This document shows positions 1-64,000 of a DNA stretch of 64,000 bases, piece by piece (within the stretch, counting starts at the first letter, position 1; every line of letters begins with the position of its first letter). Origin of the DNA: Marinobacter sp. (GTDB lineage Bacteria; Pseudomonadota; Gammaproteobacteria; Pseudomonadales; Oleiphilaceae). The stretch covers positions 121,184 through 185,183 of the forward strand of contig JACIZI010000003.1 of NCBI GenBank assembly GCA_014359475.1. Reading direction: 5' to 3'. Both the position numbers and the translations under genes were made by a program. The notes under the pieces were generated by a model that was not told the origin of the DNA, made no database searches, and saw nothing but the letters and a program-made list of their open reading frames with translations.

Positions 1-32
1 CTCCTTCAGTTTCGTTTGCCCTTATCTGATCC

Positions 33-55
33 TTGAGGGTGTCACGACGTATAAT
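33..55 (+). promoter_or_regulatory. possible promoter of the DUF3750 gene
   Basis: A perfect TATAAT hexamer lies at 50-55, 27 bases before the start codon at 83. No good -35 hexamer lies 16-18 bases upstream (CTGATC at 26-31 is weak), so only the -10 element is supported. Confidence 0.3.
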
Positions 56-82
56 CAACCACCCCCAAAACATGAGAGTAGT

Positions 83-880
83 ATGAAATCGTTGAGAGCA
101 TGGCTATACAGCAGCGGCCTGTTGATTGCCCTGGTTGCCCTGGGGCCGCTCCTTCTGGCTGCGAGCGGCAGCCTGCATGGGGCAGAGGACTGGCGCACGG
201 CCAACCGGGATTCAGCGGGTATTGCGCCGGATCCGGCGGCGTATGAAGAAGCGATTGTGCAGGTATACGGAGCCCGGGCCTGGAGCTGGCGGGGCTATTT
301 TGCGGTGCACACCTGGATCAGTACCAAGGAAGCTGGGGCGGATCACTACAAGGTGCACGAAGTGACCGGATGGCGACGCTATGTCGTCAACTCCCGGCCA
401 GATGTGCCTGACCGGCACTGGTACGGTGCCAGACCGACGCTCTATGCCGACCTGCGCGGTCCGGAGGCAGCTGGCCTGATTCCGGACATTGAAGCCGCCG
501 TACAGAGTTATCCATGGCAGGAACAATACGAAGCCTGGCCAGGCCCCAACAGCAATACCTTTGTGGCCTGGGTAATCCGGGAAACCCCGGGACTGGATAT
601 TGCGTTGCCCAGCCATGCGATCGGCAAGGACTATCTGGGAGCCTCTCTGGTATCAGAGACACCCGGCGGACTCGGTTACCAGCTGTCTCTGGGGGGCTAC
701 TTTGGCTTACTGGCAGGCGTTCGTGAGGGACTGGAGCTGAACATCCTGGGGTTGTCGCTGGGCATCAACCCCGCCGCTCTTTCCATAAAACTGCCTGGCC
801 TCGGGGAACTGGGCCTGCTCAATCCGAACCCCATGGCAGATAGCGATCCGGCACCCATCACCTCCGCAGACGCTGACTGA
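83..880 (+). CDS. DUF3750 family protein
   Basis: 265-residue protein with an uncleaved-anchor or signal-like N-terminus (hydrophobic residues about 8-28). The body carries the conserved pattern of DUF3750: VQVYGARAWSWRG near 60, FAVHTWIS, HWYGARP, YADLRG, WPGPNSNTFVAWV near 150 and AIGKDYLGA. The conserved Asn-Ser-Asn-Thr-Phe stretch and His/Trp residues suggest an enzyme-like fold, but the biochemical role is unknown. The tail after about residue 200 is Gly/Leu-rich and may be a membrane-associated segment. It stands alone on the plus strand and converges with the minus-strand group starting at 883. Length is normal for the family. Confidence 0.85.
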   Translation: MKSLRAWLYSSGLLIALVALGPLLLAASGSLHGAEDWRTANRDSAGIAPDPAAYEEAIVQVYGARAWSWRGYFAVHTWISTKEAGADHYKVHEVTGWRRYVVNSRPDVPDRHWYGARPTLYADLRGPEAAGLIPDIEAAVQSYPWQEQYEAWPGPNSNTFVAWVIRETPGLDIALPSHAIGKDYLGASLVSETPGGLGYQLSLGGYFGLLAGVREGLELNILGLSLGINPAALSIKLPGLGELGLLNPNPMADSDPAPITSADAD

Positions 881-882
881 TT

Positions 883-1029
883 TCAGAGCCGGGCAAATTC
901 CAGATAGCGGCTGGCGGCGCGTTTTTTCTCGTCGCCAGACTCCAGCAGGTGCTCGCGCAGACGGTCAATGATGCGGAAGTAGTTATCAGGCCCACTCGCC
1001 GATCCGACTGACTCTACCGTCGGCGGCAT
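883..1029 (-). CDS. small hypothetical protein (48 aa)
   Basis: ATG-initiated 48-codon frame, 33 bases downstream of the DUF1415 gene on the same strand. The peptide has a flexible start (PPTVESVGSASG) followed by an amphipathic, charged helix-like part (NYFRIIDRLREHLLES, then EKKRAASRYLEFARL). This composition looks like a real small cytosolic helical protein rather than a shadow frame, and nothing else is encoded here. The ribosome-binding site is weak, so translational coupling to the upstream gene is inferred. No family recognised. Confidence 0.5.
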   Translation of the reverse strand: MPPTVESVGSASGPDNYFRIIDRLREHLLESGDEKKRAASRYLEFARL

Positions 1030-1062
1030 TACTTGAGCACTTTCTGATCGATCCTGTTTCCG

Positions 1063-1617
1063 TTAATCCGGGGCTGCCAGCAACTCCCTGAGCTTATCAA
1101 CACCTATTCGGTTCATCCGTTCGATGTTCCTGCCAGGAATACCTTCCACGTCCGGATGGCAATCAATCGCCTGGGCAAGGCTGTCTTCTCTCAACAGATG
1201 CAGCATCGGCCAGGGGGAACGGTTGGTGTAGTTCTCCGCGTCTTCCGGTCCGGTACCCTCAAACCGATAACAGGGGTGAAAACTGGCAATCTGGTAGATA
1301 CCTTCCAGCCCCAGATAGTCCAGCAGATCCTCCGCCATGGCCAGGAAATTCAGGTAATCATCAAAGTCCTGTAAGGCTTCCGGAAGGATCAACAGCGTGG
1401 TTTCGGTTTCCGGACTGTCCTCCAGATGCTGTAACTCGGCGTGGAGCGCCTGTAACAGGGCTTCCTCGCTATCCGCATCGGTTTCGACAAACCTCACCCG
1501 GTCAGCCTCCAGTTCTTTTCTGGCAAACGGGCAAAGATTGAGGCCAACCACCACTCGCTCCACCCAACGACGAGTGTCGGAGATTACCGGACTTGCAGAT
1601 TCCCGGGTATCGGTCAC
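1063..1617 (-). CDS. DUF1415 domain-containing protein
   Basis: 184 residues covering the whole DUF1415 family: WVERVVVGLNLCPFA near 18-32, the acidic middle, DFDDYLNFLAMAEDLL near 105, and the C-terminal signature IASFHPCYRFEGT, YTNRSPWPMLHLLRE, RMNRIG. The conserved Cys, His and Arg residues suggest a metal or ligand site, but no function is established. Its start overlaps the end of the spermidine-synthase-like gene by 4 bases (1614-1617, ATGA type), so the two are translationally coupled. Confidence 0.88.
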   Translation of the reverse strand: MTDTRESASPVISDTRRWVERVVVGLNLCPFARKELEADRVRFVETDADSEEALLQALHAELQHLEDSPETETTLLILPEALQDFDDYLNFLAMAEDLLDYLGLEGIYQIASFHPCYRFEGTGPEDAENYTNRSPWPMLHLLREDSLAQAIDCHPDVEGIPGRNIERMNRIGVDKLRELLAAPD

Positions 1618-2348
1618 TGGACAGGCTTCCGCGCAAGGTAGACGGTATTGGACGACATACCGTTCTGGAAAGGATTGAAGAATTCCACCACCCGGGATTC
1701 AACATCCGCAAACAGTTCCTTCAACACCCGCTCGAACGGCTCATCGGGCGGATCCTGGGACCACATGGCGAAACAGCCACCGGGTTTGATCTGCAGTGCC
1801 ATGCGGGACAGGGGCTCTACCGAATAGAAGCTAGCGCTGGATTGATTCAGCAGCGCCCGGGGGGAGTGGTCGATGTCCAGCAGAATGGCATCAAACTGAC
1901 GGCCCGGCTGCTCCGGATCAAAACCGCCCTGCTGCGGGTCCTGCACGGCCATATCAAAGAAACTGCCGTGCACGTAACGACAACGGGCATCTTCGTTCAG
2001 CACCTTACCCAGCGGCACCTTCTCCTGCTGGTGCCAGTGAATCACGGTATCGACCGCTTCCACCACCAGCAGCTCATTCACCCGGTCGTGCTTTAGTGCC
2101 GCCTCAGCGGTGTAACCCAGTCCCAGTCCGCCAACCACGACATCCAGGGCATCTCCATCGACAGCCTCAATACCCAGATCGGCAAGTGCTACCTCCGCAT
2201 CCACAAACATGCTGGACATCAGGAACTCCTCGCCCAGCTTGACCTCGTAGATATCACGGTCGCCCAGCGCCGGTATCCGCCGGCGACGCAGGCTCATCTG
2301 GCCAATGGACGATGGCTGACTGTCAATTTCCTCGAACAACAGACCCAT
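1614..2348 (-). CDS. spermidine synthase-like methyltransferase fold protein
   Basis: 244 residues with a Rossmann-like SAM/aminopropyltransferase fold: VVVGGLGLGYTAEAAL near 90 is motif I (Gly-rich nucleotide loop), VVEAVDTVIHWH the acidic end of beta2, and FDAILLDIDHSP near 155 the catalytic-loop region. It resembles the spermidine synthase superfamily but is shorter than SpeE and lacks the usual N-terminal beta-barrel signature, so the substrate cannot be assigned. It heads a two-gene unit with the DUF1415 protein. A second member of the superfamily lies at 9137-9937. Confidence 0.75.
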   Translation of the reverse strand: MGLLFEEIDSQPSSIGQMSLRRRRIPALGDRDIYEVKLGEEFLMSSMFVDAEVALADLGIEAVDGDALDVVVGGLGLGYTAEAALKHDRVNELLVVEAVDTVIHWHQQEKVPLGKVLNEDARCRYVHGSFFDMAVQDPQQGGFDPEQPGRQFDAILLDIDHSPRALLNQSSASFYSVEPLSRMALQIKPGGCFAMWSQDPPDEPFERVLKELFADVESRVVEFFNPFQNGMSSNTVYLARKPVQ

Positions 2349-2405
2349 GGGTGAACTCCGATAAACGAATGAGGCGGTTATTCTACAGGGATCCGGATCA
2401 GGAAA

Positions 2406-3254
2406 TCAGGCAGGCGCAGACGATTGGAGCAATGCGAGGGATCGGGCGAGACTCTGGGTGACGGGCGCATTCAGTTTCAGATCCACAATCGGATCCGCCC
2501 GGGTTTTCCCCAGGTTCAGGGTGACAATGGGTTTGCCCCACTCCCGGGCATAGCGACAGAAGCGGTAACCGGAATACACCATGAGCGAAGAACCGACCAC
2601 CAGCAGGGCATCGCTTTCCCGGAGTGCATTCAGTCCCGTATCAACACGCTGTTTTGGCACATAATCCCCAAAGAACACCACATCCGGCTTGAGAATGCCG
2701 TCGCAACAGGGGCAATTGACGACCCGGAACCCACTGAAATCCACTGAAAGGTCCGCATCACCGTCGGGTGCGGCACTGGCGCTGAACCCCAGGTAATCCG
2801 GGTTCATCTCACCACTCCATTCATGCACCTGATCCCGCGTACAAAGGTAGCCACAGTCCATGCAGATAACCCGGTCCGCCCGTCCGTGCAGGTCCACCAC
2901 TCGCTGGCTGCCGGCTTTCTGGTGCAAACGGTCGACATTCTGGGTCACCAGCAGGGAGGTGCGGGATTCCAGATCCGCCAGATGATAATGGGCAGGATTC
3001 GGCCGCGCACGGCTGACCACCAGCCAGCCCACCAGGCTGCGGGCCCAGTAACGCTGGCGAATCGGCTCGCTGCCCAGGAACTCCTGGTGCTGGACCGGTT
3101 GGCGGCGCTTCCATTCCCCTTTCTGGTCCCGGTAATCGGGAATACCGGAGTCCGTGGAAACACCAGCACCGGACAGCACCATCACTTTCGGATGCTGCTG
3201 GAGAAACTCCGCCAGCTGCTCTCCGGCAAGGTCCGGTGCCATCATCCGCGCCAT
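2406..3254 (-). CDS. NAD-dependent protein deacylase, Sir2 family
   Basis: 282-residue sirtuin that removes acyl groups from lysine using NAD+. Visible motifs are GAGVSTDSGIPDYRD (29-43, NAD loop), TQNVDRLHQKAG (104-115), the catalytic His in DLHG (His123), a zinc ribbon formed by Cys131/Cys134 and Cys181/Cys184, and GSSLMVYSG near 222. The insert between the zinc pairs is longer than in CobB, as in class II (SIRT4-like) members, which suggests deacylase or ADP-ribosyl activity; this is inference. GGAG lies 10 bases before the ATG, inside the end of the upstream DUF2059 gene, only 2 bases separate the two genes, and coupling is likely. Confidence 0.9.
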   Translation of the reverse strand: MARMMAPDLAGEQLAEFLQQHPKVMVLSGAGVSTDSGIPDYRDQKGEWKRRQPVQHQEFLGSEPIRQRYWARSLVGWLVVSRARPNPAHYHLADLESRTSLLVTQNVDRLHQKAGSQRVVDLHGRADRVICMDCGYLCTRDQVHEWSGEMNPDYLGFSASAAPDGDADLSVDFSGFRVVNCPCCDGILKPDVVFFGDYVPKQRVDTGLNALRESDALLVVGSSLMVYSGYRFCRYAREWGKPIVTLNLGKTRADPIVDLKLNAPVTQSLARSLALLQSSAPA

Positions 3255-3256
3255 GA

Positions 3257-4096
3257 TCAGGGCGCTCCGTTACCCAGCAGCTGGCTGAGTTTGCGACTGA
3301 TCATATCCACCGGTTCCATCAGTGCCTTCTGGATGCTCTGGGTGCTGATGCGAGTGAAAGCGGATCCGGCATCGCTTTCCAGAAAGGCCAGGTATTCCCG
3401 CAGTTCTTCCGGGGTGAATGCGTTGTAGGTATACAGATAAGCCGTGTATACCTGCTGACCAACCTGGCCACGCAGCATGGTGCGCCGGCTTTCAACCTGT
3501 TGACGTAACTCGCCCACCGGCATGGCTCCGGAACCCTTCAGGGCATTCATGGCCGCCGCCATACTGAACTGCATGGCAATAGCCGTATCCACCGCACTCT
3601 GGGTGGCCCGGGCTGCCTGATCGTAGCGATCAAACAGGCTGGCAAGCTCAGTTCCCTGATACTCTTTCACAAGAGCCGGCCCCTTGGCCTGCACCGCTTT
3701 CCAGGCAGAAGGGGATGAAGCCTCAATTTCAGCTTTCGAGATACGCTTTGCCAGGGGTGTCTGATACCAATCAGCAACCGCCGCAAGCTGAGACTCGCCA
3801 AGACTGCTCTGCAGATCCTCAACCACCTGTCGCTCGATATCGGCACCGCTGAATGCGCTGCTGACCACGGCACCGATGGAATTCACCAGGAACGGCTGTA
3901 ATTGTGTGCCCTGGCTCAGCCCCCGGCGGATGCCCTCGTTAAGCATGGCCGGGTATTGGTCGATGATGTCGTCTATGGGGGAGGCGTCCACCACCTGCTG
4001 TGCGGTGGGCGCGGCGTGAGTGGTCACAGCGCTGGCAAACAGCACAGTGAAAACGGTGGCTTTCCAGACGGTAATCCTGGAGCGATGATCAGGCAT
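3257..4096 (-). CDS. DUF2059 family exported protein
   Basis: 279 residues with a signal peptide (basic start MPDHRSR, hydrophobic WKATVFTVLFASAVTT, cleavage after THAA near 29). The C-terminal part, with EELREYLAFLESDAGSAF near 225, is a DUF2059 repeat-like helical unit, and a similar unit (LAAVADWYQTPLAKRISK) occurs near 105. A periplasmic helical protein of unknown role. AAGGAAG lies before the ATG. It is the first gene of the pair with the sirtuin. Confidence 0.75.
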   Translation of the reverse strand: MPDHRSRITVWKATVFTVLFASAVTTHAAPTAQQVVDASPIDDIIDQYPAMLNEGIRRGLSQGTQLQPFLVNSIGAVVSSAFSGADIERQVVEDLQSSLGESQLAAVADWYQTPLAKRISKAEIEASSPSAWKAVQAKGPALVKEYQGTELASLFDRYDQAARATQSAVDTAIAMQFSMAAAMNALKGSGAMPVGELRQQVESRRTMLRGQVGQQVYTAYLYTYNAFTPEELREYLAFLESDAGSAFTRISTQSIQKALMEPVDMISRKLSQLLGNGAP

Positions 4097-4209
4097 GATA
4101 CTCTTCCTTTCGGTTTTCCGGCGCGGGATGTGTCCGGGGGTTATGCCACGATGCCCGCCTTCCGGGCAAGAATATACGCTCCCGGTTCCATGACAGTTCT
4201 GTAGGATTT

Positions 4210-4896
4210 ATGAAACGCAGCCGCCAACAAAGACTCCGGGAACTTGGCCGGGATGCCCTGTGGCTGATCCTGCCCCTGGCCGGTCTGGTGCTGTCCATTG
4301 CCACGACACTCAGGCTGGGCCTGCTGGAACCGGAACCTCCCCGGCAACCGGACAATATTTGCGAGATATTCCGGGAACACCCGGTCTGGTATGACTATGC
4401 GGCGCAGTCACAGGAACGCTGGGGCCTGCCCATAGCGACCCAGATGGCCTTCGTCTACTACGAGTCGTCATTCCGCAGTCATGCCCGCCCGCCCCGCGAG
4501 AAGCTGCTGGGCTTTATTCCCTGGAACCGACCCTCCACCGCTCAGGGTTATTCCCAGGCCCTGGACCCCGCCTGGAGCGAGTACCTGGCGGAGGTGAACG
4601 ATGGCCCCTTTGTGGTCCGGACCGACATGGAATATGCGCTCGACTTTATCGGCTGGTATAACCTGCTCAGCCACAAACAACTGGGCATCGCACTGACGAA
4701 CCCTCGCCATCTGTACCTGGCCTACCACGAAGGACGGGCAGGATACCGGCGTAAAACCTGGGCCCAAAAGCCGATCATTCAGTCGCTGGCCGGCAAGATT
4801 GAAGCCCGGGCGTGGCGCTACGACCACCAGCTGAGACAGTGTGAGGCGGAATTCCGATGCCGGCACTTCTACCAGTTTCCGCCCTTCTGCGAATAA
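4210..4896 (+). CDS. lytic transglycosylase-like (SLT fold) membrane-anchored protein
   Basis: 228 residues. One N-terminal transmembrane segment (about 16-36) places the rest in the periplasm. The soluble part resembles an SLT/lysozyme-like domain: YYESSFRSHARPP near 80 contains the Glu expected to be catalytic, followed by STAQGYSQALDPAW (the family's GxxQ-type region), DFIGWYN and YLAYHEGRAGYRR near 175. It probably cleaves peptidoglycan glycan strands, but the domain is divergent. The gene is divergent from the DUF2059 gene and converges on the LysR gene, with 6 bases between the ends. Confidence 0.7.
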   Translation: MKRSRQQRLRELGRDALWLILPLAGLVLSIATTLRLGLLEPEPPRQPDNICEIFREHPVWYDYAAQSQERWGLPIATQMAFVYYESSFRSHARPPREKLLGFIPWNRPSTAQGYSQALDPAWSEYLAEVNDGPFVVRTDMEYALDFIGWYNLLSHKQLGIALTNPRHLYLAYHEGRAGYRRKTWAQKPIIQSLAGKIEARAWRYDHQLRQCEAEFRCRHFYQFPPFCE

Positions 4897-4902
4897 CAGG
4901 AT

Positions 4903-5802
4903 TCAGGGTGTCAGGCTGATTTCGATATCCGAATCGACGGCCCGCAAGCGTTCCACCAGAAACGCCATCACAATCCGTACCCGGGCCAGCTGCTGAGTGT
5001 CCTGACTGACATGGAGCCAGAGATCCACACTCTCGCCTTCCAGCGGATCTGACAAACGCCGAAGTTCTTTGGTGGCCTCCCCCAGATAACACGGCAGCAC
5101 CGCCAGGCCAGCACCGGCCCGGGCCAGTGCATGCATGGATTGCAAACTGTTACAGCGAATCAGCGACGTAACATTCCTGAGGTGCTTACGATACCAGCGA
5201 CCGGTCGCCAGATGGCTGAAGGTTTCATCCGGAATGATCCAGACACATTCTTCCGGCCGATTGGCGATATCCATTTTGCGGTTGCGGCGGCAATACCGGG
5301 AGGCACCGTAGACGGCGGATTCGATCGCCGCGATGCGTTCGCCCTCAAGCGTTGCCTGGGGACGGTTTTCCGGACGCAGGGTGAGATCTGCTTCCCGGTG
5401 GGACAAATTGGCCACATCGTTGTCAGTCAGCACTTCCAGCTCCAGCCCCGGGAATTCCTGCACCAGATCCGCCAGTATCGGGCTAAGCAGTTCGCTGAGC
5501 ATGGAGTCTTCGGCAGCAATGCGGATCTTCCCGACCGGAGCCGAATCCTGGCCCACCAGCTTGCGCTCGAGATTGTCCATGGCCGCCGCCAGACGTTCCG
5601 CCTCCCTGAAAGCCGCTTCCCCCACCGGGGTAAGCTGCAAACCTTCCCGGTTCCGCTCGAAGAAACGTACACCCAGCTGCTCTTCCATCTGGTCCAGACG
5701 ACGCAATACGGTGGTCTGGTGTACACCCAGTATTTCACCGGCTTTGGCGAGGGTTCCACCTATTGCCAAAGCCCTTACATAACGAAGATAATCCCAATCC
5801 AT
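4903..5802 (-). CDS. LysR family transcriptional regulator
   Basis: 299 residues, the standard LTTR length. Winged HTH at residues 1-60 (YLRYVRALAIGGTLAKAGEILGV, then TTVLRRLDQMEEQLG) and a type 2 periplasmic-binding-like effector domain from about 90. The effector domain resembles those of LTTRs that sense small organic ligands, but no target is identifiable. The divergent neighbour is the small ORF at 5932; the 129-base gap would hold the operator. Confidence 0.92.
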   Translation of the reverse strand: MDWDYLRYVRALAIGGTLAKAGEILGVHQTTVLRRLDQMEEQLGVRFFERNREGLQLTPVGEAAFREAERLAAAMDNLERKLVGQDSAPVGKIRIAAEDSMLSELLSPILADLVQEFPGLELEVLTDNDVANLSHREADLTLRPENRPQATLEGERIAAIESAVYGASRYCRRNRKMDIANRPEECVWIIPDETFSHLATGRWYRKHLRNVTSLIRCNSLQSMHALARAGAGLAVLPCYLGEATKELRRLSDPLEGESVDLWLHVSQDTQQLARVRIVMAFLVERLRAVDSDIEISLTP

Positions 5803-5931
5803 AGCTACTGCATATTTGCAACGTGGGTACGAAGTTTAACGTATTCAAACTGCAAAAAAGAACCCTTAGAATACAAAACACAGTCAGATAATCCACACAC
5901 ATCAATCCACCAGATTAAGGAGGAAGGCGCT

Positions 5932-6126
5932 ATGACTGAGAAGCATATCGCAACCATACACCCGCTGCCGTCCAGTATCCTCCACAACAGTACTGAGGTC
6001 AGGCGCCAACACACCCGTGCAGCCGTTCAGCAGTTTTCCGGCATGATTCGCCGTAAACTGCGTTCACTGAACCGCAAGGCCACCCGGGTGGCGCCGGATA
6101 TGACCCAGGTACAAGGTGGCCACTGA
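5932..6126 (+). CDS. small basic hypothetical protein (64 aa)
   Basis: 64 residues beginning MTEKHIATIHPLPSS, with a strong AAGGAGG Shine-Dalgarno 8 bases upstream that fixes this start. The middle is basic and amphipathic (VRRQHTRAAVQQFSGMIRRK, then LRSLNRKATRVAP). It is followed 16 bases later by a strong terminator, so it is a complete monocistronic unit divergent from the LysR gene. Family unknown; the charge pattern would suit nucleic acid or membrane-surface binding (inference only). Confidence 0.65.
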   Translation: MTEKHIATIHPLPSSILHNSTEVRRQHTRAAVQQFSGMIRRKLRSLNRKATRVAPDMTQVQGGH

Positions 6127-6142
6127 CCGGCATACCCCATGA

Positions 6143-6185
6143 GACACAAAAAAGCCGGCGTAATGAGCGCCGGCTTTTTTGTGTC
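6143..6185. terminator. bidirectional intrinsic terminator
   Basis: Perfect 18-bp stem (6143-6160 pairs with 6168-6185) around the 7-base loop TAATGAG. A GC core (GCCGGCG) is followed by a run of six T on each strand, so it can end transcription of both the 5932 gene and the convergent acyl-CoA synthetase gene. Confidence 0.93.
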
Positions 6186-6206
6186 TGCGTCATTTGGTAA
6201 AACCGT

Positions 6207-7892
6207 TCAGAATTCCCAGATGATCCGCTTACGCTGCGCGAACCATTCATCCATCTTGCCGCTGTAAAAACCCTCAATTACATTGCGCTTGATTTTCAGG
6301 GTGGGAGTAAGCATGCCGTTCTCAATCGTCCAGGGGTCACCGACCACTACTGCAAAGGCCAGCTTTTCATGAGCCTGAGCCCCGGCGTTGACCTCCTGGA
6401 GTTCGTCAGCCAGCTCTTTTTCCAGCTCGCCCCGATCCTGTCTACCCTGCTTTACATCTTCTCGCGCATCCTCGGAGAGTAGCACCAGAAGGCACGGTTG
6501 CGGCTGATTGGCACCGACCACACAAACTGCCTCCGCTTCCGGGTGATTGAAGCGATTCTCAAGGGGCACCGGTACCACGTATTTACCCTTGGATGTCTTG
6601 AACATATCCTTCACCCGACCGGTAACGCGCAGGTAACCGCGCCCATCGATCTCACCCATATCGCCGGTTTTAAGGAAGCCATCTTCAGTGATGTCTTCCC
6701 GGGTTTTCTCCTCATTGCGGAAGTACCCGATCATCTGGCCGGCGCTTTTCACCTGTATTTCATTGTTTTCCCCAATTCGGTGCTCGACACCCGGGTTGGG
6801 TACGCCGACAGAGCCTATTTTGGCCTCGCCCGGCCGGTTAGCGTGTGAGTATCCGAAGTTCTCGGACATGCCATACACTTCCAGCAGTTCAAGCCCCAGG
6901 TTGCGATACCAGCGGACGATCTCTCCCGGCAGAGGTGCAGCGCCGGTCAACGCAACCTTGCACTGGTCCAGCCCCAGCTGCTTAAGCACCTTGCCCTTGA
7001 CGAAACGACTCAGGATCGGCAAACGGAACAGCACCTTTTGCTTGCGGGGTGGCAACTTCTCATTGATGGTGAGATAGAACTTGGTCCAGAGCCTGGGAAC
7101 CGAGAAGAACAGGGTGGGCCTTGCCCTTTTCAGGTCCTGCTGAAAGGTGTCCAGAGAGTCGGCAAAAAAGAGCCGGAAACCAAAATAAAGGGACTGGGTC
7201 TCCACCGCCGCCCGCTCAGCCACGTGTGCCAGCGGCAAATACGAGAGCATGCGCTCCCCCGTGGTTACCGGGAAAATCTGCCGCAGGCCGTTTGCCACCG
7301 AAATCATCGTGCGGAAGCTGTGCATGACCCCTTTCGGCCGACCGGTGCTGCCGGAGGTATATATAATGGTGGCCAAATCCTCGGGGTCCGGCAGGTGCGA
7401 CTCGGCCGGCTCTGTCTCGCCGATGATGTCGGTCCAGGCCGGCGTGTCCGGCCGTGGTGACATTGGCAGTGACACCATTCTGAGGTCCTCCGGAAGAGCC
7501 CCCTTAATATCTTCCCAACCGTCTGATACGCCATCCATCTTGCCGATAAACAGGAGCCTGGACTCGCTGTGCTCGAGAATATAGGCCGCAGTATCCCCGT
7601 TGAGCGTGGGATACATGGGCACGGAAACATGCCCGGCCGCCCAGATAGCCAGATCGGCCAGTATCCAGTGCGCACTGTTCTTGCCGAGTATGGCAATGTT
7701 GGACTTATCCGGAAGCCCCAGGGTTCGCAGGTAGGCGGCCATGCGCCGTACCTGATCTGCCGCTGACGCCCAGGTAATATCTTCCAGGGTACCATCCGGG
7801 TAGGGCTGGGTAAGATACACCTTGTCCGGGTTCTGCTCTGCCCAGTAAAACAGGCAATGCAGTGAAGTCTTTCTGTCCATAGCTTCTGTCAT
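6207..7892 (-). CDS. AMP-binding long-chain acyl-CoA synthetase
   Basis: 561 residues that activate a fatty acid to acyl-AMP and then acyl-CoA. Motifs: YTSGSTGRPKG (P-loop), GAAPLPGEIV, EVYGMSENFG, then DGFLKTGDMGEIDGRG with the hinge and the C-terminal lysine region (VPVPLENRF). The family is the FAA1/FadD-like group that activates long-chain substrates at the membrane. The start at 7892 (MTEAMDRKTSL) is preferred over the GTG at 7934 because GGGAG lies 8 bases upstream of it. It ends at the shared terminator 6143-6185. Confidence 0.9.
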   Translation of the reverse strand: MTEAMDRKTSLHCLFYWAEQNPDKVYLTQPYPDGTLEDITWASAADQVRRMAAYLRTLGLPDKSNIAILGKNSAHWILADLAIWAAGHVSVPMYPTLNGDTAAYILEHSESRLLFIGKMDGVSDGWEDIKGALPEDLRMVSLPMSPRPDTPAWTDIIGETEPAESHLPDPEDLATIIYTSGSTGRPKGVMHSFRTMISVANGLRQIFPVTTGERMLSYLPLAHVAERAAVETQSLYFGFRLFFADSLDTFQQDLKRARPTLFFSVPRLWTKFYLTINEKLPPRKQKVLFRLPILSRFVKGKVLKQLGLDQCKVALTGAAPLPGEIVRWYRNLGLELLEVYGMSENFGYSHANRPGEAKIGSVGVPNPGVEHRIGENNEIQVKSAGQMIGYFRNEEKTREDITEDGFLKTGDMGEIDGRGYLRVTGRVKDMFKTSKGKYVVPVPLENRFNHPEAEAVCVVGANQPQPCLLVLLSEDAREDVKQGRQDRGELEKELADELQEVNAGAQAHEKLAFAVVVGDPWTIENGMLTPTLKIKRNVIEGFYSGKMDEWFAQRKRIIWEF

Positions 7893-8072
7893 TGTTCCGG
7901 CTCCCGCCTGGTTGTATGAGTTGTTTGGAGACACCGTTGCTACATTGTTCAGGATTACACCTAAAAATCAACAAACTCTCATGTTTACACTTTTTCTCTT
8001 GAAATTATACATGTTGCAGGCATCCTACCCCCTGGTGGCGGGCCATTGAGTGCCCTCTCGTAGTAAGTCGTC

Positions 8073-8834
8073 ATGAGATATCCAATGCCTGAAAAGAACA
8101 GCCCGCTGACTTTAAGCACACTGGTTCTGATCATCCTGTTTCTTCCGGGATTTGTCTCGGCAGAATCACCCGGGGTGTTACGGGGCGGTTATATCGACTT
8201 CCCGCCACTGACTTATACCGATGCTTCCGGCCAGGCTGCCGGTGAAGGCATCGAACTGACCAACCGACTTTTGCGGGAGGTCGGCCTCGAGGTGGCCTGG
8301 CAAGAGTATCCGCTGGGCAGGATCTATCACAGCTTTCGTCATAACCTGATTGATCTCTGGCCGGGCAGTGCCGGCGTGCCTTCCATCCAGCCATACGTAC
8401 TTGAAACCAAGGATGCTCCGGGCATTAAGGTCCGGCTGTATGCTTATCATCTGGAGTCCGTGCCCCCCATAGAGTCACTGGAGCAGATCCGGAATAAACG
8501 CCTCATTCTGATCCGCGGCTATACCTACCTGAGCAAACTGAACAGCCTGCGCAAAGCCAACAAGGACATTGTCACTGCTCCCAACCACCGTTCTGCCTTG
8601 CGGTTATTGGCTATGGGTCGGGGAGATTATCTGCTCGATTTCGGTCGCCCGCTTGAGGCAGCGGAAAAAACAGTAACCATTGAAGGCCTGCAACGCAGCC
8701 TGCTGGACCAATGGCGCGTGGCACTGGTTGTATCAAAAAGCCTGGAAGGTGCCAGTGATCTCGTGGAACAGCTTGACCGTTCATTCATGGCAAATTTTGC
8801 CGGACAATGCGAAAGTGAAACTGCGGCCTGTTAA
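8073..8834 (+). CDS. periplasmic substrate-binding protein (SBP_bac_3-like), orphan
   Basis: 253 residues with a signal peptide (hydrophobic LSTLVLIILFLPGFVSA, cleavage near 29). The mature part has the type 2 periplasmic-binding fold: GVLRGGYIDFPPLTYTD near 33, GEGIELTNRLLREVGL, and NKRLILIRGYTYLSKL near 145. No permease or ATPase lies nearby, so it may act as a sensor or in an unlinked system. Start could also be the in-frame ATG at 8085. Similar in type to the orphan protein at 59113. Confidence 0.75.
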   Translation: MRYPMPEKNSPLTLSTLVLIILFLPGFVSAESPGVLRGGYIDFPPLTYTDASGQAAGEGIELTNRLLREVGLEVAWQEYPLGRIYHSFRHNLIDLWPGSAGVPSIQPYVLETKDAPGIKVRLYAYHLESVPPIESLEQIRNKRLILIRGYTYLSKLNSLRKANKDIVTAPNHRSALRLLAMGRGDYLLDFGRPLEAAEKTVTIEGLQRSLLDQWRVALVVSKSLEGASDLVEQLDRSFMANFAGQCESETAAC

Positions 8835-8861
8835 CCTGCCAAAACCGGGAGGACCCCAACC

Positions 8862-9146
8862 ATGTCGGCGAACATTACGATTCACTACTGCACCGGTTGC
8901 AACTGGCTGCTCAGGTCGACCTGGATGGCTCAGGAACTGCTTACCACCTTTGACGGCATGGTCGACGAACTGACTCTGACACCCGGCTCCGGTGGCATTT
9001 TCGAGGTGTGGGTGAACGACGAACGCATCTGGTCCCGCAAAGACCAGGGCGGCTTCCCGGAAATCAAGCAGTTGAAACAGTTGGTCCGCGACCGGATCGC
9101 CCCGGAACACTCACTGGGACATTCAGACCGCCAGGATCAGTCCTGA
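8862..9146 (+). CDS. Rdx (SelT/SelW/SelH) family protein
   Basis: 94 residues with the thioredoxin-like Rdx fold. The redox motif is CTGC (Cys10-Thr-Gly-Cys13) followed by NW, a cysteine form of the CxxU motif of selenoprotein W. FEVWVNDERIWSRK and GGFPEIKQLKQLVRD are the typical second half. Probably a cytosolic thiol oxidoreductase; the partner is unknown. Its 3' end overlaps the convergent spermidine-synthase-like gene by 10 bases. Located 27 bases after the binding-protein gene and may be co-transcribed with it. Confidence 0.85.
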   Translation: MSANITIHYCTGCNWLLRSTWMAQELLTTFDGMVDELTLTPGSGGIFEVWVNDERIWSRKDQGGFPEIKQLKQLVRDRIAPEHSLGHSDRQDQS

Positions 9147-9937
9147 GCCCGACAATTGGCGAGCGAGCTGTTACTCAGTTTGGCCATTAGCTTTTTCCAG
9201 CCAATGGGCAGCCGCTGCTCCAGTTCCAGCAACCGACCATCCCCGACCTCCACCGGATCCAACATCTGCTTGCTGCCATAGATGACGTAGTTATTGGTTT
9301 TACTCCTGAAAACCAGCACCGAGGCAAATTGCCGGCGGATTTCCCGGAACAGAGTGCCGTTTTCATCGGGCATGCGGTGAAAATTCAGTGCCAGCCAGCC
9401 CCGGTCGGTCAGCGCCCGGCTGCACTGGCGAATGAACTGCCGCTGGGACTGGGCGGGCGACATGCGATTGGCCTGGTAAAGATCCGTCAGAATCAGATCG
9501 TAACGGCCCGCTTCCGACTCTTCCACATAGCATCGCGCATCGCCAAAGAACACATTCAACCGGTCGGAATCCGGCAGCCCGAAGTGGGATCGGGCCACCT
9601 CCACAACCCTGGGGCGCAACTCCACTGCCTGCACCTGAATGTCTGGCAGCAGGCGCATCAGCCCCGACACCAGGACACCACCACCCAGTCCCAACACCAG
9701 AGCGTTTTCCGGAGCAAAATAGGCTGTCGGAAGCAGCATGGCACGGTTGTATTCATGTACCGGCAACCAGGGTCGCTCTCGCTCGACCTTGCTCTGCTCA
9801 AACACCGAATCAAAGGTCATTATCCGGTGTTTGCGGTAATCGATCACCAGAATGTTGCCCAGTTTGTCGCGGACCGCGTGAACTATTTCTCCCTGGCTGG
9901 ACAGGCCGAACATGAACAATCCCCGTTGATAACTCAA
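9137..9937 (-). CDS. spermidine synthase-like methyltransferase fold protein
   Basis: 266 residues. The Rossmann core has ALVLGLGGGVLVSGLM near 80 (motif I), VQAVELRPRVVEVAR (motif II acidic residue), FFGDARCYVEE and YDLILTDLYQ near 155. It resembles SpeE-family proteins without being a clear polyamine synthase, and polyamine-binding residues cannot be confirmed by eye. Translation may start at 9913 (MFGLSSQGE) instead of 9937. It converges on, and overlaps by 10 bases, the Rdx gene. Confidence 0.75.
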   Translation of the reverse strand: MSYQRGLFMFGLSSQGEIVHAVRDKLGNILVIDYRKHRIMTFDSVFEQSKVERERPWLPVHEYNRAMLLPTAYFAPENALVLGLGGGVLVSGLMRLLPDIQVQAVELRPRVVEVARSHFGLPDSDRLNVFFGDARCYVEESEAGRYDLILTDLYQANRMSPAQSQRQFIRQCSRALTDRGWLALNFHRMPDENGTLFREIRRQFASVLVFRSKTNNYVIYGSKQMLDPVEVGDGRLLELEQRLPIGWKKLMAKLSNSSLANCRAQD

Positions 9938-10076
9938 ACCATGAGTTTACCCCAGATCGGTACTGTTCAAGGTCATCGTTACCCAAAACGGTAGCCTGTT
10001 TACTATTTCTTACAGTCTGCCCGCATGTTTATCTTTACACTGGGAAGCCAGTCAATACTCTGATGATCTGGTTGCC

Positions 10077-11351
10077 ATGCCGCTATCCCGAAAAAAATCA
10101 CCGGGCAAACGTCTGTCCCGTCAAACCGGCGAAATGATCCGGCAGGTAGAGATTCCGTCCGATGCCGTGCGCATCGGCATGTATGTCGTGCGCCTGGACC
10201 GGGAATGGACCGAGGTTCCACTGTTGTTCCGGGAGTTCGCGGTCGAAAACGAAGACCAACTCGAAGTCCTGCGCAGCCACTGCTTCTCGGTCACGGTGGA
10301 AATGACCGAGAGTCGCCTGCGGGAGATGGAAAAGCGGAATCGGCACCTGCTTCGAAAACCGCTGGATGAATTCCCGGAAAACGCCAGCCTTGCAGAAGAA
10401 CTGCCGGTCGCCCATGAACACCTGAGCAACGCTCAGAGCTACATCAATGACTTACTCCGCTCAGTGGAACGGGACCACCAACTGCGCCTGGACGGCTTCC
10501 AGGAAGTGGTGAAAAACTGCGTAACCAGCATCATGTCCAACGCCAGCGCCATGTTCTGGCTCACCAAGATCCGCCACGAGGATGCCTATACTGCGGAGCA
10601 CTGTCTGCGAGTGGGCGTTCTGGCCATTACCTTTGGCCGTTTTCTGGACTTCCCGGAGAAAGATCTGCAGACCCTGGGCATGTGCGGCATGCTGCACGAC
10701 GTAGGCAAAATGAAGATCCCCAACGATGTTCTCAACAAGCCAGGTGCCCTGAGCCCGGAAGAGTGGCAGTTGATGCGCCAGCATCCTGAATTGGGTCATC
10801 AACTGCTTCAGGAGCAGGAGGAACTGGACCCCGTCGTACTCGATGCCGCCCTGTCCCACCACGAGAGACTGGACGGTACCGGTTACCCGAATGGCGTTTC
10901 CGGGCTCAACATCAGCCTGTTTGCCCGCTTGATTTCCATCGTCGATGCCTACGATGCCATGACCAGTGACCGCCCCTACATGAAAGGCCGCTCTACTGCA
11001 GAAGCACTGAAGATCCTCTACAAGTGCAGCGGCAACCAGTTCGATGGCCGTCTGGTGGAGGTGTTCATCCGCATGATCGGTATCTACCCTTCCGGCTCGC
11101 TGGTCGAGCTGGATAACGGCGAGATTGCCGTCGTGGTTTCCAGCCGCCCCAACCAAAAACTGCAACCGGTGGTGGAAGTGGTTCGGGATAGAGATGGCAA
11201 CTCCTGTGAGCCCAGGGTGATCGACCTGGCTGAGTCCGCAGCCAATGATAATGGCAGTGCCCGCAAAATCCGCATGGCCCTTCCCGATGGCATCGACGGT
11301 TTTGATCTGGAGAGCTACATCCGCAAACGGGGCGGTCTGGACAGCAAGTGA
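10077..11351 (+). CDS. HD-GYP cyclic di-GMP phosphodiesterase with DUF3391
   Basis: 424 residues. N-terminal DUF3391 (VEIPSDAVRIGMYVVRLDREW near 25-45) precedes an HD-GYP domain at about 170-345: LHDVGKMKIP, HPELGHQLL, LSHHERLDGTGYPNG and DAYDAMTSDRPYMKG. It hydrolyses cyclic di-GMP in the cytosol and so promotes motility over biofilm growth (family knowledge). Metal ligands His and Asp of HD and the GYP signature are present, so it should be active. The Shine-Dalgarno is weak; a later ATG near residue 20 is possible. Confidence 0.92.
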   Translation: MPLSRKKSPGKRLSRQTGEMIRQVEIPSDAVRIGMYVVRLDREWTEVPLLFREFAVENEDQLEVLRSHCFSVTVEMTESRLREMEKRNRHLLRKPLDEFPENASLAEELPVAHEHLSNAQSYINDLLRSVERDHQLRLDGFQEVVKNCVTSIMSNASAMFWLTKIRHEDAYTAEHCLRVGVLAITFGRFLDFPEKDLQTLGMCGMLHDVGKMKIPNDVLNKPGALSPEEWQLMRQHPELGHQLLQEQEELDPVVLDAALSHHERLDGTGYPNGVSGLNISLFARLISIVDAYDAMTSDRPYMKGRSTAEALKILYKCSGNQFDGRLVEVFIRMIGIYPSGSLVELDNGEIAVVVSSRPNQKLQPVVEVVRDRDGNSCEPRVIDLAESAANDNGSARKIRMALPDGIDGFDLESYIRKRGGLDSK

Positions 11352-11436
11352 TAAACGCAGACCAGTTCCGTGTGCCAGTGCGCCACGAGATCTATAATAC
11401 TGTCAGGTCGCACGTCAGGCAGGTTACGGTATAGCG

Positions 11437-12138
11437 ATGTTACCCAGCAAAATCTTCTTCCCGGCACTGATCACCCTTTTCATTATCGGGCCATTGTCTG
11501 CACATGCCGGTTCGGTGAAAAAAATCGTCCATCCTGATGGTACCGTCGAATTCACCAATGTTGGCACCAGCGGGCAAAAGGCACGGGGGTCCAGCAAGGA
11601 TGAAATTGTCTACCGTTATCAGGACCGGGACGGCGTGGTGTCGTATTCCGGTGTGCGTCCTGCCGATGCAGACTACGAGGTCATCCGCTTCCAATGCTAC
11701 GCCTGCGATCCGGACTCCCCGGTGGACTGGCACAACACCCCGCTGTTTGCCAACCGCTTTACCGACATCATCAATGCGGCGGCAAACCGCTTCGACCTGG
11801 ACCCTGCACTGGTCCAGGCTGTCATCCATGCGGAATCTGCGTTCAACCCTGCGGCGGTCTCCCCCAAAGGTGCCCAGGGGCTGATGCAACTGATGCCGGC
11901 TACGGCACGGGAACTCAACGTAGCCAATGCGCTGGATGCCCGGCAGAACATCCTTGGCGGAGCAAACTATCTTGCCAGAATGCTGCAACGCTTCGATGGC
12001 GACACCTCCCTCGCCACCGCCGCATATAACGCCGGGCCTGGCACCGTGGGTCGATACGGCGGCATCCCCCCCTACGCAGAAACCAAAGCTTACGTGAAGC
12101 GAGTGTCTATTCTGCGGGACCGTTACGCCAGCCTGTAA
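11437..12138 (+). CDS. lytic murein transglycosylase with DUF4124
   Basis: 233 residues. Signal peptide to about residue 24 (FFPALITLFIIGPLSAHAG), then a DUF4124-like segment (KIVHPDGTVEFTNV, then YRYQDRDGVVSYSG), then an SLT domain: VIHAESAFNPAAVSPKGA near 130 with the catalytic Glu, GLMQLMPATARELNV, NILGGANYLARMLQRF and AAYNAGPGTVGRYGG. It cleaves peptidoglycan in the periplasm, forming 1,6-anhydro ends. A TATAAT at 11393-11398 could be the -10 element. Confidence 0.92.
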   Translation: MLPSKIFFPALITLFIIGPLSAHAGSVKKIVHPDGTVEFTNVGTSGQKARGSSKDEIVYRYQDRDGVVSYSGVRPADADYEVIRFQCYACDPDSPVDWHNTPLFANRFTDIINAAANRFDLDPALVQAVIHAESAFNPAAVSPKGAQGLMQLMPATARELNVANALDARQNILGGANYLARMLQRFDGDTSLATAAYNAGPGTVGRYGGIPPYAETKAYVKRVSILRDRYASL

Positions 12139-12140
12139 GC

Positions 12141-12179
12141 GCACCATCCTGGGGCAAAGCCAGCTGCACATTGGTGCAG
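12141..12179 (+). promoter_or_regulatory. NtrC-like binding sites
   Basis: GCACC-ATCCT-GGGGC at 12141-12155 matches the NtrC half-site pattern GCACC-N5-GGTGC with one mismatch. A second inverted repeat, CTGCAC at 12164-12169 and GTGCAG at 12174-12179, has the right half-sites but a shorter spacer. They lie 75-115 bases upstream of the sigma-54-like promoter, the usual enhancer distance. Confidence 0.45.
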
Positions 12180-12252
12180 TAAAACAGGACAGACACCAAC
12201 ATCCACCCACCGGAAACCGGATCCGCCCCGGCACAAAGCCATTTCTGCCATA

Positions 12253-12270
12253 CCGGCACGGCATCTGCAT
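12253..12270 (+). promoter_or_regulatory. sigma-54-type promoter for the nitrite transporter gene
   Basis: CCGGCACGGCATCTGCAT carries the -24 GG (12255-12256) and -12 GC (12267-12268) exactly 12 bases apart and keeps GGCACG and TGCA of the consensus. Initiation would be near 12280, giving a leader of about 155 bases. Confidence 0.55.
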
Positions 12271-12281
12271 AGGCTTGAACA

Positions 12282-12354
12282 GCCTGGCCGTTTCCAGGCC
12301 CCAAACCATTCCCGGACAAAGGCGTCCACCGTTCCCAGGCTTGGGGATGCCTTT
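12282..12354 (+). promoter_or_regulatory. structured leader, possible nitrate-responsive attenuator
   Basis: Two hairpins follow the predicted start of transcription. The first has stem GCCTGG/CCAGGC and a 6-base loop (12282-12299). The second pairs AAAGGCGTCC (12318-12327) with GGATGCCTTT (12345-12354) with one G-U pair. The arrangement, and the sequence GGACAAAGGCGTCC, resemble leaders read by NasT/NasR-type ANTAR antiterminators in nitrate assimilation operons. There is no T-run after the second stem, and the first loop lacks the usual A and G positions, so this is a hypothesis. Confidence 0.35.
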
Positions 12355-12436
12355 GCGGTAGTGCCTCATGCAAGGCCGTCCCAGGCCAGCCAGGAACGGG
12401 TGTCAAACAACCGACTCCGTAATCGAGGTACTCACA

Positions 12437-13276
12437 ATGTCCTATCTGGCTCCCTCTGAATTCGTCACCAAAATGGTGGATGGCGGCGAATCCAAAATCC
12501 ACATGTCCACCCGCGACACCCTGATCCGCGCTTACATGGCCGGTGCCATTCTGGCCCTGGCCGCTGTGTTTGCCATCACCGTAGCGGTACAGACCGGCAG
12601 CTTCCTGCTGGGTGCGGTGCTGTTCCCGGTGGGTTTTATCATGCTGTACCTGATGGGTTTCGACCTTCTGACCGGGGTTTTCATGCTCACCCCGCTGGCC
12701 CTAATCGACCGCCGCCCCGGGGTTACGCCTTCCGGCATTCTCCGGAACTGGGGACTGGTCTTTCTGGGTAATTTTGCCGGTGCCCTCACCGTGGCCCTCA
12801 TCATGGCGTTTGTTTTCACCTACGGCTTCAAGGCTGATGCCGGAGCCGTTGCCAGCAAGGCCGCCAGCATTGGCGAAGCCCGCACCGTCGGTTACGCCGA
12901 ATATGGCCTGACCGGATGGCTGACGATTTTCCTGCGGGGCATGCTCTGCAACTGGATGGTGTCCATGGGCGTGGTAGGTGCCATGATCTCCACCACAGTG
13001 AGCGGCAAGGCCATCGCTATGTGGATGCCGATCATGCTGTTCTTCTACATGGGCTTTGAACACTCCGTGGTGAACATGTTCCTGTTCCCTTTCGGCATCA
13101 TCGTCGGTGGTCAGTTCTCGGTCATGGACTATCTGCTCTGGAACGAGATTCCCACAGTGCTGGGCAATCTGGTGGGCGGCCTGGCCTTTACCGGCCTTAC
13201 GTTATACACCACTCATATCCGTACGGCCCCCAAGCGCCCAACTGCCCGGGGTCGCAGTGAGCGTGTGACGGCATAA
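12437..13276 (+). CDS. formate/nitrite transporter family protein
   Basis: 279 residues, a pentameric FNT channel of the FocA/NirC family in the inner membrane. Hydrophobic segments are regularly spaced. Family blocks visible are YLMGFDLLTGVFMLTPLA near 75, RNWGLVFLGNFAGAL near 105, LCNWMVSMGV near 170, MGFEHSVVNMFLFPFG near 205 and NLVGG near 245. Start at 12437 is set by GAGG 8 bases upstream. The NtrC-like sites and sigma-54-like promoter upstream favour nitrite over formate. Only 5 bases separate it from the kinase/phosphatase gene. Confidence 0.9.
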   Translation: MSYLAPSEFVTKMVDGGESKIHMSTRDTLIRAYMAGAILALAAVFAITVAVQTGSFLLGAVLFPVGFIMLYLMGFDLLTGVFMLTPLALIDRRPGVTPSGILRNWGLVFLGNFAGALTVALIMAFVFTYGFKADAGAVASKAASIGEARTVGYAEYGLTGWLTIFLRGMLCNWMVSMGVVGAMISTTVSGKAIAMWMPIMLFFYMGFEHSVVNMFLFPFGIIVGGQFSVMDYLLWNEIPTVLGNLVGGLAFTGLTLYTTHIRTAPKRPTARGRSERVTA

Positions 13277-13281
13277 CCCCT

Positions 13282-15033
13282 ATGACCGACGAGTTGCTCC
13301 CGGGGCGGCCAGCTAGCGGCCGCCTGCAGGTGACCACAGGTGCTTCTTCGGACCGGGGTCAGAAGCCGGTCAACCAGGACTTCCATGGAGGGCTTGTTCC
13401 CCGCGGCCACACGCTGACTATGAAAGGAACGGCCTTTGCCATTGCGGACGGCATCGGCTCCAGCGATGTCAGCCAGGAAGCCAGCGAAACCGCTGTTAAA
13501 AGCTTTCTGGCAGACTATTACTGCACACCGGATGCCTGGTCCGTGCGCCATTCCGGAGAACGGGTCATCTCTGCCATCAATTCATGGCTGTGGGATCAGA
13601 CGCGAAAAAGCCCCTACCGTGACTCTCCGGACCGCGGCTATGCATGTACCTTCAGTGCCGTGGTAATGAAAGGCAACATCGCCCACCTGTTCCACATCGG
13701 CGATACCCGCATCTACCGCCTCCGGGACCGGGCCGCTGAACAACTGACCCATGACCATACCCTCTGGGTTTCCCGGCACGAGCAGTATCTGAGCCGGGTG
13801 CTCGGGGTCGAAGCAACCATCGAAATTGACTACCGGGCAACAGACCTGCGCCCGGGCGATACCTTTATCCTGAGCAGTGACGGCATTCATGATCACCTCG
13901 AAACAACGGCGATCATTCAGGCACTTGAGGACCCCGCCATACCACTCGAACAGGTCGCCCGCCGCATTATCGAAATGGCGCTGGAGAACGGCAGCGACGA
14001 CAACCTGACCATCCAGATCATCCACATCGATGAACTGCCCGAACCCGGATCAGAGGCGCACCGAAGCCCTGCAGGAAACCTGCCACCACCACCGATTCCG
14101 GAGGCAGGCGACACGCTGGACGGCTATACCATTCTCAGAGAACTCCATGCCAGCAGCCGCAGCCATGTATTCCTGGCCCGTGCCCCAGATTCCGGGGAAG
14201 CGGTCGTTCTCAAGATTCCCTCCCTCGACCTGCGGGAGGAGCCCGGATATCTGGAACGTCTGATAACGGAGGAATGGATCGCCCGCCGGGTAACCAGCAA
14301 CCATATCGTATCCGCCGCAGGGTCCCCGAAGGCGCGCAGCTATCTTTACACTGTCACCGGATATATCGAGGGACAGACCCTTGCGCAATGGATGAACGAC
14401 AATCCCTCGCCGTCGCTGGAAGCAGTCCGGAACCTGACCGAACAGATGGCCAGAGGGCTCCAGGCCCTGCACCGCATGGACATACTCCATCAGGACTTAC
14501 GGCCGGAGAATGTCATCATCGACCAGAACGGCACGGCAAAGCTGATCGATTTCGGAGCTGCCAGAGTCGCCGGCATTGCCGAAACCCAACTGCCCCATGC
14601 AGACACACCAATGCCCGGAACAGCTCTCTATATGGCCCCGGAATACTTCCTGGGGGAATCGGGTTCCGCTGCATCAGACCTCTACTCACTGGCGGTGATC
14701 ACCTACCACATGCTGTCCGGGCGATTCCCGTATGGCACCAACGTTGCCAAAGCCCGCACCATCGCCGCCCAGCGCAGGCTTCGCTACCAGACGGTTATGG
14801 ACCCGCAACGGGATGTCCCGGCGTGGATTGACCACACCCTACGCCGGGCTCTGCAAACCGATCCCGACAAACGGTATCCTGCTCTCAGCGAGTTCATCCA
14901 TGACCTGCGCCATCCCAATCCTGCTTACCTCAACCGGGAGCGGCCACCACTGCTGGAGCGTAACCCGGTGCTGTTCTGGCAAGGTGTCTCAGGGATTCTG
15001 GCCATAACCCTGATGTATGTCCTACTTCGGTGA
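13282..15033 (+). CDS. bifunctional PP2C phosphatase / Ser-Thr protein kinase
   Basis: 583 residues with opposing activities in one chain. PP2C domain at about 15-253: SDRGQKPVNQD, AIADGIGSSD, FHIGDTRIYRL, LSSDGIHD and SDDNLTI hold the metal-binding Asp residues. Kinase domain at about 275-540: VVLKIP (Lys), ILHQDLRPENVII (HRD loop as HQD, catalytic Asp kept), LIDFGAAR (DFG) and GTALYMAPE. The glycine-rich loop is degenerate (HASSRSH). One C-terminal transmembrane helix (about 565-583) would anchor it. The family member PA1782 of Pseudomonas aeruginosa sits beside nitrate/nitrite assimilation genes, in line with the transporter upstream here; a role in controlling that transporter is inference. 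Confidence 0.92.
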   Translation: MTDELLPGRPASGRLQVTTGASSDRGQKPVNQDFHGGLVPRGHTLTMKGTAFAIADGIGSSDVSQEASETAVKSFLADYYCTPDAWSVRHSGERVISAINSWLWDQTRKSPYRDSPDRGYACTFSAVVMKGNIAHLFHIGDTRIYRLRDRAAEQLTHDHTLWVSRHEQYLSRVLGVEATIEIDYRATDLRPGDTFILSSDGIHDHLETTAIIQALEDPAIPLEQVARRIIEMALENGSDDNLTIQIIHIDELPEPGSEAHRSPAGNLPPPPIPEAGDTLDGYTILRELHASSRSHVFLARAPDSGEAVVLKIPSLDLREEPGYLERLITEEWIARRVTSNHIVSAAGSPKARSYLYTVTGYIEGQTLAQWMNDNPSPSLEAVRNLTEQMARGLQALHRMDILHQDLRPENVIIDQNGTAKLIDFGAARVAGIAETQLPHADTPMPGTALYMAPEYFLGESGSAASDLYSLAVITYHMLSGRFPYGTNVAKARTIAAQRRLRYQTVMDPQRDVPAWIDHTLRRALQTDPDKRYPALSEFIHDLRHPNPAYLNRERPPLLERNPVLFWQGVSGILAITLMYVLLR

Positions 15034-15035
15034 AG

Positions 15036-15539
15036 TCACACGACCCGGTTCTTGTCGGCAATCTGATTACGCATGGCCAGCCGGGCTTCCCGGCGGATGC
15101 CCGCATCGGCATGGCGGCGTTCCTGCTCGCCGGTTTCCGGCAATACGTCCGGCACTTGAGTCGGCTTGCCATCCTCATCCAGGGCGACGAAGGTGAAATA
15201 GGCCGAAAGAATATGGCGCACTTCCCCGGTGTAACTGTTCTCCGCCTCGACCCGGGCTCCAATTTCCATGGACGAACCCCAGTTGCGGTTCAGGGAGAGG
15301 TTGAAAAGCAGGGTGTCATTGCCTTTAGCCGGTGCCCGGAAATGGATGGAGTCAACCGCAGCTGTAACACATACACTCGCCGAATGGCGCTCGGCAACCA
15401 CCAGCGCCAGCCGGTCACACTTGGCCATGATCATGCCCCCGAATACCGTGTTCTGGGCGTTCATGTCGTTGGGGAACACCTTGTAAACATGCTTGTCGAT
15501 GGCCGAGGCTGCGACCGGTTTCGGGGTATTGGCGGGCAT
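15036..15539 (-). CDS. acyl-CoA thioesterase, hotdog fold (YciA-like)
   Basis: 167 residues. The hotdog helix region DMNAQNTVFGGMIMAKCDRLA near 24-45 carries the Asn/Asp-Thr-Gly-Gly pattern of acyl-CoA hydrolases. VDSIHFRAPAKGND and SGAYFTFVALDEDGKP-type blocks follow (here LSAYFTFVALDEDGK). It releases CoA from short- or medium-chain acyl-CoA. The C-terminal tail is charged and rich in Arg. Convergent with the kinase gene, 2 bases apart. Confidence 0.88.
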   Translation of the reverse strand: MPANTPKPVAASAIDKHVYKVFPNDMNAQNTVFGGMIMAKCDRLALVVAERHSASVCVTAAVDSIHFRAPAKGNDTLLFNLSLNRNWGSSMEIGARVEAENSYTGEVRHILSAYFTFVALDEDGKPTQVPDVLPETGEQERRHADAGIRREARLAMRNQIADKNRVV

Positions 15540-15577
15540 AACGGGTCTGGCTCCTTGTCAGATAGCGGACTGGGCGG

Positions 15578-16423
15578 TTAACGGCTCAGGAATTCCCAAT
15601 GGTACCGCAGATGATCCTCAATGAATGAGGCAATGAAGAAGTAGGAATGGTCATAACCTGCCTGGCGACGCAGGGTTAACGGAATGCCGTGCTCCTCACA
15701 GACCTGCTCCAGCGCCTCCGGCTTCAGCTGACCGTCGGCAAGGAAGTTGTCACCCTCTCCCTGATCCACCAGCAGTTCTGGCACCTTCCCGCCGCCACGG
15801 ATCAGCTCGCAGCTGTCCCACTTTACCCATTCCAGCCGATCCTCTCCAAGGTAACCGCTGAATGCCTTGCGGCCCCAGTCACACTCCGAGGGATGACAGA
15901 TGGGCGCAAAGGCAGACACAGAAGCATAGCGCCCCGGGTTTTTCAGAGCACAGATCATGGCACCATGCCCACCCATGGAATGCCCGCTGATGGACTGCCG
16001 CTGACTGACCGGTAGATGCTCAGACACCAGTTCTGGCAACTCACGCACCACATAGTCGTACATCCGATAGCTGCGGGACCAGGGCTCCCTGGCGGCATTC
16101 AGATAAAAACCTGCCCCGGAACCAAAGTCATAGCTGTCATGCTCGCCGGGATAATCGGTACCCCGCGGGCTGGTATCCGGGCAGATAATCGTCATGCCCA
16201 GCTCTGCCGCCACCCGGTGTGCCCCGGCCTTCTGCATGAAATTCTCATCCGTACAGGTCAGTCCCGATAACCACCAGAGCGCCGGCACCGGACCCTGCTC
16301 CGCTGCCGGGGGCAGGTAGACTGCAAACACCATTTCGCAGCCCAGTACCTCCGACTGGTGCCGGAAGCGTTTGTGCCAGCCGCCGAAGCTGCGGTTGGCA
16401 CCGATTTCGGACAGTTCACTCAT
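15578..16423 (-). CDS. fghA: S-formylglutathione hydrolase
   Basis: 281 residues, esterase D type alpha/beta hydrolase converting S-formylglutathione to formate and glutathione. LSGLTCTDENFMQKAG near 52, CPDTSPRG, the nucleophile elbow SGHSMGGHGA near 147 and the catalytic His in GYDHSYFF near 262 are present. It lies 15 bases downstream of adhC, so the two form a formaldehyde oxidation operon. Confidence 0.95.
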   Translation of the reverse strand: MSELSEIGANRSFGGWHKRFRHQSEVLGCEMVFAVYLPPAAEQGPVPALWWLSGLTCTDENFMQKAGAHRVAAELGMTIICPDTSPRGTDYPGEHDSYDFGSGAGFYLNAAREPWSRSYRMYDYVVRELPELVSEHLPVSQRQSISGHSMGGHGAMICALKNPGRYASVSAFAPICHPSECDWGRKAFSGYLGEDRLEWVKWDSCELIRGGGKVPELLVDQGEGDNFLADGQLKPEALEQVCEEHGIPLTLRRQAGYDHSYFFIASFIEDHLRYHWEFLSR

Positions 16424-16438
16424 GCTTATGGCTCCCGA

Positions 16439-17641
<1,203 letters not shown>

Positions 17642-17664
17642 TCAGGCGCTTCGGTGCCTGATCG

Positions 17665-18231
17665 TCAGGCCCGCCCCAGGAATCGGCGTTCCTCCACGTT
17701 AATCTTGATAACGTCACCGGTGGAAATGTGCTCCGGCACCTGAATCACCAGCCCTGTGGTCAGCCGGGCCGGTTTGGTTCGGGCAGTAGCTGATCCACCC
17801 TTGACGGAGGGATCGGTTTCCTCGATCTGCAAATCCACCGTAGGCGGCAGGGCCAGGGCCACCGGGCTGTCGCTCACCAGCACCACCATAACACCCTGAG
17901 TGTCCTCGTTGATGAACAGCAGCTCATCTTCGATGGCTTCCCGGTTGAGCATGTACTGGGTATAGTCTTCCGTGTCCATGAACACATACTCTTCACCGTC
18001 CGCGTAAGAAAAACTGACCGGACGACGCACCAGATCCGCCAGATTCAGCATGTCGGAATCCTTGAAGGTCTGGTCAATCTTGTTGTTGGTCACCACATCG
18101 TACATACGCATGCGATAAAGACTGCCGCCGGCGCGGCCCTGGGGTACCGAGCGCTCGATGTCCTTGACGAAATAGACACGACCTTCGTATTCAACAGCGG
18201 AGTTTTTCTTGATTTCACTGGCTTTTGGCAT
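17665..18231 (-). CDS. efpL: elongation factor P-like protein EfpL (YeiP)
   Basis: 188 residues in three beta-barrel domains as in EF-P. The tip loop between the first strands reads [10 protein letters not shown], with Arg33 where EF-P has its modified lysine; this arginine is the mark of the EfpL/YeiP branch, which relieves ribosome stalling without the lysine modification (family knowledge). The C-terminal [20 protein letters not shown] is the EF-P signature region. Upstream of adhC on the same strand but with a 116-base gap. Confidence 0.93.
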
Positions 18232-18463
18232 GGATCAGGATTCCTGAAAGCAGATTATCCGAAGCAGCGCAGGCTGCAGGTCTCAGACCTTGTAGTTTAC
18301 GGGATCCGTAGATTCACGCCATCTCCAGTTCACCGCCCAGGCAATCGATTCATGTAAATTCCGCGTAAAAGTCACTTGCAGAACCTGCGAAGCATTGGCC
18401 GCAGGCTGATTACGATACGATGCTTCAGTATACTCACCGGCACACTACCGGACGTTATTCCCT

Positions 18464-19882
18464 ATGCTGAAACAGCAGACCAGAACAATTACCCGACTGC
18501 TACCGCTGGCCGTCGCCACGGCTCTGGCCGCCTGTGCGGCGAAGCCACTGGAGCGAGCCCCCCCGGTGGAGGTACCGGATGCTTTCTCGCACCACCGCAA
18601 CACCACCGGAGACCCGGTTACGGGCCGCTGGTGGCAAGCATTCGACGATGCGGCTCTGACGCAACTGGTAAACCGGGCACTGGACGATAACCTCAGCCTG
18701 AAAGCCAGCTACCAGCGCCTGCTGCAGGCACGGGCCGTCGCAGACCGGCAAAGCGCCAGTCTGTTTCCGTCTGTGGATGCCAGTGCCGATGCCCAGCGCC
18801 AGGAGTCTGATACCACCGGCAGCACCCGTTACAGCGCCGGCCTCAGTGCCAGCTATGAAGTGGACCTTTGGGGCCGGGTCCGGGCTCAAGTCGAAGCCGA
18901 GGAATTACGCGCTTCTGCCAGCCTGGCGGACTACCAGGCCGCCGCCATCAGCCTGTCCGGCGAAATTGCCAGCACCTGGTTCCGCCTGGTGGAGCAGCGG
19001 GCACAGTCAGAACTGGCCCGGGATCAGCTGAAAACCAACCAGGATGTGCTCAGGCTGATTGAAACCCGCTTTGCCACCGGCCTGAGCGGCAGCGCCGATG
19101 TATTGCGCCAGCGCCAACTGGTCAGCCGCTCCCGGGAACGCCTCTACAACATCGAGGCTGAGCGGCGTACCCTGGAGCATCAACTGGCGGTTCTGCTGGG
19201 TCAGCCCCCCGGCCAGGCGGAACTCCCTGCCAGCAAATCCCTGCCAGAGCTGCCCCCGCTGCCGGACACTGGCATACCCGCCGGGCTGGTGCAGCAAAGG
19301 CCGGACATCCGCCAGGCATGGCAACTGGTTGCGGCTTCAGACAAGGATCTGGCGGCGGCCATCAGCAATCGCTTCCCCCGGTTCTCCATCGAGGCCTCGG
19401 TGACCTCCCAGTCTGCTGACGCGGGGCAGCTGTTCGACAACTGGCTGGCGACATTGGCTGGCAATCTGGTGATGCCGTTGATTGATGGCGGTCAGCGGCA
19501 GGCGGAAGTACGTCGTTCCCGCTCCGTCATGGAACAGCGATTCCAGGAATACGGACAGGCCGTGCTGACGGCTATACAGGAAGTGGAAGATGCCCTCACC
19601 CGGGAGCAGCAACAGGTCCGCCGGCTGGAACAGCTGGAACAACAGATCCGCTTCGCGGACGCCACCTATCGTCAGCTTCGCACCCAATATCTTAACGGCA
19701 TCGTCAGCTATATCGAAGTACTCAGCGCCCTGCAGGACCGCCAGGACTTACGCCGCGCCAGACTCACCGCCCGGCAGCAGCTGCTGGGTTACCGGGTGGC
19801 ACTTTACCGCGCCCTGGCGGGCAGTCCCGGAGACCTCATCGAGCAACAGCAGGCAACCAATACGGAGAGCAATGAGGCATGA
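18464..19882 (+). CDS. RND efflux outer-membrane lipoprotein (NodT/OMF family)
   Basis: 472 residues. Lipobox LAAC with the lipidated Cys at 24. TolC-like repeats follow: WWQAFDDAALTQLVNRALDDN near 55, SYEVDLWGRVRAQVEA near 130, and a second half from about 265 with RPDIRQAWQLVAASDKDL and AVLTAIQEVEDAL. It forms the outer-membrane exit duct of a tripartite pump. First gene of the operon, overlapping the adaptor gene by 4 bases. A TATACT at 18429-18434 is a possible -10 element; no good -35 is visible. Confidence 0.93.
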   Translation: MLKQQTRTITRLLPLAVATALAACAAKPLERAPPVEVPDAFSHHRNTTGDPVTGRWWQAFDDAALTQLVNRALDDNLSLKASYQRLLQARAVADRQSASLFPSVDASADAQRQESDTTGSTRYSAGLSASYEVDLWGRVRAQVEAEELRASASLADYQAAAISLSGEIASTWFRLVEQRAQSELARDQLKTNQDVLRLIETRFATGLSGSADVLRQRQLVSRSRERLYNIEAERRTLEHQLAVLLGQPPGQAELPASKSLPELPPLPDTGIPAGLVQQRPDIRQAWQLVAASDKDLAAAISNRFPRFSIEASVTSQSADAGQLFDNWLATLAGNLVMPLIDGGQRQAEVRRSRSVMEQRFQEYGQAVLTAIQEVEDALTREQQQVRRLEQLEQQIRFADATYRQLRTQYLNGIVSYIEVLSALQDRQDLRRARLTARQQLLGYRVALYRALAGSPGDLIEQQQATNTESNEA

Positions 19883-21093
19883 GCCATCCCGTCAACGAAG
19901 GTGCAGCACGTCCGGAACAGGGCAAGGCCGGCCCCCTGAAAACCACTCTGATCAGTCTGTTGATCCTGCTGACCGGTATCGCACTGATATGGCTGATCTT
20001 CAAAACGGAGCCTACAGCCACCCGCAAAAACCCGGCCCGGGAGACCGCCATGCTGGTGGATGTCAAACCCGCCCAGCAGGGGAATTTCTCGCCGCTCATT
20101 GAAGCCATGGGACAGGTCATGCCGGCACAGGAAATCATGTTGCGCTCGCGCGTGGGTGGCGAAGTCATCGAACAATCCGACCGTTTTATGCCTGGCCAGA
20201 AGGTCCGCCAGGGCGAGCTGCTGCTGAAAATCGACCCGACGGACTACCGCACAACATTGCAACAACGGGAAGCTGAACTGCAACAGGCCCTGGCCGATCT
20301 GGAGCTGGAAAAAGGGCGCCAGTCGGTGGCCCGGCAGGACTTCGAACTGCTGGGGGAAGACATTGCTATAGGCGACCAGGCACTGGTGCTGCGCAAGCCT
20401 CAGCTTGAGCAGGCCAGAGCGCAGGTAGCGGCAGCCCGTGCCGCCGTCCGGAAAGCGCAGCTGGATCTGGAGCGCACCACTGTCCAGGCACCTTTTGATG
20501 CCCAGATCCTCAGCCGTGATGTCGCGCCGGGCTCGCAAATCAGTGTGGGTGAAACCCTCGGCCACCTCGTCGGCATCCGGCAATACTGGGTGGAGGCCAC
20601 GGTGCCGCTCAACAAACTGGCCTGGCTTGATTTCAGCAAACACAGCGACGAGGGTGGTACGCCCGTCACCCTTCATCATGACACTGCCTGGCGGGAAGGC
20701 CAGACCCGTCAGGGCCGGCTGCAACAGCTGATTGGCGCGCTGGACGACAACGCCCGCATGGCCAGGGTGCTGATTACTGTGAAGGATCCCCTCTCACTGG
20801 ATCAGGACGAAGACCGGTCACCACTGATTCTTGGCTCTTTTGTCCGGGCCGGCATTGAAGGCCGCGAACTCAGGAACGTGATTCGACTTGAGCGGGAGCT
20901 GGTACGCAGGAATAGCACAGTGTGGGTCATGCGGGACCGCAAGCTGGAGATACGCGAGGTAGATATCGCTTTTCAGGACCGCCAGTACGCCTATCTGCGA
21001 GCAGGACTTGAGGAGGGCGACCAGGTCATCACCAACAATCTGGCCTCGGTAGTGGAAGGCGCACGGCTACGTCTGGAGAACGATTCACAATGA
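19879..21093 (+). CDS. RND efflux periplasmic adaptor (MFP)
   Basis: 404 residues. An N-terminal transmembrane anchor (about 23-42), then the lipoyl half (GQVMPAQEIMLRSRVGGEVIEQ), a short alpha-hairpin (about 120-195, with LQQREAELQQALADLE), the second lipoyl half (TTVQAPFDAQILSRDVAPGSQI) and beta-barrel/MP domains. It bridges the inner-membrane permease and the outer-membrane duct. ATGA overlaps with both neighbours indicate translational coupling. Confidence 0.93.
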   Translation: MSHPVNEGAARPEQGKAGPLKTTLISLLILLTGIALIWLIFKTEPTATRKNPARETAMLVDVKPAQQGNFSPLIEAMGQVMPAQEIMLRSRVGGEVIEQSDRFMPGQKVRQGELLLKIDPTDYRTTLQQREAELQQALADLELEKGRQSVARQDFELLGEDIAIGDQALVLRKPQLEQARAQVAAARAAVRKAQLDLERTTVQAPFDAQILSRDVAPGSQISVGETLGHLVGIRQYWVEATVPLNKLAWLDFSKHSDEGGTPVTLHHDTAWREGQTRQGRLQQLIGALDDNARMARVLITVKDPLSLDQDEDRSPLILGSFVRAGIEGRELRNVIRLERELVRRNSTVWVMRDRKLEIREVDIAFQDRQYAYLRAGLEEGDQVITNNLASVVEGARLRLENDSQ

Positions 21094-24000
21094 GCGACTC
21101 CCGGGAACGCCGCGGCTGGGTTGGCCCCATTGAATGGATCGCCCGCAACTCCATCGCCGCCAACCTGATGATGATTCTGCTGCTGGCCGGCGGTTTCTGG
21201 ATGGCCGGCCACGTCCAGAAAGAAGTATTCCCCGAGTTCCAGCTGGACCTGATCCAGGTGACCGTCAGCTATCCGGGAGCCTCCCCCGAGGAAGTCGAGC
21301 AAGGCATACTGCTGCCCGTCGAAGAAGCAGTACAGGGCATTGAAAGCATCAAGGAAATGACCTCCACTGCCCGGGAAGGCAACGGCACCATTAACCTGGA
21401 GCTGGTGCCCGGCACCAATCGCATGCAGGCCCTGCAGGATGTCGAGCAGGCAGTGGACCGGGTACGCACCTTCCCGGATCAGGCGGAGGAACCCCGGGTC
21501 CGTGTGGTGGTACCCACCCGCGATGTAATGGAACTGGTGCTGTACGGGGATGTGGACATCTGGACACTCCGCCAGCTTGGTGAACAGGTGCGTAACCGAC
21601 TGCTGAGCGAAAACAATATCACCCAGGCAGTGATCAGCAATGTCCCCGCTTATGTCACCAGCGTGGAAATCCCCCAGCAAACCCTGAGGGAATACGATCT
21701 TACCCTGTCCGAAGTGGCGCGCCGTATTGAACAGTCCAGTCGCGACATCCCCGCCGGCTCCATGGCCACCAGCAACGGTGACATCCTGCTGCGCTTCAAG
21801 GAACGCAAGCAATGGGCCGACGCCTTCTCGGAGATCGTCATTCTCACCTCCGATCGCGGGGGCACCGTCACTCTGGGAGAGCTGGCCAGCGTAAAGGATG
21901 GCTTCGAGGAAAGTGGTTTTCACTCCCGGTTTAACGCGCTGCCCTCGGTGGAAATAGAGATCTTCCGCACCGGAACCCAGTCTCCCCTGGACATCGCTGA
22001 CGCCGTCAAAAGCGTTATGGCGGAGCTGAAAACCACTTTGCCCGATGCGGTAGAGGTTCGCATCGACGGCAATCGGGCGCAACACTTCGAAGACCGCATG
22101 GACATGCTGCTGGAGAACGGCATCATGGCCATGGTGATCGTGCTGGTCATTCTCAGCCTGTTCCTGGAGTACCGACTGGCCTTCTGGATCATGATGGGTA
22201 TGACTGTTTCCTTTGTGGGCAGCGTACTGTTCCTGCCCTCCCTGGGCGTCAGCATCAACATGATCTCCATGTTCGGTTTCCTGATGGTGCTGGGCATCGT
22301 GGTGGATGATGCCATTGTGGTGGGAGAGAACATCTACGAGTACCGGGAACGCGGCATGAACTTTATGGATGCCGCCATCCAGGGTGCCAAAGACATTGCG
22401 GGGCCGGTCACCTTCAGCATTCTGACCAACATTGTCGCCTTCCTGCCCCTGCTGTTTGTTCCGGGCACCACGGGCAAATTCTGGTGGCCATTGGGGATTG
22501 TCATCATTCTGGTGCTGGCTCTTTCCCTGCTGGAAGCCCTGTTCATACTGCCCGCCCACCTGGCCCACAGCGGCCGGGGCAGCGTCACCATTTATGGCCG
22601 GATGCTGCACCGGTTACAACGGGTATTTGCCGCAGGCTTTGAGGCGGTGATCGACCGGGGTTACCGGCCACTGCTGGATCTGGCGCTGCGCTTTCGCTAT
22701 ATCACCCTGACCGCTTCGGTCACCATCATGCTGGTGTGCGGAGCCTATGCCATGAGCGCCCACATGGGCATGATCATGATGCCGGAAGCACCGGCTGACG
22801 AGATCGAAGCCAATTTGCGCCTCCCTGTGGGCACAACCACCCGGCAAGCGGAAGAGCTGGCCATGGCCATTACCCGCGACACCCGCCGATTATTCGAGCA
22901 ACACAACCTTGATGCCAATGCCGAAGGCATCAAGACCAATGTCCGCAACGAAACCACGATTGATGTCGAGCTGGTATTGCGCCCTGAAGAGGAACGCACC
23001 ATGGCAGTCAGCGACATCGTTGACCTGTGGCGCACTGAGTTGGGCGAGTTCAAAGGCGTGGATCAGATCACCTTCAGCGCCGAGCAGGGCCCAGGAAGCT
23101 GGCGGGACGATATCAGTATCGATCTCAGCCATACCAACACCGCAATTCTCGAGAAAGCCAGCAAGCGACTGGTGGCCGAACTGCAGCAGCTCAGCCAGAC
23201 CCGCAACGTGAATGACAGCTACACCGCCGGCAAGCCCCAGTTCGACATCAGCCTGAACGACGAGGGAAAGGCCCTGGGACTGACCGGTGCCCACATTGGT
23301 GGCCAGTTGCGGGATGCGTTCTACGGCGCGATTGCACTGCGTCAGCTCCGCGGCATCAATGAAAACGAAATCCGCGTGCGCCTGCCGGAATACCAGCGAC
23401 AGGACCTGGAGTACCTGGACAACTTTGTTATCCGCACCCCCTCTGGTGAGGAAGTGCCGTTGATGGATGTGGCCTCGGTCACCATAGGTGAATCCTTCCG
23501 CTCCATCGACCGCCGGAACGGCCGCAGGATCATTACCGTAGGTACCGATGTCCAGCCCAAATCCGCCACCCGACAGGTGCTGGATGTCATCCAGGTGGAC
23601 CTGCTCCCGCAACTGCGCGCGGACTTCCCCGGTCTGACCTGGACCTTCCAGGGCAGTCAGGCAGATCTGCGGGAATCAACCTCAGCACTTTGGGGCGGAT
23701 TTGCCCTGGCTATGGGGGTAATCTACGCCTTGCTGGCCGTTGCTTTCGGCAGTTACCTGCAACCACTGGTGGTCATGCTGGCCATTCCGTTCGGCGCGGT
23801 CGGCGCCATTATGGGGCATATGTTGCTGGGTATGGAACTGTCGCTGGTCAGCATCATGGGGATTGTGGCGCTGTCCGGAGTGGTTGTGAACGACTCGCTG
23901 ATTATGGTGACCTATGCCAACCGCCAGCGAGCCACCATGAGCACCGCGCAGGCCATATACGAAGCCGGCATCCGCCGCTTCCGGCCCATTGTGCTGACCA

Positions 24001-24212
24001 CCATGACGACTGCCGGCGGGCTGCTGCCAATTATCTCGGAGACTTCCCTGCAGGCCACCTACCTTATCCCCATGGCGGTCTCTCTGGGCTTCGGCATTGT
24101 GTTTGCTACCGCCCTGATCCTGTTCCTCGTGCCCTGCCTGTATCTGGTACTGGAAGACGCGAAAAGCGCCCTTACTGACCGGAAAACCCGGGCCTCCGGC
24201 CCAACGGCATAG
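21090..24212 (+). CDS. RND efflux permease, AcrB/HAE-type
   Basis: 1040 residues, full length for a proton-driven RND pump. TM1 near 20-40, periplasmic porter domain with [20 protein letters not shown], then the central helices [20 protein letters not shown] near 390-410 with the paired Asp residues of the proton relay, a second porter half, and TM10-12 with [17 protein letters not shown] near 930. The substrate is not readable from sequence. The order OMF-MFP-RND differs from the commoner MFP-RND-OMF order. Confidence 0.95.
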
Positions 24213-24224
24213 CCGGCCTGACCA

Positions 24225-24320
24225 GACGCCGGCTTTCTGCAGCCACTGACTGATCCGTGCCTGATTCATGGCACCGCTCTGCTGGCCCATTTCCCGGCCG
24301 TTGCGGAACAGGATCAAGGG
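24225..24320 (-). pseudogene. 3' remnant of a thioredoxin (trxC-like) gene
   Basis: About 32 codons read LILFRNGREMGQQSGAMNQ then ARISQWLQKAGV. They match the last 32 residues of the intact trxC at 60063-60503 (MILFQNGREVARQSGAMNQ, AQISQWLQSKGI) almost position by position. The WCGPC active site and everything upstream are missing, and the frame runs on without the original stop. It lies directly after the RND operon. It is either a degenerate duplicate of trxC or the scar of a second thioredoxin gene. Confidence 0.8.
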
Positions 24321-24330
24321 CGCGCAGCGA

Positions 24331-24561
24331 TCAGGAACCGTCACCATTGACCCCCAACCGGTTCAGCAGAAGGTGCAGCTCCTGCTCAGTAATGTTCACA
24401 TGCTCCACCACCCGGCCATAGAGCATGACGGTAGGCACATTGCGGCCACCCAGCTCTTCCCGGGTCTGCTTCAGCAGGTACATGATGATCCGTTCTGTGC
24501 GGGTCAGGCCATCCCTTGCATCCGGGATCAGGTCATCGATGGATTCACCCCACCTGGCCAA
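24331..24561 (-). CDS. hypothetical protein (76 aa) or displaced 3' half of the upstream gene
   Basis: The frame reads ARWGESIDDLIPDARDGLTR then TERIIMYLLKQTREELGG and ends LLLNRLGVNGDGS. It looks like genuine globular protein. A TTG at 24561 has GGAAG 5 bases upstream and could be the start. Alternatively the frame continues from the 24545-24895 gene through a one-base frameshift near 24550, because that gene stops (EEYFGQVG) just where this sequence becomes protein-like. No family recognised. Confidence 0.5.
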   Translation of the reverse strand: MARWGESIDDLIPDARDGLTRTERIIMYLLKQTREELGGRNVPTVMLYGRVVEHVNITEQELHLLLNRLGVNGDGS

Positions 24562-24895
24562 AATATTCTTCCATCCAGCTATACAGGGTATCGGTTTCAA
24601 CATCCGACAGAGGCATCTGTTTGAATTCATCACCGGCTTCTTCCGCGATCGTAATAAACTGGTAGAGCAGCATGCCCGGCACCTCATCATGGAGCACCAA
24701 CATGATACGCCGACCGGTGCGCAGACAATCAATGGTCACCGCATCCGCCGGAATACCCACATCCCGCATGCCGCGACGCACCGCCACCACCGGGTTGATA
24801 TGTTCACAGGCCTGCTGGATGCGCGTGTGCGCAGCGCTGGTCATATCGGACAGGGGTTTTAACGGGTCTTCAGACATAACAGACATAACAGACAT
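24545..24895 (-). CDS. hypothetical protein (116 aa)
   Basis: The coding-like sequence begins SEDPLKPLSDMTSAAHTRIQ and includes RTGRRIMLVLHDEVPGMLLY and VETDTLYSWMEEYFG. A soluble helical protein of unknown function. The start is ambiguous: three in-frame ATG codons occur 9 bases apart (24895, 24886, 24877) inside a tandem repeat, and no strong Shine-Dalgarno is seen. It overlaps the next ORF by 17 bases. Confidence 0.6.
   Translation of the reverse strand: MSVMSVMSEDPLKPLSDMTSAAHTRIQQACEHINPVVAVRRGMRDVGIPADAVTIDCLRTGRRIMLVLHDEVPGMLLYQFITIAEEAGDEFKQMPLSDVETDTLYSWMEEYFGQVG
24869..24895 (-). repeat. 9-bp tandem repeat carrying three start codons
   Basis: Read on the minus strand the unit ATGTCTGTT occurs twice, followed by a third copy ATGTCTGAA. 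Each copy supplies an in-frame ATG for the gene below. Slippage would change the length of the N-terminus by three residues without changing the frame. Confidence 0.9.
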
Positions 24896-25140
24896 AAAAA
24901 ATGACCTGAATTTGTTAACGAATGGCTATGGCTGCAGACTACCCTAATCTCCAGACAATCTCATTCCGCAGGCGCTCAACCTGCCTGACCGCCGGGCACT
25001 GGCTTTTTCAACGGTGACGACGCGATTACCCTGCTTAACGGTGGGCCTCACCGGTATGTCTCCTAACCGAAACAAAACAATCATACCGATGTCATCCGGA
25101 TGCCCCATTCTCAGGAAAATAAACCACGGAGGACATACAC

Positions 25141-26958
25141 ATGCTTAAACAATCAGCCTGGATGCTGATACCGCTGGCTCTGCTGGCAGGCTGCAACGAC
25201 GATGGTTCAGAGTCTGGCCCGCTGACCCTCAGCATACTGCATATCAACGATCACCATTCCAACCTGGAACCCGCCTCCCAGACCCTGAATATTGATGGCG
25301 AAGAGACGGAATTTGAGACCGGTGGTTTCGCCCGGGTCGTCAGCAAAATTCGCGAGCGGGAGGCACAGCGGGAGAACGTGCTGAAACTGCACGCCGGCGA
25401 TGCAGTCACCGGCACGCTTTACTTCACCTCGTTTGAGGGTGAAGCAGACGCTGAGCTGATGAATCTGGTCTGCTTTGACGCGTTTGCACTGGGCAACCAC
25501 GAGTTTGACCGTGGTGACGAAGGCCTCAAACAATTCCTCGACTGGCTATCTGCCGGTAGCTGCAACACCCCGGTACTGGCTGCCAACGTCGTCCCCGAAG
25601 TGGGTACACCGCTGGCTCCGACCGCCGTGGATGACTACATCAAGCCCTATGTCATCCGGGAAGTCGGCGGCGAACAGGTTGGTATTATCGGCATCGACAT
25701 TGCCAACAAGACCCGGAACAGTTCCAGCCCCCTGGCCTCAACCCGGTTCCTGGATGAGCAAACCACGGCCCAGACCATGATTGATGAGCTGGAAGCCCAG
25801 GGCGTAAACAAGATCATCCTGCTGACCCATTACCAGTATCAGAATGACCTTCAGCTCGCGCAAAACCTGTCCGGTGTTGACGTAATCATCGGTGGTGATT
25901 CCCACACCCTGCTTGGCGATTTCGACGCATACGGCCTTACCGCCGGCGGCCCCTATCCCACGGAAGTAACCAATGCCGATGGTGATCGCGCCTGTGTTGC
26001 CCAAGCCTGGCAATACGCCCAGGTGGTCGGCGAACTCAACGTCCAGTGGAACGCCAGCGGCCAGGTGGATGCCTGCAGCGGAACACCCCACCTGTTGCTG
26101 GGCGATAACATTACCCGCACGGACGAGACTGACACAGACTACAGTCCGGAAGGGTCCGAACTTCAGGCTATCATGGCGGCCATCGAAAGCGACGACCAGC
26201 TTGGCATTGTGACCCCGGATACCAACGCAGAGACAACATTGCAGAAGTATACCGATCAGCTGGATACCTTCCGCAATCAGGTTGTCGGCACGGCCACCGA
26301 GGATCTGTGCCTGGAGCGTATTCCTGGCACTGGCGGTCGCAGCAGCATTGCCGGCTGTGACGAGGCTACCAAAGAGCGCGGTGGGGACATTCCCAACGTG
26401 GTCGCCCAGGCTTTCCTGTTCCAGAGCAAGAATGCGGATGTAGCCATCCAGAACGCTGGTGGTGTGCGCACCGACATCCCCAGCGGACCCATCACCATCG
26501 GCGACGCTTACACACTGCTGCCCTTTGCCAATACCCTGGTCGACCTGACCATGACCGGAGCTGAGATCCGCCAGGTACTGAACGAGGCGGTTGACTATGC
26601 CCACGCTCCGGACGGCTCCAGCGGAGCCTACCCCTATGCGGCCGGCCTTCGCTGGGAGGTGGACATGACGCGTGCCGCGGGTGCACGGCTTTACAACATC
26701 GAGGTGAAACCCCGTGATGGAAACGCCTGGCGCGCCTTGGCGGACACCGACCAATTCAACGTGGTGACCAACAGCTTCACCGCCGGCGGTCGTGACGGTT
26801 ATGTTACCTTTGGTGCGGTGTCCCGGGATGGCCGAGCCGTCGATACCTACCTGGACTATGCCCAGTCTTTCGTCGACTACGTGAAAGGGCAGGGCACCAT
26901 CAGCAAACCGGCCCTGGAGGATTATTCCACACAATCCTACACGCCACCGGCGCAGTAA
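25141..26958 (+). CDS. 5'-nucleotidase / metallophosphoesterase lipoprotein
   Basis: 605 residues. Lipobox LAGC with Cys18, so probably a membrane-attached periplasmic lipoprotein. N-terminal calcineurin-like domain: LHINDHHSNLEP near 34, HAGDAVTGT, GNHEFDRGDEG near 118 and GGDSHTLLGD near 257 bind the two metals. C-terminal 5'-nucleotidase domain from about 380 with NAGGVRTDIPSGPITIGDAY. It hydrolyses extracytoplasmic nucleotides for nucleoside and phosphate scavenging. A strong GGAGG lies before the ATG. A hairpin follows the gene. Confidence 0.93.
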   Translation: MLKQSAWMLIPLALLAGCNDDGSESGPLTLSILHINDHHSNLEPASQTLNIDGEETEFETGGFARVVSKIREREAQRENVLKLHAGDAVTGTLYFTSFEGEADAELMNLVCFDAFALGNHEFDRGDEGLKQFLDWLSAGSCNTPVLAANVVPEVGTPLAPTAVDDYIKPYVIREVGGEQVGIIGIDIANKTRNSSSPLASTRFLDEQTTAQTMIDELEAQGVNKIILLTHYQYQNDLQLAQNLSGVDVIIGGDSHTLLGDFDAYGLTAGGPYPTEVTNADGDRACVAQAWQYAQVVGELNVQWNASGQVDACSGTPHLLLGDNITRTDETDTDYSPEGSELQAIMAAIESDDQLGIVTPDTNAETTLQKYTDQLDTFRNQVVGTATEDLCLERIPGTGGRSSIAGCDEATKERGGDIPNVVAQAFLFQSKNADVAIQNAGGVRTDIPSGPITIGDAYTLLPFANTLVDLTMTGAEIRQVLNEAVDYAHAPDGSSGAYPYAAGLRWEVDMTRAAGARLYNIEVKPRDGNAWRALADTDQFNVVTNSFTAGGRDGYVTFGAVSRDGRAVDTYLDYAQSFVDYVKGQGTISKPALEDYSTQSYTPPAQ

Positions 26959-26971
26959 GCAGAAGGTGACT

Positions 26972-26997
26972 GCAGGCCCCCTCTGCCGGGGTCCTGC
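26972..26997 (+). terminator. hairpin after the 5'-nucleotidase gene
   Basis: GCAGGCCCCC pairs with GGGGTCCTGC (one mismatch) around a 6-base loop, 14 bases after the stop codon. There is no T-run, so it may be a weak or 3'-end-stabilising structure. Confidence 0.45.
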
Positions 26998-27105
26998 TGC
27001 CACCACTGTTTCCGGACCGTCTCCAGTCTCCATACTGGCCCCAGCCACTTGGGAGCGGTAGTATCTGGTAAATTGCTTTATCAGGATCATGCCGGAGGCT
27101 AACGC

Positions 27106-27561
27106 GTGTTTGAAACTGAGATTCCCCTGCAGGAAATGATCATGAGGCTGCTTGCCGCTTCCGGCCTGGCCCTGCTTCTTGGGCTCGAGCGGGAATTACG
27201 AGGCAAGGCTGCCGGGCTTCGCTCCCATATGATGGTTTCACTGGGTGCAGCCGCCTTCATCATGATCGGCCTCGATATCCTCTTCGCAACTTCGGAGGGT
27301 GACGCCAATGCCATGATCGACCCCACACGCATCGTCCAGGGCGTCGTGGGCGGCATCGGCTTTCTCGGTGCGGGGAGCATCATTCAGAGTCGGGGTAATA
27401 TCCAGGGTATTACCACCGGCGCCTCCATCTGGACGGTTGGAGCAGTGGGGGTTGCCTGCGGCATCGGAAACCTGGCCCTGGCAGGAACCGTCACCCTGCT
27501 GGCGCTGATTATTACTGTGGTGCTCGGATGGTTTGAGCGAAAAGTTTTGCCAAGCGATTAA
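27106..27561 (+). CDS. MgtC/SapB family membrane protein
   Basis: 151 residues with about five transmembrane segments. Family blocks are LLLGLERELRGKAAGLRSHM near 22-41 and VVGGIGFLGAGSIIQ near 80, TTGASIWTVGAVGVACGIG near 105. A GTG start is chosen because GGAGG lies 9 bases upstream. It lacks the C-terminal ACT-like domain of Salmonella MgtC, as do most environmental members. Role in magnesium or stress homeostasis is not settled for this form. Confidence 0.9.
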   Translation: MFETEIPLQEMIMRLLAASGLALLLGLERELRGKAAGLRSHMMVSLGAAAFIMIGLDILFATSEGDANAMIDPTRIVQGVVGGIGFLGAGSIIQSRGNIQGITTGASIWTVGAVGVACGIGNLALAGTVTLLALIITVVLGWFERKVLPSD

Positions 27562-27641
27562 CGCCCACCGCTGGCTCTTTTCCCCCACCCCCCGCGCCAC
27601 CCAGGCATGAACGGCTGGTATCAGTACCCATAGCGCGCCAA

Positions 27642-27980
27642 TCAGGCTTTCTTGACAAATTCCGATTTCAGCTTCATAGCCCCGATACCATCAATCCTGC
27701 AGTCGATATCGTGGTCGCCATCCACCAGCCGGATGTTCTTCACCTTGGTACCCACTTTCACCACGGAGCTCGAGCCCTTGACTTTCAGATCCTTGATCAC
27801 TGTGACCGTATCACCGTCCTGCAGTTCGTTGCCATTGGCATCACGGACCGCTTCCGCAGCTTCACTGGCGGCCACTTCCACTTCGGTCCATTCGTGCCCG
27901 CATTCGGGACAAACGAGCTGTACGCCGTCTTCATAGGTATATTCAGAGGCACAGGCCGGGCATGGGGGAAGCTGCGACAT
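27642..27980 (-). CDS. yjdM: PhnA/YjdM family zinc-ribbon protein
   Basis: 112 residues. N-terminal zinc ribbon with paired cysteines ([10 protein letters not shown] and [10 protein letters not shown]), then the PhnA domain: [20 protein letters not shown] near 45, [18 protein letters not shown] and [20 protein letters not shown]. Despite the historical name it is not needed for phosphonate breakdown in most bacteria, and the role is uncertain. Confidence 0.93.
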
Positions 27981-28083
27981 GATCGGTTCCTTATGATTGG
28001 TTAAGTGGCCATAATACCATCAATCAACGACGTGAGTGTGTTACGCACTGCAGTGAGGTGGAGCTCCCTCCTTCGCTTACCGC

Positions 28084-28611
28084 TCAGTCATCCCATTCCT
28101 GATGCTGATTTGCCTGCCGCAAAAGCCAGTAGGAAATACCCAGAGCCAGAGTCGTGGCCGCGATACCGACAAGGTACATGGGTGTCAGCGTATCGAAATC
28201 GAGGACAATGACCTTCCGGGCAATCGCCATCAGAGCCGTTGCGACGACCAGCTGTACCGGAAATACATTGGTGCCCAGATATAACCGGATGTTGATGAAG
28301 ATCTCGACGGCGATCAGCACCGCCATGAACGCGCCAAAGGTATAGAAGATGTCATTGATATCAAGCAGCAGGAAGGGCGGGGTAATCAACCGATCGTAGA
28401 TGATGTAGATAACATCTCCCACGCCCCACAGGATCACCGCAACCATCAACACCGCCAGCAGCCGGATCGCAAACCGGATAATCTGGTGGAGGCCGCGGAA
28501 CAGCGGATCCGGAAAATCCACCGGAAGCTCCTGGTGGAGTTCATGCCGCTTTCCTTTCGGTTCCTCTTTATGTCGCTCTGCAGGCTCTATCGCTTTCTTT
28601 TCGCCAGCCAT
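28084..28611 (-). CDS. PsiE-family membrane protein
   Basis: 175 residues with four predicted transmembrane helices (near 50-72, 85-105, 112-130, 145-163) and short charged tails. IIRFAIRLLAVLMVAVILWG and NDIFYTFGAFMAVLIAVEIF resemble the phosphate-starvation-inducible PsiE family. FPVQLVVATALMAIARKVIV then LDFDTL is the most conserved stretch. Function unknown. Confidence 0.85.
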   Translation of the reverse strand: MAGEKKAIEPAERHKEEPKGKRHELHQELPVDFPDPLFRGLHQIIRFAIRLLAVLMVAVILWGVGDVIYIIYDRLITPPFLLLDINDIFYTFGAFMAVLIAVEIFINIRLYLGTNVFPVQLVVATALMAIARKVIVLDFDTLTPMYLVGIAATTLALGISYWLLRQANQHQEWDD

Positions 28612-28748
28612 CGGGTCACTCCGAGACTTATCAATGAAGCGGGGTTGCTCCGCGGGAGATTATAGAGATCATACGCGACCAGACGCTTCCGGGCCCAGCG
28701 TAATTAACGGTAAACTTCGCCAAACACTGATTCAATAAGGATCCTCCC

Positions 28749-29195
28749 ATGCCAATCTGGGTTGACGCTGATGCCTGCCCTGTACCCATCCGGGAAATTC
28801 TCTGCCGGGCAGCCGTCCGCTGGCAGGTAATCACCACGTTTATCGCCAATCACGCCATCAACCTGCCCCCCAGCCCGTTCATCAAACGGCGGCAGGTGCC
28901 CCAAGGCTTTGACGTGGCCGACAACGAAATTATGGACCAGATGCAACCCGGGGATCTGGTGATCACCCAAGACATCCCGTTGGCTGCAGAAGCCATCGAA
29001 AAAGGCGCAGAGGTATTCAATCCCCGTGGTCAGGCGTTTACCAAGGAGAACATCCGCCAACGACTGGCGATGCGGAACTTTATGGAGGAAATGCGCAACG
29101 CCGGTCAGGCCACCGGCGGCCCGGCTCCGTTCAGCCAGACGGACCGTAAAGGATTTGCGGATAAACTGGACCAGTGGCTGCAAAAAAACCGGTAA
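28749..29195 (+). CDS. YaiI/YqxD family protein (DUF188)
   Basis: 148 residues, normal length. PIN-like nuclease fold with IWVDADACPVPIREIL near 3-18, an acidic site at Asp6/Asp8, DNEIMDQMQPGDLVITQDIP near 57 and NPRGQAFTKENIRQRLAMRN. No nuclease activity has been firmly assigned to the family. A single gene with its own upstream space. Confidence 0.93.
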   Translation: MPIWVDADACPVPIREILCRAAVRWQVITTFIANHAINLPPSPFIKRRQVPQGFDVADNEIMDQMQPGDLVITQDIPLAAEAIEKGAEVFNPRGQAFTKENIRQRLAMRNFMEEMRNAGQATGGPAPFSQTDRKGFADKLDQWLQKNR

Positions 29196-29312
29196 CAGCG
29201 GCGGGATATAATCATTCCGCCCGCCGGCTGAACAAGCCTTGTCGCCCCTTGCCTGACTGCCGCATACTGAGCCGATAAAGGCCAGCCAAACTGAGCAAGG
29301 ATCGTTTCCAAT

Positions 29313-30116
29313 ATGACTTCCCTGAACGCTTCCGCCTCCACCGATACCGGTTACGAAAGCGACCGCCAACTGGCGGAATACGCCGAATTCCATTTCGGGG
29401 ACATGGTTTACGGAGTCCCCAACTTCCCCAAAGCGCTCGCCGAGCTTGCGTTTGCACACATGCAGGATCGTCCCCGACGCAGGGCTCTCGATCTGGGCTG
29501 CGCAGTAGGGCGGGCGAGTTTTGAGCTGGCCCGGCAGTTCGATTCAGTCGACGGGGTCGACTTTTCCCACAACTTTATCCGCATGGCCACCAGCATGGTG
29601 GACACCGGTGCCGTGCACTATGCCAGAGTCGAGGAAGGCGATCTGGTCAGCGATCATACCCGCACCCTGGAATCCCTGGGCCTGTCTGATAGTGCCCGCA
29701 AGGTGGGCTTCTATCAGGGTGATGCCTGCAACCTGGACACAAGATTCTCCGACTACGATCTGGTGCTGGCCGCCAACCTGATCGACCGACTCTACCGCCC
29801 TCGCCTCTTCCTGGACAGCATACCCGCCCGCATCCGCGAAGGCGGGCTATTGATCATCGCCTCCCCTTATACCTGGATGGAAGAGCACACCCCGAAAGAG
29901 GAATGGATTGGCGGCTACTGGAAAGACGGCAGAAGATACACCACGCTGGACGGCCTGCAAAACCATCTGGGCGGGCACTTCAGGCTGATCGACCCGCCCC
30001 GGAAAGTGCCGTTTGTTATCCGGGAAACTCAACACAAATGCCAGCACAGCCTGTCGGAGGTCACGGTATGGGAACGCCTGCCCGGCCCTGAAACCGACGG
30101 GCAGCCTGCAGAATAA
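29313..30116 (+). CDS. putative 4-mercaptohistidine N1-methyltransferase (OvoA C-terminal type)
   Basis: 267 residues. SAM fold with RALDLGCAVGRASFELAR near 49 and VDGVDFSHNFIRMATSM near 70. The rest follows the methyltransferase domain that forms the C-terminus of the ovothiol enzyme OvoA: DLVLAANLIDRLYRPRLFLD, ASPYTWMEEHTPKEEWIGG near 188, and RETQHKCQHSLSEVTVWER at the end. It would methylate the imidazole nitrogen of 5-thiohistidine to ovothiol A. The sulfoxide synthase half of OvoA is absent here and from the whole window. It lies 26 bases before mtfA. Confidence 0.82.
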   Translation: MTSLNASASTDTGYESDRQLAEYAEFHFGDMVYGVPNFPKALAELAFAHMQDRPRRRALDLGCAVGRASFELARQFDSVDGVDFSHNFIRMATSMVDTGAVHYARVEEGDLVSDHTRTLESLGLSDSARKVGFYQGDACNLDTRFSDYDLVLAANLIDRLYRPRLFLDSIPARIREGGLLIIASPYTWMEEHTPKEEWIGGYWKDGRRYTTLDGLQNHLGGHFRLIDPPRKVPFVIRETQHKCQHSLSEVTVWERLPGPETDGQPAE

Positions 30117-30142
30117 CCCAACACGTCACCAGGAACCCTCAC

Positions 30143-30955
30143 ATGCTGCTCTACGGCCTTGGCGCCATCGCGGTCATCGCATTCACATTCTTCTACCTGT
30201 TCTTCTACCGCAACTGGCGCAGGCAACGGCACCTGGAGCAGCCCTTTCCGGACCGTTGGCGTAGCGTATTGCAATCCATGGTACCGCTTTACCGGCGCCT
30301 GCCAGCGTCACTGGCCCGGCAACTGGAACAGCATATCCAGCTTTTTCTGGCGGAAAAGGATTTCTACGGTTGCGATGGGTTTGATGTCACTGAACGTGTC
30401 CGTGTGGCCATTGCGGGACATGCCTGCCTGCTGATTATGGCGCGCCGCTACTCGGATTATGACGAAGTGCAGAGCATTCTCGTTTATCCCGATGCCTACC
30501 ATGTACGAAGCGTGGCGAGTGACGGGCTGGTGGTCAGTGAACGCAGCCAGATCCGTGCAGGCGAGGCATCCAGTCGGGGCCAGGTTGTACTCGCCTGGGC
30601 AGAATGCGAAAACGCCATCCGGGAACCGGATGAAGCACACAATGTCATCCTGCACGAATTTGCCCACCAACTGGATTACCTGGATGGCACCGCAGATGGT
30701 GCGCCTCCTTTGAGCGGTGAACAGACACGGCACTGGCAGAGCACGATGACCCGCGCCTATGAAAATCTGAGGCATTCCCTGCACCACCGCCATCCATGGC
30801 TGGATCCCTACGGTGCCACCGAGCCCGCGGAGTTCTTCGCGGTGCTTACCGAGGCTTTTTTCCAACAGCCTTCCCACCTGAGAACCGAACAACCCGGGGT
30901 GTATCAGGCCCTGTGTGATTTTTACCGGGTGGACCCGCAATCCTTCCACGGTTGA
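30143..30955 (+). CDS. mtfA: MtfA-like zinc peptidase (M90 family)
   Basis: 270 residues. One N-terminal transmembrane helix (about 4-24) distinguishes it from the soluble E. coli MtfA. The zinc site is HEFAH (NVILHEFAHQLDYLDG near 170) with the downstream Glu in EPAEFFAVLTEAFFQ near 230. In E. coli MtfA binds the repressor Mlc and has aminopeptidase activity; whether a membrane-anchored form does so is unknown. Confidence 0.9.
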   Translation: MLLYGLGAIAVIAFTFFYLFFYRNWRRQRHLEQPFPDRWRSVLQSMVPLYRRLPASLARQLEQHIQLFLAEKDFYGCDGFDVTERVRVAIAGHACLLIMARRYSDYDEVQSILVYPDAYHVRSVASDGLVVSERSQIRAGEASSRGQVVLAWAECENAIREPDEAHNVILHEFAHQLDYLDGTADGAPPLSGEQTRHWQSTMTRAYENLRHSLHHRHPWLDPYGATEPAEFFAVLTEAFFQQPSHLRTEQPGVYQALCDFYRVDPQSFHG

Positions 30956-30984
30956 AAGCCCGATTGCCCATGCCGTCTCCTGAA

Positions 30985-31278
30985 TCAGGAATCCCAGTTG
31001 CTACCGGGTATACGACGGATATGAATATGGCTTATCAAGCGGATGGTCGGGCGTATCAGAAACTGGAAACTGCCGATAATGAACAACCAGATCGCTGCGG
31101 TCTCATACTCGGGAAACAGGAACAGAATACTCCCGAGGAGAAACCAGATGGCAATGAGGAAGTCGTTGGCAATGCTTATAACCTCATAACGACGGCGGAT
31201 GATGAGTTCTTCTGGGCCAAGCTTCAGGGTAATCGGTCCATCCAATGATTCCCTGTTCATCGTCTTATTGGAATCCAT
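30985..31278 (-). CDS. YrhK domain protein
   Basis: 97 residues from the ATG at 31278 (a TTG 12 bases upstream is possible). RRRYEVISIANDFLIAIWFL and GSILFLFPEYETAAIWLFII match the YrhK domain: two transmembrane helices in a short hairpin. Small inner-membrane protein of unknown function. No clear Shine-Dalgarno. Convergent with mtfA. Confidence 0.8.
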   Translation of the reverse strand: MDSNKTMNRESLDGPITLKLGPEELIIRRRYEVISIANDFLIAIWFLLGSILFLFPEYETAAIWLFIIGSFQFLIRPTIRLISHIHIRRIPGSNWDS

Positions 31279-31424
31279 AATATGCAGCAATTACGGGGCG
31301 GGCCAGGCCTGCCCCTCTCCTGATTTTAAATTGATTCTGCGCTCTGGCGAGCTACTTCATACCCGGTTACTTTGCCGGACTTTCTGGGTGGCCCTATAGA
31401 GCCACCGCAGCCTCGGGTTACCCA

Positions 31425-31880
31425 TCAAAGAATCAGTGAAAGTCCGCCGGTGACGGCCGCAAACAGGATCGACAACCAGATCAGGGTCTTCCACGGAAAG
31501 GGTGACGACGGCGGTTCCTCCGCCAGCTCTTTCTCCAGGTAATTCCTTAACAACCGTGCATTGCGGATATTTGCCTTGTAAATGGCATCAAACGCATCCC
31601 CCACAACCGGCAACAGACCACCCAGGAAGTCGATTCCCATATTGTGCAGTATCTTCACCTTTACCTCGCGGCTCGCCCCGGCCCGCTGGGCCTCCAGCAA
31701 CACGTAGCCAGACAGCAGCAGACCGGCCATGTCGCCTACCACCGGTATCAGACCGATAATCGGCTCCGCACCAATCCGGAACCGTGTAAACGGGATGCGG
31801 ATACTGCTGTCGGTAAAACGGCTGAAGGTGTCCAGCCGTTTCAGAATGGCGCGCTGCCTGGTTTCTATCGGTTCTGGCAT
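31425..31880 (-). CDS. DUF4112 domain-containing protein
   Basis: 151 residues. The DUF4112 core is RIGAEPIIGLIPVVGDMAGL near 35-54 and a repeat of the same idea, GGLLPVVGDAFDAIYKANIRN near 92. One C-terminal transmembrane helix (about 130-150). Function unknown. Divergent from the DUF1328 gene, with two palindromes in the shared upstream space. Confidence 0.88.
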   Translation of the reverse strand: MPEPIETRQRAILKRLDTFSRFTDSSIRIPFTRFRIGAEPIIGLIPVVGDMAGLLLSGYVLLEAQRAGASREVKVKILHNMGIDFLGGLLPVVGDAFDAIYKANIRNARLLRNYLEKELAEEPPSSPFPWKTLIWLSILFAAVTGGLSLIL

Positions 31881-31956
31881 CTACTGCCCCCCCTGAAAAG
31901 ATGCGGGCATCCTGTTAGTCCCATAATGGTACCCACATGAATCCGTGGTTACTATT

Positions 31957-31988
31957 GTTTCAGAAACGACTATTTGGTTTGCGCAAAC
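31957..31988. promoter_or_regulatory. paired palindromes between divergent genes
   Basis: GTTTCAGAAAC (31957-31967) and the perfect palindrome GTTTGCGCAAAC (31977-31988) lie 20 bases apart, start to start, about two helical turns. They sit between the divergent DUF4112 and DUF1328 genes and look like two half-related operators for one regulator. No regulator lies next to them. Confidence 0.4.
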
Positions 31989-32038
31989 AATAACCGCATG
32001 CCATTGTGAACGGACCACTCTGAAAGGGAGGACAGGAA

Positions 32039-32215
32039 ATGCTCTATTGGGCCATTGTTTGTCTGGTCATCGCAATCATCGCCGGCATCCTCGGTTTTGG
32101 CGGCATTGCGGGAACAGCCGCCGGATTCGCTAAAATACTGTTTTTCATCTTCCTGGTGCTGCTGGTGGTTTCACTGGTGATTAATGTACTCAGAGGTAAA
32201 GGGCCGAAGGTCTAG
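32039..32215 (+). CDS. DUF1328 small membrane protein (58 aa)
   Basis: 58 residues: [19 protein letters not shown], then [18 protein letters not shown] and a second hydrophobic segment ending [13 protein letters not shown]. This is the two-helix DUF1328 (YtjA) family of inner-membrane proteins, often stress-induced. A strong GGGAGGACAGG lies upstream of the ATG. The TAG stop at 32213-32215 is the first part of the palindromic repeat copy that follows. Confidence 0.92.
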
Positions 32216-32307
32216 CCTGTCGGACTTACCGCCAATCTGCTGCGCCGGTGGAAAAATGGCTCATATTTCCCTCCTTGCTCGCGACGATTGCTAAAGTCCT
32301 ACAGGCT
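32213..32307. repeat. palindromic repeat, copy A (internally deleted)
   Basis: The arms AGCCTGTCGGACTTA (from 32214) and its near-complement TAAAGTCCTACAGGCT (to 32307) enclose sequence that matches the reverse complement of copy B (62193-62362). Relative to copy B, 64 bases are missing between two TTTCCC direct repeats, one of which remains. Copy A forms the entire space between the convergent DUF1328 and chemoreceptor genes and contains or supplies the stop codons of both. Confidence 0.85.
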
Positions 32308-34464
32308 ACTGGTGTCCCGTTTGGTTAATTCGCTGACCTGGAACTGGCCGGTCAGGTATTCCAGTTTAGTCGCCGAGGCGTGGGTCATCTCCGAACTGCT
32401 TGCAAGGCCGGCTATCACGTTAGTCATAAAGCCCACACTCTCGGCGACACCGCTGGTTTGTTTACTCTGGACTGCATTGGTCTCGGCAATACCGGAGATG
32501 GCTCTGAACAGCTTGTCGACCATATGATGGAGTTCGACATTGTCGTCCGATGCCGCCCGGACCTGAGCCAGACGCGCCTCCATTTCCGACATCCCCTCTT
32601 CCATGGTCGTCACCGCTCTCTGAGTCTCTTCCCTGACCCGGTGCAACCGTTCATCAATCTCTTTCGTTGCCTGCGCTGTTCGACTCGCCAATTGCCGTAC
32701 TTCATCGGCCACCACCGCGAATCCGCGGCCGGCGTCACCAGCCCGCGCGGCCTCAATGGCTGCGTTAAGGGCCAGCAGGTTGGTCTGATCCGCCACCCCG
32801 TTGATCATCTCTGCGGCTTTACCAATCTCCTCGGTCCGATCATTCGCTGCCCGGATGCCCTCCGCTGAGCGTCCGATAACATCACGGATGCTCTGGGTTT
32901 CCTGATTGACCCGTGCGAACTGCTCCCGAGCCCGATTAACCATCTCTTCCATGCTTATGCGCATCTCCTGCGCGGTGGTGGAGGCGTTACCGATCTCTTT
33001 TTGTTGCAGTTCTGCTCCCTCGAGCATCTGTTCGATATCACTGATCACTCGACGAATCCGCTCATCTGCCTGTCGGTTGTGCTCTACAAGGTGTTCGCTC
33101 GCCGAGCGCGACTCCCCTGCCAGACCAATAACCTGTCCCACCATTCCGTCCAGTGTGTCCAGAAAACTGTTCATCCAGCGCGCCAGGTCACCAGTCTCAT
33201 CCCGTTGGGTTTTATTCACGTCGAGGCGCTGGCGCAGGTTGCCGCCGCCCTCCGCAATGTTCCGTATCACACCCGCCAGCGACGCCAGGCTTTCTGCCAA
33301 GGGCTTGGCGGAGCTCAAGCGAAACAGTACCAGGCCCAACAAAGCCACCACTCCATTTACCGTCGCCCCTAACCATAACGGCGCCCCACTGGCAGACACA
33401 GCCAGATTTGCCACCCAGATCAGCGCCAGCAAAACGCCGAGCCTTGCCGTCAAACGGTAACTGACCGAGCGCTTGCGATAGACTTCCTCCAGATCCCCTT
33501 CACACATCATTCCCCAACGATCAGGCGAGCCCGGCAACTGAAAAGTCACACCCTTGCCAATCACGGGGATATGGCGATAGTCGGAATAACCCGGATACTT
33601 GACATAGAGGTTCTCGCCATGAGCAATGGTCTCACGTACGCCGGGATGCAACTGCCCCGTTGCAGGATCGGTAAAACGTATTTCAAATTCGGTATGCTCA
33701 CGGATACGCACTGTACCAAAACCGGTTCGAATACCCTCTTTGAGATTATCACCGTGACTGAAGGTCGCATCCTCAAAACGGGACCGGGAAAGCGCGACCC
33801 CGGTGCGTATTGCCGGATCGAAACGGCTGTCGATCATGAAAAGATAGTTATCCCCGGATTCCTCGAAAATATGTCCGGCCTCGCGCTGGATCAGGTCGCT
33901 CATGACATCGTTGGGGACCCGGGCACAGACAGCAGCGGGCCGGCCGTTCGCCAGGGTAACCGGCTGATAGAACATCAACGTCACATCATCGTGAAACTTC
34001 GAGGTAGTGGCACCGAGCTTCAAGGTAACCGGGTCGCTGTACGGCCCATGGAGAAAGCGCTCTTTCAATCCGCGCTGGACGGCCCCCGGCATCAGGTCAG
34101 CCATCCCAGGCCGTCCAGGCACTGTCGACATAATGACATTACCCTCAACACCGATCACAAACAGCTCCGAGATTTCCCGAAGGCGGGCCATGGCGGAGGC
34201 CAGTACTTCCCCGATGGCGGACTCCTCCACTCCATCAAGCCTTGTGGCTATACCATCAAGAAATGCCCACTTGGCATTGGCCCAGGCAAGCAGCGCCTCT
34301 CGACGTGTTTTTGCGATACTTTCGAAGATTTCTTCATTAGTGGCGTACTGCTGTCGATTCAAAAAACACGACCAGCTCATTCTTAACTTGCCCATGGCGC
34401 CAAACCAGGGAAGCCAACGCCGTTCAGCGGCAGAAAGGTTCATGGAATCACTGCGTAGAGTCAT
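32299..34464 (-). CDS. methyl-accepting chemotaxis protein with N-terminal Cache-like sensor
   Basis: 721 residues. Residues 1-330 hold a Cache-like sensor ([49 protein letters not shown]), two adjacent transmembrane helices follow (about 340-385), then a HAMP-like linker and the signalling domain with the hairpin tip [20 protein letters not shown] then [20 protein letters not shown] near 560. No transmembrane helix precedes the sensor, so the sensor appears cytoplasmic, unlike classical receptors. No CheB/CheR-binding pentapeptide is seen at the C-terminus. GAGGA precedes the ATG. The last codons (SSL and stop) lie in repeat copy A. Confidence 0.9.
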
Positions 34465-34681
34465 AGAGCGCTATCCTCAAACGGGTACATCACGCCTGCA
34501 CCGCCACAATTCAGTGCAGACGAACCTGATTTCAAGAGGAAGCTAAGCAAGGACCGGGCCCGAAACCGGAATCTTTGTAAAATAAGGCCAGAGGCGGCAT
34601 GGGAGGGCCTCCGCACCAAGCTTTGGCGCACCGTCTAAGCGCATTTAGACATGGTCGCGCTATGATGGTGCACGCCACCCT

Positions 34682-35020
34682 TCAACCAAACCACCGATTC
34701 AGGGTCAGCCTCGCCTTCTGTGCATGTTCTTCTTTAATATGGGCACCTACCGTTGCGACTGCAGCCACCAGAATACCCAGATCATCGGTATAGCCGGCAA
34801 ATGGCATGAAGTCCGGAACCGCATCCAACGGCAGGATAAAGTAGCCAAGCGCTGCGTATATCGTCGTCCTGGCCCAGGCCGGCGTGTCAGAATCCCCGGA
34901 CGCGTAATACAACTTCAGCGCCGGCGCCAGAACGCTGGTTCCCGCTTTATGACCATATTTTCTCACCTTCTTCCAGAAACTCGTTTCTGAATACTGATCC
35001 TCATAGGTCTTACGATTCAT
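34682..35020 (-). CDS. YkvA family protein (DUF1232)
   Basis: 112 residues from the ATG at 35020, which has CGGAG 6 bases upstream. The DUF1232 signature YFILPLDAVPDFMPFAG followed by YTDDLGILVAA lies near 65-92 and is preceded by WKKVRKYGHKAG. A small protein that associates with the membrane through one hydrophobic helix. Function unknown. Confidence 0.88.
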   Translation of the reverse strand: MNRKTYEDQYSETSFWKKVRKYGHKAGTSVLAPALKLYYASGDSDTPAWARTTIYAALGYFILPLDAVPDFMPFAGYTDDLGILVAAVATVGAHIKEEHAQKARLTLNRWFG

Positions 35021-35059
35021 ACCGTGCTCCGCCCCCCCAAATGGCATTTAACTCGCAAT

Positions 35060-35211
35060 CATGACTACCATTGTACGCGAGCAACAAGACGAACACCCAA
35101 TGAGCGAGCACGGCGCATAACAGGTTCCGCTACCCGGGCAAAAGCCGTGTCACGCAGTTCGCTGAACAGGGTTGGGCCAAGACGCAGCCGGCAGAGCAAA
35201 AGGCCATTTGC
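35060..35211 (-). pseudogene. decayed fragment of an ABC exporter gene
   Basis: The minus-strand frame reads RLGPTLFSELRDTAFARVAE then PVMRRAR. It aligns with GSTLFSELRDAVFARVAERA then MRRAS of the intact ATM1-like exporter at 52993-54789 (residues about 85-115, first transmembrane region). Identity fades on both sides and the frame ends at a stop near 35060, with no start or ATPase domain. A fragment of a paralogous or horizontally related exporter, stranded between ykvA and the patatin gene. Confidence 0.72.
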
Positions 35212-35273
35212 GGCTTGCTCTGTTAAGCTGACCACTCTACAGCGACTTCAAACTTAGAGCAGGCACCCATGGC

Positions 35274-36173
35274 ATGAAACTCAACCCTTTTAATACCCGT
35301 ATCGGCCTGGCACTGGGAGGCGGTGCCGCCAAAGGCATCGCTCACATCGGTGTTTTAAAGGCCCTCGAAGAGGAACACATCAAGGTTCACTGTGTGTCCG
35401 GCACCAGTGTGGGGGCACTGGTTGCCAGCTACTTCGCCTTCGGTCGCCCGGCAGAGTCCATTTTGTCCATCTGCTCCGAGCTGAATCTCTCCAGGCTTAT
35501 CGACTTCACCCTGGAACGCGGAGGCCTGTTCAGTACGGATACCATTCGGGAGATGGTCCTGCGGGACTTGGGAGACTGCCGCATCGAAGATGCCGGGATT
35601 CCCCTGGCCATCTGCGCCACGGATATCGAAACCGGCGAGCAACTGATCTTCAGGGAAGGAAACCTGGCAGACGTTGTTTGCGCATCCATGGCAGTGCCCG
35701 GCCTGTTTGTGCCGGTGGAAATCGATGGCCGGATACTGGTAGACGGTGGCCTGGTCGAAAATGTCCCGATTTCGCCATTAAGGAAAATGGGGGCAGGCAT
35801 CATTGTAGCCGTCGATCTGAGCCATGTCGGCCGGTACCCTAAACCGCAAAACACGCTGGATGTAGTCGCCAACGCCATCAATATCGGCATCGACTTCAAT
35901 ACCCGCAAGCAGCTTAAAAAAGCAGACATAGCTGTGCCGCTGGACCTGAGCCGTTATAGCCTCACCAACAACTCCGGCCGTATAAACGAGCTCTATATGG
36001 AAGGCTACCATCCAATGAAGAAAAAAATCCGCAACGTGCTCTGGTACAAGCGAATGAACCTGGCGATCTACCTGTTAAAAGCAACCCTGAAATTGCTGCC
36101 GGTCAAAGTACCAGAAGCCCTGAAGGACCTGCAGCGCGCTGTATTTAATGCCCGCAGCCGAGGCCGGACATGA
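35274..36173 (+). CDS. patatin-like phospholipase (RssA/YchK type)
   Basis: 299 residues. Oxyanion loop GGGAAKGIAHIG near 15-26, nucleophile elbow GTSVGA (Ser near 46), and the catalytic Asp in VDGGLVENVPIS near 160. A cytosolic serine lipase or acyl hydrolase; the natural lipid is unknown for this subgroup. The C-terminus is basic and hydrophobic and could bind membranes. Preceded by an ABC-exporter fragment. Confidence 0.9.
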   Translation: MKLNPFNTRIGLALGGGAAKGIAHIGVLKALEEEHIKVHCVSGTSVGALVASYFAFGRPAESILSICSELNLSRLIDFTLERGGLFSTDTIREMVLRDLGDCRIEDAGIPLAICATDIETGEQLIFREGNLADVVCASMAVPGLFVPVEIDGRILVDGGLVENVPISPLRKMGAGIIVAVDLSHVGRYPKPQNTLDVVANAINIGIDFNTRKQLKKADIAVPLDLSRYSLTNNSGRINELYMEGYHPMKKKIRNVLWYKRMNLAIYLLKATLKLLPVKVPEALKDLQRAVFNARSRGRT

Positions 36174-36258
36174 TGCTTTGGCAAGGGCTGCGAGCATGGA
36201 CAACGGCAAAACCGGGACAGATTCGCTCCCCCAGTCTGCCCCGCTTATCGTGAACTCA

Positions 36259-36423
36259 TTAGTTACTTTTCAGATTAATCTGTTTGGAACCGGTAAAGGC
36301 AAATTGTCCACTTTTGCCTTTATCAACATACTCGACAGATCCGCCGGACTTCAAAAAAGCAGCAGTATGCTCCTCAATCTGGGCAGACGTTAATGCAGAC
36401 TTTTGAGGTTTCTTGCTCATCAT
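36259..36423 (-). CDS. small hypothetical protein (54 aa)
   Basis: 54 residues: MMSKKPQKSALTSAQIEEHT then AAFLKSGGSVEYVDKGKSGQ and a final FTGSKQINLKSN. GGGG lies 5 bases before a double ATG. The helix-turn pattern AAFLKSGGSVEYV recalls the C-terminal block of SutA-like small transcription factors (EFLSRGGKV in SutA), but the acidic N-terminus of SutA is missing, so only a loose resemblance can be claimed. An inverted repeat 15 bases upstream of the start may control it. Confidence 0.6.
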   Translation of the reverse strand: MMSKKPQKSALTSAQIEEHTAAFLKSGGSVEYVDKGKSGQFAFTGSKQINLKSN

Positions 36424-36437
36424 GTTTCCCCAAGGTA

Positions 36438-36461
36438 AATACTGGCCTGTTTGCCAGTATT
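36438..36461. promoter_or_regulatory. operator-like inverted repeat
   Basis: AATACTGGC (36438-36446) and GCCAGTATT (36453-36461) are perfect inverted 9-mers with a 6-base spacer. They lie just upstream of the 54-aa gene (start 36423). On the plus strand TTGCCA and TATCCG are 17 bases apart beside it, so a promoter toward egtB is also conceivable. The rest of the 391-base stretch 36424-36814 shows no convincing gene; it holds this repeat and the egtB leader hairpin. Confidence 0.4.
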
Positions 36462-36699
36462 AATGGTCTATAGTATCCGAAATCGGGAAAAATTGCTGGA
36501 AACCACCCAGACCAGGAAATACGCCGGCCCGGGACCAACCATTCATTACTCCACCGTGATGGTGATTTTCCCGGACATGACCGGTGTAAACCCAGCGTCC
36601 CCAGGGCAATCGATTTCATCATTAATACAGCCTGGATGAAGTGGGTTTCCGAAAGTATGCTATAAGGGCCTGAATTCAGTTAATTACCGAGTGGCCGTT

Positions 36700-36821
36700 C
36701 CGGGGCGGCTCACCTGCGCCGCTCCCGGCTGGAAGCCCCAAAAGGACGCATCAGGAGGCATTTTTGCCAAGGGACGCAAAAATCCGCAACAATGAGCCCG
36801 GGAGGATTACCAACATGCTGA
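36700..36821 (+). promoter_or_regulatory. structured leader and mini-ORF upstream of egtB
   Basis: A hairpin at 36700-36728 pairs CCGGG-GCGGC with GCCGC-T-CCCGG (one bulged T) around an 8-base loop. An AGGAGG follows at 36753-36758 with a TTG 5 bases later. A 9-codon ORF (MSPGGLPTC, 36792-36821) ends in a TGA that overlaps the egtB start codon, and its last sense codon is for cysteine. I do not recognise a known riboswitch class. Confidence 0.35.
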
Positions 36822-38020
36822 GTGAGGCACCGCTGGATAATACGTTCCGGTTCCGTCAGGTACGGGATCACTCAGAACACCTGTGCGCTCACCTGAGCGC
36901 GGAAGACTGCAACCTGCAGGCGATTGCCGAAACCAGCCCGCTCAAATGGCACCTGGCCCATACCAGCTGGTTTTACGAAACCTTTATTCTCAAACCCTTC
37001 AGCCCCGGTTACCGCCCTTTTCACAAACACTTTGAAGTGCTGTTTAACTCCTACTACAACGGTATCGGTCAGCAACACCCCAGATCCAAGCGCCACCTGC
37101 TGTCCCGGCCCGGTCTTGACGAGGTGCTGGCCTATCGCAAGGCAGTCGACAGGGCCATGACCTCATTGCTCGAGCACCCGACGGCCTGCGAGCAGCCGGG
37201 CATCTCCGAACGCCTTGAACTCGGGCTCAACCACGAGCAACAACACCAGGAGCTGATGCTGACCGACCTGAAGTATAACTTCAGCTGCAATCCGCTCCTG
37301 CCCGCTTATATGGAAGACACACTACCCGAGGCCACAGCCGGAAAAGGCGGCTTTGAGTTTTACAAGGGTGGCCTGGTGGAGATTGGCCAGGACATCGATG
37401 AGGGTTTCAGCTTTGATAACGAACGGCCCCGCCATAAAACCTGGCTGGAGCCCTATGCCCTCTGTCGCAATCTGGTCACCAACGGCGAGTTCCGGGAATT
37501 CATCGCCGACGGCGGCTACCGGCGCCCGGAGCTCTGGTTATCGGACGGCTGGAGTCATATCCGGCAGGAAGGCTGGACCCACCCCCTTTACTGGTCACTC
37601 GATGGCATCCACCCCGAGGTGTTTACCCTGCGCGGTCCCCGGCCACTGCGGGACCAGGATCCGGTATGCCACCTGAGCTATTATGAGGCGGATGCCTTCG
37701 CCCGCTGGGCCGGGGCCCGCCTGCCCACGGAAGCGGAATGGGAACACGCCTGCCGGCAGTCCGGCCAGAGCCTGGCAAACATGTTCGGTCAGGTGTGGCA
37801 GTGGACCTCCTCCGCCTATCGAGGCTATCCCGGCTATCAGGTGGCACCGGGCGCGATCGGGGAATACAACGGCAAATTCATGTGCAACCAGTTCGTGCTT
37901 CGCGGCAGTTCCTGCGCCACTCCGGCCGGGCACAGCCGGCCCAGCTACCGGAACTTCTTTTACCCGCCGGATCGCTGGCAGTTTACCGGCCTTCGCCTGG
38001 CCAGCGACGCGATGCCGTAA
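36815..38020 (+). CDS. egtB: ergothioneine biosynthesis sulfoxide synthase EgtB
   Basis: 401 residues. N-terminal DinB-like domain with SPLKWHLAHTSWFYETFIL near 40 and the iron-site motif NHEQQHQELMLTD near 145 (HxxxH plus the earlier His), followed by a formylglycine-generating-enzyme-like domain from about 190: YALCRNLVTNGEFREFIADG, GARLPTEAEWEHA, GQVWQWTSSAYRGYPGY and RGSSCATPAGHSR. It couples trimethylhistidine (hercynine) to a thiol donor using oxygen. The start at 36815 has GGGAGG 9 bases upstream and fits the family; a TTG at 36764 is a longer alternative. egtD lies 38 bases downstream. Confidence 0.94.
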   Translation: MLSEAPLDNTFRFRQVRDHSEHLCAHLSAEDCNLQAIAETSPLKWHLAHTSWFYETFILKPFSPGYRPFHKHFEVLFNSYYNGIGQQHPRSKRHLLSRPGLDEVLAYRKAVDRAMTSLLEHPTACEQPGISERLELGLNHEQQHQELMLTDLKYNFSCNPLLPAYMEDTLPEATAGKGGFEFYKGGLVEIGQDIDEGFSFDNERPRHKTWLEPYALCRNLVTNGEFREFIADGGYRRPELWLSDGWSHIRQEGWTHPLYWSLDGIHPEVFTLRGPRPLRDQDPVCHLSYYEADAFARWAGARLPTEAEWEHACRQSGQSLANMFGQVWQWTSSAYRGYPGYQVAPGAIGEYNGKFMCNQFVLRGSSCATPAGHSRPSYRNFFYPPDRWQFTGLRLASDAMP

Positions 38021-38058
38021 CCTAACCACAGCCTGAAAACAAACCAGAGGGAAACACC

Positions 38059-39060
38059 ATGGAAGGCCTTGCAGCGCAGCACACCCTGACGGGGCAAACA
38101 CCCGCGAACCTGCGGATTCACCATCTGCCGGATGCCATCGACAACGACCTGGCCCTCGTCAGAGAAGGCCTGTTTTCAACACAGCCCTGGCTACACCCGC
38201 GGTTTTTCTACGACACCCGCGGCTCGGCACTGTTCGACGCCATCACCGGAACTCCCGAGTATTACCCCACCCGAACCGAGGCAGCCATCTTTGCACGTCA
38301 TCTGGACGACATGCTCCGCTGGGTGGCAGCGAGAAAGGTTCTGATCGAGCCTGGCAGCGGCAGCTGTGAAAAGGCCCAGGCCCTGCTTCAGGATAAGAAG
38401 CTGACGCACTATGCGCCCATGGAAATATCCCGCGAGTACCTGATGGATTGCTGCGCCAGGCTGGCCCAACAAAGCCCGGACCTTACGATTGACGCCATCT
38501 GCGGGGATTTCGTGAGCTGCAACGCACTGCCAGACACGGTACCTGCAGAAGGCCGGCTGGTTTTCTTTCCCGGCTCGACCATCGGTAACTTTGACCCGGA
38601 GCATGCCCGTTCGTTACTGGAAAACTTTCACAGCCTCGCTGCAACCTCTTCAGACGGCTACCTGCTCATCGGAACCGACCTGCCCAAGGAAAGAAGCGTT
38701 CTGGAAGCGGCCTACAACGACAGTCAGGGACTGACCGCCAGGTTCAATCGCAACATGCTCAGCCATCTGAATGACCGACTCGATTGCGAGTTTGTGCCGG
38801 AAGATTATCAACACAAAGCCTTCTACAACGACAGGCTCGGGCGCATAGAAATGCACTTGGTCTGCCAACGGGACACGCCTGTCCGAATCGGGCAGGAACA
38901 GACTACCCTGCCCGCAGGCCAGAGCATCCATACAGAGAACTCCTACAAATATCAGCCTGAGGCCTTCAGGCGCCTGGCCTCATCCGCCGGGTTTGAGCCC
39001 GTGGACTGCTGGACCGACGATAACCACTGGTTCGCAGTGCATCTGCTGAAAGCAGGATAA
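38059..39060 (+). CDS. egtD: L-histidine N-alpha-methyltransferase EgtD
   Basis: 333 residues. It trimethylates histidine to hercynine with three SAM. PRFFYDTRGSALFDAITGTP then EYYPTRTEAAIF near 50-75, the SAM loop IEPGSGSCEKAQALL near 96, YAPMEISREYL and the histidine-binding HTENSYKYQPEAF near 295 are all present. The two-gene order egtB-egtD without egtA, egtC or egtE in the window fits the short proteobacterial form of the pathway. A hairpin follows 20 bases after the stop. Confidence 0.95.
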   Translation: MEGLAAQHTLTGQTPANLRIHHLPDAIDNDLALVREGLFSTQPWLHPRFFYDTRGSALFDAITGTPEYYPTRTEAAIFARHLDDMLRWVAARKVLIEPGSGSCEKAQALLQDKKLTHYAPMEISREYLMDCCARLAQQSPDLTIDAICGDFVSCNALPDTVPAEGRLVFFPGSTIGNFDPEHARSLLENFHSLAATSSDGYLLIGTDLPKERSVLEAAYNDSQGLTARFNRNMLSHLNDRLDCEFVPEDYQHKAFYNDRLGRIEMHLVCQRDTPVRIGQEQTTLPAGQSIHTENSYKYQPEAFRRLASSAGFEPVDCWTDDNHWFAVHLLKAG

Positions 39061-39080
39061 ACCGTTGAGGATCTCCTTGA

Positions 39081-39107
39081 ACTGATGAGGCTTAAAGCCT
39101 CATCAGT
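39081..39107. terminator. hairpin between convergent egtD and hydrolase genes
   Basis: A perfect inverted repeat, ACTGATGAGGCTT and AAGCCTCATCAGT around one A, with the last base pairs necessarily open in the loop. It lies between two convergent genes and can act for both. There is no T-run. Confidence 0.6.
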
Positions 39108-39126
39108 AAGCTACCCGGCATTCACT

Positions 39127-39999
39127 TCAAGCCGCCGCCTGGACCGCAGGCGCACCATAAATCGTTTCCGATGCCCGCAACGGGTCGCCGTGCGATTCAT
39201 ATTCGCTCAGCCAGGCAGCTACCTTCTCGGGCATACCTGTATCCCAGGGATGGAACCCCGGACGAAACCAGGCGAGAAACTCAGGCAGCATACCGGTCAG
39301 AATACCTTTTCGGCCGTAGAGCTTGTTCAGGCCTCTCAGCATCACACCGGGCTTGCCCAAGACACCGTCGAGCCTGAGCATGTTCATAAACACCGGCGCC
39401 ACTATCACATGAACCATGAGAGTGGCCACAATCAGCGACGAAGCGCGAATCAGATAGCCGCCCCCGGCCGCTCCCTGGTAAACATCATAGGCCACCGCCT
39501 TGTGCTCAACTTCTTCGACACCGTGCCACAGGAACATGGCGCGCATTACCGGATCAGCCTCACGGAACATATTCTCTTCGTCACTAATCATGGCCTCACC
39601 GAGTGTCGCCGTGAAGTGCTCAAAGGCAGCCGTCATGGCAAGCTGATACTTTTTCGGCAAATATTTCTGCGTGGTGCGAAGAACCACCCGCATATTGGCT
39701 ATCGCCTTATCGACATCAACTCCCTGGGACTTCATTACATCGTTGAAGCGATCATGGACAATCCCGTGCTGCCCCTCCTGGCGGATGAAATGGCGAATAT
39801 CCTCCCGCAGGCCCTTATCCGTTACCTTATCCTGGTAGTTACGCACAGATTCAATAAAAAACCGCTCACCATCGGGAAAATGCAGCGACAGGGCATCGAA
39901 AAAGCGTGTAAGGACCGGGTCACCACCATTCCAGTGGCGCGGAACCGATGAAACGTCGAAATGGACCTTACGGGGTTGAATTGGCACAGCAGTAGTCAT
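39127..39999 (-). CDS. metal-dependent hydrolase family protein (PF10118)
   Basis: 290 residues. The helical family is marked by FIRQEGQHGIVHDRFND near 68, FEHFTATLGEAM near 127 and HGVEEVEHKAVAYDVYQ near 155, a di-metal-like set of Glu and His residues comparable to ferritin-like enzymes. One hydrophobic stretch near 185-205 may contact the membrane. The substrate is unknown. An operator-like inverted repeat lies about 46 bases upstream of its start. Confidence 0.9.
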   Translation of the reverse strand: MTTAVPIQPRKVHFDVSSVPRHWNGGDPVLTRFFDALSLHFPDGERFFIESVRNYQDKVTDKGLREDIRHFIRQEGQHGIVHDRFNDVMKSQGVDVDKAIANMRVVLRTTQKYLPKKYQLAMTAAFEHFTATLGEAMISDEENMFREADPVMRAMFLWHGVEEVEHKAVAYDVYQGAAGGGYLIRASSLIVATLMVHVIVAPVFMNMLRLDGVLGKPGVMLRGLNKLYGRKGILTGMLPEFLAWFRPGFHPWDTGMPEKVAAWLSEYESHGDPLRASETIYGAPAVQAAA

Positions 40000-40044
40000 G
40001 TGTCACCTCCAGCATGATGAACAAAGAATCTACGACCACGTTAG

Positions 40045-40060
40045 TTGGTTAAGCAACCAA
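40045..40060. promoter_or_regulatory. operator-like inverted repeat
   Basis: TTGGTT (40045-40050) and AACCAA (40055-40060) with a 4-base spacer form a 16-base palindrome, of a size typical for TetR-family operators, between the divergent metal-dependent hydrolase and PhoD genes. No regulator gene lies beside it. Confidence 0.4.
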
Positions 40061-40252
40061 ATGTCAACAACTACCTCGTCCGGTCCTGTGGAAGTCCATT
40101 GCATCTGGCCTGCCGGGCAGCCCTGGACCACGATTGGAGCAAAACAGGACGCCCCAACAACCTGTCGCAGAACAGTCACAAGCCACTCGTAAACTCCCTT
40201 TGTTGACCACACAACCACTGAAACCATGGCTGATGCCTGACAGGAGTGTTCC

Positions 40253-41971
40253 ATGCCTTCCATAACCCGACGGGATTTCCTTAAAGTCTCGGCTCTGACA
40301 ATAGGTGCGGTGGCCGTCTCTACCGGCCTGACCGGTTGCAAATTAACCGATGACAGAGCCGTGTCCTTCACCCACGGCGTAGCAAGCGGCGACCCGCTGC
40401 AGGACGCGGTAATCATCTGGACCCGCGCCGTTCCCGCCACGGACCCGGCAACACCGGTTACCGTTCGCTGGGAGGTGGCCACGGATGCCGAATTTACCAA
40501 CCTGACCCACGACGGGGAAATAAAGACCAGCAGCGACCACGACTTCACTGTCAAAGTGGATGTGCGCAGACTGACACCAGGACAGACCTACTATTACCGC
40601 TTCACCGCAGGCAACGAGACATCCGCGGCAGGCCGCACCCGCACCTTGCCGGAAGGCGACGTTTCCCAGGTCAAACTGGCGGTAATGTCATGCTCAAACT
40701 ACCCGGCCGGCCTGTTCCACGTATACCGTGAAGCCGCCGGCATCGACGACCTGAACGCCGTGGTCCACCTGGGGGACTACATCTACGAATACGATGGTAA
40801 TGGTTATGCCACCCAAGATGCCGAAGCACTGGGCCGCACGCTACCACCCGAGAACGATGTTGAGATTATCGATCTGGTTGACTATCGCAGGCGCTACGCC
40901 CTCTACCGGACCGACACCCATCTGCAGACATTGCATGCGGCAGCACCATTCATTGCCGTCTGGGACGACCACGAGATTACCAACGACACCTGGCGTGAAG
41001 GAGCGGAAAACCACAACGAAGGCGAAGGTGACTTCACTACCCGCAAACTTAACGCGCTCCAGGCCTACTTCGAGTGGATGCCGATCCGCCCGGTGATCGA
41101 AGGTAACGAGGAAATGATCTACCGGACCTTCCGCTTCGGCGACCTGGTATCTCTGCACATGCTGGATACCCGAGTAATCGGCCGCGACAAACAGCTGGAC
41201 CTGAACAGCTATTTCACGGGCTCCGGCTTCAACACGGCCGCATTCGAGGCGGACCTGACGGATCCCAACCGCACCCTGCTGGGCGCTGAACAACGGGCGT
41301 GGCTACAGAACAGCCTGGCGCAATCGAATGCCACCTGGGACGTACTGGGCCAGCAGGTGCTGATGGGGCGTATGACCCTTCCTTATGAACTGCTACTGAA
41401 TCTCGGATCAGACTCCGTCGCCGGCCTGTTTGCAGAACTGGCCACCCTGAAAGCTCGCTATCTGCAGGGGGACAGCACACTGACTGCCCAGGAAATCGCA
41501 CGGGTGACCACCACCCTGCCCTACAACCTTGATGCCTGGGACGGCTACTTTTACGAGCGGGAAACGATCCTCGAAACCGCCCATGCACAGGACAGGAACC
41601 TGGTGGTGCTGGCCGGCGACACCCACAATGCCTGGGCCAGCAACCTGACCACGCTGGACGGCACCGCCGTGGGCGTTGAACTGGCCACCCCCTCGGTAAC
41701 CTCACCCGGGCTCGAATCTTACCTGCAACTGAACGAGGCCCAGACTCCCGATGCCGAACAGGCACTGACCATTCTGGTGGATGGTCTGGATTACACCAAC
41801 CTGAGTCAGCGGGGCTTTCTGGTGGTCACTTTCCGTCCAGAAGCGGTGGAAGCTGACTGGCGCTACGTAAGTACTGTAAAATCCGAAACCTACTCGGTGG
41901 ACATGGCACGCTCCGCCAGGCGCCGCACTCTGCCAGGCGCTTCCAACCGGACTTTACAGCCCCTGACTTAA
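40253..41971 (+). CDS. PhoD-family alkaline phosphatase, Tat-exported
   Basis: 572 residues. The Tat signal SITRRDFLKVSALTIGAVAV carries the twin arginine and is followed by a Cys (TGLTGCKLTDD), so the mature protein may be a lipoprotein. PhoD N-domain: FTHGVASGDPLQDAVIIWTR near 39. Metallophosphatase domain: HLGDYIYEYDGNG near 170, WDDHEITNDTW near 237, HMLDTRVIGRD near 300 and LAGDTHNAWASNL near 455. It releases phosphate from mono- or diesters outside the cytoplasm with iron and calcium cofactors (family knowledge). Confidence 0.92.
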   Translation: MPSITRRDFLKVSALTIGAVAVSTGLTGCKLTDDRAVSFTHGVASGDPLQDAVIIWTRAVPATDPATPVTVRWEVATDAEFTNLTHDGEIKTSSDHDFTVKVDVRRLTPGQTYYYRFTAGNETSAAGRTRTLPEGDVSQVKLAVMSCSNYPAGLFHVYREAAGIDDLNAVVHLGDYIYEYDGNGYATQDAEALGRTLPPENDVEIIDLVDYRRRYALYRTDTHLQTLHAAAPFIAVWDDHEITNDTWREGAENHNEGEGDFTTRKLNALQAYFEWMPIRPVIEGNEEMIYRTFRFGDLVSLHMLDTRVIGRDKQLDLNSYFTGSGFNTAAFEADLTDPNRTLLGAEQRAWLQNSLAQSNATWDVLGQQVLMGRMTLPYELLLNLGSDSVAGLFAELATLKARYLQGDSTLTAQEIARVTTTLPYNLDAWDGYFYERETILETAHAQDRNLVVLAGDTHNAWASNLTTLDGTAVGVELATPSVTSPGLESYLQLNEAQTPDAEQALTILVDGLDYTNLSQRGFLVVTFRPEAVEADWRYVSTVKSETYSVDMARSARRRTLPGASNRTLQPLT

Positions 41972-42171
41972 TCCCAGCGGCTGAAAGATAAAGCTGAAAG
42001 CAGCAGGGGGATAGCTTCAGCCATAAATTCCGTCCTCGATTGAAGGCACCGATGGTCGTATAGTGGTTAGTGGTGTGGTTAAGCCCGCCACTGCTTACCA
42101 TCAGAGTGCAGGTAATGGCAGTGGGTTGCACCCGGGATCATTCTCACGTCGAATTGGACAGGGGGAATTCC

Positions 42172-43584
42172 ATGGCTGGTGGCTATAGGTATCAGATGGG
42201 CAGCCAGACCTGGCGCTTCCGGAATCTCGCGGGCCTGATGGCGAAGGCCACGCCCCCTCGCTCCGGAGACCGCCTGGCAGGCGTTATGGCAGAATCCGCA
42301 GAAGAGAGAGTGGTGGCGCAAATGTGCCTTGCCGAACTCCCGCTCCGTACATTCCTGTCCGAGGCACTGGTTCCCTACGAAGACGACGAAATCACCCGGC
42401 TTATTCTGGACAGTCATGATGCCAACGCCTTTCAGGCGGTTGGCCACCTCACGGTTGGCGACTTCCGGAACTGGCTTCTGAGCGACCTGGCCACACCCGA
42501 AGCCATTGAGCAGCTGCGGCCCGGCCTGACACCGGAAATGGTTGCTGGCGTCAGTAAGCTGATGCGCAATCAGGACCTGATTCTGGTGGCCCAGAAATGC
42601 CGGATCACCACCGCCTTCCGGAACACTATTGGATTAAAGGGACGACTGTCGACCCGGCTGCAGCCCAACCACCCAACCGATGACAAGGCGGGCATCGCCG
42701 CCAGCATTCTCGATGGTCTGCTTTATGGTAACGGCGATGCAGTTATCGGCATCAACCCGGCGACAGACAGCGTCGCTCAGACCCGCGAACTGCTCACCAT
42801 GGTGGATTCCGTCATCCAGCACTATGGCATCCCCACCCAATCCTGTGTTCTGACCCATGTCACAAACACAATTGAGGCCATAGAACAGGGGGCTCCGGTC
42901 GACCTGGTATTCCAGTCCATTGGCGGCACTGAGGCCACCAACCGAGGGTTTGGTTTCGACCTGTCCACGCTGCGCGAGGCTCAGGATGCCGCCCTTTCCC
43001 TCAAGAGGGGGACCGTCGGACAAAACGTCATGTACTTCGAAACCGGTCAGGGCAGCGCGCTCTCCGCCAATGCTCACCAAGGACTGGACCAGCAAACCTG
43101 CGAAGCACGTGCCTACGCCGTCGCCAGGCATTTCAGCCCCCTGCTGGTGAATACCGTCGTCGGCTTCATCGGTCCCGAATACCTGTACGACGGCAAGGAG
43201 ATCATTCGCGCCGGACTGGAAGACCACTTCTGCGGGAAACTGCTTGGTGTCCCCATGGGTTGCGATATCTGCTACACCAACCATGCAGAAGCGGACCAGA
43301 ACGACATGGACAACCTCCTTACCCTGCTGGGTGTCGCCGGTTGCACCTTCATCATGGGCATACCGGGGTCCGATGACATCATGCTCAACTACCAGACCAC
43401 CTCCTTCCACGATGCCCTGTACGCACGCCGGGCCCTGAATCTGAAGCCGGCCCCGGAATTCGAAAGCTGGCTGGAGTCGATGCAGATATTCCAGAACACC
43501 GAGCGGGTTGCGCTCAACCCGGATGTCCCGGCCGCTTTCCGCCACAGCCTGACAGGCCCCGATGGAGGCAACCCCGATGACTGA
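42172..43584 (+). CDS. eutB: ethanolamine ammonia-lyase heavy chain
   Basis: 470 residues. The TIM-barrel catalytic subunit converts ethanolamine to acetaldehyde and ammonia with adenosylcobalamin. Near-full family similarity includes MAKATPPRSGDRLAG near 22, NTIGLKGRLSTRLQPNHPTD near 153, LYGNGDAVIGINPATDS near 183, LVFQSIGGTEATNRGFGFD near 245 and YFETGQGSALSANAH. The start at 42172 has GGGGGA upstream. It overlaps eutC by 8 bases. No carboxysome-like shell genes or eutA are near, so this is the short, cytosolic type of pathway. Confidence 0.96.
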   Translation: MAGGYRYQMGSQTWRFRNLAGLMAKATPPRSGDRLAGVMAESAEERVVAQMCLAELPLRTFLSEALVPYEDDEITRLILDSHDANAFQAVGHLTVGDFRNWLLSDLATPEAIEQLRPGLTPEMVAGVSKLMRNQDLILVAQKCRITTAFRNTIGLKGRLSTRLQPNHPTDDKAGIAASILDGLLYGNGDAVIGINPATDSVAQTRELLTMVDSVIQHYGIPTQSCVLTHVTNTIEAIEQGAPVDLVFQSIGGTEATNRGFGFDLSTLREAQDAALSLKRGTVGQNVMYFETGQGSALSANAHQGLDQQTCEARAYAVARHFSPLLVNTVVGFIGPEYLYDGKEIIRAGLEDHFCGKLLGVPMGCDICYTNHAEADQNDMDNLLTLLGVAGCTFIMGIPGSDDIMLNYQTTSFHDALYARRALNLKPAPEFESWLESMQIFQNTERVALNPDVPAAFRHSLTGPDGGNPDD

Positions 43585-44419
43585 TCCCGATACTCCGGCG
43601 GTCGTTCGCAACCCCTGGCGGCGCCTTCGTCAATACACGGATGCGCGCATAGGCCTTGGACGCGCCGGTGTCAGCCTGCCCACCTCGGAATTACTGGACT
43701 TCCAGCTAGCCCATGCCAGAGCGCGGGATTCGGTTCACTCACCACTCGACGTTCCGGCCCTGACACAGGCGCTTGCCAACACTCCCAAAGCTGCAGCTCT
43801 GGGCCCGCCCTTGTGCCTGCACAGCCAGGCGCCTGACCGGAAGGCTTACTTGCAAAGACCGGACTGGGGCCGCCAACTGTCAGAACAGTCGGTTGCAGAA
43901 CTCGGGAACTTGCGGAAAACTCTGAGCAAACCACCGCATCTGGCCATCGTGATTGCCGACGGCCTGTCCTCGCGCGCTGTGCAACAAAACGCCACCGGAT
44001 TCCTCGAGATTTTTCTCAATGACCTGGGGGCACAAGCTCAAACACCTTACCTGACGCCGCCTCTGCTGGTTGAGCAGGGGCGCGTGGCGATCGGAGATCC
44101 GATCGGACAGTTGCTCGGTGCTTGCCAGGTTATCGTTCTGATTGGGGAACGCCCCGGCCTCAGTTCCCCGGACAGCCTCGGCATTTACCTGACCCACGCA
44201 CCGGAACCCGGACTGCCGGATTCCCGGCGCAACTGCCTGTCCAACATCCGACCTGCCGGCCTGTCGTTCGGACTGGCAAGCCAGCGACTGCTGTATCTGA
44301 TCCGGGAAGCAGAGCGACTCAAAACATCCGGCGTCGCACTTAAGGACCGAAGCAACGAGGTGGAGCTTGATGAAAGTGACCAAAACAGAAACTTCCTGGT
44401 CCAGGGAAAACGCCAATAA
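43577..44419 (+). CDS. eutC: ethanolamine ammonia-lyase light chain
   Basis: 280 residues from the ATG at 43577 (GGAGG 7 bases upstream, inside eutB). RIGLGRAGVSLPTSELLDFQ near 22, HARARDSVHSPLD, PHLAIVIADGLSSRAVQQNA near 120, IGERPGLSSPDSLGIYLT near 200 and SNIRPAGLSF near 235 are the family blocks, and it contributes to cobalamin binding. Its C-terminal 16-20 residues (after LKDRSNEVE) are an extension read in a second frame by the following ATPase gene. Confidence 0.95.
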   Translation: MTDPDTPAVVRNPWRRLRQYTDARIGLGRAGVSLPTSELLDFQLAHARARDSVHSPLDVPALTQALANTPKAAALGPPLCLHSQAPDRKAYLQRPDWGRQLSEQSVAELGNLRKTLSKPPHLAIVIADGLSSRAVQQNATGFLEIFLNDLGAQAQTPYLTPPLLVEQGRVAIGDPIGQLLGACQVIVLIGERPGLSSPDSLGIYLTHAPEPGLPDSRRNCLSNIRPAGLSFGLASQRLLYLIREAERLKTSGVALKDRSNEVELDESDQNRNFLVQGKRQ

Positions 44420-47093
44420 CGGATTATCCCGCCAGGAAGCCAGTGCACGCCTGGAAAAATATGGCTACAACCAACTGCCGGCCCCTCCCATGCCCGGCTT
44501 GCCGGAACTGTTTGCCCGGCAGTTCCTGAGCCCTTTTATTTACATCCTGCTGATCGCTTCCGGGGTGTCATTTGCACTCGGCCAGACCCCGAGCGGGGTT
44601 TTCATCCTGATCGTCCTGCTGATCAATGCCATTATCGGCACGGTCCAGGAATTTTCGGCCCAGAAAGCCGCTGCCGCGCTCAAGCAAATGATGAAAGGGA
44701 CCGCGCATGTGCTACGGGACGGCCAGATTCTGACCATTGACGTGGAAGAAGTTGTTCCGGGGGATATTGTTTTGCTTTCCTCGGGCGACAAGGTGCCGGC
44801 AGATATTCAGCTGCTCAGCGCCAGCAACCTGGCGGTGGATGAATCCATGCTGACCGGGGAATCCCTGGCGGTCGCCAAGAATGCGGGCGCGACAAGCGAC
44901 GACAGCACGCCGCTCACAGAGCGCATTGACCAGTGCTTTGCGGGCAGCATTATCACCCACGGGCGCGGAAGCGGCCGGGTGATCGCCACCGGCTCAAAGA
45001 CCCAGCTTGGCAAGATTGCCCAGGGAGTCACCGGCAAAACATCCGCCGATCCACCTCTGATGATCCGGATCCGCAAATTCACCTACCAGATGGCCTTCGG
45101 CATTCTTGCGGCCATTGCCGCCCTGGCAGGCCTGATGATCCTGGACGGCGGTTATTCCATCGAAGACATGGTGCTCATGACCATCGGCCTGGCGGTTTCG
45201 GTGATCCCCGAGGGCCTGCCTGCCGCACTGACCGTTGCCCTGGCCATCGGCATGAGACGGATGGCCAGGCGCCATGTCATCATCCGCAAGCTGGTGGCGG
45301 TGGAGGCCCTCGGCTCCTGCACCCTCATCTGCTCCGACAAGACCGGCACCCTGACCGTCAACGAACTCACCATTCGCAAGGTGATGCTGCCGGACGGGCA
45401 CCAGTTCGATGTCACGGGCGAGGGGGTAGCCCCGGGTGGGGAAATCACAGGCGAGACTGGGGACGAGGTGGATACGGCAGGCCAGGAGACCCTCAGGGAG
45501 CTCTGCGTCGCAGGTGTCCTCGCCAACGAAAGCCACCTGGACTATAGCGGCGGTGAGTGGGTTTCCCAGGGCGATATCGTGGACATCGCCTTCCTGGTCA
45601 TGGCCAAGAAGCTGGGCATGTCCATCACGGACCTGCGAACCCGGCAGGAGCAGATAGCGCTGATCCCCTATGAGTCGGAAAAGGCCTACAGCGGAGTGGT
45701 CAACCGGATCGGCGATCAGACCGTTCTCTATGCCAAAGGCAGTCCTGAAAAAATGCTGGCCATGTGCAACCGGATGGCCACCGCTGACGGCTCCACAAAC
45801 ATCGACAAACCTGCCCTCGAAAGCCAGTTCACTGAGCTTGCTTCCCGAGGCTATCGGATTATCGCCCTGGCAAAGAAAACCTCTTCATCCGGCGACCATG
45901 AGATGGCCGATATGGTCTTTCTCGGTATGGTCGCCATGATCGACCCGCTCCGCCATGAGGCTTTCGATGCCATCGAAAAGTGCCGCACCGGCGGCATTGA
46001 AGTGGCCATGGTCACCGGCGACCACCCTGCCACCGCAAAATCGATCGCCGTGGAACTGGGGCTGTGTGATGCGGACGCGACAGTTGTCACGGGCCCCATG
46101 CTTGATGAAGCCAGCGCCAGGGGCCAGGAGGTTGTCGACCAGCTCGTTCGCCAGGCCCGGGTCTTCGCCCGCATAGAGCCCGCCAGAAAAGCCCAGATTG
46201 TGGACAGTTTTATGCGGGCCGGGCATTTTGTCGCCGTCACCGGGGATGGCGTCAATGATGCACCCGCCATGCGACAGGCCCATGCGGGAATCGCCATGGG
46301 CAAGCGCGGAACGGACGTGGCCAAGGAAACGGCAGACCTGATCGTTACCGATGATAACTTTTCCTCCATCGTCGCCGGCATCGAACAGGGGCGGGTAGTT
46401 TACAACAACATCCGTAAGGTGATCGGGCTGCTGGTTGCCACCGGCTTCTCGGCAATCCTGCTGTTCTTCTTATGTGTACTGGCCGGCCTGCCAATGCCCA
46501 TGATCGCGGTACAGCTGCTCTGGCTTAACCTGGTTGCAAACGGCTTCCAGGACGTGGCACTGGCATTCGAACCGAAGGAAGGCGGCGAACTATCCGTAAA
46601 GCCACGCTCCCCCCAAGAGCCCGTGTTCGATAAACACATCATCGAGCATGTTCTGGTGGTGGGATCATGGATGGGGCTCGTCGCGTTCCTCAATTTCCAG
46701 TGGACGCTCGGCCAGGGCCAGAGTATTGAGGAGGCTCGTAACCTGACCCTGATGCTGATGGTGCTCTTCGGCAACATACACGCGCTGAACAGCCGCTCGG
46801 AGTTCCGCTCCATTTTCCGTATCTCACTGCTCCGAAACCCTTTCCTGATGCTGGCTGTCCCACTCGCGCAACTGGCCCACATTGGAGCCATGTACACTCC
46901 GGGGCTCTCCGATGTGCTACAGATTCAGCCGATTTCAGTGACGGAATGGCTGCAATTACTCGCCTTCGCCATGAGCCTCCTCATCGTGGAGGAGCTGCAT
47001 AAGGTCCTGATCCGCTGGCGACGATCCCGGGCAGGCCCGGCGAGGCATGGCCGCCAGGCTTCGCCTCTTGGCCACCCACAGGGCCGTCTGTAG
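44370..47093 (+). CDS. P-type cation-transporting ATPase (type II, Ca/Na-like)
   Basis: 907 residues. N-terminal domain SWSRENANNGLSRQEASARL near 10, A-domain TGES (DESMLTGESLAV), M4 motif VSVIPEGLPAALTVALAIGM near 275, phosphorylation site CSDKTGTLTVNELT near 330, P-domain VTGDGVNDAPAMRQAHAGIA near 630 and six C-terminal helices. It belongs to the type II group with SERCA-like and Na-pumping enzymes; ion specificity is not readable by eye. The ATG at 44370 lies 50 bases inside eutC, with GGAG 5 bases upstream, and the N-terminal domain requires this start. Confidence 0.93.
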   Translation: MKVTKTETSWSRENANNGLSRQEASARLEKYGYNQLPAPPMPGLPELFARQFLSPFIYILLIASGVSFALGQTPSGVFILIVLLINAIIGTVQEFSAQKAAAALKQMMKGTAHVLRDGQILTIDVEEVVPGDIVLLSSGDKVPADIQLLSASNLAVDESMLTGESLAVAKNAGATSDDSTPLTERIDQCFAGSIITHGRGSGRVIATGSKTQLGKIAQGVTGKTSADPPLMIRIRKFTYQMAFGILAAIAALAGLMILDGGYSIEDMVLMTIGLAVSVIPEGLPAALTVALAIGMRRMARRHVIIRKLVAVEALGSCTLICSDKTGTLTVNELTIRKVMLPDGHQFDVTGEGVAPGGEITGETGDEVDTAGQETLRELCVAGVLANESHLDYSGGEWVSQGDIVDIAFLVMAKKLGMSITDLRTRQEQIALIPYESEKAYSGVVNRIGDQTVLYAKGSPEKMLAMCNRMATADGSTNIDKPALESQFTELASRGYRIIALAKKTSSSGDHEMADMVFLGMVAMIDPLRHEAFDAIEKCRTGGIEVAMVTGDHPATAKSIAVELGLCDADATVVTGPMLDEASARGQEVVDQLVRQARVFARIEPARKAQIVDSFMRAGHFVAVTGDGVNDAPAMRQAHAGIAMGKRGTDVAKETADLIVTDDNFSSIVAGIEQGRVVYNNIRKVIGLLVATGFSAILLFFLCVLAGLPMPMIAVQLLWLNLVANGFQDVALAFEPKEGGELSVKPRSPQEPVFDKHIIEHVLVVGSWMGLVAFLNFQWTLGQGQSIEEARNLTLMLMVLFGNIHALNSRSEFRSIFRISLLRNPFLMLAVPLAQLAHIGAMYTPGLSDVLQIQPISVTEWLQLLAFAMSLLIVEELHKVLIRWRRSRAGPARHGRQASPLGHPQGRL

Positions 47094-47182
47094 CCGTTGG
47101 TCAGCTCTCAGCCGAGCGGCTGCGATTTGCTCCGCGGGACCCTGACTATAAAGCAGACCATCTCGCCGGAGGTATGTACACT

Positions 47183-47386
47183 ATGGAAACTGCGACTCTG
47201 CTATGGGGCCTCATTTTCAGCTCCATCGGCATCGGTTATTTCATTTACGGGCGAAAGCAGTCGAACCTGGTCGTCCGCTGGTGCGGTCTCGCATTGATTC
47301 TTTTTCCGTACCTTGTCACGGATACCTTTGCCATGGTGGCTGTTGGTGCCGCACTCATGCTGACGCCCCGGTTCATTGAACTTTGA
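47183..47386 (+). CDS. small membrane protein (67 aa)
   Basis: 67 residues with two or three hydrophobic segments: METATLLWGLIFSSIGIGYF, WCGLALILFPYLV and AMVAVGAALMLTPRFIEL, separated by the polar YGRKQSNLVVRW. The start at 47183 is favoured by GGAGG 10 bases upstream; the ATG at 47174 is too close to it. Similar short proteins are often labelled amino-acid transport proteins without evidence, and I give no function. Confidence 0.75.
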   Translation: METATLLWGLIFSSIGIGYFIYGRKQSNLVVRWCGLALILFPYLVTDTFAMVAVGAALMLTPRFIEL

Positions 47387-47406
47387 ACAATGTTGAAAAA
47401 TATCCT

Positions 47407-48423
47407 ATGCCAAAAACCACACCTCTTCCCAAAGCTTCACGTGAGCGCCTTGCAGCCCTTGCCGCGCAACCCCATTTTCACCGGGGCAGGTATCAAAACC
47501 TGGAGCCCGTAACCAGCCGTGGGCTTGGGGATTTTCTGCGCTGGCAACTGGCGCCCGGTCGTCGCTTTCCCCCGGGCAAGCGCTACACACTCCTGCGGCC
47601 GGATGCCCACTTGCTGATCAACCCACCAGCAGAGCCACAACTGACCTGGCTTGGGCATGCGTCTTTCCTGTTCCAGTATCAGGGCCTGAACCTACTGACC
47701 GACCCGGTGTTATCAGACCGTGCAAGCCCCTTCCAGCTGGTCGGGCCAAAGCGGTTCACACCACCAGCCCTGACCGTGGCGGAAATGCCACCGATTCACC
47801 TGGTGCTGATTTCCCACAATCACTACGACCATCTCGACGAAGCAACCGTGCGCCAGTTACACCGACGCTTCGGTGACAACCTTTGCTTCTGCATTCCGAT
47901 GGGCCTGCGACGCTGGTTCGAGAAGCGTGGCATCCACAACCTGGTGGAACTGGACTGGTGGCAATCAACGCCCCTGCCACTGGCCACCCAAAGCGAAGTA
48001 TTCTGCCTGCCAGCCCAGCACTTCAGCGGACGAACCCCGACCGACACCAATACCTCACTCTGGTGTGGCTGGCTCCTGGAAATCGCCGGTTTCCGGTTCT
48101 ATTTCGGCGGTGATACGGGTTATGGAAAGATCTTCCGCGACATTGGCGAGCTGTTTTCACCCATTGATCTGGCGCTGATACCGATCGGTGCCTACGACCC
48201 GCGCTGGTTCATGGCGCCTGTGCACGTGGCACCGGAAGAAGCAGTCAGAATCCATCAGGACATTGGCGCCCGCCAGTCAGTAGGCATGCACTGGGGCACT
48301 TTCGTGCTGACCGACGAACCCATGGACGAGCCACCCAGACGGCTGCAGCTGGCGCTGGAGAGGCAAGGTATCAGTGAGTCAGCCTTCCGGGTAATGCAGC
48401 ACGGCGAAGTGTGGTCGATTTAG
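47407..48423 (+). CDS. MBL-fold metallo-hydrolase (NAPE-PLD / UlaG-like)
   Basis: 338 residues. Metallo-beta-lactamase fold with LTWLGHASFLFQYQG near 85, the metal motif LISHNHYDHLDEATV near 140 (HxHxDH form), PAQHFSGRT near 210 and FYFGGDTGYGKIF near 235. The pattern of an N-terminal WxxxxxRRFPP and the late PIGAYDPRWFM resembles NAPE-phospholipase D-like proteins. The ATG at 47407 is chosen; an upstream TTG at 47383 would overlap the previous gene. Confidence 0.88.
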   Translation: MPKTTPLPKASRERLAALAAQPHFHRGRYQNLEPVTSRGLGDFLRWQLAPGRRFPPGKRYTLLRPDAHLLINPPAEPQLTWLGHASFLFQYQGLNLLTDPVLSDRASPFQLVGPKRFTPPALTVAEMPPIHLVLISHNHYDHLDEATVRQLHRRFGDNLCFCIPMGLRRWFEKRGIHNLVELDWWQSTPLPLATQSEVFCLPAQHFSGRTPTDTNTSLWCGWLLEIAGFRFYFGGDTGYGKIFRDIGELFSPIDLALIPIGAYDPRWFMAPVHVAPEEAVRIHQDIGARQSVGMHWGTFVLTDEPMDEPPRRLQLALERQGISESAFRVMQHGEVWSI

Positions 48424-48651
48424 CCATTTCCGACACCAGCAGCCCGTCATTGCAAAGGCAGTCATAGCCTCATCAGGAGATCGGTCGCAGAACGTTATTG
48501 ACGCATCCTCTGTTAATGGGTTGAACGAGGGTAGCCTTCTGTCGTGAAAAGGCTGCCGATCAGGCCAATCAACCTCACTACCCATTGGTCAATCTGTGAC
48601 GCTCGGGTAGGCTTGAGCAGTACTCGAAAGACAGTGAAGCAGCGAGGAACA

Positions 48652-49377
48652 ATGATGAAAGAGCGGGAGGTGGCAATTGAGCTGCCCAACGGTAATGTCA
48701 TGCGCGCCCACTGGGTCCTGCCGGACCAGCCCAACGGCTTTGACGCGGCGATCATCGCGATCCACGACATTTTCGGCTACAGCGACGACATTCGCCGCAT
48801 TGCCCGCCGCCTGGCGGAAAACGGCTATGCGGTGCTCGCTCCCAATCTTTATGACCGCCCGGGCATGAAGCCCTTGTGCGTGGTGAAAACACTCAAGGCC
48901 CATGAAACCGGTAAAGGGTATTCCTTTGAGCAACTGGAAGCCTGTCGCACCTGGCTGCTGAAACAGGATGAGCAGCCTGCCAGCAAAGTCGGACTGATGG
49001 GCTTTTGCATGGGTGGTCGTTTTGCCCTGCTCTATGCTGCCCGGGCACCGGTGCAGGTGGTAGCCCCCTTCTATGGCGGCGTACCCGCCAAAGCCGAAGA
49101 CTTACAGGGAATCTGTCCGGCAGTGGGCGGCTGGGGCCGCAAGGATCTGATCTATGGTGGACACGGCGACCGGCTGGAGCGCCATCTCACCACTCTGGGG
49201 GTCGAGCACGATATCAAGACCTACCCCGAGGCGGGCCACTCCTACATGAACGACCACCAAAACTATGTTTTCCGCAACCTGGCCTGGTATTCGCCGCTGC
49301 GCGCCCGGCATGACCCGGAGGCTGCCGAAGACAGCTGGCAGCGGGTGCTGGCATTCTTCGAGAAGACCTTGAGCTGA
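48652..49377 (+). CDS. dienelactone hydrolase family protein
   Basis: 241 residues, alpha/beta hydrolase. AIHDIFGYSDDIRRIARRLA near 39, the elbow LMGFCMGGRFALLYAA near 121 with cysteine as nucleophile as in dienelactone hydrolases, and the late His in YPEAGHSYMND near 195. The start at 48652 has GAGG 5 bases upstream. The substrate is unknown; the family acts on lactones and cyclic esters. Confidence 0.88.
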   Translation: MMKEREVAIELPNGNVMRAHWVLPDQPNGFDAAIIAIHDIFGYSDDIRRIARRLAENGYAVLAPNLYDRPGMKPLCVVKTLKAHETGKGYSFEQLEACRTWLLKQDEQPASKVGLMGFCMGGRFALLYAARAPVQVVAPFYGGVPAKAEDLQGICPAVGGWGRKDLIYGGHGDRLERHLTTLGVEHDIKTYPEAGHSYMNDHQNYVFRNLAWYSPLRARHDPEAAEDSWQRVLAFFEKTLS

Positions 49378-49609
49378 ATGACAACCTGATGGCCGTTAAC
49401 CTGAAATCGTGACCTCTAACGGCCAAAACCACACCCAAAACCTGCAATAACAAACGGTTGAGCGAGATAATCGCTTATAACCTCCATTCAGCCTGTCAGA
49501 GTATTCGACTGATGCGTATGGGTGGCTTTCTGGTCACCAAACCTCTACGTTAGTCGCAGTGGAGGCTGTTTTTCGGCCGCCCTTTTTCTTCCCTGGAGTT
49601 TTTCTGAAC

Positions 49610-50575
49610 ATGATGAGTTTCAATAATCCGGTGGGTTCCGGAACCCTCTGGTTTCATAATCTGACGACGGCTGATGGAACCCCGGTCGCCTACGACCCAC
49701 AGGCAAGGGCATTCATTACCATGCCGCCATTTTGCGCCAATCGCGACATTATCGGCTGTAACTGGATTGCTCCCGAAAAGGGCAGTTTCTGCCGCTCCTG
49801 TGCCATGACGGCCCTGGCACCTGACCCTCAAATACCCAATGCCATTGAACACTGGGCCGAAACAGAGATGGCCAAGCGCTGGGTAATTGACAACCTGGGA
49901 AGATGGCACTGGTTCCGACCCGAAGATCCGGGCACCCGGCCAGTTTTCCATATGCTCGCCGATGGGCACACACTGGCGGCGATGGGGCATGGCAGCGGTG
50001 TCGTCACTATAAGCGTTTCCGAGGCCGACCCGGTTGTGCGCGTATCACGCAGAGAGGCTCTGGCTGAGCCTTTTCGAACCATGATTGGCCACATGCGCCA
50101 TGAAATTGCACACATGCTCTGGTGGCGGTTGAGTTTGCGGGAGGATTTTCTTACCGCCTTCCGGGAAATGTTCGGCGACGAACGAGTCAATTACACCGCG
50201 GCGCTACAGAAGCATTACGACCAGGGGCCACCTCAGGACTGGAACCTGTTTTATCTGACCTCCTACGCCTCTGCGCACCCCCACGAGGACTGGGCGGAGA
50301 CGGCAGCTCACCTTCTGCATCTCACTGATATTACAGACAGCTTTTTGGCAACGGGCCTCATATCGCCCGAGATTCCCGGGCACAAGTGGGACCCCTACGC
50401 CGAGCCCGATACCGCAAGGCTGGTAAACGTGGCGTCTGCTCTGGCAACACGGATCAACCATATTAACCGATCCATGGGGCTCTCGGATCTCTATCCGTTT
50501 GCGTTATCTGAGACCGCACATCGAAAGCTGGCATTTGTGCACAACTGGCTGCGCCGCGGCGCCCAAGGGCGTTGA
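49610..50575 (+). CDS. putative zinc-binding metallopeptidase
   Basis: 321 residues. The N-terminal part has several cysteines in zinc-ribbon spacing (CANRDIIGCNWIAPEKGSFC and RSC, near 43-65). The peptidase part carries HEIAH (GHMRHEIAHMLWWRL near 165) with further acidic residues in FREMFGDERVNY and HEDWAETAAHLLH near 240 as third ligands. This is the layout of the PF15887-type (Mx) zinc peptidase family. No signal peptide, so cytosolic. Start could be 49610 or 49613. The target is unknown. It precedes the ATP-grasp gene on the same strand with 161 bases between. Confidence 0.8.
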   Translation: MMSFNNPVGSGTLWFHNLTTADGTPVAYDPQARAFITMPPFCANRDIIGCNWIAPEKGSFCRSCAMTALAPDPQIPNAIEHWAETEMAKRWVIDNLGRWHWFRPEDPGTRPVFHMLADGHTLAAMGHGSGVVTISVSEADPVVRVSRREALAEPFRTMIGHMRHEIAHMLWWRLSLREDFLTAFREMFGDERVNYTAALQKHYDQGPPQDWNLFYLTSYASAHPHEDWAETAAHLLHLTDITDSFLATGLISPEIPGHKWDPYAEPDTARLVNVASALATRINHINRSMGLSDLYPFALSETAHRKLAFVHNWLRRGAQGR

Positions 50576-50736
50576 GTCGAATTGAGGGCCGGTAAAGACC
50601 CCGGGGACAATTCATCCCTGATTCATTTCCAATGACAATTGTTAGGGATGTATTGCACCAGAAAGCCCGGAACGTGGTAGGGTCTACTGGGTTGACGTAC
50701 TTTTCCTACGCCTTATTGCAAAGAAAGGAGTCAAAC

Positions 50737-52044
50737 ATGGCGATTACACCTGAATCAAAAATGTCCCAGGAAGTCTTGGCCTGGAGAGATCCTTCTATGG
50801 ACTCAGTTCGTGGGACCGAAACACCCAAAGACCCCAACAAGGGTTATATTGCACTGCTGGGCTGGAGTGTGAACGCAATCAAGGCTGCTCAGCAGTTTGA
50901 CCGACGATACCTTGTTGTAGCACCCGACTGGGCAGCGGATTTTTGCACCGCTAACAACATTCCCTTTATCCCCTGGGATTTTGTTCGCCTCAATGACCGG
51001 TCCATGGAAATCGCTGAGAAACTGAAAGCAGAGGGGGTGGATGTCGCTGTCCCGTTGTTCGAGGAGACAGTCGAGTGGGCCGGAGCGATCAACTCTGTTC
51101 TGCTGAATAACCCGCGCATGTACGGCCAGTCCATCCTGTTCCGGGACAAGGCTCTGATGAAACGTCGCGCCCAGCTTGGCGGCATCCGTGTGGGGATATT
51201 CGAAGAAGCCCACGAAAAAGAAGACGTCATTCGCTTCATGAAGCGCGTTAACCAGACGCTACTGAAGCTCGACGGTGACCCGGATGACCCGATTCACGTC
51301 AAGGCCTTTGACAAAGCCGGTTGCCTGGGCCACCGCATGATCCGCACGGTCGATGAAATCGACACTATTCCCGACGAAGAATACCCGTTATTGATGGAAA
51401 GCCACCTGAGCGGCTGGGAGTTTGCGGTTGAAGCCTGGGTTCACGATGGAAAGATCAAGTTCCTGAATATCTCGGAATACGTCACTCTGGGCTATTCGGT
51501 ATTCGTGCCTGCCACCAAAGAACTGGAAAGCTGGCGGGATGCGATCACCAAGCAGATTGAGCTGCTGATCAAAACCTTCGATATCAAGTTCGGTCAGATT
51601 CACCCTGAGTATTTCGTGACCAGTGACGGCACCATGTACTTTGGCGAGGTTGCATACCGCCCACCGGGGTTCAAGGCCTTCGAACTGATCGAGCGGGCTT
51701 ATGGCTTCAATGCCTACCAGGCTTCCATGCTGGTGTTTGACCCCAAGAGCACCAAAGAAGAGGTTGATGCCTTCTTCCCCCGTGAAGTGGTCGATGCGAA
51801 GGGTTATGCCGGCTGTTTTGGTGTCTACCCGAGACGCCGTGTCGTCAGCAAGCTGGAAATGCCGAAGGAATGTGTTGAACACCCTTACTTTGACTTCCAC
51901 GAGCTGGTGGCACCTGCGGAGGAAACCGTTCCGGAACGATCCGCTTTCGGCACCCACTGGGGCCTCGTCTTCTTCTTCGGGGATGATCCGATCAAAATGC
52001 GGGATCTTCTGAAAGCCCAGGAAGATCTGGACTTCTACGTTTAA
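50737..52044 (+). CDS. ATP-grasp domain ligase-like protein
   Basis: 435 residues with AAGGAG 7 bases before the start. The N-domain is a Rossmann-like pre-ATP-grasp part (GYIALLGWSVNAIKAAQQF near 37; VAVPLFEETVEWAGAINSVL near 105), followed by an ATP-grasp core: SILFRDKALMKRRAQ near 130, LLMESHLSGWEFAVEAWVHD near 220 and HPEYFVTSDGTMYFGEVAYR near 290, where the last Glu is a metal ligand. It should activate a carboxylate as acyl phosphate and join it to an amine or thiol. Neither substrate nor partner genes are evident. Confidence 0.85.
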   Translation: MAITPESKMSQEVLAWRDPSMDSVRGTETPKDPNKGYIALLGWSVNAIKAAQQFDRRYLVVAPDWAADFCTANNIPFIPWDFVRLNDRSMEIAEKLKAEGVDVAVPLFEETVEWAGAINSVLLNNPRMYGQSILFRDKALMKRRAQLGGIRVGIFEEAHEKEDVIRFMKRVNQTLLKLDGDPDDPIHVKAFDKAGCLGHRMIRTVDEIDTIPDEEYPLLMESHLSGWEFAVEAWVHDGKIKFLNISEYVTLGYSVFVPATKELESWRDAITKQIELLIKTFDIKFGQIHPEYFVTSDGTMYFGEVAYRPPGFKAFELIERAYGFNAYQASMLVFDPKSTKEEVDAFFPREVVDAKGYAGCFGVYPRRRVVSKLEMPKECVEHPYFDFHELVAPAEETVPERSAFGTHWGLVFFFGDDPIKMRDLLKAQEDLDFYV

Positions 52045-52089
52045 AGAAGAAACGAATAAACCGATCGGGCTCTGAATCGTCTGCACTTT

Positions 52090-52123
52090 CCTGACCCCTT
52101 CCACCCCGGAAGGGCCTGTCAGG
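52090..52123 (+). terminator. two-part hairpin after the ATP-grasp gene
   Basis: CCTGAC pairs with GTCAGG and, inside, CCCTTCC pairs with GGAAGGG around ACCCC. A 3-base bulge separates the parts. It starts 45 bases after the ATP-grasp stop. The outer stem would hide an AGGAG that precedes a short ATG frame at 52133, which is not otherwise convincing. Confidence 0.5.
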
Positions 52124-52202
52124 AGAAGCACCATGAACTCCGATGAAACCAAATGCGTCAGACTATTATGCACAGGTGACCAAACTGTGGCAGAGTCAGA
52201 CG

Positions 52203-52762
52203 ATGACGAAGCGCCAGTCCATAGCAGCCCTGATACTCCTCGCCGCCCTCACCCAGAACAGTGAGGGCGCGCTTCGTTGCGGCAACTCACTGATCAATGA
52301 AGGCGCCTGGCCCGTAGAGGTAGAGGAAAGCTGCGGGCCGCCGGACTACCGCGTGAAATACCCGACTGCGACGCTTCCTGGCCTGGGCGTGGTGCAGACC
52401 GAAGAACACTGGTACTACAACCCTGGCCCACAGAGCTTCATCCGACGATTGATCTTTCGCAACGGCAAGCTTGTCCGCGTCGACAGCCTGGGGTATGGAT
52501 TCCACGTATCGGATTCACCCACCTGTGGCGTCAGCACACTCAGGCACGTCAAGACAGAATACGAACTGCTTGCCCGCTGCGGCGCCCCCTGGCCAAACAG
52601 ATGGAATGGCGGGCACCCACACTGCATAGTCGCTCCGATATCTGGCGGGCAGCACAGCCGGTGCTGGTTCAGGAGTGGCTTTACGAGTTTTCGAGCAACC
52701 AGTTCCGGCAGGTTGTCACCCTGAAAAACGGACGGGTTGTGGATGTGGAGTCACGCCCATGA
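52203..52762 (+). pseudogene. DUF2845 family exported protein, frameshifted
   Basis: The N-terminal part has a signal peptide (MTKRQSIAALILLAALTQNS) and a DUF2845 unit: LRCGNSLINEGAWPVEVEES, CGPPDYRVKYP, EEHWYYNPGPQSFIRRLIF and VKTEYELLARCGAP. At the C5 run 52585-52589 the family sequence jumps frame and continues in another frame as LAKQMEWRAPTLHSRSDIW, then VQEWLYEFSSNQFRQVVTLK and a stop at 52760-52762. One extra C in the run restores a single ORF. Either a true frameshift or a homopolymer sequencing error. Confidence 0.75.
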
Positions 52763-52785
52763 ATGATTTCGAAACCCTGAACGCA

Positions 52786-52932
52786 TTACAGGCCGGTCTC
52801 GAAGACTGGTTCTAAGTAGCGGCTTGCCAATCGCCAGCCGTATCCCCCCATCAGCACAAGGTAGGTACCGATAAACACCGCCAGGCAGGAGCTGCTTAAA
52901 CGGATCGCAGGGATGCCAGTGAAAATTGGCAT
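52786..52932 (-). CDS. possible small membrane protein (48 aa)
   Basis: ATG-initiated frame MPIFTGIPAIRLSSSCLAVF, IGTYLVLMGGYGWRLASRY and a final LEPVFETGL, with one transmembrane helix. Nothing else is encoded between the DUF2845 remnant and the ABC gene, but the ribosome site is weak, so this may be only an open frame or a remnant. Confidence 0.3.
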   Translation of the reverse strand: MPIFTGIPAIRLSSSCLAVFIGTYLVLMGGYGWRLASRYLEPVFETGL

Positions 52933-52992
52933 TCAGCTCAAGGCGCGCCGTTATGACGGTGATCGGGGTAAAAACGGCACCGACACCCCGCG

Positions 52993-54789
52993 CTAGCCCT
53001 CCTGCCGTGCCTGCTGGTTACGCCAGAGCCTGGCGTAGGCCCCGTCACGGGCCATCAGCTGCGGATGGCTGCCCTGCTCGATAATGCGCCCCTCTTCCAG
53101 AACGAGTATCTGGTCTGCGTCCTGGATGGTGGATAGGCGGTGCGCGATGACCAGGGTGGTACGCTGGCGGGCCACCTCATTGAGGGCGGCGAGGATGGCC
53201 TGCTCGGAGGCGGAATCCAGCGACGACGTGGCCTCATCCAGCAGTAATATGGCCGGATCCTTGAGGATCACCCGGGCAATGGCAAGACGCTGCTTCTCGC
53301 CACCGGAGACTTTCAGCCCCCGCTCACCCACTTGCGTGTCCATGCCCTGGGGCAACGAGGCGATAAATCTGTCCAGGTGAGCCAGGCTGGCGGCCCGGCG
53401 AATATCCTCGTCGCTGGCCCCGGGCCGTCCGTAGGCGATGTTGTTATAGAGGCTGTCGTTGAACAGCACCGTATCCTGGGGCACCACCCCGATGGCCCGG
53501 CGCAGGCTGTCCTGCTGCAACTGACGCACATCCTGTCCGTCCACAGTGACGCTTCCCTGCTCCACGTCGTAGAAGCGGAACAACAGCCGGCCCAGTGTGG
53601 ACTTTCCGGCACCGCTGGCACCCACCACCGCCACCTTGCTGCCCGCTGGCACCCGGAAACTGACGCCCTGCAGTATCGGGCGCTGGCCGTCATAGTTGAA
53701 ATACACATCATGGAAGGCGATTTCGCCACCCTTGGGCGTCAGGGGGCGTGCGTCCGGTGCATCCACAATACTTGGCGGCTGCTCCAGTACCTTGAACATA
53801 CGTTCCACATTCACCAGCGCCTGCCGGATTTCCCGGTAGACAAAACCCAGGGCATTGAGAGGCACAAACAGCTGGATCATGAAGGCATTGACCATGGTAA
53901 AGTCCCCCAGAGACAGCTCCCCGGCGACAACACCGCGCACGGCCATCGCCATGATCAGTATCATGGTCAGGGAGATAATCAGGGACTGGCCGCTGTTGAG
54001 GGTCGCCAGTGACAGGCGGTTTTTCAGGCGGGCGTTTTCCCACTCCACCAAATCCTCGTCGTAGCGCTCGGACTCGAAGCGCTCATTCCCGAAGTACTTC
54101 ACCGTCTCGAAGTTGAGCAGGCTGTCCACCGCCCGGGAGTTGGACTGGTTATCACGGGCATTGGCTTCCCGGACAAAGCGGGTGCGCCATTCCGTAACTT
54201 TCACGGAAAAGGTCACATAGACCATCACCGCAATCACCACCACCAGGGCAAAACTGGCATCGAGGGCCACCAGCAGAATCACCGCGACCAGAATCAGTTC
54301 CAGGATGGTGGGAATAATATTGAACAGTGTGAAGCGCAACAGAAAGCTGATGCCGTTGGTACCCCGCTCAATATCCCGGGCCAGACCGCCGGTGCGCCGT
54401 GACAGATGGAAGCCCAGATCCAGCCGGTGCAAATGCTCAAAGACCCGTCGGGAAGCCCGGCGCATGGCCCGTTCCGCGACCCGGGCGAACACCGCATCGC
54501 GCAATTCGCTGAACAGAGTGGAGCCAAAACGCAGCAGACCATAGGCCAGCACCAGAAGCAGGGGGATGGCCAGCATCACCTCCCCCGAATCGCCGCTTTT
54601 CTCAAGGGTATCGACGATCCATTTGAGCAGCACGGGAGTTGCCACCGTGGCCAGCTTGGCGGCGATCAGCAGAAGCACCGAGAGCAGAACCCGGCCTCTG
54701 AATTCGCTCAGGTAGGGCCAGAGACCGCTGATTACCTTCCAGTCGGGATGGTGGTTCGCGGGATAATCGTTATCGGCGTATGCGCGCAC
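52993..54789 (-). CDS. ABC exporter, ATM1/HMT-like (fused permease-ATPase)
   Basis: 598 residues. Six transmembrane helices at about 33-330, then an ATPase domain: VAVVGASGAGKSTLGRLLF (Walker A) near 385, VSGGEKQRLAIARV near 492, ILLLDEATSSLD (Walker B) and VIAHRLSTI. The transmembrane part has features of the mitochondrial ATM1 and heavy-metal tolerance group (ETVKYFGNERFESERYDEDL near 225), which export glutathione-linked sulfur or metal compounds; this is family inference. A fragment of a related gene lies at 35060-35211. Confidence 0.93.
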   Translation of the reverse strand: MRAYADNDYPANHHPDWKVISGLWPYLSEFRGRVLLSVLLLIAAKLATVATPVLLKWIVDTLEKSGDSGEVMLAIPLLLVLAYGLLRFGSTLFSELRDAVFARVAERAMRRASRRVFEHLHRLDLGFHLSRRTGGLARDIERGTNGISFLLRFTLFNIIPTILELILVAVILLVALDASFALVVVIAVMVYVTFSVKVTEWRTRFVREANARDNQSNSRAVDSLLNFETVKYFGNERFESERYDEDLVEWENARLKNRLSLATLNSGQSLIISLTMILIMAMAVRGVVAGELSLGDFTMVNAFMIQLFVPLNALGFVYREIRQALVNVERMFKVLEQPPSIVDAPDARPLTPKGGEIAFHDVYFNYDGQRPILQGVSFRVPAGSKVAVVGASGAGKSTLGRLLFRFYDVEQGSVTVDGQDVRQLQQDSLRRAIGVVPQDTVLFNDSLYNNIAYGRPGASDEDIRRAASLAHLDRFIASLPQGMDTQVGERGLKVSGGEKQRLAIARVILKDPAILLLDEATSSLDSASEQAILAALNEVARQRTTLVIAHRLSTIQDADQILVLEEGRIIEQGSHPQLMARDGAYARLWRNQQARQEG

Positions 54790-54896
54790 AGAAGGAGTGC
54801 CTCAAGTCTTGAACGGAATGATTGCAGGAATATGGACTTTGTGGAAGCCCACCCCACCTGGCGAAAAACACCTGGTTTCTGGGGGACCAACTCAGT

Positions 54897-54934
54897 GGCG
54901 CAGTGGATTAGCGTTAAGTCCGACAGGCTGCTAG
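54897..54934. repeat. palindromic repeat, copy C (single arm)
   Basis: 38 bases that match the right end of copy B at 36 positions, including TTAAGTCCGACAGGCTGCTA. The other arm is missing. The arm contains the TAG stop codon (54931-54933 on the minus strand) of the truncated yqeY gene. Confidence 0.8.
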
Positions 54935-55377
54935 TGTTCCGCCAGCGCGGCGCGCACCTTATTACTCAGGTGGCCCATATCAACCCGGCCCAGCACCTCG
55001 GGACGCAGATGGTTCATTACCCGCCCCATGTCTGCTGTTCCCCGGGCATCGGTTGAACTGATGGCCATACGGATCAGACCATCCAGATCGTCCTCGCTGA
55101 GGGCAGCGGGCATGAATTCCTCGATCACTACCATTTCCGCCCGCTCTTTGTCACCGAGGTCCTCGCGGTCAGCATCGTCGTATTGCCTGGCAGCATCACG
55201 GCGTTGCTTGAGCATTTTATCCAGCACCTTCAGGACATCCTCGTCGCCCAGTTCGCGACGTTCATCTACCTCGATCTGCTTGATCGCCGACTGAGCCATA
55301 CGCAGGGTACCAAGCCGCGTTTTCTCCTTGTTCCGCATCGCATCTTTGACCGCATTGCTCAGTTGTTCCTTGAGGGG
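54931..55377 (-). pseudogene. GatB/YqeY domain protein, 5' truncated
   Basis: The reading frame is continuous from PLKEQLSNAVKDAMRNKEKT to the stop. It covers nearly all of YqeY (IKQIEVDERRELGDEDVLKV, EEFMPAALSEDDLDGLIRMA and MNHLRPEVLGRVDMGHLSNK), but the initiation codon and first residues are absent: an in-frame stop (55387-55389) lies just before the homology begins. An internal ATG at 55338 could give a 135-residue product. YqeY normally sits near rpsU and dnaG; here it is isolated, with a repeat arm at its 3' end and a foreign junction at its 5' end. Confidence 0.72.
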
Positions 55378-55393
55378 CCTGTGTGATCACCAT

Positions 55394-55855
55394 GACGGCT
55401 TTGTGAGCGCCCTGGAGATGGTTACCCGGTTTCCCATCATCCCGCTGTTTGGCCGAGGGGAAACGCGCCTGCAACCTGTCTATGTCGGGGATGTGGCGGC
55501 CGCCGTGCGCCGCTGTATTGAAATGCCCGGAACAGCCGGCCGAATGTTTGAACTGGGCGGGGGTACCGTCTATACGTATCGCCAGTGCATCGATCTCGTG
55601 CTTGAGCAAAAAGGCAGCAAGCGAATGAAGATCCCCCTGCCATTCAGCCTCTGGCACCTGCTGGCCGCATTACTCGGTCGACTTCCTCAGCTACCATTGA
55701 ACCGCGACCAGGTCATCCTCATGGAAAATGACAACGTGGTTGGCAATAACGTGGGTACCTTCCGGGACCTGGATATTGCGCCGCGGAGTCTGGAATCGAT
55801 TATCGGTAACGGAATGCGACACACCAATATCCATAGTTCCCCAACCAGAAAATAA
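55394..55855 (+). pseudogene. NAD(P)-dependent epimerase/NDUFA9-like, 5' truncated
   Basis: The frame reads DGFVSALEMVTRFPIIPLFG, RGETRLQPVYVGDVAAAVRR, GRMFELGGGTVYTYRQCIDL and ends near DIAPRSLESII. This is the C-terminal half of the extended short-chain family found as complex I NDUFA9-like proteins and quinone-related epimerases. The Gly-rich NAD loop and the catalytic Tyr-Lys are absent, because the sequence before 55394 is that of yqeY in the opposite direction. Not expected to be functional. Confidence 0.65.
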
Positions 55856-55876
55856 TGGTTCGGAGTGAAATGCGCG

Positions 55877-56263
55877 CTAGAAGGCCCCTGACAACACTTC
55901 CTTCAGGTCACGCTGCAGCTCCTCCGGGGCTGTAATCCAGAGCTCGCTCTGCGCGCCGGGGAAAACACCAACCTCCAACCCGTCTCTGGTCAGGCCCGGC
56001 ACCCACTTCTTGAAGAAGTCCGGCAGGGAGATTGCCTTGGGAGCAAGGTCGCCGGTTCCCTTGGCGTAATCCACCGCAAAAGCCTCGGCAGGCCACACCG
56101 GCAGGTACGAAACGCTGTCTTCCTCAGAAACGATTTTCAGGAAGTGGTTGTCCCCATTGACCAGAATCCAGACCTCACGCTCCTCAACCACCGCATCCAG
56201 AAAATAGTCGTACCGCTCCTCGCCATCCATCTCAAGATACTGAATTAACGGATCATTACTCAT
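55877..56263 (-). CDS. DUF2750 domain-containing protein
   Basis: 128 residues with a strong GGGAGG before the ATG at 56263. The DUF2750 pattern is ERYDYFLDAVVEEREVWILV near 15, VSYLPVWPAEAFAVDYAKG near 52, AISLPDFFKKWVPGLTRDGL near 78 and VGVFPGAQSELWIT. A small cytosolic protein of unknown role. The ORF could be read from 56311 but without support. Confidence 0.88.
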   Translation of the reverse strand: MSNDPLIQYLEMDGEERYDYFLDAVVEEREVWILVNGDNHFLKIVSEEDSVSYLPVWPAEAFAVDYAKGTGDLAPKAISLPDFFKKWVPGLTRDGLEVGVFPGAQSELWITAPEELQRDLKEVLSGAF

Positions 56264-56371
56264 GAGGCCTCCCTTCATTGTCCGGATCGAAAACACGATC
56301 ACTGCCCGCACCAGCCAGGCAGAGGTTGAAGGGGTTCACGTGATCTGTTCGCCTCAGAGATTACCGTGCGC

Positions 56372-56626
56372 CTAACCCGCGCCCCCGGACTGCCTCACCA
56401 ATTCCCTGTAAAGGTTATCTTTCAGCTCAAGTCTCTGCTGCTTGAGCTGATGCAGGCTGTCATCCCCAATGGGCGAGTCGCGAAGTTCGAGGCCTTCAAT
56501 CTGCTGGTCCAGCTCAGCATATTGCTTGAAGCGCTCGCGGAAATCGAAGTCATCCTGTTTCAATTGATCAATCAGCTGGCTGAACTGGGGAAATTCCTCA
56601 TGCAACTCATGCTTGGAAACGCCCAT
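56372..56626 (-). CDS. YdcH family protein (DUF465)
   Basis: 84 residues, two long helices: VSKHELHEEFPQFSQLIDQL then DFDFRERFKQYAELDQQIEG, and LHQLKQQRLELKDNLYRELV. This is the DUF465/YdcH fold, a short coiled hairpin of unknown role. AAGG-rich upstream sequence is visible. Confidence 0.9.
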   Translation of the reverse strand: MGVSKHELHEEFPQFSQLIDQLKQDDFDFRERFKQYAELDQQIEGLELRDSPIGDDSLHQLKQQRLELKDNLYRELVRQSGGAG

Positions 56627-56794
56627 TATTGTGCCTCCTTGGATCAGCTTGTTGGATGTTCAGCATGCCATTCCATGCCCGGGGTTGTGAACCACCTTCA
56701 GTATCGACTGAATGGGCAGCCATTGCCAATCCGGATAGATTGATATCGGTATCATTGTCCGGCATCAAACGCTCCGAATGCCACCCGTTCTACC

Positions 56795-57862
56795 TCAACC
56801 TCCCTCAGCTTCGCTGCAAGGTAAGGTGCAATTGCTGTTGCCGCGAGCACAACAAGCCAAAGGTTGCCGCCCACTCACCTCAACCAGGAAAGCTCCCATC
56901 GCTTGCGCGGTTAGCCACGCCGCCTCCAACAGGGGCGTGTGGCCCACCCCGTCGATGATCACTTTGGTTGCATCAGGAAGCGCACTGGCTAGCTCCCCGG
57001 CCGTTTCAACACTGAACAGCTTGTCTTCACGGCCCCAGATCACCAAAGCAGGCCTGTCGAACCTCTCAAGCCCGACATAGAAAAAATCCGGACTTATGTG
57101 CTCCTGAATCCCGAGCATATCAGACATCACTTTGTCGTAGATCGGCAGCCGGGCTATCTGTTTGGATTCATAGGCCTTCATGACGCGCTCAGGGATAAAG
57201 GGCGGCAGGGACATTGCTATATCCAGCACTTTATGGGCATCGCCGGGCTGAGCAATACGCATGGGATTATCCCCGGCCAGAATCCGCTCCATGATCGGCG
57301 AGGTGTTGTTGGCATAGACACCGGCACTGCCGATTAATATCAAGCTCTGTATCTCTTGACCAAAATCCAGGACTGACCACTGAATCGCAAGACCACCCCC
57401 CATGGAATGACCGGCCAGATGAAACTTATCGATGCCCAGCGCATCGATAAAATCGATCATCACAGACGCCATTTTTCCAAACGTATAACGATTGTCAGGA
57501 TCCGGGTCGGTGTCACCATGGCCCGGTAAATCAGGAATAATCAGGTGGTATCGATCGCCAAGCAAATGCGCCACACGATTCCAGTTATTACGATCACCGT
57601 AGTAACCGTGCAGCAGGATCAGCACAGGGCCAGAAGCATTCGAACTCTCCGAATAGGCAATCTTCATTCCGTCACCCACTGTGACACGCCGGGTGACCAG
57701 CCCCGCCCATTGCCGCTCTTCCGCCATAAAGTCATCGTATAGATTGGGGCCAGATGCCTCTCCCGTCTGATCATCAGGGCCGGCAGGCATGCTGGTGCTG
57801 CAGCCACTGGCAACGAGCATCAGGGCAGTGATGAACGAGGCCTGAAAAATACGTCGGGTCAT
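56795..57862 (-). CDS. alpha/beta hydrolase lipoprotein
   Basis: 355 residues. Lipobox VASGC with Cys21, so anchored to a membrane on the outside. Hydrolase core: LILLHGYYGDRNNWNRVAHL near 90, IIPDLPGHGDTDPD, the elbow LAGHSMGGGLAIQWS near 158, late Asp in WGREDKLFSVET and the His in GVGHTPLLEAAW near 318. The C-terminal 20 residues are unusual (LACCARGNSNCTLPC) and cysteine-rich. The start at 57862 has AAGGA upstream; the longer frame is not needed. Substrate unknown. A palindrome at 57945-57962 may control it. Confidence 0.88.
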   Translation of the reverse strand: MTRRIFQASFITALMLVASGCSTSMPAGPDDQTGEASGPNLYDDFMAEERQWAGLVTRRVTVGDGMKIAYSESSNASGPVLILLHGYYGDRNNWNRVAHLLGDRYHLIIPDLPGHGDTDPDPDNRYTFGKMASVMIDFIDALGIDKFHLAGHSMGGGLAIQWSVLDFGQEIQSLILIGSAGVYANNTSPIMERILAGDNPMRIAQPGDAHKVLDIAMSLPPFIPERVMKAYESKQIARLPIYDKVMSDMLGIQEHISPDFFYVGLERFDRPALVIWGREDKLFSVETAGELASALPDATKVIIDGVGHTPLLEAAWLTAQAMGAFLVEVSGRQPLACCARGNSNCTLPCSEAEGG

Positions 57863-57944
57863 GATGATGCTTCCTTGGTTATGAAGCGCTATCTTGCACA
57901 TATTCGAAGCCCGTATCCAATACCAGTATTGTCGAACACAGGTT

Positions 57945-57962
57945 GGTCCAGCCGACTGGACC
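57945..57962. promoter_or_regulatory. operator-like inverted repeat
   Basis: GGTCCAG (57945-57951) and CTGGACC (57956-57962) with a 4-base spacer, upstream of the alpha/beta hydrolase gene and between it and the divergent deoxyribosyltransferase gene. Perfect 7-bp arms. The regulator is unknown. Confidence 0.4.
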
Positions 57963-58141
57963 CGATGGGTTTCTTCGGTATGCTGGGTAAGCCAGAGGGG
58001 CGGTTTAACATCGTGATGCCTTGAGGCCTGGCAGGCCGAGTCAGAGTCCATTGAACAAACACCCTTGTTTATCTTCTTTCGACCAGTTAAACGTAGAACT
58101 CAGATCACTGGCCGTTGTCTGCTAGGAGTTTTGAATCGCCC

Positions 58142-58705
58142 ATGGCAAACCCCAAACGCATCTACCTCGCCGGCCCCGAAGTTTTCTTCCCGGCAGAAGA
58201 ACACCAGACCATCGTGGCCGGGAAAAAGCGCCTGCTCCGGGAATACGGGCTTGAAGGCGTGGACCCGCTGGACACAGAGCTGGCACTTTCGAACGACGAA
58301 GCAAAACCCGAACGCGGCCAGCGGATTTACCAGGCCAACCGCGAACTGATGGACAGCTGCGGTGCCATCATTGCCAACCTCACGCCCTTCCGCGGCATCA
58401 GCGCGGACCCGGGCACGGTATTTGAAGTGGGCTATGTGATCGGCCAGGGCAAGCCCGCCTTCGGATTCACCCTGGACAGCCGGAGCTACCGGGAACGGGC
58501 AGGCGCAACCGACCTGGACGACCGGGGCCACGCTATCGAAGACTTTGAGCTGAGCGACAACCTGATGATCGGGGGCGGCATCCGCGACTCCGGTGGCCAG
58601 CTATTCGTGGCTCAGCAACCGGGCGAACACCGGTTTTTTTCGGCGGAGCTGTTCCACCGCTGTGTGCAGGCGCTTGCCCGTATCGACCGAAGCAACCGTT
58701 CATGA
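58142..58705 (+). CDS. nucleoside 2-deoxyribosyltransferase
   Basis: 187 residues. YLAGPEVFFPAEEH near 7 is the substrate loop, ANRELMDSCGAIIANLTPFR near 72 and GISADPGTVFEVGYVIGQGK near 92 carry the catalytic Glu and binding Asp. It exchanges bases between deoxynucleosides or hydrolyses deoxynucleotides in the salvage pathway. The start at 58142 follows AGGAG at a longer than usual distance; a TTG at 58115 would place the site oddly. Confidence 0.9.
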   Translation: MANPKRIYLAGPEVFFPAEEHQTIVAGKKRLLREYGLEGVDPLDTELALSNDEAKPERGQRIYQANRELMDSCGAIIANLTPFRGISADPGTVFEVGYVIGQGKPAFGFTLDSRSYRERAGATDLDDRGHAIEDFELSDNLMIGGGIRDSGGQLFVAQQPGEHRFFSAELFHRCVQALARIDRSNRS

Positions 58706-58751
58706 GAGGCTCAGCATCGACTGCAAACCAGCCTGGAAACAAGACAGACAA

Positions 58752-58823
58752 ATGACCCAGTCTTCCCAAGACACACCCTGCCCGTGCGGCAGCGGGAAGA
58801 AGTACAAGGCCTGTTGCCTGTAA
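58752..58823 (+). CDS. SEC-C motif microprotein (23 aa)
   Basis: MTQSSQDTPCPCGSGKKYKA then CCL. The whole product is one SEC-C zinc-binding motif (CPCGSGKKYKACC), the element that ends SecA and binds zinc through three Cys and one His or Cys. It lies 46 bases after the deoxyribosyltransferase gene on the same strand. The Shine-Dalgarno is weak. A free-standing motif of this size is unusual but the motif is perfectly conserved, which argues for translation. Confidence 0.55.
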   Translation: MTQSSQDTPCPCGSGKKYKACCL

Positions 58824-58826
58824 CCG

Positions 58827-59043
58827 TCAAAACAACCAGACGGGACACTGAGTCTTCAGTGATGCCCGCCCGTCGACGACTTTGGCATCAAAGGTCAGGG
58901 TTTTACCGGCCCCGGACAACGCAGCCGTGGCCATGCAGGTAGGCGTTCGGCTCGCCCCCGTGGAAGGTTTCAATAGCGTTGCCCTGTTCATCACTGACGC
59001 TGTAGTGAAACAAGACCACCTGATTTTTTCGATTGGCATAGGG
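58827..59043 (-). pseudogene. decayed FKBP-type peptidyl-prolyl isomerase (SlyD-like)
   Basis: One minus-strand frame reads NQVVLFHYSVSDEQGNAIET then FHGGEPNAYLHGHG and stops after CVVRGR (58903-58905). A second frame carries KTLTFDAKVVDGRASLK, as at the end of the FKBP core. Together they form the two ends of an FKBP/SlyD domain with the middle deleted and the frame broken. Confidence 0.75.
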
Positions 59044-59112
59044 TTCTCGGCGACGGTTCAAAAGCGCCGTGATCAATCAGCGGGACAGAGTCTTCACCCT
59101 TTTGAAAATGCA

Positions 59113-59907
59113 CTATCGATAACTCTCGATCAGAGCCTTCAGTTGTGACTGGAATTCGGGATTCTGCATGACCGAATCCACCTGGTTGATCACCTCCATA
59201 GCTGACGGAAGCTTGCGCGAAATGCCAATGTGAAAAGAGATCAGGGAATTGGGAATAAAATCAACCTTGCGAACTCTCAGCTTCCTGGAGTAGCCAAGTT
59301 GTCGAGCGACTAATCGGGCGTCTTGAGCGGGCTGCACCAAAAAATCCCCGGCCTTCCGCAGCATAAGTAGGTGCATCATCGCATTCAGGTGCCGGCCCGG
59401 CACACGCTCCAGATAGTCGGGGATATTGTCCTCTTCCCATTTGGAGCCCTTCTCAACGATGATCGTCAGACCAGACAAGTCGGCAAAGCGAGTAGCCGAC
59501 TCGATCAGGTCTACGTTGGGGTTTTCAGCCGAGTAAACCAGATAACCGAAGTCCTGTGTGAAGAGCGGTTTCGCTGAAAAGACCACGTATTCCCCTCGCT
59601 CCTTCGACGGGTAGGTGAGAAGGCCATCGGAGCGGCCCAGCCTGACGTTGTACTGCGCCCTCGACCAAGGCACCACCACATTTTTCGTGGTATAGTCGGG
59701 GATAAAACTGAACACCAGCTGCACCATATCCGGAAACAGCCCGGCAGCCTTCTCGCCATTCGAGTAACTGTAAGGCGGTGATCTTTCGCTGAACTCAAAT
59801 GTCAGTTTGTTGCTACCCATCAAGATGCCAGGTGAAGCAAGGAATGAAACCAGGAATGCAAAGCCCAACGGCGCGGCATATCCTTTCAGAAATTGCTTAT
59901 TTACCAA
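59113..59907 (-). CDS. periplasmic substrate-binding protein, orphan (SBP_bac_3-like)
   Basis: 264 residues with a signal peptide (hydrophobic YAAPLGFAFLVSFLASPG). The mature part resembles type 2 periplasmic-binding proteins: FEFSERSPPYSYSNGEKAAG near 37, GLLTYPSKERGEYVVFSAKP near 95, LSGLTIIVEKGSKWEED near 145 and SFHIGISRKLPSAM near 230. No transporter genes adjoin it. Role probably sensing or uptake through an unlinked partner. Confidence 0.75.
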   Translation of the reverse strand: MVNKQFLKGYAAPLGFAFLVSFLASPGILMGSNKLTFEFSERSPPYSYSNGEKAAGLFPDMVQLVFSFIPDYTTKNVVVPWSRAQYNVRLGRSDGLLTYPSKERGEYVVFSAKPLFTQDFGYLVYSAENPNVDLIESATRFADLSGLTIIVEKGSKWEEDNIPDYLERVPGRHLNAMMHLLMLRKAGDFLVQPAQDARLVARQLGYSRKLRVRKVDFIPNSLISFHIGISRKLPSAMEVINQVDSVMQNPEFQSQLKALIESYR

Positions 59908-60062
59908 GGTTACCTCCGCTTCATCTTCCCGGGCATCGTAGCATGACGTAGTACTTCAGCTTAAAGCACGAACAGCACCCGCATTACTGATTGAGAGCTC
60001 AAACGACAGGAATGTGCGAGAGAGGGCAAAACCTGTCCCGGTTTTCTACAGTGATCAAGGGC

Positions 60063-60503
60063 CTACAGAATACCCTTCGACTGCAGCCATTGACTGATCT
60101 GCGCCTGGTTCATGGCGCCACTCTGGCGGGCCACCTCCCGGCCGTTCTGGAACAGAATCATCGTGGGAATGCTGCGAATGCCAAACTGACCGGCCGGCCC
60201 AGGAGCCTGTTCGGTGTTCAGCTTGGCAAAGCGCACTTTCCCTCGCCAGGCTTTTGCAGCCTGCTCAAACTGCGGAGCCATCGCTTTGCACGGGCCACAC
60301 CAACTGGCCCAGAAGTCCACCAGCACTGGCACATCACTGCGCGCTGTATGGGCCGCAAAGCTCTGGCCCGATAACTCCAGAATCTGATCCGGCCAGAGCG
60401 GCTGCTTGCAGGCACCGCAATTGCCCCCGGCGGATAACTTCTCTGCGGGTACACGATTCACTTTATGGCAATGGGGACACACGAGGTGGCGAATATCGGT
60501 CAT
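60063..60503 (-). CDS. trxC: thioredoxin 2 (TrxC)
   Basis: 146 residues. N-terminal zinc-binding pairs Cys9/Cys12 and Cys29/Cys32 mark TrxC rather than TrxA. The active site is FWASWCGPCKAM (WCGPC 68-72). The cis-proline loop is IRSIPTMILF. It reduces disulfides in the cytosol, often under oxidative stress. The C-terminal 32 residues match the remnant at 24225-24320. Confidence 0.95.
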   Translation of the reverse strand: MTDIRHLVCPHCHKVNRVPAEKLSAGGNCGACKQPLWPDQILELSGQSFAAHTARSDVPVLVDFWASWCGPCKAMAPQFEQAAKAWRGKVRFAKLNTEQAPGPAGQFGIRSIPTMILFQNGREVARQSGAMNQAQISQWLQSKGIL

Positions 60504-60787
60504 TATTTCTCTGCCTCTGGTGACTTATTCCTGAATCAATGACTTTATCCCAATATACCCACCCGGGCAGGACTCATGCCAATTTTCCCTGGAATCTGGA
60601 CGGGCCGGGACGTCAGGCGGAGGCCACTGCCCGGAAAACATGACAATCCGTTTAAATGGCGCCGCGCTGGTTTTCTAAAGGTATCTACCAGCCTTACCAT
60701 AGGGAGAGTCAATGTGTTCTACTGACGAGTGGCATCGGTAATCAACGGATTCCGGTGGCCATGCAGAGCTGACAACAGGAGCCTGAA

Positions 60788-61192
60788 ATGCAGACAATTC
60801 GGACCAATTTGAGACTAACCGCTTTCTTCATGGCCATCCTGATGGGTTTCTCCAGCATCTGGGCGTCTACCGCCGCCGCAGGTGTGGTAGGAACCGGAGA
60901 ATTGCTGAGCGAACAAAGGGTTGAGCTGGACCGCGCCTCCCTGCTGAGCATGCTCGAACAGGAAGAAGTAAAGAACCAACTGGCGGCAATGGGTGTCAGT
61001 CAGGCTGACGTGGAAAAGCGCATCCAGAACCTGACACCGGCTGAACTGTCGGCCTTCGAGCAGCAGCTGGCGGAAGCGCCGGTGGGTCAGAACAGCGTGG
61101 TGGGCATTATCGTGCTGTTCCTGCTGGTCTTCGTTATCACCGACATGCTGTGTGCAACGAATATCTATTCGTTCGTCAACTGCGTGCGATAG
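60788..61192 (+). CDS. PA2779 family protein
   Basis: 134 residues. Signal-like or anchor N-terminus (about 10-31), a helical middle (SLLSMLEQEEVKNQLAAMGV, then VEKRIQNLTPAELSAFEQQL) and a C-terminal transmembrane segment (NSVVGIIVLFLLVFVITDML). This is the PA2779 family, regularly next to the PA2778-type C39-like peptidase, which lies 12 bases downstream. Function unknown; probably a partner or substrate of that peptidase (inference from the pairing). Confidence 0.85.
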   Translation: MQTIRTNLRLTAFFMAILMGFSSIWASTAAAGVVGTGELLSEQRVELDRASLLSMLEQEEVKNQLAAMGVSQADVEKRIQNLTPAELSAFEQQLAEAPVGQNSVVGIIVLFLLVFVITDMLCATNIYSFVNCVR

Positions 61193-61204
61193 CCGGTCGG
61201 GATC

Positions 61205-62197
61205 ATGGACATGAACCGGCGGACGTCGAGGCGCATAGCCGCCATCACCATCAGCCTGCTGCTGGCGGTGATGCTGAGCGGCTGCGCCAGCCGGCCTCCC
61301 TGGCCCGCCGCTGCCGAACAATCCGGGCTGGACCTGGAGCAGAGGGTCATCCTCGACCAGGTCCCGTTTTACGCCCAGGAGCTCTACCAGTGCGGACCCG
61401 CCTCCCTCGCCATGATGCTGAATGCCCAGGGGCTCTCAACCAGACCCGAGCAGCTCAAAGACCTCGTCTATATCCCCGAGCGCGAAGGCAGCCTTCAGGT
61501 GGAACTGGTCGCCGCCGGCCGCAGTCACGGCATGGTGGTCTATCAACTCGATGGCTCCCTGCGGAGCCTGCTCAGCGAAGTCGCGGCAGGTCATCCCGTC
61601 ATGGTTATGCAGAACCTGAGATTCAGCTGGTGGCCGCAATGGCACTTCGCGGTGGTCACCGGTTTTGATCGGCAAAAGCGCAACGTCATTCTCAATACCG
61701 ACACCAGAGAGCGCCATGAAGAGGCAGTGGAAGTGTTCATGGCCACCTGGGGCCGGGCCAACAACTGGGCAGTGGTCATGCTGCCACCGACGCAACTGCC
61801 GGCCACCGCCGATCCTATCGACTACCTGATGGCCGTCAACGACCTGGAAACAACGGCCCACATCAAGACGGCACGACAGGCCTACAGCACCGCAGAGAAT
61901 GCCTGGCCCGATCAGCCCGCCGCCATCCTGGGGCAGGGCAATATCGCCTGGCGGGCCGGCAACTGGCCGGAAGCCACCCGGCACTACCTGAGACTCACCA
62001 CCAGGTTTCCCGGCCTCGCCGCCGGCTGGAACAACCTCGCCCAGTCACTGGCCAAACAGGGCTGTGAGCCCGCCGCACAAACCGCCGCCTGGTGCGCCCA
62101 CGGCCTCAAGCCCGATCGATTCAGCCCGGATCTGCCAGACATGCCCGCAAGCGTTGCGGCCGAATGCCCTTCGGTAACCTGCCCCCTTCCTGACTAG
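61205..62197 (+). CDS. PA2778 family C39-like cysteine peptidase lipoprotein
   Basis: 330 residues. Lipobox LSGC with Cys27. C39-like domain: ELYQCGPASLAMMLNAQGLS near 60 (nucleophile Cys63) and QWHFAVVTGFD near 145 with the catalytic His. A C-terminal TPR-like region (AILGQGNIAWRAGNWPEATR then HYLRLTTRFPGLAAGWNNLA near 240-280). Paired with the PA2779 protein. Its TAG stop (62195-62197) is the first part of the palindromic repeat copy B. Confidence 0.9.
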   Translation: MDMNRRTSRRIAAITISLLLAVMLSGCASRPPWPAAAEQSGLDLEQRVILDQVPFYAQELYQCGPASLAMMLNAQGLSTRPEQLKDLVYIPEREGSLQVELVAAGRSHGMVVYQLDGSLRSLLSEVAAGHPVMVMQNLRFSWWPQWHFAVVTGFDRQKRNVILNTDTRERHEEAVEVFMATWGRANNWAVVMLPPTQLPATADPIDYLMAVNDLETTAHIKTARQAYSTAENAWPDQPAAILGQGNIAWRAGNWPEATRHYLRLTTRFPGLAAGWNNLAQSLAKQGCEPAAQTAAWCAHGLKPDRFSPDLPDMPASVAAECPSVTCPLPD

Positions 62198-62362
62198 CAG
62201 CCTGTCGGACTTAAGCAATCGTCGCGAGCAAGGTGGGAAAGCGAGCGCAGATTTTCTGGATTTTGAGGCGCATAGTGGTTCTATGCAACGAAAAAGCCGG
62301 GAAATATGAGCCGTTTTCCCACCGGCGCAGTAGATTAGCCTTAAGTCCGACAGGCTGCTAGT
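62193..62362. repeat. palindromic repeat, copy B (complete, 170 bp)
   Basis: Perfect 22-bp terminal inverted repeats (62193-62214 and 62341-62362) enclose a second inverted pair, GGTGGGAAA (62232-62240) and TTTCCCACC (62315-62323), and a central hairpin GCATAG/CTATGC (62270-62286). The whole could form a nested cruciform or RNA hairpin. No transposase and no target duplication are seen. Copies A and C share its ends. On the left it supplies the stop of the PA2778-type gene; on the right it abuts the cut end of a vapB remnant. Confidence 0.9.
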
Positions 62363-62363
62363 G

Positions 62364-62588
62364 TCCCAAAAAGAAGCCGTTGAGCAAAGCCTGAAACTTC
62401 TGGTCCAGCTAAGCAAGCGGTTGGAGATTCGAAAACTGCGAGGCAATATCAGCATCACGATCAGAAAACTGCCGACGTGATCATCGCGACGCTCTGCATA
62501 GAGAAGGAAGTATCCCTGCTGTTTCTGGGTCGCGACTTTACCCCCTTTTGTTGATCACCTTGGACTTCGTGCCCTGAGCGAAACATAA
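62364..62588 (+). pseudogene. vapBC toxin-antitoxin remnant
   Basis: A vapB 3' part (SQKEAVEQSLKLLVQLSKRL then EIRKLRGNI) is joined directly to a vapC 3' part. The vapC part appears in shifted frames: TADVIIATLCIEKEVSLLFL, GRDFTPF, then VDHLGLRALSET with a TAA at 62586-62588. The vapB start, and the vapC N-terminus with its first acidic residues, are gone, and two one-base frame changes occur. It lies between repeat copy B and the intact parDE pair. Confidence 0.75.
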
Positions 62589-62681
62589 CGCTTGCAATAA
62601 CTCCGCGCTTGTCGCGTGGATTGCATTGTTATGCCGCCTGGCCCAAAATATACCAATTCTTGGTACTTGAGAGGTGGCGCC

Positions 62682-62921
62682 ATGCAAAAAAACACCAGCA
62701 TCACTCTAGGCCAACATTTTGATGCTTTCATCGCGGAACAGCTCAAAAATGGCCGATACAGCTCAACCAGCGAAGTCGTTCGTGCAGGGTTGCGCCTGCT
62801 TGAAGAGTCCGAAACCCGCCTGACTACGCTCCGCAAACTGCTTAAGGACGGCGAGGACAGTGGTTTTGAAGACTACTCCTATGACTCATTCATTCGCGAA
62901 CTGGACAACGAAGAGCGCTGA
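62682..62921 (+). CDS. parD: ParD-like antitoxin
   Basis: 79 residues. Ribbon-helix-helix N-terminus: NTSITLGQHFDAFIAEQLKN then GRYSSTSEVVRAGLRLLEES. The C-terminal acidic tail (EDSGFEDYSYDSFIRELDNE) is the part that covers the toxin. GAGGTGG lies upstream of the ATG. Its stop overlaps the parE start by one base (TGATG), typical for toxin-antitoxin pairs. It would bind and repress its own promoter. Confidence 0.93.
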   Translation: MQKNTSITLGQHFDAFIAEQLKNGRYSSTSEVVRAGLRLLEESETRLTTLRKLLKDGEDSGFEDYSYDSFIRELDNEER

Positions 62922-63217
62922 TGTCGAATTTCAAGCTTTCCAGGAAGGCCAAAGCTGACCTCAAATCTATTGCACTGCACACGGAGCGTGAATGGGGCCG
63001 GGATCAGCGAAACCACTACATTTTTCAGTTCGACCAGTGCTTCCACCTACTGGGTGAAAATCCCAACCTGAGGCAATCCTGCGATGAGATCAGCCCGGGC
63101 TACCGACAGTACCCTCAGGGAAGTCACATCATCTTTTATCGGCTAGCCACCGACGGTGTTGTTGAAATTGTTCGCAATCTACACAAACGCATGTTGCCTG
63201 AAGGGCATCTGCTTTAG
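62921..63217 (+). CDS. parE: ParE-like toxin (RelE/ParE superfamily)
   Basis: 98 residues. KLSRKAKADLKSIALHTERE then WGRDQRNHYIFQFDQCFHLL and RQSCDEISPGYRQYPQGSHI are the ParE fold; VEIVRNLHKRMLP at the end keeps the conserved Arg and the hydrophobic tail. ParE toxins poison DNA gyrase; the specific target here is not tested. Translated after parD by overlap. Confidence 0.93.
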   Translation: MSNFKLSRKAKADLKSIALHTEREWGRDQRNHYIFQFDQCFHLLGENPNLRQSCDEISPGYRQYPQGSHIIFYRLATDGVVEIVRNLHKRMLPEGHLL

Positions 63218-63319
63218 GGCATAACGAGGCCGTAGAGAAACCCAAAAATTTGCAGGAGCAACCAGTGATCTTGGCGCTTTCGTTACCGGTGATATTGCTT
63301 TTCACTTCCTTACCGATAC

Positions 63320-63733
63320 CTAACCTCGATCTTCCGGCAAGTGGCAGGAAACTAGCAGTATTACAGTGCCGGTTTTGGCGATCGCAAACTTGATGTAGTA
63401 CTCAATCGGAAATTCTTTGTGCGCATAAGGTATCCATTCCTTTCTGGCTAATGTGTAGGCATCACAGGCAGCCCGGGGGCCCGTCGGACGCTGCTCACAC
63501 CATTCCAAATCACGATAGCGACCATGCTGAAGTGCCTCAGTCAAAAGCTCTACCGTATCCGCCGCATCCAGAGTGTATTTCTGAAGATCGTCTTTGCACT
63601 TGCGTGTCCATGCACGTGCTTCCGGTTCTATGGGTCCACCCCTGTTACAGTACAGATAAAGGGCGATCAATGTGAGGAACACTGTCAGCTCAATCAAAAG
63701 CCCGCCCTCTGCGCCTTGAGGGTGTCCGGACAA
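63320..63733 (-). CDS. hypothetical membrane-anchored protein (up to 137 aa)
   Basis: A single N-terminal transmembrane segment (IELTVFLTLIALYLYC) precedes a soluble part with DDLQKYTLDAADTVELLTEA, EWCEQRPTGPRAACDAYTLA and EFPIEYYIKFAIAKTGTVIL. The two cysteines of the soluble part may form a disulfide. The start is uncertain: the frame opens with TTG (63733), and a later TTG at 63697 is also possible. No family recognised. Confidence 0.5.
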   Translation of the reverse strand: MSGHPQGAEGGLLIELTVFLTLIALYLYCNRGGPIEPEARAWTRKCKDDLQKYTLDAADTVELLTEALQHGRYRDLEWCEQRPTGPRAACDAYTLARKEWIPYAHKEFPIEYYIKFAIAKTGTVILLVSCHLPEDRG

Positions 63734-63804
63734 TCCATGTCGTATTGCGGGGGGAGTTAGAGAGCGGGATTCAACTTCCCGATTTTCCGAGTCACCTCTG
63801 ATCC

Positions 63805-64000
63805 TTACACGTAATGATCACCGAAAATGCGATAGGTACTCTTGCCCTCCTTTTTTGAAAGGTACATAGCTTCATGAGTTATTGTCAAATCTGGTGTATG
63901 ACCATCAGGCGGCGTCTCTGCCGGATTGATCATCCACTCGTTCTCCATCTCGAAACTGGACGTTGTTTACGACCAGCTTCAGCTGGTTGAACCCCTTGAT
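63805..64000 (-). pseudogene. C-terminal remnant of a GGDEF-domain gene
   Basis: The minus-strand frame ending at 63805 reads TITHEAMYLSKKEGKSTYRI then FGDHYV, as at the end of a diguanylate cyclase domain. The frame is open for only about 50 codons (a stop lies at 63967-63969), and farther upstream another frame gives QLKLVVNNVQFRDGERV, also GGDEF-like. So the gene seems frame-broken, and it continues beyond the window. Confidence 0.4.

Follow-up and report, generated by a model that had tools for sequence, protein, structure and literature searches.

A CTAG-inserted IS1182-type MITE in Marinobacter with a 160-nt core whose hairpin shape is probably under selection as RNA

A 160-bp palindrome that abuts the stop codon of an intact Marinobacter gene is probably a MITE mobilised by IS1182-family transposases, with a structured core of 160 nt whose hairpin RNA shape is under selection. 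MITEs are usually viewed as decaying deletion products without content of their own. Unlike such ordinary deletion-derived elements, the family described here carries, as its sequences read, a structured core of 160 nt. The wider reading is that of a mobile structured RNA family, that is, a 160-nt hairpin that is a CTAG-targeting IS1182 passenger in several proteobacterial classes, keeps its fold by compensatory change, sometimes exchanges its ends and needs its RNA for success; towards this we lean, if only slightly. Should it hold, it would follow that a DNA transposon this small can rely on an RNA that is conserved in shape across classes and separable from the ends. The element would also constitute a directly testable system, in which strand, loops and the pairs to be disrupted and then re-formed have been specified, and it would explain a class of palindromes met at gene ends.

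The element and its copies

The window, by which we mean the whole analysed stretch of 64,000 nucleotides, contains the following features.

61205-62197, + strand: intact host gene, PA2778 family C39-like cysteine peptidase (NF033920, 338.5 bits, cut-off 150), the natural end of which abuts the element
62194-62197: left CTAG flank, a 4-bp target copy; the TAG inside is the upstream gene's stop codon
62198-62357, + strand being the better-folding (RNA-like) strand: mobile element, a 160-bp quasi-palindrome (covariance model R1, 155.5 bits, 1-161 of 161)
62198-62213, + strand: left terminal inverted repeat CAGCCTGTCGGACTTA, 16 bp, common to IS1182-family elements of congeners
62261-62294, + strand: apical part TTTTGAGGCGCATAG-loop-CTATGCAACGAAAA, the family's best conserved inner segment
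62342-62357, - strand: right terminal inverted repeat
62358-62361: right CTAG flank, the second 4-bp target copy
32213-32308, - strand: second copy, a 96-bp internally deleted derivative (R1, 63.5 bits), probably the one called copy A in an earlier, sequence-only reading of the window
54913-54930, - strand: third copy, truncated, at a predicted gene stop; one terminal repeat, a portion of the right arm and a single CTAG flank remain

The existence of the palindrome at 62193-62362 is confirmed, and chance does not account for it. The + strand of the element forms a single long hairpin of -99.1 kcal/mol, against -50.2 (sd 4.0) in 200 shuffles (z -12.4, none as low), and the - strand folds at -82.4 kcal/mol. 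The sequence-only reading had drawn an element of 170 bp with perfect 22-bp ends and a second inner inverted pair. The inner pair is indeed present (12 bp, 62232-62243 and 62312-62323, 92%), and so is the terminal palindrome, the arms of which are perfect over 23 bp rather than 22 (62193-62215 with 62340-62362). The extent has to be narrowed, in that the element proper occupies the 160 bp from 62198 to 62357, while the remainder consists of the CTAG flanks and one outermost base pair, 62193/62362, that falls outside the element and matches by chance. These flanks also represent a target duplication, where none had been thought visible. The largest ORF within the element is 42 aa and no transposase gene lies inside; short and with perfect terminal repeats, it has the make-up of a MITE. 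Among the identities first considered, the non-autonomous mobile element is the one that holds, given many dispersed copies, CTAG on both sides, terminal inverted repeats and the lack of an internal transposase gene.

A search of the genome with 62193-62362, the check originally proposed, returned near-full-length copies at 19 places or more: 19 matches span 165 or more of the 170 query positions, and 18 of these have an identity of at least 95%. The 16-bp terminal repeat, allowing up to two mismatches, occurs 49 times forward and 58 times reverse, compared with 5 and 3 occurrences of a reversed control pattern, and by our own count 18 contig ends of this assembly of 85 contigs break off inside a copy. 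Shorter forms of about 55-97 bp are also present and look like internal deletions of the element, and a 95-bp derivative is found in a Marinobacter zhanjiangensis record (NZ_BMXV01000005.1).

Gene ends and genomic neighbourhood

The TAG of the PA2778-type gene was correctly placed at 62195-62197 from the start, within the left CTAG. The proposal that the element supplies this stop codon gives way to a simpler account. Homologues in four genomes (G069, G118, G016 and G090) terminate within a few residues of the same place, the last codons being CCC GAC TAA in G016 and CCT GAC TAG in the window gene; given this near agreement of the four ends, the simplest reading is that the TAG belongs to the gene and lies inside the CTAG target. 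The element would thus have inserted into the CTAG that holds this stop, which is why the gene could remain intact.

Placement relative to genes was surveyed in this genome with a home-made gene finder at 89 junctions, corresponding to 58 sites by hand count. Of these junctions, 35 face a gene 3' end and 45 a gene 5' end, with eight under a predicted gene and one without a call. The exact fit at gene ends, once regarded as the unusual part, is therefore not borne out as a preference for 3' ends, and the gene-end idea fails with it, CTAG sites that contain a stop excepted. At about 11 of the 58 hand-counted sites the CTAG contains or abuts a stop, and at three further sites a reading frame enters the repeat and stops 17 nt inside. 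In a 400-kb contig, 61 of 76 CTAG sites are inside predicted genes, two of the 76 touch a repeat copy, and six of the 21 that lie outside genes or at a stop overlap a stop, so that about 11 of 58 is no excess. The apparent fit arises because the target is CTAG, which can contain a TAG stop.

Orientation to neighbouring genes is likewise unbiased over 129 sites (tandem sense 42 and antisense 31, p 0.24; convergent 26, divergent 30), and a 3'-UTR role is therefore unsupported. A sense bias in this genome, counted by eye as 11 tandem sense against three antisense sites, is gone in this wider set. On the junction and orientation surveys, a gene-end function of the element is rejected by gene context. 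The suggestion of a terminator-like structure that ends both flanking transcripts fares no better: a scan of 61900-62700 found a single terminator-like site, outside the element and at chance level, so that the element itself does not show the GC-rich stem and following T run of an intrinsic terminator, and because parD and parE to the right lie on the + strand like the left gene, the element is not the shared end of two convergent transcripts. A scan of the element region revealed no promoter-like site. As for a REP/BIME-type repeat, members of this class are palindromes of 20-40 bp that bear a GTAG or CGTC tag and are linked to a RAYT transposase (see also PMC3733652), and neither the size of 160 bp nor the CTAG flanks of the element fit.

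To the right of the element, a ParD/ParE toxin-antitoxin pair occupies 62682-62921 and 62921-63217 on the + strand, in a block that is conserved at 77-94% in about 25 Marinobacter genomes and has sharp borders near 62585-62605 and 63226. Just upstream lies a palindrome of the TAACG...GTTATGC type, which resembles an integron attC site, and the block (window 62585-63226) may be a gene cassette. In genome G034, the counterparts of 62365-62450 and 62452-62596 are separated by about 300 bp, and 62365-62596 reads by eye like a candidate vapC/PIN-type toxin gene with an internal deletion.

Target site and IS1182 transposases

In a set of 136 sites drawn from many genomes, both flanks of the element read CTAG at 74, one flank at 36 and neither at 26, and flank conservation stops sharply at 4 bp. 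Neighbouring elements have one CTAG in common at L293, L335 and L243 and, in this genome, on contig C25 (L083), which is what one would predict if every insertion adds one copy of CTAG; at L293 and L243, the adjacent elements carry different classes of terminal repeat.

The ends link these elements to the IS1182 family. Specifically, the CAGCCTG end bounds IS1182-family transposase ORFs in Marinobacter congeners at L094 (1,800 bp), where the gene is split across two reading frames, and L095 (1,493 bp), both of which score below the NF033551 whole-protein cut-off of 270 (149.5 and 204.3 for L094, 193.2 for L095). The flanks of the L095 copy are CCAG/CTGG. The repeat is accompanied by CTAG at seven more loci (L096-L102), where the inward sequence is similar in six and diverges in L099. 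IS1182 ORFs are furthermore bounded by GAGTCTG-class ends at L412 and by GAGGCTGTCCGAG-class ends at L403, which are the only two with element-class ends among 32 IS1182 loci scanned; the carrier genomes G183, G191 and G310 hold complete IS1182 copies with other ends (L400, L402, L404, L405). L403 is flanked by ATAG/CTAT, not CTAG. On the evidence of L094, L095, L403 and L412, ends and target of the element equal those of an autonomous IS1182 element, as in an IS1182 MITE. Around the L403 copy (in G195) there is also a 10-bp inverted flank, CCACCTATAG on the left and CTATAGGTGG on the right, reminiscent of the stem-loops targeted by IS1272.

Two models searched at E 0.001 detected no IS1182 transposase in the 85 contigs of this genome, and the partner may be lost, absent from the assembly, or elsewhere. 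Because no partner was found in the same genome, any claim of current activity is lowered, though partners need not persist. Compared by blastn with 11 IS1182 loci, the element matches over the terminal 15-17 bp only, inner matches being 12 bp long (E 0.19-0.27), and with no more than its termini in common it is not a simple deletion product of an IS1182 partner. Co-occurrence over 398 genomes is weak and non-significant (IS1182 is present in 30 of 51 carriers and in 169 of the 347 genomes without the element, p 0.23; the counts were made by eye on two lists, on the premise that both searches drew one genome sample). BLAST with 15 query proteins found five transposases beside the at least 118 loci that match the CTAG-plus-repeat pattern, where many contigs break near the repeat.

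A fold conserved across genomes

The exact 20-mer of this pattern occurs in at least 118 stretches, in records of beta-, gamma-, alpha- and deltaproteobacteria, Verrucomicrobia and others. Many paired elements among the matches listed measure 159-161 bp despite very different inner sequence, and by our own count 28 of these loci match R1 at 80 bits or more. Among 18 representatives clustered at less than 85% identity, pairs are on average 72% identical, with terminal repeats included and one of them (L164) mis-oriented. In alignment A2, L164, whose motif score was tied, was reversed beforehand, and L065 was kept though poorly aligned.

When 20 elements are aligned, 90.7% of cells are paired in the single-hairpin structure, against 75.8% in shuffles, and changes have occurred on both sides of 34 of the 54 pairs. 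The covariation score is 0.468, compared with 0.194 for shuffled alignments (0 of 500 as high). When the partner is slid by one column, pairing falls to 47-49%, and slides of one to three columns score at most 0.193. Compensatory change, the hallmark sought for a structured RNA, thus exceeds both the shuffled and the slid controls, in statistics that are computed without phylogeny.

A covariance model built from the aligned elements finds the family in 13 of 124 Marinobacter genomes and, in a phylum-wide sample of 398 genomes, in 51. Of those 51, 42 belong to one family (f58) of another class, whose genomes measure 1.3-3.1 Mb; at least seven copies each were scored in 13 of these 42, and the true burden there may be high. 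The length is 157-161 nt in 102 of 103 model matches, after removal of two of 105 outside 150-170 nt, a constancy that is inflated by the preference of the model search for full-length matches, since derivatives of 22-117 bp exist. Rfam 15 gave no family at gathering score in positions 61900-62700 of the window or at 26 loci with other copies, where the nine matches listed in one search were all below gathering, including mir-576 (36.6 bits against 99) inside the L233 element. A plasmid search with the window's copy gave no match, whereas two divergent copies as queries hit one place, unannotated, on a Pseudomonas plasmid; searches of E. coli and phage DNA for the element returned no match.

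Other palindromes have the same ends. At L320, L321, L112, L103 and L081 they are 22-74 bp long and resemble stepwise deletion products of the long hairpin. Different palindrome types of 69-241 bp with the same ends and CTAG flanks occur in betaproteobacteria (L168, L182, L183, L237), Chromatiaceae (L170, L201, L232) and Opitutaceae (L180, L187, L202, L240). Because these match the 160-nt model weakly or not at all (40 bits at most), this kind of end serves several passengers.

The core, in turn, is found with three classes of terminal repeat. Among 104 elements the ends are CAGCCTG in 23, GAGTCTG in 49, GAGCCTG in nine, GAGGCTGTCCGAG in 20 and other in three, and the Pseudomonas plasmid copy has a core 88% identical to that of CAGCCTG-class elements but ends of GAGGCTGTCC. 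Judged from these combinations, core and ends can be separated, and this speaks for the core being retained in its own right. Of 30 inner columns conserved at 85% or more, 14 are unpaired and eight lie in the tip stem; the conserved motifs are GTAGCGAG with GCAGTAGAT, TTGAG together with a TGG motif, and, surrounding the tip, TTTGAGGC-ATAG / CTAT-AACGA. Averaged over all columns, conservation of loops (0.68) is barely above that of inner pairs (0.66).

One strand folds better than the other

With elements oriented from sequence motifs alone, energies unused, RNA of the forward strand folds more stably in 50 of 51 clusters formed at less than 85% identity (mean -14.4 kcal/mol) and in 26 of 27 formed at less than 75%; the clusters are related by ancestry and the hits partly selected by the model, so the 50 of 51 do not amount to 51 independent events. 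The one exception among the 18 representatives in an early strand comparison was L164, the mis-oriented element. Counted singly, 103 of 104 elements have one sign, with a mean strand difference of -9.8 kcal per 100 nt, whereas control palindromes with the same ends and no strong core match differ by an unsigned 0.2-6.2 kcal per 100 nt (10 measurements at eight loci). At column pairs chosen by Watson-Crick pairing, and therefore neutrally as to strand, G-U exceeds A-C by 104 to 39 in the 51 clusters and by 60 to 26 in the 27. Such a bias would fit RNA, or one chosen single strand of DNA, and points to selection on the fold of one strand, most simply as RNA.

Alternative explanations and proposed mechanism

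The best rival reads the hairpin at the level of DNA: the element would be an ordinary IS1182-type MITE, its palindrome acting only as a cruciform or single strand that is cut or targeted by the transposase, with the strand bias a by-product of which strand is single. Since IS1182 transposases can recognise DNA stem-loops, such a reason for the palindrome is possible; the family members IS1272 and TnSha1 target and delete stem-loops (PMC5678879 and PMC4923244, each as far as the text was available), the part of PMC3852290 that was accessible lists in a table a 160-bp IS1182 MITE from an archaeon, with repeats of 4 bp, and DNA folding parameters also favour the forward strand, in 16 of 18 representatives by a mean of 5.3 kcal/mol. 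A cruciform, however, shows both strands at once, so that a G-T on one is an A-C on the other, and predicts no consistent winner, which the near-uniform sign across clusters contradicts. Other palindromes with the same ends also differ less between strands, and the core is retained when the ends change. We regard the DNA-only account as unlikely, yet as deserving serious attention.

Two further explanations carry much less weight. Near-perfect palindromes are known to be corrected by template switching between arms, and complementarity could then stem from mutation rather than selection, as some copies in this genome with the identical change in both arms (for instance L007) would suggest. Such copying would erase mismatches too, yet unpaired motif positions are conserved family-wide, and it would not make G-U commoner than A-C on one strand; we consider it improbable. 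Even less credible, to the point of being nearly dismissed, is the idea of a host-serving transcription terminator or REP/BIME-type repeat located at the ends of genes, for which the stop codons abutted in this genome speak at first sight, and against which stand the missing terminator-like site, the 45 junctions that face gene 5' ends, the random orientation to genes and the frequency of stops at available CTAG sites.

In the preferred model of a passenger with a selected RNA shape, IS1182-family transposases would recognise the terminal repeats, move the element in trans and insert it at CTAG, and we infer the same mover for the local copies. Because no promoter-like site was seen, we propose that the forward strand is transcribed by read-through from flanking genes and yields a long hairpin RNA, the shape of which would be selected. 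Its role may lie in the element's own spread or tolerance, for example through protein binding or by limiting damage to the host transcript. Given the random orientation to genes and the lack of a promoter-like site, the likeliest beneficiary is the element itself, rather than the host by way of a general 3'-UTR device.

Comparison with known systems

Parts of this picture are already known, as judged from the available portions of the papers cited here: stem-loop transcripts from MITEs (PMC10969869) and IS1182 MITEs, including the 160-bp archaeal one (PMC3852290). A non-exhaustive literature search found no report of this fold or its conservation, no paper that gives the letters of the 16-mer terminal repeat, and none on RNA in an IS1182 element; hairpin MITEs of Thiomargarita have been described, with IS1182 unmentioned in the accessible part of PMC4853749.

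The closest parallels by description are the IS1182 MITEs of Methanosarcina acetivorans, which are likewise non-autonomous with an IS1182 partner (ISMac2; Table 4 of PMC3852290), one of them with 160 bp, 14 copies, 26-bp repeats and 4-bp direct repeats. They differ in being archaeal, and fold, strand bias and wide conservation are not described in the portion of that paper at hand; the likeness noted is one of description. MITEPsy1 of Pseudomonas syringae also makes a 4-bp duplication at CTAG (or YTAA), and this 100-nt element was shown to move, but it has other terminal repeats and derives from ISPsy2, listed as IS5 family (PMC3189936, in part). IS1272 and TnSha1 have a transposase of the same IS1182 family and a link to stem-loop DNA, but their stem-loop targets are deleted and no duplication arises, whereas the element described here has CTAG on both sides (PMC5678879, PMC4923244, available portions). 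ISPsy36 is an IS1182 element that also uses a 4-bp palindromic target, which is GGCC rather than CTAG, and unlike our element it is autonomous (PMC8027508, in part). Finally, Correia/NEMIS and ERIC are MITEs with stem-loop transcripts, acted on by RNase III (Correia) and RNase E (ERIC); they are other elements of other sizes, for which the available part of PMC10969869 describes neither compensatory evolution across classes nor IS1182.
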